Source: Gammaproteobacteria bacterium (GTDB lineage: Bacteria; Pseudomonadota; Gammaproteobacteria; Steroidobacterales; Steroidobacteraceae). Taken from it: DNA of 33,159 nucleotides. The notes beneath the pieces were generated by a model. It did no database searches and was not told where the DNA came from. It worked only from the letters and a program-made list of their open reading frames with translations. Positions 1-33,159 of this stretch are shown one piece after another. Within the stretch, counting starts at the first letter, position 1. Every line of letters starts with the position of its first letter. The DNA lies in the NCBI GenBank assembly GCA_005877965.1, contig VBNP01000028.1, positions 1 to 33,159 of the forward strand, read 5' to 3'. The position numbers and the translations under genes were made by a program.

Positions 1-1448
1 AGCGCCGAGAACCCCATGGAGAGTGCGATGGTGAGCGCGAACTGCCGGTAGATGACCCCGGTGCTGCCGCTCTGCAGGGCGCTCGGTATGAACACCGCGG
101 CGAGCACCGAGGTAATGGCGACGATCGCGCCGGTGATCTGGTGCATGGCCTTGCGCGTGGCCTCCTTAGGCCCCAAATGGTCCTCGCGCATGATGCGCTC
201 GACCGCCTCCACCACCACGATGGCATCGTCCACCACGATGCCGATCGCCAGCACCATCGCGAACAATGTCAGCTGGTTGATGGAGAAGCCGACCGCGTAC
301 ATCCCCACCAGCGTACCCAGCAGCGCCGAGGGCACGACCAGGGTCGGGATGAGCGTGGCGCGAAAGCTCTGCAGGAACACCAGCATCACCAGGAACACCA
401 GCGCCACCGCTTCAGCGAGGGTGATGATCACCTCGCGGATGGCCACCTTGATGAAGGTGGTCGAGTCGAACGCCCAGAACCAGCTGACGCCGGCGGGGAA
501 GCTCGGCTGCATGTCGTTCATCTTCGCCACCACCGCCTCGGAAACCTCCAGCGCGTTGGCGTTGGGGGCGAGCTGGATGCCGAAGGCCGCGACCGGTGTG
601 GTGCCGACGTTGGTCTCGAAACCGTATTGCGCCGCGCCCAGCGTGACGCGCGCCACATCCTTGAGGCGCACCGAGGCGCCGGTGGGATCGGTGCGCAGCA
701 GGATGTTCTCGAACTGCTCCGCGGAGCGGAAGCGTCCCTCCGCCGTGACGGTCGCGGTCACGGCCTGGTTCGCCACGGCCGGCTGTGCGCCGATGGCGCC
801 GGAGGCGAACTGCGCGTTCTGCGCCTGTACCGCGGCGAGCACTCTGACTGACGACAGGCTGTAGGCACGCAGCTTGTCGGCGTCCAGCCAGATGCGCATC
901 GCGTACTCGGAGCCGAACTGCACCACCGCGCCCACCCCGGGGATGCGCTGCACCTGATCGAGCACGCGCGAGGCCACGATGTTGTTGAGCTCCTGGGCAT
1001 CCGGGCCACCGGCGGCGGCGCGCAGTCCGATGCCGCCCAGGAACCCGGCGCTCACTTTCGCAATGCGGATGCCCTGTTGGTTGACTTCCGTGGGCAGGCG
1101 CGGCTGGGCGAGCGTCACGCGGTTCTGGGTCTGCACCGCGGCAATGTCCGGGTTGGTGCCGTTCTGGAAGGTGAGCGTGATGGTCGCCGAGCCGTCGGAG
1201 GCCGACTGCGAGGTGAAGTACAGGAGATTGTCGAGGCCGGTGAGCTGCTGCTCGATGACCTGGGTGACGGTGGTCTCCACCGTGGCGGCACTCGCGCCCG
1301 GATAAGTCGTAGTCACCGCGACTTGTGGCGGGGCAATCTGCGGGTAGGCCTCCGACGGCAGTCGCGTGAGCGCGAGCAGTCCCCCGAGCGTGATGAGGAT
1401 GGCGAGCACCCAGGCAAACACCGGGCGATCGATGAAAAATTGCGGCAT
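1..1448 (-). CDS. RND-family multidrug efflux permease (AcrB/MexB-like, HAE1), C-terminus truncated by window edge
   Basis: Reading the minus strand from ATG at 1448 gives MPQFFIDRPVFAWVLAILITLGGLLALTRLPSEAYPQIAPPQVAVTTTYPGASAATVETTVTQVIEQQLTGLDNLLY..., typical RND N-terminus; continues open to position 1. Missing from the ORF track because it has no stop in the window. Confidence 0.95.
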   Translation of the reverse strand, partial: MPQFFIDRPVFAWVLAILITLGGLLALTRLPSEAYPQIAPPQVAVTTTYPGASAATVETTVTQVIEQQLTGLDNLLYFTSQSASDGSATITLTFQNGTNPDIAAVQTQNRVTLAQPRLPTEVNQQGIRIAKVSAGFLGGIGLRAAAGGPDAQELNNIVASRVLDQVQRIPGVGAVVQFGSEYAMRIWLDADKLRAYSLSSVRVLAAVQAQNAQFASGAIGAQPAVANQAVTATVTAEGRFRSAEQFENILLRTDPTGASVRLKDVARVTLGAAQYGFETNVGTTPVAAFGIQLAPNANALEVSEAVVAKMNDMQPSFPAGVSWFWAFDSTTFIKVAIREVIITLAEAVALVFLVMLVFLQSFRATLIPTLVVPSALLGTLVGMYAVGFSINQLTLFAMVLAIGIVVDDAIVVVEAVERIMREDHLGPKEATRKAMHQITGAIVAITSVLAAVFIPSALQSGSTGVIYRQFALTIALSMGFSA

Positions 1449-1454
1449 GAACCC

Positions 1455-2753
1455 TTACTTGCCCGGGGCGGCCGGCGCCGCAGCGCTCGCGGCCTGCGCG
1501 GTTTCTGCCTGCGCCGCATAGGGCACCGCGGCCACGGTGGCGCCGGGTCGCGCATTCTGCGTGCCGGAGACGATCATTCGGTCGCCCTCGGCGAGACCCT
1601 CGGTGACGATCCACTCGGGTCCCGCGAGCGCCTCGACTACCACACGCTTCTGGATGACCTTGTCATCGGGGCCGACGGTGAGCACGTACGGCCCGGTGGC
1701 GTCGCGCTGCAGGCCGGCCTGCGGCACGAGAAACCCGTGATTCACGGCGCCGGAGCTCAGGCGCACGCCGACGAACATGCCCGGCAGCAGCCGATGCTCC
1801 GGATTGGGCAGGATGGCGCGCAGCGCCACCGCACCGGTCGCCGGGTCGACGCTGAGGTCGAGGAAATCGAGCGTTCCCGCGTGTGGGTACGGCGTGCCGT
1901 CCGGGAGCGTGAGCCGCACGCTCACCCCATCGGGCGCCACGGTCACGCTGCCGGCGCTTTGTGCACGGCGCAGCCGCTCGATGTCCACCGCGGGCTGGTC
2001 GAAGTTGACGTAGATCGGATCGATCTGCTCCACCGTCGTGAGCAGTGTCGGCGTGCCGGCCCCGACCAGGGCTCCTTCGGTGACGCCCTGCTGGCCGGCG
2101 CGGCCGCCGATCGGCGCGCTCACGCTCGCGTAACCGAGGTTGATGCGCGCGCTGCTCACGCCGGCCTTCGCCTGCTGCACGCTTGCTGCGGTGGAGCGCT
2201 CGGCGGCCTGCGCGTTGTCCAGATCCGAGCGCGACACCAGGCCGCTCGCGATGAGCTCGCGCGCCCGCTCGGCGGCGACGTGAGCGTTGGTGGCGTTCGC
2301 CTGCGCCTGTGCGAGCGCCGCCTCGGCGCCATCGAGCGCCGCGCGCAGCGGCGCCGGATCGATCTGGAACAGCGCCTGTCCGGCCCTGACGTCCGAGCCC
2401 TCCTTGTAGAGGCGCTTGAGCAGCACGCCCGCGACCCGCGCGCGCACGTCCGCGGTGCGCGTGGCGGCCAACCGTCCCACCAGCTCGCGCGTCAGCGGCA
2501 CGGATTGCGAGTGCGCCACCACCACCCGGACCTGCGCCGGGGGCGGGGCGGGCGGGGGCGCTTGCGACCCGCAGCCGCCCAGCAGCGCGAGGAGCGTGAC
2601 TGGCGCCGCCGCGCGCCGCAGCCTCGTCCGTGCGAACGACCTCAGGTACCCGGCCCTGGCCACGCGCGCTCCTTCAATCGACAAATACCTGCCAAGGCAG
2701 TCTACCTCGGACGGATGATCGATAACGGCCAACCCAAGGGGGACAATGCGCAC
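1455..2753 (-). CDS. RND efflux periplasmic adaptor (MexA/AcrA-like lipoprotein); true start probably downstream of the longest-ORF start
   Basis: 432-aa ORF with lipobox LLALLGGCGS, adaptor motifs (VRARVAGVLLKRLYKEGSDVRAGQALFQIDPAPLRAAL; YVNFDQPAVDIERLR), 6 bp upstream of the RND permease start. Confidence 0.93.
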   Translation of the reverse strand: MRIVPLGLAVIDHPSEVDCLGRYLSIEGARVARAGYLRSFARTRLRRAAAPVTLLALLGGCGSQAPPPAPPPAQVRVVVAHSQSVPLTRELVGRLAATRTADVRARVAGVLLKRLYKEGSDVRAGQALFQIDPAPLRAALDGAEAALAQAQANATNAHVAAERARELIASGLVSRSDLDNAQAAERSTAASVQQAKAGVSSARINLGYASVSAPIGGRAGQQGVTEGALVGAGTPTLLTTVEQIDPIYVNFDQPAVDIERLRRAQSAGSVTVAPDGVSVRLTLPDGTPYPHAGTLDFLDLSVDPATGAVALRAILPNPEHRLLPGMFVGVRLSSGAVNHGFLVPQAGLQRDATGPYVLTVGPDDKVIQKRVVVEALAGPEWIVTEGLAEGDRMIVSGTQNARPGATVAAVPYAAQAETAQAASAAAPAAPGK

Positions 2754-2772
2754 TCACCTACAGGCGCCGATC

Positions 2773-4203
2773 ATGAGCACCCGCAACATCGTTCTCGCAG
2801 CAACCCTGGCGGCCTCGCTCGCCGGCTGTGTCGACCGCGGTGACTGGAAGGCGGCACCGCGACTCGAGCCGCAGGCGCTCGGCGCGCAGCAGGCGCTCGC
2901 GGATGCGAGGCTCGACGCCGCGGCCTGGCCGGCGGACCTGTGGTGGCAGGCTTACGGCGATCCGCAGCTCGATGCGCTCATCGCCGAGGCGCTCGCCGGC
3001 AGCCCCTCGCTCGCGATCGCCCAGGCACGGCTGCGGGCCGCCCAGGCGCAGGCCCTCGCGGCGGGCGCCGCACGGGTGCCGGGGGCGGCGCTCGACGCCG
3101 AGACCACCCGCCAGCGATACCCGGAGCATGGGCTGTTCCCGACGCCCTTCGCCGGCAGCTACTCGACCGACGCTCGGGTGGCGCTCGACTTCAGTTTCGA
3201 TCTCGACTTCTGGGGCCGCAACCGCGCCTTGCTGGCCGCGGCACGCTCGGGCGTAGCGGCGGCGGATGCCGACCGCGCGGCGGCGCGCCTGGCGCTCGCG
3301 GTCGGCGTGGTGCGCGCTTACATCCAGCTCGACCTGTGGTACGCGCTGCTGGATGTCAGCAACGACAACCTCAAACAGCAGACTGCGATTCTCGAGCTGA
3401 CGCAGCAGCGCGTCAGCGCGGGCCTGGAAAACACCGCGCGCGTGAAACAGTCGGAAGGCAGTGTGGCGCTGACGCGCGCCGGCGTGGCGGCGGTGCAGGC
3501 GAGCATCGAGCTCGCGCGCAATCAGCTCGCCGACCTGGTCGCAGCGGGCCCCGATCGCGGCCAGCGCCTGCAGCGCCCGCAGCTCGCGGCGCCGGCCGAC
3601 CTGGCGCTGCCCTCGGCGCTGCCCGCGGATCTGCTCGCGCGCCGCCCGGACGTGGCCGCGGCGCGCGCGCAGGTGGAGGCCGCGGCTCACGGGGTCGCGG
3701 CGGCGCAGGCGGATTTCTACCCGAACGTGAACCTGACGGCGTTTGCGGGCCTGCAGAGCATCGGCCTGTCGCAGCTTTTCGAGGCGTCCGACCGCATCGT
3801 GGGCGCGGGGCCGGCGCTGCACCTGCCGGTGTTCAACCGCGGCGAGCTGCGCGGCGCGCTGCAGAGCCAGCAGGCGCGGCTCGATGAGTCGGTCGGCCAG
3901 TACAACCAGACGCTGCTCGATGCCGTGCGCGAGGTCGCCGACGTGATCGCGAACTGGCGGGCGCTCGAGCGCGAGAGCCACGAGCAGCAGATCGCGCTCG
4001 AGGCCGCGCAGCGCTCCTACGACCTAACCACCGAGCGCTATCGCGCCGGGCTCGACAACTACTTGAGCGTGCTGTCGAGCCAGAACCAGGTGTTGCAGGC
4101 GCAGGGGCTGCGCGCGCAGTTGCAGGCGCGGCGCCTGTCCTTCAGCGTCGAGCTGGTGCGCGCGCTCGGCGGCGGCTACGCCCCGCGCTCATCAGCCACC
4201 TGA
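2773..4203 (+). CDS. Outer membrane efflux lipoprotein, NodT/OprM-type (TolC superfamily)
   Basis: MSTRNIVLAATLAASLAGCVD lipobox; DLWWQAYGDPQLDALIAEAL, ARRPDVAAARAQVEAAAHGVAAAQADFYPNVNLTAFAGLQS and YRAGLDNYLSVLSSQ motifs. ATG at 2773 preferred to 2746. Confidence 0.93.
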   Translation: MSTRNIVLAATLAASLAGCVDRGDWKAAPRLEPQALGAQQALADARLDAAAWPADLWWQAYGDPQLDALIAEALAGSPSLAIAQARLRAAQAQALAAGAARVPGAALDAETTRQRYPEHGLFPTPFAGSYSTDARVALDFSFDLDFWGRNRALLAAARSGVAAADADRAAARLALAVGVVRAYIQLDLWYALLDVSNDNLKQQTAILELTQQRVSAGLENTARVKQSEGSVALTRAGVAAVQASIELARNQLADLVAAGPDRGQRLQRPQLAAPADLALPSALPADLLARRPDVAAARAQVEAAAHGVAAAQADFYPNVNLTAFAGLQSIGLSQLFEASDRIVGAGPALHLPVFNRGELRGALQSQQARLDESVGQYNQTLLDAVREVADVIANWRALERESHEQQIALEAAQRSYDLTTERYRAGLDNYLSVLSSQNQVLQAQGLRAQLQARRLSFSVELVRALGGGYAPRSSAT

Positions 4204-4237
4204 AGCGCGCACGGCCGCACCTGCCGCGCAACCCCTG

Positions 4238-5440
4238 ATGGATGCCCCCGCCACCACCGCCCCCTCGGCCCTGGCGCGCCTCATGCGGCCGCGCCGCCAG
4301 AGGTGGCTCGTCGGCCTGACGGTGGCGGTGCTCCTCGTGGCGCTGCTCACCCTCGCCTGGTGGTGGCTGTACGCGAGCCATTACCAGAGCACGGACGACT
4401 CCTACGTCGCGGGCGACCTGGTGAGCGTCATGTCGCAGGTGAGCGGCACGGTGGTCGCGATCGACGCCGACGAGACCGACCTGGTGCGGGCCGGCCAGGA
4501 GCTGGTGAGGCTCGACGCCACCGATGCGGGTATCGCCTTGCAGGATGCCGAGCAGCAACTGGCGCGCACCGTGCGCCAGACCCGCACGCTGTTCGCCACC
4601 CGCGACCAGCTGGCGGCGGTCGTGGCGCAGCGCCGCGCGGACCTCGACAAGGCGCTGGCGGATGTCAACCGCCGCAGGGATCTCGCCGCCACCGGGGCGG
4701 TGTCTGGCGAGGAGGTCGGGCACGCGCGCGATGCGCTGAATGCGGCGCGCGATGCGCTGATCGCCGCGCAGAAGAATCTCGCCGCCAGCGCCGCCCTGGT
4801 CGGGCGCACCGGCATAGCCGATAACCCGGACGTGCAGGCGGCCGCGACCGTGGTGGAGCGGGCGTGGCTCGCCCTGCGGCGCACCAGCGTGCGCGCGCCG
4901 GTCACCGGCTACCTCGCCCGGCGCGCCGTGCAGCTCGGCGAGCGCATCGCGCCCGGCGGGCCGCTCATGGCCATCGTGCCGCTCGAGCGGCTGCGGGTGG
5001 ATGCCAACTTCAGGGAAGTGCAGCTCACGCACATGCGCATCGGACAGCCCGCGACGGTGGTCACCGACCTGTACGGCGGGCAGGTCGAGTACCACGGCAC
5101 GGTCGTCGGCCTCGGCCTCGGCACCGGCGCGGCGTTCGCGCTGCTGCCGGCGCAGAACGCCACCGGCAACTGGATCAAGGTCGTGCAGCGTGTGCCGGTG
5201 CGCATAGCACTGCAGGCGCGCGAGCTGCTGGCGCACCCGCTGCGCATCGGACTGTCCACCCGCGCGCGCGTCGACGTGCACGATGACTCGGGCCCGCAGC
5301 TCGCACCGGCGCCGCCCCAGGAGCCGGTGCTCGCCACCAGCGCCTACGACATCGACCGCAGCGAGATCACGGCGCGTATCGCGCACATCATCGCCGAGAA
5401 CTCGCCCGAGGGAGCGGTGAGTCAGTCGAGCTTGAGGTAG
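4238..5440 (+). CDS. EmrA/HlyD-family membrane fusion protein
   Basis: 400 aa; single N-terminal TM (WLVGLTVAVLLVALLTLAWWWLY), ...TDDSYVAGDLVSVMSQVSGTVVAI..., EmrA-type FALLPAQNATGNWIKVVQRVPVRI. Confidence 0.93.
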   Translation: MDAPATTAPSALARLMRPRRQRWLVGLTVAVLLVALLTLAWWWLYASHYQSTDDSYVAGDLVSVMSQVSGTVVAIDADETDLVRAGQELVRLDATDAGIALQDAEQQLARTVRQTRTLFATRDQLAAVVAQRRADLDKALADVNRRRDLAATGAVSGEEVGHARDALNAARDALIAAQKNLAASAALVGRTGIADNPDVQAAATVVERAWLALRRTSVRAPVTGYLARRAVQLGERIAPGGPLMAIVPLERLRVDANFREVQLTHMRIGQPATVVTDLYGGQVEYHGTVVGLGLGTGAAFALLPAQNATGNWIKVVQRVPVRIALQARELLAHPLRIGLSTRARVDVHDDSGPQLAPAPPQEPVLATSAYDIDRSEITARIAHIIAENSPEGAVSQSSLR

Positions 5441-5889
5441 TCGAGCGGCAGGGCGGTGGTGTACTTGATGGTCTCGAGGGCGAAGCTGGCACTCACGTCC
5501 TGGAAGTCCACCGCCGAGATCAGCCGCTTGTACACGACATCATAGGCGTCGATGTCCGGCACCACGATGCGGATGAGGTAGTCGACGTCGCCGCTCATGC
5601 GGTGAATCTCCGTCACCTCGGGGATGTCGCGCACCGCACGCACGAACTTGTCGAACCACGCTTCGCTGTGATTGCCGGTCTTGAGGGTCACGAATACCGT
5701 CGTGCCGACGTTGAGCGCATGCGCATCGAGCAGCGCCACGGTGCGCCGGATGACCCCGTCCTGCTGCAGCTTCTGGGTGCGCCGCCAGCAGGGGGCCTTG
5801 GAAAGGCCGATGCGATCGGCGATCTCCGCGGCGCTCAGTTCGCCGTTGCCCTGCAGCAGCTCCAGGATTCTGGCATCCAGCTTGTCCAT
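5422..5889 (-). CDS. Lrp/AsnC family transcriptional regulator
   Basis: MDKLDARILELLQGNGELSAAEIADRIGLSKAPCWRRTQKLQQDGVIRR (HTH) plus AsnC/RAM domain (EVTEIHRMSGDVDYLIRIVVPD). ATG at 5889 preferred to the 6003 upstream start. Confidence 0.95.
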   Translation of the reverse strand: MDKLDARILELLQGNGELSAAEIADRIGLSKAPCWRRTQKLQQDGVIRRTVALLDAHALNVGTTVFVTLKTGNHSEAWFDKFVRAVRDIPEVTEIHRMSGDVDYLIRIVVPDIDAYDVVYKRLISAVDFQDVSASFALETIKYTTALPLDYLKLD

Positions 5890-5992
5890 GAAACGCGGTG
5901 GGTCATTCTCCGGCAAAACGCGCAACATTGTTGCGCAGCCGGCCCCGGTTTGCCAGACGAACGCAACCGCGTAGCGCGCGCTCGCGGCTAGC

Positions 5993-6253
5993 ATGAGCCC
6001 CATGGATCTGATCCGCGCCTTCAGCGAACATCCCGCTTCGGTCGGTGAGACCTACAGCGAGCACCTGGTGAGGGCGGTGTGCTTCGGCACCCGCATGGTG
6101 CTCGCCGGTTTCGCCTGCCTGGTGCACGGCCTGCTGCCGTTTCTGTTCGTGCGCACCGGCAGCCAGACGATCGCCGAGCTGAACGAGAGGATGATCGCCA
6201 ACCGGCCCCTGCCGCTGCACCCGATCGCGAGCGACAAACGGCTGCCGCTGTAG
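5993..6253 (+). CDS. DUF6356-type small membrane protein
   Basis: 86 aa, [64 protein letters not shown]; start could be 5993 or 6002. Family assignment from recall. Confidence 0.75.
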
Positions 6254-6302
6254 CGGTGCGCTCGCGCGCGGCTGGACGGTCGTATCGCGCGGCCGCGCCC
6301 GC

Positions 6303-6308
6303 TACACT
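6303..6308 (+). promoter_or_regulatory. Possible -10 element (TACACT) for folE
   Basis: TACACT ends 6 nt before the folE ATG (6315); no convincing -35; speculative. Confidence 0.25.
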
Positions 6309-6314
6309 GCCGCA

Positions 6315-6914
6315 ATGGCGAGTGCCCGATCCCGGATCTCCCGCCGCGCCGCCGAGGGCGCGGTGCGCACGCTGTTGCGCTGGGCGGGTGAGGATCCGCG
6401 CCGCGAGGGCCTGCGCGCCACGCCGCGCCGGGTCGTGGATGCCTACCGCGACTGGTTCTCCGGCTATCAGATCGACCCGGCCGCCTACCTGCGGCGCACC
6501 TTCGAGGAGGTCGGCGGCTACGACGAGATGATCGTGCTGCGCGACATCAGCTTCGAGTCGCATTGCGAGCACCACATGGCTCCCATCATCGGCCGGGTGC
6601 ACATCGGCTACCTGCCCGCCAACAAGGTGGTGGGCATCAGCAAGCTCGCGCGCGTGGTCGACGGCTACGCGCGGCGTTTCCAGGTGCAGGAGAAGCTCAC
6701 CTCCCAGATCGCCGACTGCATCACCGAGGTACTGAGGCCGCGCGGCGTGGGTGTGGTCGTGGACGCCGTGCACCAGTGCATGACCACGCGCGGGGTGCAC
6801 AAGCGCAACGTGTCGATGGTCACCAGCCGCATGACCGGCACCTTCCGCAGCGACGCCCGCACCCGGGCCGAGTTCCTGCGCTTCATCGACATCACCGGCG
6901 CGCGCGAGCTCTGA
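6315..6914 (+). CDS. folE: GTP cyclohydrolase I
   Basis: 199 aa with [60 protein letters not shown] and [18 protein letters not shown]; Zn-ligand Cys/His motifs present. Confidence 0.97.
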
Positions 6915-6936
6915 GCGCGAGGCCAGGCGCAGCCGC

Positions 6937-6955
6937 GAGCGCCCTTTGCGCGCTC
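6937..6955. terminator. Hairpin between convergent folE and typA, possible bidirectional terminator
   Basis: GAGCGC-CCTTTGC-GCGCTC, perfect 6-bp arms; no U-tract. Confidence 0.35.
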
Positions 6956-6964
6956 ACCCGCTCC

Positions 6965-8788
<1,824 letters not shown>

Positions 8789-8899
8789 GGATGGGTGGCT
8801 GGCGTCGGCCCGCGAGCGCCGGCAGGCAAGGCCCGCGGCTGAGCGGTGTCCGAAAAGGGTGCGCAGGGTAGCAGATTCGCCCGCCGCGCGCCTGGTTTT

Positions 8900-8920
8900 G
8901 CGCCCCGCCGGCCGGGGCGC
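8900..8920. terminator. GC-rich hairpin directly downstream of the DUF2721 gene
   Basis: GCGCCCCG-CCGGC-CGGGGCGC, 8-bp perfect stem abutting the stop codon at 8921-8923; no U-tract on the relevant strand. Confidence 0.35.
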
Positions 8921-9346
8921 TCAGCGGGCCTTCGGCGGGCCGATGCGCAGCGCCGCGGTGGCGAGCCGCACCTCGATGAAGAACGCAATGAAGGCCGCGC
9001 TCAGGCACACCATCGCGGCGACGAACAGCAGCGCGATCAGCAGCGCGAGCTCCGAACCCAGAAACGCGTTGGCAAACAGCGTCACCACCACCAGCGCCAC
9101 CAGCAGTGCCGCGATCGCGCACATCGAGATCGCCGCGTTGATGTAGCGGGCGCGCCGCGCCAGCACCGCCAGATCCGCGTGCAGGTGCGGCGCGCTACCC
9201 GGGTGACCCTCGAGCTGTCGCTCGAGCGTGCGCGCGCGATCGACGATGCGCGCCAGGCGGTTGGTGAGCACCACCAGCGTGGCGGCCACACCGGACAGCA
9301 GGAACACCGGTGCAACTGCCGACTGGATCAGGCGCGCAATATCCAT
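8921..9346 (-). CDS. DUF2721 domain-containing membrane protein
   Basis: 141 aa; [45 protein letters not shown] followed by two TM stretches. Confidence 0.85.
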
Positions 9347-9438
9347 AGGCTAGCGACACTCCCGGACGACACGGCTGGCGCGGACCGGCGGGCCATGGGG
9401 CGGTCGCGGCAGGCCTGTATTGCGGGCGCGGTTCGTGC

Positions 9439-9458
9439 TGTTGTACGATCGTTCAACA
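9439..9458. promoter_or_regulatory. Palindromic operator candidate upstream of the Rieske/FAD/TetR gene set
   Basis: TGTTGTACGATCGTTCAACA: inverted repeat with only one mismatched pair; overlaps a possible -10 (TACGAT, 9444-9449) with TTGCGG at 9420-9425, 18-nt spacer. Confidence 0.6.
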
Positions 9459-9485
9459 ACGCACCTCGCCACGCCGTGTGCTCCC

Positions 9486-10661
9486 ATGAAACCCAGCCGC
9501 CTGCAGTCAGTCGAACCCGCCGCGCCCGCCGACACCGACGGCCTGAGTCTACCCGCCTGGATTTACCACGATGCGGAATTCTTCGCGCGCGAGCAGCAGG
9601 CGATCTTCCGCAACAGCTGGCAGCTGGTGTGCCACCTGAGCGACGTGCCGCGCCCGGGGGACTTCCATACCTTCGAGTTCTACGGCGAATCGGTGCTGGT
9701 GCTGCGCGCCGAGGACGGCGCGCTGCGGGCATTTCACAATGTCTGCCGCCACCGCGCGGCACGCCTGCTCGACGGGCCGCGCGGCCACTGCGGCCGCCGC
9801 ATCACCTGCCCGTACCACGCCTGGACCTATGCCCTCGACGGACGCCTCATCGGCGTGCCGCAGCGCGACAGCTTCAGCGGGCTCGATCGGGCGCGGCACG
9901 GGCTGGTGCCGCTCGAGCACGAGGTGTTCAAGGGCTTCATTTTCGTGCGCTTCGCGCCCGGGCTGCCGAGCGTGCGCGAGATGGCGGCGCCGTACGAGCA
10001 CGAGCTCGCGCCCTACCGCCTGGAGGAGCTGGTGCCGCTCGGGCGCGTCACCCTGCGTCCGCGGGCGGTGAACTGGAAGAACGTCGCGGATAACTATTCC
10101 GACGGGCTGCACATCAACGTCGCGCACCCGGGCCTGACCCGCCTGTTCGGCCAGGGCTACGGCATCGAGGCGCGGCCCTGGATCGACAAGATGTGGGGCA
10201 CGCTGCGCGATACACCTTCCGCCAACTGGTCGGAGCGGCTCTATCAGCGGCTGCTCCCGCAGCTCACCGCTCTGCCGCCCGAACGGCAGCGACTGTGGAC
10301 CTACTTCAAGCTCTGGCCGAACCTCGCCTTCGACATCTACCCCGACCAGATCGACTTCATGCAGTTCCTGCCGGTGTCGCCGACCGAGACCCTGATCCGC
10401 GAGATCGCTTACGCGCACCCGGACGCTCGCCGCGAGATGCGCGCCGTGCGCTATCTGAACTGGCGCATCAACCGGCGCGTCAGTCTCGAGGACAAGGCGC
10501 TGATCGAGCGGGTGCAGGCCGGCATGGCCTCGAGCAGCTATACCTGCGGACCCTTGAGCGAAGGGGAGGTGTGCCTGCGCAGTTTCGCGCGGCGCATGCG
10601 CACCCTGATTCCGGAAAGCGTCCTGCCGCGGGCTCCGGCGCGCGGGTGGAGCCATGGGTGA
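9486..10661 (+). CDS. Rieske 2Fe-2S aromatic-ring-hydroxylating / quaternary-ammonium-type oxygenase alpha subunit
   Basis: Rieske motif CRHRAARLLDGPRGHCGRRITCPYHAWTY and mononuclear-iron motif NWKNVADNYSDGLHINVAHPGL; MKPSRLQSVEPAAPADTDGLSLPAWIYHD start at 9486. Confidence 0.93.
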   Translation: MKPSRLQSVEPAAPADTDGLSLPAWIYHDAEFFAREQQAIFRNSWQLVCHLSDVPRPGDFHTFEFYGESVLVLRAEDGALRAFHNVCRHRAARLLDGPRGHCGRRITCPYHAWTYALDGRLIGVPQRDSFSGLDRARHGLVPLEHEVFKGFIFVRFAPGLPSVREMAAPYEHELAPYRLEELVPLGRVTLRPRAVNWKNVADNYSDGLHINVAHPGLTRLFGQGYGIEARPWIDKMWGTLRDTPSANWSERLYQRLLPQLTALPPERQRLWTYFKLWPNLAFDIYPDQIDFMQFLPVSPTETLIREIAYAHPDARREMRAVRYLNWRINRRVSLEDKALIERVQAGMASSSYTCGPLSEGEVCLRSFARRMRTLIPESVLPRAPARGWSHG

Positions 10662-12297
10662 GGCGGCGCGGCGCGCCGAGCGGCGCTGCGATGCGCTGAT
10701 CATCGGCGGCGGACACAACGGGCTGGTGTGCGCCGCGTACCTGGCGGCGGCGGGGCTCAAGGTCACCGTGCTCGAGCGGCGCGCGGTGGTCGGTGGCGCC
10801 GCGGTCACCGAGGAGTTCCATCCCGGGTTTCGCAACTCGGTCGCCGCCTATACGGTCTCGCTCCTGAACCCGAAGGTCATCCGCGATCTCGATCTCGCCG
10901 GCCACGGCCTGCGCATCATCGAGCGACGCTGCGCCAACTTCCTGCCGACCGCGGACGGGCGCTACCTGCTCACCGGCGAGGGCCGCACGCAGGCGGAGGT
11001 GGCGCGCTTCTCGGCGCGCGATGCGGCACGCCTGCCCGAGTACGGCGAGCGGCTGGAGGCCATCGCGGACGTGCTGCGGGACCTGGCGCTGACCACGCCG
11101 CCGAATGCGCTCGAGGGCAGCTGGCGCGCGGCGCTGCCGGAGCTGGTGCGCGCGGCGCGCGTGGGCGGCCGCCTGCGGCGGCTCGACATGAGCTCGCGGC
11201 GCGAGCTGCTGGCGCTGTTCGCCATGTCGGCCGGCGACTACCTCGATAACTGGTTCGAGAGCGACCCGATCAAGGCGGTGTACGGCTTCGACGGCATCGT
11301 CGGCAACTACGCGAGCCCCTATTCGGCGGGTTCCGCCTACGTGCTGCTGCATCACGTGTTCGGCGAGGTGAACGGCAAGCGCGGCGTGTGGGGCCACGCC
11401 ATCGGCGGCATGGGCGCCATCACCCAGGCGATGGCGCAGGCCGCGACGGCGCGCGGCGCGCTGATCCGTGTGGCGACCGCGGTGCGCGAGGTCCTGGTCG
11501 AGGGCGATCGCGCGGTCGGGGTGCTGACCGAGTCGGGCGAGAGCCTGCGCGCGGCGGCCGTGATCTCCAATCTCAACCCGAAGCTGCTGTACCTCGAGAT
11601 GTTCGCACCTGAGGCCCTGCCGCCGGAGTTCCGCGAGCACATCAGTCACTGGCGCTGCGGCTCCGGGACCTTCCGCATGAACGTGGCGCTCACCGAACTG
11701 CCGGATTTCAGCTGTCTGCCGGGAAGGAAGCCCGCCGACCATCACACCGCGGGCATCATCATCGCGCCGACGCTCGCTTACATGGAGCGCGCCTACTTCG
11801 ATGCGCGCACCCACGGCTGGTCACGAGCGCCGATCATCGAGCTGGTGATCCCCTCGACGCTCGACGACACGCTCGCCCCCCGGGATAAGCACGTGGCGAG
11901 CCTGTTCTGCCAGCACGTGGCGCCGCAGCTGCCCGGCGGTGAGTCCTGGGACGCGCACCGCGAGGCGGTCGCGGATCTGATGATCGACACGGTGAACGCC
12001 TACGCCCCCAACTTCAAGGCGGCGGTGCTCGGCCGTCAGATCATGAGTCCGCTCGATCTGGAGCGCACCTTCGGCCTCATCGGCGGCGATATCTCGCACG
12101 GCACGCTGAGCCTCGACCAGCTGTTCTGCGCGCGCCCGATGCTCGGCTACGGCAACTACCGCGGACCGCTGCAGGGGCTGTACATGTGCGGCGCCGGCAC
12201 GCATCCGGGCGGGGGCGTGACGGGCGCCCCGGGTCACAACGCGGCGCGCGAGATCTTGAGCGATTTTCGCCGCGGGCGACTGCGGCGGGTGGCGTGA
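10654..12297 (+). CDS. FAD-dependent oxidoreductase, PYROXD2 / phytoene desaturase-like (CrtI/amine oxidase superfamily)
   Basis: ALIIGGGHNGLVCAAYLAAAGLKVTVLERRAVVGGAAVTEEFHPGFRNSVAAY dinucleotide-binding motif; C-terminal GLYMCGAGTHPGGGVTGAPGHNAAREIL. Starts 8 bp inside the preceding gene. Confidence 0.92.
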   Translation: MGEAARRAERRCDALIIGGGHNGLVCAAYLAAAGLKVTVLERRAVVGGAAVTEEFHPGFRNSVAAYTVSLLNPKVIRDLDLAGHGLRIIERRCANFLPTADGRYLLTGEGRTQAEVARFSARDAARLPEYGERLEAIADVLRDLALTTPPNALEGSWRAALPELVRAARVGGRLRRLDMSSRRELLALFAMSAGDYLDNWFESDPIKAVYGFDGIVGNYASPYSAGSAYVLLHHVFGEVNGKRGVWGHAIGGMGAITQAMAQAATARGALIRVATAVREVLVEGDRAVGVLTESGESLRAAAVISNLNPKLLYLEMFAPEALPPEFREHISHWRCGSGTFRMNVALTELPDFSCLPGRKPADHHTAGIIIAPTLAYMERAYFDARTHGWSRAPIIELVIPSTLDDTLAPRDKHVASLFCQHVAPQLPGGESWDAHREAVADLMIDTVNAYAPNFKAAVLGRQIMSPLDLERTFGLIGGDISHGTLSLDQLFCARPMLGYGNYRGPLQGLYMCGAGTHPGGGVTGAPGHNAAREILSDFRRGRLRRVA

Positions 12298-13007
12298 ACG
12301 GCCGCGGCGCCTCGGTGGCGCGCGCGTCCCGCGGGCGGGCGCGCCGGCCGCGTTTCGAGCGCCAGCTGCCGCAGCAGCGGCGCCAGGCGCTGATCGACGC
12401 CACCATCGAAAGTCTCAAGCGCTACGGTCACGCGGGACTGTCGATCCGCACCATCAGCGCCCAGGCCGGCGTGTCGGTCGGTCTCATCAATCATCACTTC
12501 CCCAACAAGAACCAACTCATCGCGGCGGCCTACCGGCACTTCAACAGCGAGCTGGTCGGCGGCCTGCAGGCGGCGGTGGCGCGTGCCGCGGATTCGCCCC
12601 GGGCACGCATGCGCGCCTTCCTCGAGGCGTCCTTCTGCCCGCCGAATCTCGACCAGGACGCGCTCGCGGTGTGGGTGGTGTTCTGGGGGCTGTACCGGCA
12701 CTCGCGCCTGATCCAGCGGGTGCAGCGTGACACCTACCGCGGCTACGTGCGCCTGTTGCGCGGCATGCTCGCCGAGCTGCTGGCGCAGGCGCGCGCGCCG
12801 CACAGCCGCCGCCCGCGAGGCGCTGCGCGCGCGGCGCGCGGCGCGGCGCGGCCGGACCTGCGCCTCGCCGCCATCGGGCTCACCGCGCTCCTGGATGGCC
12901 TGTGGCTCGAATGGTGTCTGGAGCCGGGCGCCTTCCGGCCCGCCGAGGCCGTGGCGCTGTGCGAGGCGTGGGTGGAGGATCTGTGCCGGCGCGCCAGCGG
13001 TTCCTGA
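12294..13007 (+). CDS. TetR family transcriptional regulator, BetI-like
   Basis: GTG at 12294 overlaps preceding stop; RRQALIDATIESLKRYGHAGLSIRTISAQAGVSVGLINHHFPNKNQLIAAAYRHF (TetR HTH) and BetI-like C-terminal FLEASFCPPNLDQDALAVWVVFWGLYRHS. Confidence 0.88.
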   Translation: MNGRGASVARASRGRARRPRFERQLPQQRRQALIDATIESLKRYGHAGLSIRTISAQAGVSVGLINHHFPNKNQLIAAAYRHFNSELVGGLQAAVARAADSPRARMRAFLEASFCPPNLDQDALAVWVVFWGLYRHSRLIQRVQRDTYRGYVRLLRGMLAELLAQARAPHSRRPRGAARAARGAARPDLRLAAIGLTALLDGLWLEWCLEPGAFRPAEAVALCEAWVEDLCRRASGS

Positions 13008-13125
13008 GCTGGAATAGCCGATAATTCTGGCCGCCGGGCTGAGTCATTGACTTACTGGCGGCGCTTGTAGCAGCCGATAATCGTCCCCACATCATTTTAA
13101 GGTTTTACGGCGGAGGGGGCGTTGC

Positions 13126-13232
13126 ATGGCCCGGGGCGAGCGCGGATGGTGATTGTCGGTTGCGGCTGCGGCGGTCTGTTTGCCGCCCGCGCGCTCAAGC
13201 GTACGCACATCGCCCGGCCCATCCGCTCCTGA
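13126..13232 (+). pseudogene. Remnant of a type II NADH dehydrogenase (NDH-2)-like FAD/NAD oxidoreductase gene; readable 28-codon part at 13146-13232
   Basis: 13146-13232 translates MVIVGCGCGGLFAARALKRTHIARPIRS*: GxGxxG dinucleotide motif joined to an IARPIRS segment that in NDH-2 proteins normally lies several tens of residues later. ATG 13126 with GGAGG upstream reads MARGERGW* one frame off. Confidence 0.5.
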
Positions 13233-15088
13233 TGGCCACACCGGTTCATCCTGCGCACCACCCGGGCACGCCGAGCGGCGGTCGCGAGGCCACGACGCTG
13301 CGGGGCTTTTTCGGGGTATTCCGCTACAGCCGGCGCGCGCTCGAACTGGTGTGGAGCACCAACCAGGCACTGACGCTCGCGCTCGCCCTGCTCACGCTCA
13401 TCGCCGGCATCGTGCCCGCCTCGGTCGCCTACGTCGGCGCACTGATCGTCGATGCGGTCGTGGCCGCGATCCGCGCCGGCGGCGGCGTGGCGACGCACGT
13501 CGCGCAGCTGGTGCTACTGGAAGGAGTCCTGGTGGCGGCGATCGCGGCGGCGCAACGCGGGCTGTCGCTGTGCCAGTCACTGCTGCGCGCGCAGCTCGGC
13601 CAGCGGGTCAACGTGATGATCCTCGAGAAGGCGCTCACCCTCGAGCTGCAGCACTTCGAGGACTCGGAATTCTACGACAAGCTCACGCGCGCGCGCCGCG
13701 AGGCATCCACCCGCCCGCTGAGTCTCGTCACCCGCACCTTCGGGCTGGTGCAGAACGGCATCTCGCTGGTGAGCTACGGCGTGCTGCTGGCACGGTTCTC
13801 GCCGTGGGCGGTCGCGGTACTGCTGCTGGCCGGGCTGCCGGCATTCGTCGCGGAAGCCAAGTTCTCCGGCGATGCGTTTCGGCTGTTCCGCTGGCGCTCG
13901 CCCGAGACGCGCATGCAGATCTACCTCGAGACCGTGATCGCCCGCGAGGATCACGCCAAGGAGGTCAAGCTCTACGGCCTGGGTCCGCGGCTGCTCGAGC
14001 GCTACCGCGACATTTTCCGGCGACTGTACCGGGAGGATCGGGCGCTCACCATGCGCCGCGATGCCTGGGGCTTTGCCCTGGGACTCATCGCAACCGCCGC
14101 GCTCTACGGCGCCTACGCCTGGATCGCGGTCACCGCCGTGCGCCGTGTCATCACCCTCGGCCAGATGACCATGTATGTCGCGCTGTTTCGCCAGGGTCAG
14201 GCGGCCGTGTCCGCCATGCTGGCGGCTGTCGGCGGCATGTACGAAGACAACCTGTACCTGTCGACGCTGTACGAGTACCTGGAAACCAACGTGCCGCAGC
14301 CGGCCGGCACCGCGGTGCTCGGTCCGCATCCGGAGGATGGCGTGCGCTTCGAGGACGTGAGCTTCAGCTATCCGGGAGCCGAGGAGCCGGCTCTCGAGCA
14401 CGTCACGCTGCACCTGACCCCGGGCACGAGTCTCGCCCTGGTGGGCGAGAACGGCTCGGGCAAAACCACCCTGATCAAGCTGCTGACACGCCTGTACGCA
14501 CCCACCTCGGGAAGGATCCTGCTCGACGGACAGGATCTGGCGCAGTGGGATGAGCGCGCGCTGCGCGAGCGCGTCGGCGTCATCTTCCAGGACTTTGCCC
14601 GCTATCAGATGCTGGTCGGTGAAAACGTCGGCGCCGGCGATGAGCGCTTCTTCGAGGACGAGTCGCGCTGGCGCGCGGCGGCGGACAAGGGGCGGGCGAG
14701 CGAGTTCATCGAAACCCTGCCCGCGGGCTATCGCACGCAGCTCGGCAAGTGGTTCCGCGACGGGCGCGAGCTCTCCGGCGGCCAGTGGCAGAAGATCGCG
14801 CTGTCGCGCGCCTTCATGCGCATCCGCGCGGACATCCTGGTGCTGGACGAGCCGACGGCGGCCATGGACGCGCAGGCGGAGTCCGAGGTATTCGAGCATT
14901 TCCGCCAGCTGGCGCGCGAGCGCATCACCATCCTGATCTCGCACCGTTTTTCCACCGTGCGCATGGCCGATCAGATCGCGGTGCTCAATCACGGCCGCAT
15001 CATCGAACGCGGCCGCCACGAGGAGCTGATGAAGCTCAACGGGCGCTACGCGCAGCTGTTCACGCTGCAGGCGCGTGGATACCGCTGA
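13232..15088 (+). CDS. ABC transporter, fused permease/ATP-binding exporter half-transporter
   Basis: Multiple TM helices then Walker A GENGSGKTTLIK, signature LSGGQWQKIALSRAF, Walker B ILVLDEPTAAMD, H-loop ISHRFSTVRMAD. ATG 13232 overlaps TGA of the upstream mini-ORF. Confidence 0.92.
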   Translation: MATPVHPAHHPGTPSGGREATTLRGFFGVFRYSRRALELVWSTNQALTLALALLTLIAGIVPASVAYVGALIVDAVVAAIRAGGGVATHVAQLVLLEGVLVAAIAAAQRGLSLCQSLLRAQLGQRVNVMILEKALTLELQHFEDSEFYDKLTRARREASTRPLSLVTRTFGLVQNGISLVSYGVLLARFSPWAVAVLLLAGLPAFVAEAKFSGDAFRLFRWRSPETRMQIYLETVIAREDHAKEVKLYGLGPRLLERYRDIFRRLYREDRALTMRRDAWGFALGLIATAALYGAYAWIAVTAVRRVITLGQMTMYVALFRQGQAAVSAMLAAVGGMYEDNLYLSTLYEYLETNVPQPAGTAVLGPHPEDGVRFEDVSFSYPGAEEPALEHVTLHLTPGTSLALVGENGSGKTTLIKLLTRLYAPTSGRILLDGQDLAQWDERALRERVGVIFQDFARYQMLVGENVGAGDERFFEDESRWRAAADKGRASEFIETLPAGYRTQLGKWFRDGRELSGGQWQKIALSRAFMRIRADILVLDEPTAAMDAQAESEVFEHFRQLARERITILISHRFSTVRMADQIAVLNHGRIIERGRHEELMKLNGRYAQLFTLQARGYR

Positions 15089-15092
15089 CGGA

Positions 15093-15122
15093 CTGCGCCG
15101 CAGCGCCCGCCCCGCGGTGCAG
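15093..15122. terminator. Hairpin between convergent ABC transporter and DUF6491 genes
   Basis: CTGCGCCGC - 12-nt loop - GCGGTGCAG, 9-bp stem with one G.U wobble; no U-tract. Confidence 0.4.
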
Positions 15123-15130
15123 CCGGCGCG

Positions 15131-15571
15131 TTACGGGCCCGCCCGGGCCTTGCGGGACTGCGCCTCGAGGCGCAGATCCGCCTGCATGCGCCGGTAATCG
15201 ACCCTGCGGATCTCCTCGATCGGGCAGCGCCACTGACCGGTGGTCACGGAATCGAAGCGCGAATAGACCGCGCCGCCTGTGGAGGTCAGTCCGATGCGGG
15301 TCGCGAACTGCAGGTTATCGCACGGCGGCCCCACCTTGAGGAGGTAGGCGTCGCTGACTCCCGTAAACACGACCAGCTCGTCGCGGCCGATCGGCTGCCA
15401 GCCGTCGTAGCGCCCGAGCCACGTAAAGCGATCGATCGGCTCGCCGGAGTAGGCGGTGAAGCGATCGCGCTCTTCCTGCTGGCTCTGGTGCAGGGGGATG
15501 CCGCTCGCACAGCCGGCAAGCAGGGCGAGCGCCGCGGATACTCCCGCAAGTCCCGAGTGCTTGTGCAACAT
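15131..15571 (-). CDS. DUF6491-type lipoprotein
   Basis: 146 aa with lipobox (ALALLAGCASG); RFTWLGRYDGWQPIGRDELVVFTGVSDAYLLKVGPPCDNLQFATRIGLTST; AAGGAGG-type RBS at the start. Family name from recall. Confidence 0.8.
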   Translation of the reverse strand: MLHKHSGLAGVSAALALLAGCASGIPLHQSQQEERDRFTAYSGEPIDRFTWLGRYDGWQPIGRDELVVFTGVSDAYLLKVGPPCDNLQFATRIGLTSTGGAVYSRFDSVTTGQWRCPIEEIRRVDYRRMQADLRLEAQSRKARAGP

Positions 15572-15584
15572 GCGATCCTCCTTA

Positions 15585-15605
15585 GGGTGAAAGTTAGTTT
15601 CATCC
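15585..15605. promoter_or_regulatory. Inverted repeat upstream of the DUF6491 lipoprotein RBS
   Basis: GGGTGAAAGTTAGTTTCATCC: 8-nt arms with one G/T mismatch around GTTAG, a few nt upstream of the RBS. Confidence 0.4.
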
Positions 15606-15676
15606 TGCGCTGTCTCCGACCCACGCCCCGCTCGGAAGTTCCATTGAATGTCCGTGTTCCCCCTGTTCCCCGAGTG

Positions 15677-18631
15677 TCAACCGGCCGCGGCGTGCGGCGT
15701 TGCGCCGTCCGGGTCCGTGCCCGGCGCATCGCAGCCGCAGGTGAGCAGCGCCACCGGGAACTCGGCCAGGGCGTGCGCGGCCAACACGCCTGCGCTCTCG
15801 CCCTGCCTCACCGGCGAGAGCTGCGCGCCGTCGAGGACGTTGCGGAACGATGCCCGCGAGCGCTCCTCGCGCGGCAGCTCGATGAGCGTCTCGCCCCACA
15901 CGGCTTCCCCGAGGGGCAGTGCGCCCTCGTCACCGAGCAGGCGCCGGTACAGGCGCGGCGCAATGACCACGAGGGACTGCTGCCGGAAGCGGCGCGCGAA
16001 GGCGCACACGTGCTGTGCCTGGCTGCCGCGCACGCGCAGCCGCCGGTAGTCGCCGTCGCGAAACAGTTGCGGGTGCGCGCGCCGCAGCTGCAGGGTCTTC
16101 CAGGTGAGCAGCAGCTTAGCTCGCCCGTCCTGCAGGCGCTGCGCGAGCGCGCGCGGCGAGGCGCCGGCGTCGGCGTGGTGCAGCTCGGCGAGCAGGGCGC
16201 GCCGGCAGCGGTAATCGACCGCGCGCCGATTGTCAGGATCGACCAGCGAGAAATCCCAGAGCTCGTTCCCCTGGTAGATGTCCGGCACCCCCGGTGCGGT
16301 CAGCTTGCACAGCGTCTGCGACAGGCCGTTCAGCAGCCCGAAGCGCGCGACGCGCTGCTGGAACTCGAGAAAGTCGCCGAGAAACAGGTTGTTGTCACGC
16401 GGCTCCAGCACGCTGCGCACGAACTGCAGCAGCGCCTCTTCGTAGGGCGCGTCCGTCTCGGTCCAGCTGGTGCGCAGCTTCGCCTCGCGCGCCGCCTTGA
16501 TCATGTAGGCCTCGATGCGCTCGCGATAGGCGGCGGCAGCCGCCGGGTCCGGCTCGGTAAGCGGCCAGGTACCCACCAGGGTCTGATAGAAGTGGTATTC
16601 GTCGTTACGCGAGGGGGCCTGCCGCCCGTCGACTTCGCGCGTGCGCGAGCGGTTGATGCGGCTCCAGCGCCGCACGGCGTCGCGCCACGGCGTGCTCATT
16701 TCCGAGAGGACGTTGAGCCGCGCGCGCACGTCCTCGGAGCGCTTGGTGTCGTGGGTGGAGGTGGCGAGCATCTCGTGCGGCCAGTGCCGGACGCGGTACT
16801 CCGCGTCCGCATGAAACGCGCGTACGCCGCCGCCGTAATTGCCGGGCTCGCCGCCGACCTCGTTGAGCGACAGCAGGCGGTTGAAGCGATACAGCGCGGT
16901 GTCCTCGATTCCCTTGGCGGTGATCGGCGCGGTGATCTGCTGGAACTTCATGGCGAAAGCGCGCATGCGCCGCCGCAATTCATCGGTCGGCGCCGGCAGC
17001 TCCAGCAGCAGCGCCGCACGCACGAAATCGAACACCGACGCCTCGGTCGCGGCGTGGCGCCGCCGCGCGCTGGCGATTGCCCATTCGATGTAGCGCCGGT
17101 CGCTGTCGGCAACCGTTGCCGCCACGTAAGTCCGGTATACCGGGAAACAGGCGATGACTTCCGCGAGCGCGGTCCGCAGGCCGTTGTAGGTGAAGTCGCG
17201 CGTGCGCCGGTCGGCACGCGCGATCCGCGCCAGCTGGTTGGTGGCGACGTTCAGCTCCGAGGCCAGCGAGCGGCGCAGCACCAGCTGCTGGCACTCGTAC
17301 GCCACGTCCCGCCACTCGAGCGGCTCGTCGATGACTGCGCGGTACACGCGGTCCATGCGCGCGCGGGTGGCGGAATCCACCAGCATGCGGTTGACCACGT
17401 TGGCGAAGTGGTAACCGGTCTCGCCGTGCACCGGCCAGTCCGCCGGCAGGTGCTCGAATGAGGCGGTGATCTTCTCGACCACCAGGTACAGCGCCCGCGC
17501 GCCGCGCCGGCCGGTGACGGCGGCGATGCGCTCCTGCAGGCGGCGAAAATACCCGGCCGGGTCGTACAGCCCGTCCGCGTGATCGATGCGCAGGCCGTCG
17601 ATCATGCCGGCGGCGATCAGCTGCAGCACCAGGCGGTGCGTGACCTCGAAGACCGCGTCGTTGTCGACCCGCAACGCCGCCAGATCGTTCACATCGAAGA
17701 ACCGCCGGTAGTTGATGTCTTGGGCCGCGACGCGCCAGTAGGCGAGGTGATAGGCCTGCAGTTCGAGCAGCTCGTGCAGCGCATCGAAGCTCGCCGGTTC
17801 CGCCGCCGGGCCGCCGAAGCTGCGCACCGCCGCTTCGATCGCGGCGGCGACCTGCGGGTTGCCGGCCGCCAGCACCGCCAGGCGCTGCTTGTGCAGCTGC
17901 TTCTCCCGGTTGCGCTCGGCCACCTGTTCGGGCATGAGCGCCTGGCGGTCCGGCAGCGCCGCCAGCGAGCGCCTGATATTCTCGAGCTCGGTGTTGGAGA
18001 CCAGCGCCGCCACGCGATCGAGGATCCGCGGGTAGGTGCGCGGATCGAGCGGCAGGCGGTGCCACTGGTAGTACACGGCGAAGGAGCCCGAGTGCGGTTC
18101 GAAGCGCAGCTCGAGCTCGCCGCGCTCGAGCACCGTGCCGTAGGGACCGGCCAGCACCGGCACCAGCACCTTGTGAGCGCGCTCCGGATTGGAGGGCGCC
18201 CAGTCGATGTCGAAGAACGCCGCGTAGCTGGATGCCTCGCCGTTCTCCAGCACGTCCATCCACCAGGCGTTGTCGGCGCCCAGGATGCCGACATGATTCG
18301 GCACGATGTCGACGATGTGACCCATGCCGTGCGCGCGCAACGCCGCGACGAACAGCTCGAAGTCATCGCGCTGACCGATCTCCGGGTTGAAGGAGTTGTG
18401 GTCGACCACGTCGTAGCCGTGCGTGCTGCCCGCGCGGGCGCGGAAATACGGCGAGCAGTACACGTGGCTGATTCCGAGCGCCGCCAGATACGGAACGATC
18501 GCCGTCGCGTCGCGGAAGGTGAAGCCGGCGTTGAGCTGCACCCGGTAGGTGGCGCGCGGAACGAGGACTTCGGGCGCGTCGCTGAGGCCCGCGCGCCGGC
18601 GCGCCGGGCCGCGCCGCTCAGCGCGATTCAC
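15677..18631 (-). CDS. treY: Maltooligosyl trehalose synthase
   Basis: GH13 motifs: ATYRVQLNAGFTFRDATAIVPYLAALGISHVYCSPYFRARAGSTHGYDVVDHNSFNPEIG, GLRIDHADGLYDP, VPDIYQGNELWDFSLVDPDNRR. GTG at 18631 chosen (14-bp overlap with treZ); the longer ORF to 18703 is less likely. Confidence 0.93.
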   Translation of the reverse strand: MNRAERRGPARRRAGLSDAPEVLVPRATYRVQLNAGFTFRDATAIVPYLAALGISHVYCSPYFRARAGSTHGYDVVDHNSFNPEIGQRDDFELFVAALRAHGMGHIVDIVPNHVGILGADNAWWMDVLENGEASSYAAFFDIDWAPSNPERAHKVLVPVLAGPYGTVLERGELELRFEPHSGSFAVYYQWHRLPLDPRTYPRILDRVAALVSNTELENIRRSLAALPDRQALMPEQVAERNREKQLHKQRLAVLAAGNPQVAAAIEAAVRSFGGPAAEPASFDALHELLELQAYHLAYWRVAAQDINYRRFFDVNDLAALRVDNDAVFEVTHRLVLQLIAAGMIDGLRIDHADGLYDPAGYFRRLQERIAAVTGRRGARALYLVVEKITASFEHLPADWPVHGETGYHFANVVNRMLVDSATRARMDRVYRAVIDEPLEWRDVAYECQQLVLRRSLASELNVATNQLARIARADRRTRDFTYNGLRTALAEVIACFPVYRTYVAATVADSDRRYIEWAIASARRRHAATEASVFDFVRAALLLELPAPTDELRRRMRAFAMKFQQITAPITAKGIEDTALYRFNRLLSLNEVGGEPGNYGGGVRAFHADAEYRVRHWPHEMLATSTHDTKRSEDVRARLNVLSEMSTPWRDAVRRWSRINRSRTREVDGRQAPSRNDEYHFYQTLVGTWPLTEPDPAAAAAYRERIEAYMIKAAREAKLRTSWTETDAPYEEALLQFVRSVLEPRDNNLFLGDFLEFQQRVARFGLLNGLSQTLCKLTAPGVPDIYQGNELWDFSLVDPDNRRAVDYRCRRALLAELHHADAGASPRALAQRLQDGRAKLLLTWKTLQLRRAHPQLFRDGDYRRLRVRGSQAQHVCAFARRFRQQSLVVIAPRLYRRLLGDEGALPLGEAVWGETLIELPREERSRASFRNVLDGAQLSPVRQGESAGVLAAHALAEFPVALLTCGCDAPGTDPDGATPHAAAG

Positions 18632-20432
18632 GGCCGTGCTCCAGCAGCCACACGACGCTCCAGGGCGCCAGTTGCCGCCGGCCAAGCGCGGCCTCAGCGT
18701 CACGCTGGGTGGCGAAGATCACGCGGCCCGCGGCGCTCCCGACCAGCGGTGCCGTTGCCGCGCTGAGATTGGCGCTGAGGCGCAGCAGCGTCTCGCCGCC
18801 CGCCCACTGCACCGTGAAGGCCCCGCCGGCTTCGCCCCTGGAGCAGCGTCCCGCGCGCAGCTGCGGAATCAACGGCGCGATCTCGCGGCGCCTGATCGCC
18901 AGCAACCGCCGGTGGTATTGCAGCGCGTGCGCGTGCCAAGGCTCATCGAGGCGCCCCCAGTCCAGGCGCGCGCAGTCCCAGGTCGCCGCAGCCGCCGGAT
19001 CCGCGCAGCCCGGGAACTCGCGGCGGCGATGCGCGTACACCCGCGCCGCCAACTCCGGCTCGAAGTCGCAGAACCACGGGAACGGCTCGCTGGCCGCCCA
19101 CTCCTCGCCCATGAACAGCAGCGGGGGTGCGGGCGCAAGCAGCAGCACCGCGGCCGCGGCGCGCAGCGCCGCCGCGTCGCGCACGAGGGCGGTGAGCCGC
19201 TCGCCGCCGGCGCGATTGCCGATCTGGTCGTGGTTCTGCAGGAAGTTGACGAAGGCGCTTGGCGGCAGGTGCGCACTGCTCGCGCCGCGCCCCCGGCCGA
19301 GGTAGCGCGAGGGCTCACCCTGGTAGGCGAAGCCCTCCGCCAGGGCGCGGCACAGCAGCGCGTGCGGCTCTGGGGCGTAGTCCGCGTAGTAAGTGCCCGA
19401 TTCACCACTCAGCAGGACGTGCAGGCAGTGGTGCGCGTCGTCATTCCACTGCGCGTCGCAGGTCCAGGCGGCGCCCGCGGCGCCGAGAAAGCGCACGGCG
19501 TTGTCGAGGTTCTCGAGCGTGAGGTAGATCGTGCGGGTGCGGCCTTGGGCCGCGCGCGCCACGCGGGCGATCTCGTTGACGATGTGCGGTTCGCTCTGGT
19601 CGTGAACCGCGTGAATCGCGTCCAGACGCAAGCCGTCAAAATGGTATTCCTCGAGCCAGTAGAGTGCGTTGTGGATGAAAAACTCACGCACCGCGGCGCT
19701 GTCCGGTCCGTCGAAGTTGATCGCCGGACCCCAGGGGGTGACGTGCCGCTCGTTGAAGAATTGCGGCGCATACCAGTGCAGGTAATTGCCCTCGGGGCCG
19801 AAGTGGTTGTAGACGACGTCGAGCAGCACCGCGAGCCCACAGCGATGGGCGGCCGCGATCAGGGCCTTCAGCTCCTGCGGCGTGCCGTACGAGCCGTGCG
19901 GGGCGTAGGGCAGTACGCCGTCGTAGCCCCAGCCGCGCGTGCCCGCAAAGGCCGCCACCGGCATCAGCTCGACGGCCGTGACACCGAGCTGCGCGAGGTG
20001 CTCGAGCCGTGCCGCCACCCCGGCAAACGTACCCTCGGGACTGAAGGTTCCAACATGCAATTCGTAGATGACCGTGGCGGACCAGGGCGGGGCGCGCCAG
20101 CCCGCGTCATCCCAGGCGAAGGCGCACGGATCGATGACCTCGCTCGGCCCGTGAACGCCCTGCGGATTGCAGCGCGAGGCGGGATCGGCGACCTCGCGTA
20201 CGCCATCGAGCCGAAAGCGGTACAGGCTGCCGGCGCGGGCCGCGCCGGTCTCGAGTTCGTACCAGCCGCCGGGGAGCGAGCGCATCGCCAGCGGCTGCGT
20301 GCCGCCCGCGTCATGGAGGATCACATCGACCCGCCGCGCCGCCGGCGCCCACAGCCGAAAGCGCACCTGTCCTGCCTCAGTGAGCTGCGCCCCGAACGGC
20401 ATGTGGTGCTGGCGCCGGATCTGCGGCTGCAT
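18618..20432 (-). CDS. treZ: Malto-oligosyltrehalose trehalohydrolase
   Basis: MPFGAQLTEAGQVRFRLWAPAARRVDVILHD, YELHVGTFSPEGTFAGVAARLEHLAQLGVTAVELMPVAAFAGTRGWGYDGVLPYAPH, DGLRLDAIHAV, NHDQIGNRA. Start 20432 or 20402. Confidence 0.94.
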   Translation of the reverse strand: MQPQIRRQHHMPFGAQLTEAGQVRFRLWAPAARRVDVILHDAGGTQPLAMRSLPGGWYELETGAARAGSLYRFRLDGVREVADPASRCNPQGVHGPSEVIDPCAFAWDDAGWRAPPWSATVIYELHVGTFSPEGTFAGVAARLEHLAQLGVTAVELMPVAAFAGTRGWGYDGVLPYAPHGSYGTPQELKALIAAAHRCGLAVLLDVVYNHFGPEGNYLHWYAPQFFNERHVTPWGPAINFDGPDSAAVREFFIHNALYWLEEYHFDGLRLDAIHAVHDQSEPHIVNEIARVARAAQGRTRTIYLTLENLDNAVRFLGAAGAAWTCDAQWNDDAHHCLHVLLSGESGTYYADYAPEPHALLCRALAEGFAYQGEPSRYLGRGRGASSAHLPPSAFVNFLQNHDQIGNRAGGERLTALVRDAAALRAAAAVLLLAPAPPLLFMGEEWAASEPFPWFCDFEPELAARVYAHRRREFPGCADPAAAATWDCARLDWGRLDEPWHAHALQYHRRLLAIRRREIAPLIPQLRAGRCSRGEAGGAFTVQWAGGETLLRLSANLSAATAPLVGSAAGRVIFATQRDAEAALGRRQLAPWSVVWLLEHGRESR

Positions 20433-20446
20433 GGGAGCTCTCGATC

Positions 20447-23779
<3,333 letters not shown>

Positions 23780-23811
23780 CCGCTGTTGCGTCCTTCCGGG
23801 TCCGGCGCGGC

Positions 23812-25704
<1,893 letters not shown>

Positions 25705-25751
25705 GCCGGAAGTCTAGCAAGTCGCGTGCGGCTGCGCCGCCGGCGCGGCCT

Positions 25752-28358
25752 TTAGGGGGCGCGCCGCCGACCCGAGCTGCCGACGAACACCAGCGATTGG
25801 TCCGCCTCGTCAGGCGGGCGCTGCGCGGCCGCTTCCAGGGCCTGCCGCGCGCGCGTGCCGGCGGCCTGCGCTTCGGCGGCGGCGGCGGCGGCTTCGACCG
25901 GATTGCCCAGCAGGAACCCCTGTACGCCGATCGGACCGCAGCGCGACAGGAACTCCAGTTGCGCCGCCCTCTCGACGCCTTCCGCCACCACCTGCAGACC
26001 CAGTCCATGGCACAGGGCGACGATGGAGCGCACGATCGCCGCGGAGCGCGGGTTGGTGTCCACGGCCGCCGTCAGCTGTCGGTCGAGCTTCACGCGCGAG
26101 ATGGGCAACTGCTCGAGTGAGGTGAGCGAGGAATAGCCGATGCCGAAGTCATCCAGCGCGATCGCCACGCCCAGCGCACGCAGCCGGCGCAGCGACTCGA
26201 CGATGGCGGGGCCGGTCTGAAAGACCGTCTCGGTGATCTCCAGCTCGAGCGCGCTCGCCGGCAGCCCGGTGTCTGCCAGGGTGCGCGCCACGCGATCCAC
26301 GAAATCGCTCTCGAAGAACTGCGGCGGCGACACGTTGATCGCCACGCTGGCGCGGTGCCAGCCTTGCGCGCGCCACGCCGCGGCGGTCGAAGCCGCCGTG
26401 TGCAATATCCAGTCGGTCAGATCGTGAATGAGGCCGGTATTCTCGGCCACGTGGATGAACTCGGTGGCGGTGGCGATGCGGCCGTCGGATTTACGCCAGC
26501 GCAGCAGCGCCTCAACGCCCGTCGACTCGAGGCTGTGCAGCGCGACCTGGGGCTGGTACATGAGCAGCAGGTCGCCGGCCTGGACCGCGCGGCGCAGCGA
26601 CTGCTCGAGCCGAAAACGCTGCGCCGCGGCGTCGTAGAGCGCCGGACTGTAGAGGGCGAAGCGGTTGCGTCCCAGCTCCTTGGCGCGAAACAGCGCCACG
26701 TCCGCTGCGCGCAGCAGCCCTTCCGCGTCCGCCGCGTGATCGGGGTACAGGCTCGCGCCGACGCTGGCGCTGGTCGTGAGCGCGCGGCCGTCGACAATGA
26801 GCGGCTCCTGCAGCGTCGCGACGATCTGTGCCGCGCGGCTCTCGACCTCATCGCTCGATCGCACATCCTCGAGCAGCACCGTGAACTCGTCGCCTCCCAG
26901 GCGCGCCAGCAGGCCCGTGGCCCCGGTGGCGGCGTGCAGGCGCTCGGCGATGTGCTGCAGCACCCGATCGCCAAAGCTGTGACCGAGCGTATCGTTGATC
27001 GACTTGAAGTTGTCCACGTCCACGAACAGCAGCGCCAGGCGCTGCTGCGTTCCGGCGCGCGCCAGCGCGCTCGCCAGGCGCGCCGACAGCGTGCGGCGGT
27101 TGGGCAGCTGCGTCAGCGGATCGTGGTGCGCGAGGTGATGGAGCTGCTGGGTGCGCTCGGCGACGTGACGCTCGAGCTGCGCCTGGTGAGCGCGCAGCTC
27201 CGCCTCGGCGTGCGCGATGCGGTCGGCCATGGTGTTGAAGGATTCGGCGAGCTCATCGACTTCGGCCGAGCCGCCGCGCGGCGCACGTGCAGCGCGGTCG
27301 CCGCCCGCGAGCCGCCGCGTGGCCGCGGTCAGGCGGCGCACCGGCACGCTGATGCTCACCGCCAGCATGAGCGACACCAGCAGCACCAGCCCCAGCACCG
27401 CGGCCGCGGTTTTCCTCAGTGTCTGTTCGGCCTCTTCGGCCGCCGTGGCGGCGTGCTGCGCCGCCCGCACCAGGCCGAGGCGCGCGGGCATCTGCAACTG
27501 CTGCTGCACGCCGAGGGTGAGGGCGGCGCTGTCCTCGCGCAGGCCGTGCCATTGCGGCCCGCTCTGCGCGTCATAGCGGCCGATCTCGCGCCGCAGGCGC
27601 GCGGCCTGCGCGAAGTCCTGCCGCACCAGGCCGAGCCAGGCCCGGCCGGGGGAGCTCTCGAACTCCGCGGAATGCGCATTCAGCACCGTCCTGAAGTCGC
27701 GCTCGCGCCGCGCGGTCTCGCCGGAGGCGGCGACGTTGCCGCGTACGGTGTTGATGGCCGACGCGAGCTCGGCCAGCGAGCGCCGCGCCACCACCTGTGT
27801 GCCGTTGATGGCCAGTCCCGAGCCGCCAGCGGAGGCGATGCGCTGGTAGACCTGGTTGAGAGCCGCCTGGCGCTCCGCGACCCACTGCGCGCGCTGCGCG
27901 GCGCGGCTGGCGAGCTCGCGCGCGTTGGCGATGTGGCGGGTGAGCTGCAGGCGCAGGGCGGTGCCGTCCGCGGTGACCGGCGCCGGCGGCGAACTGCCGA
28001 AGTAGTCGGCGACCGCCGCTTCGAGCGCGCCGCCGGCCTGAATGATGGCGCCGAAATCGTCCGGGCCGTGCGCCTGCATGTCCTCATCGACCGCGCGATC
28101 GTAGGCGAGGAGTTTTTCCAGCACGGCGTTGGCGCTGTTGGCGAGCGGCTCGTCCTCGTTCTGCATGCTGCGAACCGCCGCGAGCGCCTCGCGGGTGGTG
28201 CGCGCGGCGAGCATCTCCCCGAGCACCAGCACGGTCGTGACCGCGGCAAGGCCCAGACCGAGGCGCCGGCCGATCCCGAGTCGCGGGCCGCGCAAGCGCC
28301 AGCCGCGCGCTACGCGTGGCGCGGGCGGCGGGACGGTTTCAGCGATCGGTTTATGCAT
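25752..28358 (-). CDS. Membrane-bound diguanylate cyclase/phosphodiesterase (periplasmic helical sensor-HAMP-GGDEF-EAL)
   Basis: 868 aa; two TM segments, HAMP-like SISVPVRRLTAATRRLAGGD, GGDEF (RLGGDEFTVLLED), EAL (GVEALLRW, INVSPPQF, ELEITETV, DDFGIGYSSLTSLEQLPISRVKLDRQL, AEGVE, GVQGFLLGNP). Confidence 0.95.
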   Translation of the reverse strand: MHKPIAETVPPPAPRVARGWRLRGPRLGIGRRLGLGLAAVTTVLVLGEMLAARTTREALAAVRSMQNEDEPLANSANAVLEKLLAYDRAVDEDMQAHGPDDFGAIIQAGGALEAAVADYFGSSPPAPVTADGTALRLQLTRHIANARELASRAAQRAQWVAERQAALNQVYQRIASAGGSGLAINGTQVVARRSLAELASAINTVRGNVAASGETARRERDFRTVLNAHSAEFESSPGRAWLGLVRQDFAQAARLRREIGRYDAQSGPQWHGLREDSAALTLGVQQQLQMPARLGLVRAAQHAATAAEEAEQTLRKTAAAVLGLVLLVSLMLAVSISVPVRRLTAATRRLAGGDRAARAPRGGSAEVDELAESFNTMADRIAHAEAELRAHQAQLERHVAERTQQLHHLAHHDPLTQLPNRRTLSARLASALARAGTQQRLALLFVDVDNFKSINDTLGHSFGDRVLQHIAERLHAATGATGLLARLGGDEFTVLLEDVRSSDEVESRAAQIVATLQEPLIVDGRALTTSASVGASLYPDHAADAEGLLRAADVALFRAKELGRNRFALYSPALYDAAAQRFRLEQSLRRAVQAGDLLLMYQPQVALHSLESTGVEALLRWRKSDGRIATATEFIHVAENTGLIHDLTDWILHTAASTAAAWRAQGWHRASVAINVSPPQFFESDFVDRVARTLADTGLPASALELEITETVFQTGPAIVESLRRLRALGVAIALDDFGIGYSSLTSLEQLPISRVKLDRQLTAAVDTNPRSAAIVRSIVALCHGLGLQVVAEGVERAAQLEFLSRCGPIGVQGFLLGNPVEAAAAAAEAQAAGTRARQALEAAAQRPPDEADQSLVFVGSSGRRRAP

Positions 28359-28580
28359 AGGACATAAGCCGCTGTCGGCAGATGCGGACGTGCTTCACAC
28401 TCAATGCAACCGCCGCATGATGCGCGCGCCAGTCGCCGCGCTTCCGTGGACGGCATCGCATAAAGCACACGCGCGGCTGCAAACGGGGGTGCGGGATCAG
28501 GCCCGGACGGGGTGCTGCGTGTCGGTCGTCACGTTCTTTGCCATATACTAGGCGCCAACGATGAAGGGCGGCCGAAGAGC

Positions 28581-28880
28581 ATGAGCGAGCTTGCTGATAC
28601 CTTTGACGCGGCCTTTTCGAAGGCGGTCGATCTGGGCAACCGGATCGCAGACAAGGATAAGGACGCCGACCTTTGGGACATCGCCGACGGGTTGCTCGCC
28701 GGCGCGATCCAATACTGGTTGTATTCGCGTCAACCGTGCGGCGATCCGCGCTGCCAGGACTGCATGCCCATCAGTACCGCCCAGGGCCGCATGGCGGAAC
28801 TCAACCGCCTCCTCGGGCAGTTAGCTTCCGAGAGCGAGTACTTCCACACGCCGACCGACGCCAACGCCGGCCGCGCGTGA
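28581..28880 (+). CDS. Small hypothetical protein with Cys cluster (CGDPRCQDC)
   Basis: 99 aa, MSELADTFDAAFSKAVDLGNRIADKDKDADLWDIADGLLAGAIQYWLYSRQPCGDPRCQDCMPISTAQGRMAELNRLLGQL; possible -10 TATACT at 28544-28549. Confidence 0.7.
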   Translation: MSELADTFDAAFSKAVDLGNRIADKDKDADLWDIADGLLAGAIQYWLYSRQPCGDPRCQDCMPISTAQGRMAELNRLLGQLASESEYFHTPTDANAGRA

Positions 28881-28908
28881 GGGCGCGGCGCCCGCGCAGT
28901 CAGCGCGG
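28881..28908. terminator. Hairpin pair between convergent small-protein gene and gabT
   Basis: GGGCGC-G-GCGCCC (28881-28893) overlapping CCGCGC-AGTCA-GCGCGG (28892-28908); mutually exclusive stems; no U-tract. Confidence 0.4.
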
Positions 28909-28912
28909 CGAA

Positions 28913-30220
28913 TCAGATCGCGGCGCTCGCTTGCAACCGCGCGCCCGCCACTTCCTCCAGCGCCAGCTCGAACAGGTGGCAGCCTTCCTTCAGGTGTGTG
29001 TCGGAGATCGTCAGCGGCGCGAGGAAGCGGATCACGTTGGAGTAGACGCCGCAGGAGAGAATCACCAGCCCGCGCCGGCCGGCGGCCTGCACCAGCGCCC
29101 TGGTGAGATCCGCATCCGGCGCATCGGCGCGCGAGTTCTTCACCAGCTCGACGGCCACCATGGCGCCGAGCGCGCGCACGTCGCCCACACACGGAAAGCG
29201 CACCTGCAGCCCCTTCAGGCGCGAGCTCATGAAGCGCCCGATGTCCTGCGCGCGTTTCAGCAGCTGCTCCTCGCGCATTACCGCGAGCACCGCCAGCCCC
29301 GCGGCGCAGCCGAGCGGGGAGCCGGCGAACGTGCCCCCCAGCCCGCCCGGGCCCGGCGCGTCCATGATGTCGGCCTTGCCGGTCACGGCTGACAGCGGTA
29401 CCCCGCCGGCCACGCTCTTCGCGATGGTGATCAGATCCGGCTCGACGCCCGAGTGCTCGATGGCGAACATGCGTCCGGTGCGGCCAAAGCCGCTCTGGAT
29501 CTCGTCGGCGATCAGGACGATGCCGTGGCTGTCGCACAGGCTGCGCAGCCGTCGCAGAAACTCCGACGGCGCCGCGTAGAACCCGCCTTCCCCCAGCACC
29601 GGCTCGATGATGATCGCCGCCACGCGCGCCGGGTCCACGTCCGCCTTGAACAGCTGCTCGAGCGCCTGCAGCGAATGCTCGAGCGTGACGCCGTGATACG
29701 GCATCGGGTAGGGCAGGTGATAGACCTCCGGCAGCATCGGCCCAAAGCCGGCCTTGTAGGGATGCACCTTGCCGGTGAGACTCACGCATGCGAGCGTGCG
29801 GCCGTGGAAGCTGCCCGAGAACGCGATCACGGCCGAGCGCCTGGTATGGAAGCGCGCGATCTTGATGGCGTTCTCGACCGCCTCCGCGCCGGTGGTCAGG
29901 AATATGGTCTTCTTGGGACTGGCGCCCGGGGCGAGCGCGTTCAACTGCTCGGCGAGGGCGATGTAGCTCTCGTAGGGCGTCACCTGAAAGCAGGCATGCA
30001 TGAGGTTTTCCAGCTGCCGTGCGACCGCCTGCTGCACCTTCGGGTGCAGGTGGCCGGTGTTGAGTACCGAGATGCCGCTGGCGAAGTCGATATAGCGCCG
30101 GCCCTCGACGTCCCAGATCTCGGCGTTGGAGGCACGCTCGGCGTACACCGCGAGCGAGTTGGTGACGCCGCGCGGCACGGCTTGCTGGCGGCGGGCATGC
30201 AGTTCGGCGTTCGACGTCAA
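28913..30220 (-). CDS. gabT: 4-aminobutyrate--2-oxoglutarate aminotransferase (class III PLP aminotransferase)
   Basis: 435 aa; IWDVEGRRYIDFASGISVLNTGHLHPKV, TTGAEAVENAIKIAR, EPVLGEGGFY, IADEIQSGFGRTGRMFA, PDLITIAKSVAGGVPLSAVTGKA. Confidence 0.92.
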   Translation of the reverse strand: MTSNAELHARRQQAVPRGVTNSLAVYAERASNAEIWDVEGRRYIDFASGISVLNTGHLHPKVQQAVARQLENLMHACFQVTPYESYIALAEQLNALAPGASPKKTIFLTTGAEAVENAIKIARFHTRRSAVIAFSGSFHGRTLACVSLTGKVHPYKAGFGPMLPEVYHLPYPMPYHGVTLEHSLQALEQLFKADVDPARVAAIIIEPVLGEGGFYAAPSEFLRRLRSLCDSHGIVLIADEIQSGFGRTGRMFAIEHSGVEPDLITIAKSVAGGVPLSAVTGKADIMDAPGPGGLGGTFAGSPLGCAAGLAVLAVMREEQLLKRAQDIGRFMSSRLKGLQVRFPCVGDVRALGAMVAVELVKNSRADAPDADLTRALVQAAGRRGLVILSCGVYSNVIRFLAPLTISDTHLKEGCHLFELALEEVAGARLQASAAI

Positions 30221-30272
30221 GGCGGTTCCCCTTAGCTTGTGAGAATTGCGGCGGACACTTCGGTGCCGCAGA

Positions 30273-30734
30273 TCAGCCGCCGGCTTTCAGTTGCGCGGCG
30301 CGATGGATCGCGGCGCGAATGCGCTGATAGGTGCCGCAGCGGCACAGATTGCCGGACATCGCCGCGTCGATGTCGGCATCCGATGGCTCCGCGGTGTGCG
30401 CCAGCAGCGCCGCCGCCGACATGATCTGACCGGACTGACAATAGCCGCATTGCGGAACATCCAGCTCGATCCAGGCCTTTTGTACCGGATGGCTGCGATC
30501 CGGCGACAGGCCCTCGATGGTGGTCACACGCCGCGCGCCGACGGCGCTCACGCGCGTGACGCACGAGCGGATGGGCTGTCCGTCCAGGTGTACGGTGCAC
30601 GCACCGCACAAGGCCATGCCGCAGCCGAACTTGGTGCCGGTCAGGCTCAGCGTGTCGCGCAGCACCCACAGCAACGGCATGTCGGGATCGACATCGACGT
30701 CGGTGTCCTTGCCGTTGACGCTGAGCCTGATCAT
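30273..30734 (-). CDS. 2Fe-2S subunit of a molybdenum hydroxylase (IorA / XdhC-CoxS type)
   Basis: [58 protein letters not shown]...[16 protein letters not shown]...[20 protein letters not shown]; real protein is 153 aa within the overlong 736-aa ORF. Confidence 0.92.
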
Positions 30735-30914
30735 CGCACCCCCGCAGCGGAGCGTCCCGCGAACGAGCGGGCGGGCCGAGTTGGCGCGCGCACTGCGCGC
30801 GCCACCCGTACTATACGGCCGGCCGCGAGCGGCGCGCACCCTTTGCGCCTCTTCCGGGGTAGGCCTCATGCGAGGGGGCGGCAGACCCTCTACAATGCCT
30901 GGCCGCAACTGCCT

Positions 30915-31988
30915 GTGAAAGCGAGCGCCTTGAGCCAGATTCCGACCCAGGCCACCTCCACCGCGGCCATCACCACCGAGGTCGTCGTCATCGGGGCGGG
31001 TCCCTGCGGGCTGTTCCAGGTGTTCGAGCTGGGGCTGCTCGGGATCGGCGCCCAGGTGGTGGATTCGCTGCGCCATCCCGGCGGACAGTGCGCGGAGCTG
31101 TACCCCGACAAGCCGATCTACGACATTCCGGCGTTGCCGGTGTGCGGCGCCCAGGAGCTGGTCGACCGGCTCATGCAACAGATCCGGCCCTTCAATCCGC
31201 AGCTGCACCTCGGCCACGAGGTAGTGCAGTTCGCGCGACGCGAAACCGGGCGCTTCCACCTGCGCACCGCGGGCGGCGTCAGCTTCGACGCCGGCACCGT
31301 GGTGATCGCGGCGGGCGTCGGCTCGTTTCAGCCGCGGCGCATCGGAGTGGAGGGCGCAGACGCGTTCGAAGGCAGCACCATCCGATACCGGGTGCAAAAT
31401 GCGGCCGAGCTGGCGGGCAAGCATCTGGTGATCTTCGGCGGCGGCGACTCGGCGCTCGACTGGACGCTCGAGCTGCTGCCACGGGCCGCGAGCCTCACGC
31501 TGGTGCATCGCCGGCACGAGTTCCGCGCCGCGCCCGCCTCGGTCGCGCGGATGCAGGAGCAGGTGGCGGCCGCGCGCATGCGCTGCTTCGAGGCGCAGCC
31601 GCACTCGCTGATCGTCAGGGACGGCGCGCTGCGCGGCGTCACCATCCGCAGCCCCGACGGCGCGCTCCACGGGCTGGCGGCCGAGCAGCTGCTGGTGTTC
31701 TTCGGCCTGCACCCGAAGCTCGGACCGATCGCGGAGTGGGGCCTGGCGCTGGAGCGCAAGGCGCTGACGGTCGACACCGAGAAGTTCCAGACGAGCCTCC
31801 CGGGAGTATTCGCGGTGGGTGACATCAACACTTACCCGGGAAAGAAGAAGCTGATCCTGTCCGGGTTTCACGAGGCGGCTCTGGCCGCGTTCGCGATCCA
31901 GCATCATCTGTATCCGCAAAAGAAACAGTTCCTGCAGTACACCACCACCAGCCCGGTGATGCACAAGCGCCTGGGAGTGCCGGACTGA
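30915..31988 (+). CDS. Ferredoxin--NADP reductase, type 2 (thioredoxin-reductase-like)
   Basis: [55 protein letters not shown] ... [18 protein letters not shown] ... [36 protein letters not shown] 30915 or TTG 30930 start. Confidence 0.92.
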
Positions 31989-32012
31989 TCTCGCCCTTTG
32001 AAGGAGGACCCC

Positions 32013-32477
32013 ATGACCCTGATGCGTAACACCCTCGCCACCGCCGCCGTGCTCGGCGCACTCGCCGCGGCCCCGTACGCACACGCGGCCGACCCGTGCA
32101 AGCTGGAGATCAGCGGCAACGACCTGATGCAGTACGACAAGCCGGAGCTGAGCGCGCCGGCGACCTGCAAGCAGATCACGGTCACGCTGCACCACACCGG
32201 CAAGCTGCCCCGGGAAGCGATGGGGCACAACTGGGTGCTGGTGAACGCGGCCGACCTCACCGCGGTGGCCACCGCCGGCATGGGCGCGGGGCTCGCGAAC
32301 GACTACGTCGCGACCGGTGACAAGCGCGTGCTCGCGCACACCACGACCATCGGCGGCGGCGAGAGCACCAGCGTGACGTTTGCCACCTCGATCCTCAAGA
32401 AGGGCGGCGCCTACGAGTACCTGTGCACCTTCCCGGGCCACAACGCGCTGATGCACGGCATCTTCAAGTTCGGCTGA
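32013..32477 (+). CDS. azu: Azurin (type I blue copper protein)
   Basis: Signal peptide ending [52 protein letters not shown] and [12 protein letters not shown]: His, Cys, His, Met copper ligands and disulfide Cys pair present; AAGGAGG RBS 5-6 nt upstream. Confidence 0.97.
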
Positions 32478-32497
32478 AGGCAAGCGCGCACCGCCCC

Positions 32498-33159
32498 ATG
32501 GATCAACGCCTGGCCGATCTGCTGGCGCTGCTCGAGCTCGAGCAGCTCGAGGTCAACCTGTTCCGCGGCGCGAGCCGCGACATCGGGGCTCCGCAGGTGT
32601 TCGGCGGGCAGGTGCTGGGGCAGGCCCTCAGCGCCGCAGCCGCCACCGTCGAGGGTCGCGTGGTGCACTCGCTGCACGCGTATTTCCTGCGGCGCGGTGA
32701 CTGCAACGCGCCCATCGTCTATCAGGTCGATCGCAGTCTCGACGGCCACAGTTTCGCCAACCGCCGCGTGGTGGCGATCCAGCACGGGCAGCAGATTTTC
32801 AACATGGCCGCCTCGTTCCAGGCGACCGAGGCGGGCTTCGATCACCAGATCGACATGCCACCGGTGCCGCCGCCGGAGGGCCTCGCGGACTCGAGCGGTC
32901 CGCCGGCCGAGCTGCTGGCGCGCCTGCCGGAGCGGGCGCGGCGCCTGTTCGAGCAGCCGCGTCCATTTGAATTCCGCATGGTGCAGAGGATCGATTACCT
33001 GCGCCCGCAGCCCGCAGCTCCCGAGCGCCAGATCTGGTTCCGCGCCGTCGATGCCCTGGGCGACGACGAGATGCTGCACCGGCGGCTGCTGGCGTACGTG
33101 TCGGATTTCTTCCTGCTCGATACCGCGACCCTGCCGCACGGCACCTCGTTCCTCAGACC
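32498..33159 (+). CDS. tesB: Acyl-CoA thioesterase II (TesB), C-terminus truncated by window edge
   Basis: [108 protein letters not shown]; open to window end, hence absent from the ORF track. Confidence 0.93.

Follow-up and report, generated by a model that had tools for sequence, protein, structure and literature searches.

The operon and its promoter region

Within the stretch of 33,159 nucleotides analysed here (the window), three genes on the forward strand lie end to end with overlapping boundaries. The first (9486..10661) encodes a Rieske oxygenase alpha subunit (Pfam PF00355 and PF00848), for which the nearest solved structure is the carnitine monooxygenase CntA. The second (10654..12297) encodes an FAD oxidoreductase of the CrtO/phytoene-desaturase-like type (Pfam PF01593, with the NCBIfam CrtO model below its cut-off), and the third (12294..13007), which has a GTG start, encodes a TetR-family regulator with TetR_N (PF00440) and BetI-type C-terminal (PF13977) domains, in agreement with the BetI-like TetR that a preliminary description of this DNA had placed last in the set. 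Because the FAD gene overlaps the end of the Rieske gene by 8 bp and the tetR start overlaps the FAD stop by 4 bp, the three genes very probably form one transcript. A divergent DUF2721 gene (PF11026; 8921..9346, reverse strand) provides the upstream context, and two further genes near the operon, a GTP cyclohydrolase I-like gene (6315-6914, forward strand) and a TypA/BipA-like GTPase gene (6965-8788, reverse strand), were recognised by eye.

The regulator scores 120.5 bits against BetI model NF001978 (cut-off 118) and 119.6 bits against TIGR03384 (cut-off 201.3). Its best solved relative is PDB 3e7q (E 1.8e-42), which we take to be a P. aeruginosa-type TetR protein; a literature search on that entry found nothing. 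It is the only BetI-like TetR encoded in its own genome at E<=1e-30, and the region of its recognition helix hardly varies between close members. The same genome encodes a second Rieske oxygenase (G000:C149:16397-17551), 43% identical to that of the window and without an exact copy of the site described below.

Between the DUF2721 and Rieske genes lies the 20-bp dyad TGTTGTACGATCGTTCAACA (9439..9458, unstranded), a candidate TetR operator on the basis of its sequence and its conservation in orthologous loci, where the conserved portion is the 16-bp core TTGTACGATCGTTCAA (9441-9456). Nine of its ten base pairs are symmetric, the mismatched pair being T9444 and T9453, and 27 bp separate its 3′ end from the Rieske ATG at 9486. 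The forward-strand promoter comprises a -35 element TTGCGG (9420..9425) and, at a spacing of 18 bp, a -10 element TACGAT (9444..9449) that is located within the dyad and holds its sole asymmetric base, T9444. The position and near-perfect symmetry of the palindrome, its distance from the start codon, and its overlap with this promoter had all been given in the preliminary description, and each was reproduced.

Symmetry is weak evidence at this locus because comparable dyads are frequent in the window: eight 20-bp dyads with at least nine of ten symmetric pairs were found in this 70% GC sequence vs. 5.8 expected from Markov simulations, which is not above chance, and palindromy was rejected as stand-alone evidence. 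The chance of one such dyad in the 139-bp intergenic stretch is ~0.018. A search of the window allowing up to three mismatches returned only 9439-9458, and in the 2.79-Mb, 82%-complete genome, the window site was the sole match to TTGNACGATCGTNCAA at zero or one mismatch. Three further matches there, each with two mismatches, look like chance, and a wide regulon in this genome was rejected given the single copy. The site is taken as real because it is conserved across orthologous loci.

Conservation of the dyad upstream of orthologous operons

The preliminary description had proposed aligning the upstream regions of orthologous loci and had named absence of the palindrome from them as evidence against its proposal. 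We aligned, without motif anchoring, the upstream regions of 24 nonredundant loci whose Rieske genes are at least 70% identical, and the dyad is conserved. The only strongly conserved noncoding columns are the TTG of the -35 element and TGTACgaTCGTTCAA, a pattern that supports promoter and operator alike. The TTG is found 17 to 20 bp from the -10 element in all 24 loci (17 bp in 6, 18 bp in 17, and 20 bp in 1) and at any other offset in at most 2 of the 24. Every locus that has kept the dyad also has a -10 element of the form TACNNT, and dyad-less L015 has TAGAGT. In the unanchored alignment, only the side facing the Rieske gene is conserved; visual inspection identified the DUF2721 start in a single upstream region (G060/L043).

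Three orthologs, L015, L018, and L019, lack the site when up to three mismatches are allowed. In two of them no related TetR is detectable and the dyad has decayed, and the third has a divergent TetR (42% identity) together with CTATACGGTTGTACAA. At a separate locus (L128; G003:C19, 98093 onward), CTGTACGCTCGTTCAA is followed by a Rieske-like start and then by only the C-terminal 90 residues, an arrangement resembling an internal deletion of the Rieske gene.

Co-occurrence of the dyad with close TetR homologs

Close homologs of the TetR protein (E < 1e-80) are encoded in 23 genomes of the genus, 18 of which carry the site at zero or one mismatch; for the remaining five (G005, G009, G025, G031, and G061), the upstream DNA is lost beyond a contig end. 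Close TetR and site therefore co-occur in 18 of the 18 genomes in which upstream DNA is assembled. Two genomes, G008 and G030, encode a Rieske protein gene 75-77% identical to that of the window and no BetI-like TetR at E<=1e-30; in both, the promoter TTGACC-18-TAGAGT is kept and the dyad has decayed. Genome completeness is 97% for G030 and 70% for G008, so that the absence of TetR from the latter is soft. Loci at which a different TetR (37-42% identical) is encoded divergently from the Rieske gene have an altered dyad, CTGTACAGTCGTTCAA or CTATACGGTCGTACAA, and in these TetRs the recognition helix reads SPGLITHHF or SPGLINHHF vs. SVGLINHHF. Counted against the linkage are G002 and G078, which have the site before Rieske-FAD genes with no adjacent TetR and encode elsewhere their only BetI-like TetRs, of 44-47% identity. 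At one further locus (L199; G097:C72), genes for an OYE protein, a second Rieske protein, TetR, Rieske, and FAD proteins follow one another on one strand; the exact operator is absent there, and the second Rieske protein carries the ECYHC hallmark of Group V.

Exact copies of the core precede several enzyme families

A search of 217 genomes of the family for the exact 16-bp core detected 18 copies in 17 genomes, and the reversed pattern, used as a control, gave no match in the same genomes. A sample of 396 genomes from the order yielded no additional sites. Fourteen of the 18 copies precede a Rieske gene, and one precedes FAD-tetR at a locus missing the Rieske gene. The remaining three are single cases: one copy is found in G060 before a GcvT-type gene that has FAD genes behind it, one before a trimethyllysine/butyrobetaine-type dioxygenase gene in another genus (G097), and one in the interval separating a BetI-like tetR from a divergently oriented mttB in a third genus (G180), where the promoter TTGACG-17-TACGAT faces tetR. 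The G097 dioxygenase scores 309.9, above the trimethyllysine dioxygenase cut-off of 268.3; it also closely resembles gamma-butyrobetaine dioxygenase and TmpA. In G060, Rieske-tetR and GcvT-FAD occupy separate loci with an exact copy at each (L115/L177 and L143). In the genome scan for further copies that had been suggested as a means of defining the regulon, the organism's own genome contributes one site, and its relatives have further copies ahead of genes for GcvT, a trimethyllysine/butyrobetaine-type dioxygenase, and MttB.

Many distant relatives of the regulator share the half-sites

Fifty-six distant TetR relatives (40-48% identity) were scanned from -250 to +60 of their own starts, allowing at most one mismatch. 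The pattern TTGNAC-N4-GTNCAA was found at the regulator's own start in 38 of the 56, compared with 0.021 occurrences per 310 bp elsewhere in those loci. The dyad-bearing relatives include Kiloniella, Paracoccus, Alsobacter, Lutibaculum, and Pseudomonas, and since Pseudomonas dominates, the 38 are not independent. The dyad was absent in the other 18, including the Rhizobium/Ciceribacter and the P. nitroreducens/citronellolis sets, which we count against the pairing, and when new dyads were sought upstream of those Rhizobium and Pseudomonas relatives that have none, no consistent alternative emerged. The Rhizobium/Ciceribacter loci (L058-L066) encode relatives of 46-48% identity, with no dyad and no obvious substitute; L058, the one of these inspected, has a glutamine-synthetase-like gene nearby.

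The dyad of the distant relatives is symmetric, TTGAAC-N4-GTTCAA. In the group to which the window belongs, the left arm is TTGTAC, and it is to this T that the -10 element owes its TA. The asymmetric pair may therefore be conserved because this T makes the -10 element, and the embedded -10 element can account for the one-base departure from symmetry.

Comparison with characterised BetI-like systems

Like BetI of E. coli, P. aeruginosa, and S. meliloti and BetI1 of R. pomeroyi, the regulator combines TetR_N with a BetI-type C-terminal domain and is encoded with its presumed targets, and the dyad likewise lies over promoter elements and has TTGA..TCAA outer half-sites. However, the betI box is ATTGACG.CGTCAAT with adjoining halves, according to the R. 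pomeroyi study (PMC12442346), whereas the window halves TTGNAC and GTNCAA are 4 bp apart, and the Rieske-FAD-tetR operon is without betA, betB, or betT. R. pomeroyi BetI2, also a BetI-type regulator, is described in the same study as having boxes that share AAACTTGAAC, which contains a TTGAAC half-site, and that do not match the betI box; these form two overlapping palindromes in the betI2-betTA divergon, unlike the one operon-head dyad here. The window site thus looks less like the betI box than like the site of a second BetI-like class. The Pseudomonas relatives of the regulator have TTGAAC-N4-GTTCAA at their gene, but their dyad is symmetric without an embedded TACGAT, and their neighbours are different, for example an AstE/AspA-like gene.

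The Rieske protein departs from the characterised carnitine and betaine enzymes. It has DNYSDGLHINVAH where CntA, of the quaternary-ammonium Group V, has DNYMECYHCGPAH (DG..HI vs. EC..HC), and so is without the bridging Glu and Cys pair of that group (E205/C206/C209 of CntA), and it scores 150 bits against the GbcA model NF058607, for which the cut-off is 670.

The dyad as a predicted operator of the operon's own TetR

A TetR-sized dyad is present in the promoter of a TetR-encoding operon and is conserved together with the regulator across genomes. The site overlaps the promoter, is conserved, is linked to the regulator, and recurs before other enzyme genes, all of which argues that it is a TetR operator, and from sequence comparison we consider it highly likely that the operator belongs to the operon's own BetI-like TetR. 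The pairing of dyad and TetR proposed in the preliminary description gains support from the same promoter overlap and conservation, from the co-occurrence of TetR with the site, from loss of the site where TetR is undetectable, and from the half-sites of distant relatives. A TetR dimer would bind TTGTAC-GATC-GTTCAA (9441-9456) and would cover the -10 element and probably also the start point, which makes occlusion the most economical reading of repression. Transcription of Rieske-FAD-tetR would be blocked, and tetR would thereby repress itself, until the dimer was released by a small molecule, for which an N-methylated (trimethylammonium-type) substrate of the operon is the most likely candidate.

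An improbable alternative is that the dyad is a true operator bound mainly by a different BetI-like regulator from another locus; the operon's TetR would then share the site or act on other targets. The site-bearing genomes whose BetI-like TetRs are all at other loci (G002 and G078), and the paralogous TetRs that pair with similar dyads before mttB, favour this alternative, but the single BetI-like TetR of the window's own genome at E<=1e-30 is the one in the operon, close TetR and site are found together wherever upstream DNA is assembled, and distant relatives have the half-site at their own gene. Some TetR-family members activate transcription, and activator sites typically lie upstream of -35; the dyad lies over the -10 element, a repressing position, which leaves activation or mixed effects by the bound TetR very unlikely. 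Mixed effects do find a parallel in R. pomeroyi BetI2, which shifts its site preference with choline (PMC12442346). That the dyad is a chance palindrome or a leader RNA hairpin or attenuator is the least credible reading: dyads of its quality are frequent in the window, but this one is strongly conserved while its flanks are not, and most of it precedes the expected start point and would not be transcribed whole, so that an RNA hairpin was rejected on position relative to the -10 element.

A possible methylated-amine regulon

The genes found behind the cassette or its close variants in relatives are of GcvT type, of trimethyllysine/butyrobetaine dioxygenase type, and of the MttB family, the last with variant cassettes such as TTGTACGCTTGTTCAA and similar sequences. 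In G078, a gene whose product is related to trimethylamine/histamine dehydrogenases has TTGAACGATCGCTCAA ~150 bp upstream. The GcvT, dioxygenase, MttB, and dehydrogenase-like families all include enzymes acting on methylated amines. Since the cassette precedes GcvT, dioxygenase, and MttB genes, the effector of the predicted operator may well be a methylated amine, a proposal that we regard as evenly balanced. The missing Group V Glu and Cys pair makes the substrate class of the window Rieske protein uncertain and counts against a simple carnitine or betaine reading.

At two loci (L180 and L181, in G069 and G006), an FAD oxidoreductase gene 80% identical to that of the window is found beside an MttB-family gene and a BetI-like tetR, with an OYE/trimethylamine-dehydrogenase-like gene nearby. 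The comparison suggests that the FAD enzyme is a common partner of different demethylases.

Somewhat more tentatively than the effector assignment, we propose that a BetI-like subfamily with its own 16-bp operator, TTGNAC-N4-GTNCAA, which differs from the betI box, controls interchangeable N-methylamine enzymes in the Steroidobacteraceae and senses their common trimethylammonium compound. These enzymes would comprise the Rieske oxygenase, the GcvT-type, MttB-type, and trimethyllysine/butyrobetaine-type dioxygenase proteins, and possibly a trimethylamine-dehydrogenase-like enzyme, usually accompanied by one FAD oxidoreductase of unassigned role. As a regulatory element the site is of an ordinary kind, and the comparative evidence for it is unusually clean. 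It gives an uncharacterised operon of uncultured soil bacteria a predicted operator and matching regulator, and its 16 bp serve as a sequence handle that links several unrelated enzyme families, confines guesses about the substrate to methylated amines and, as a lead to a regulon for these compounds, is of modest interest.
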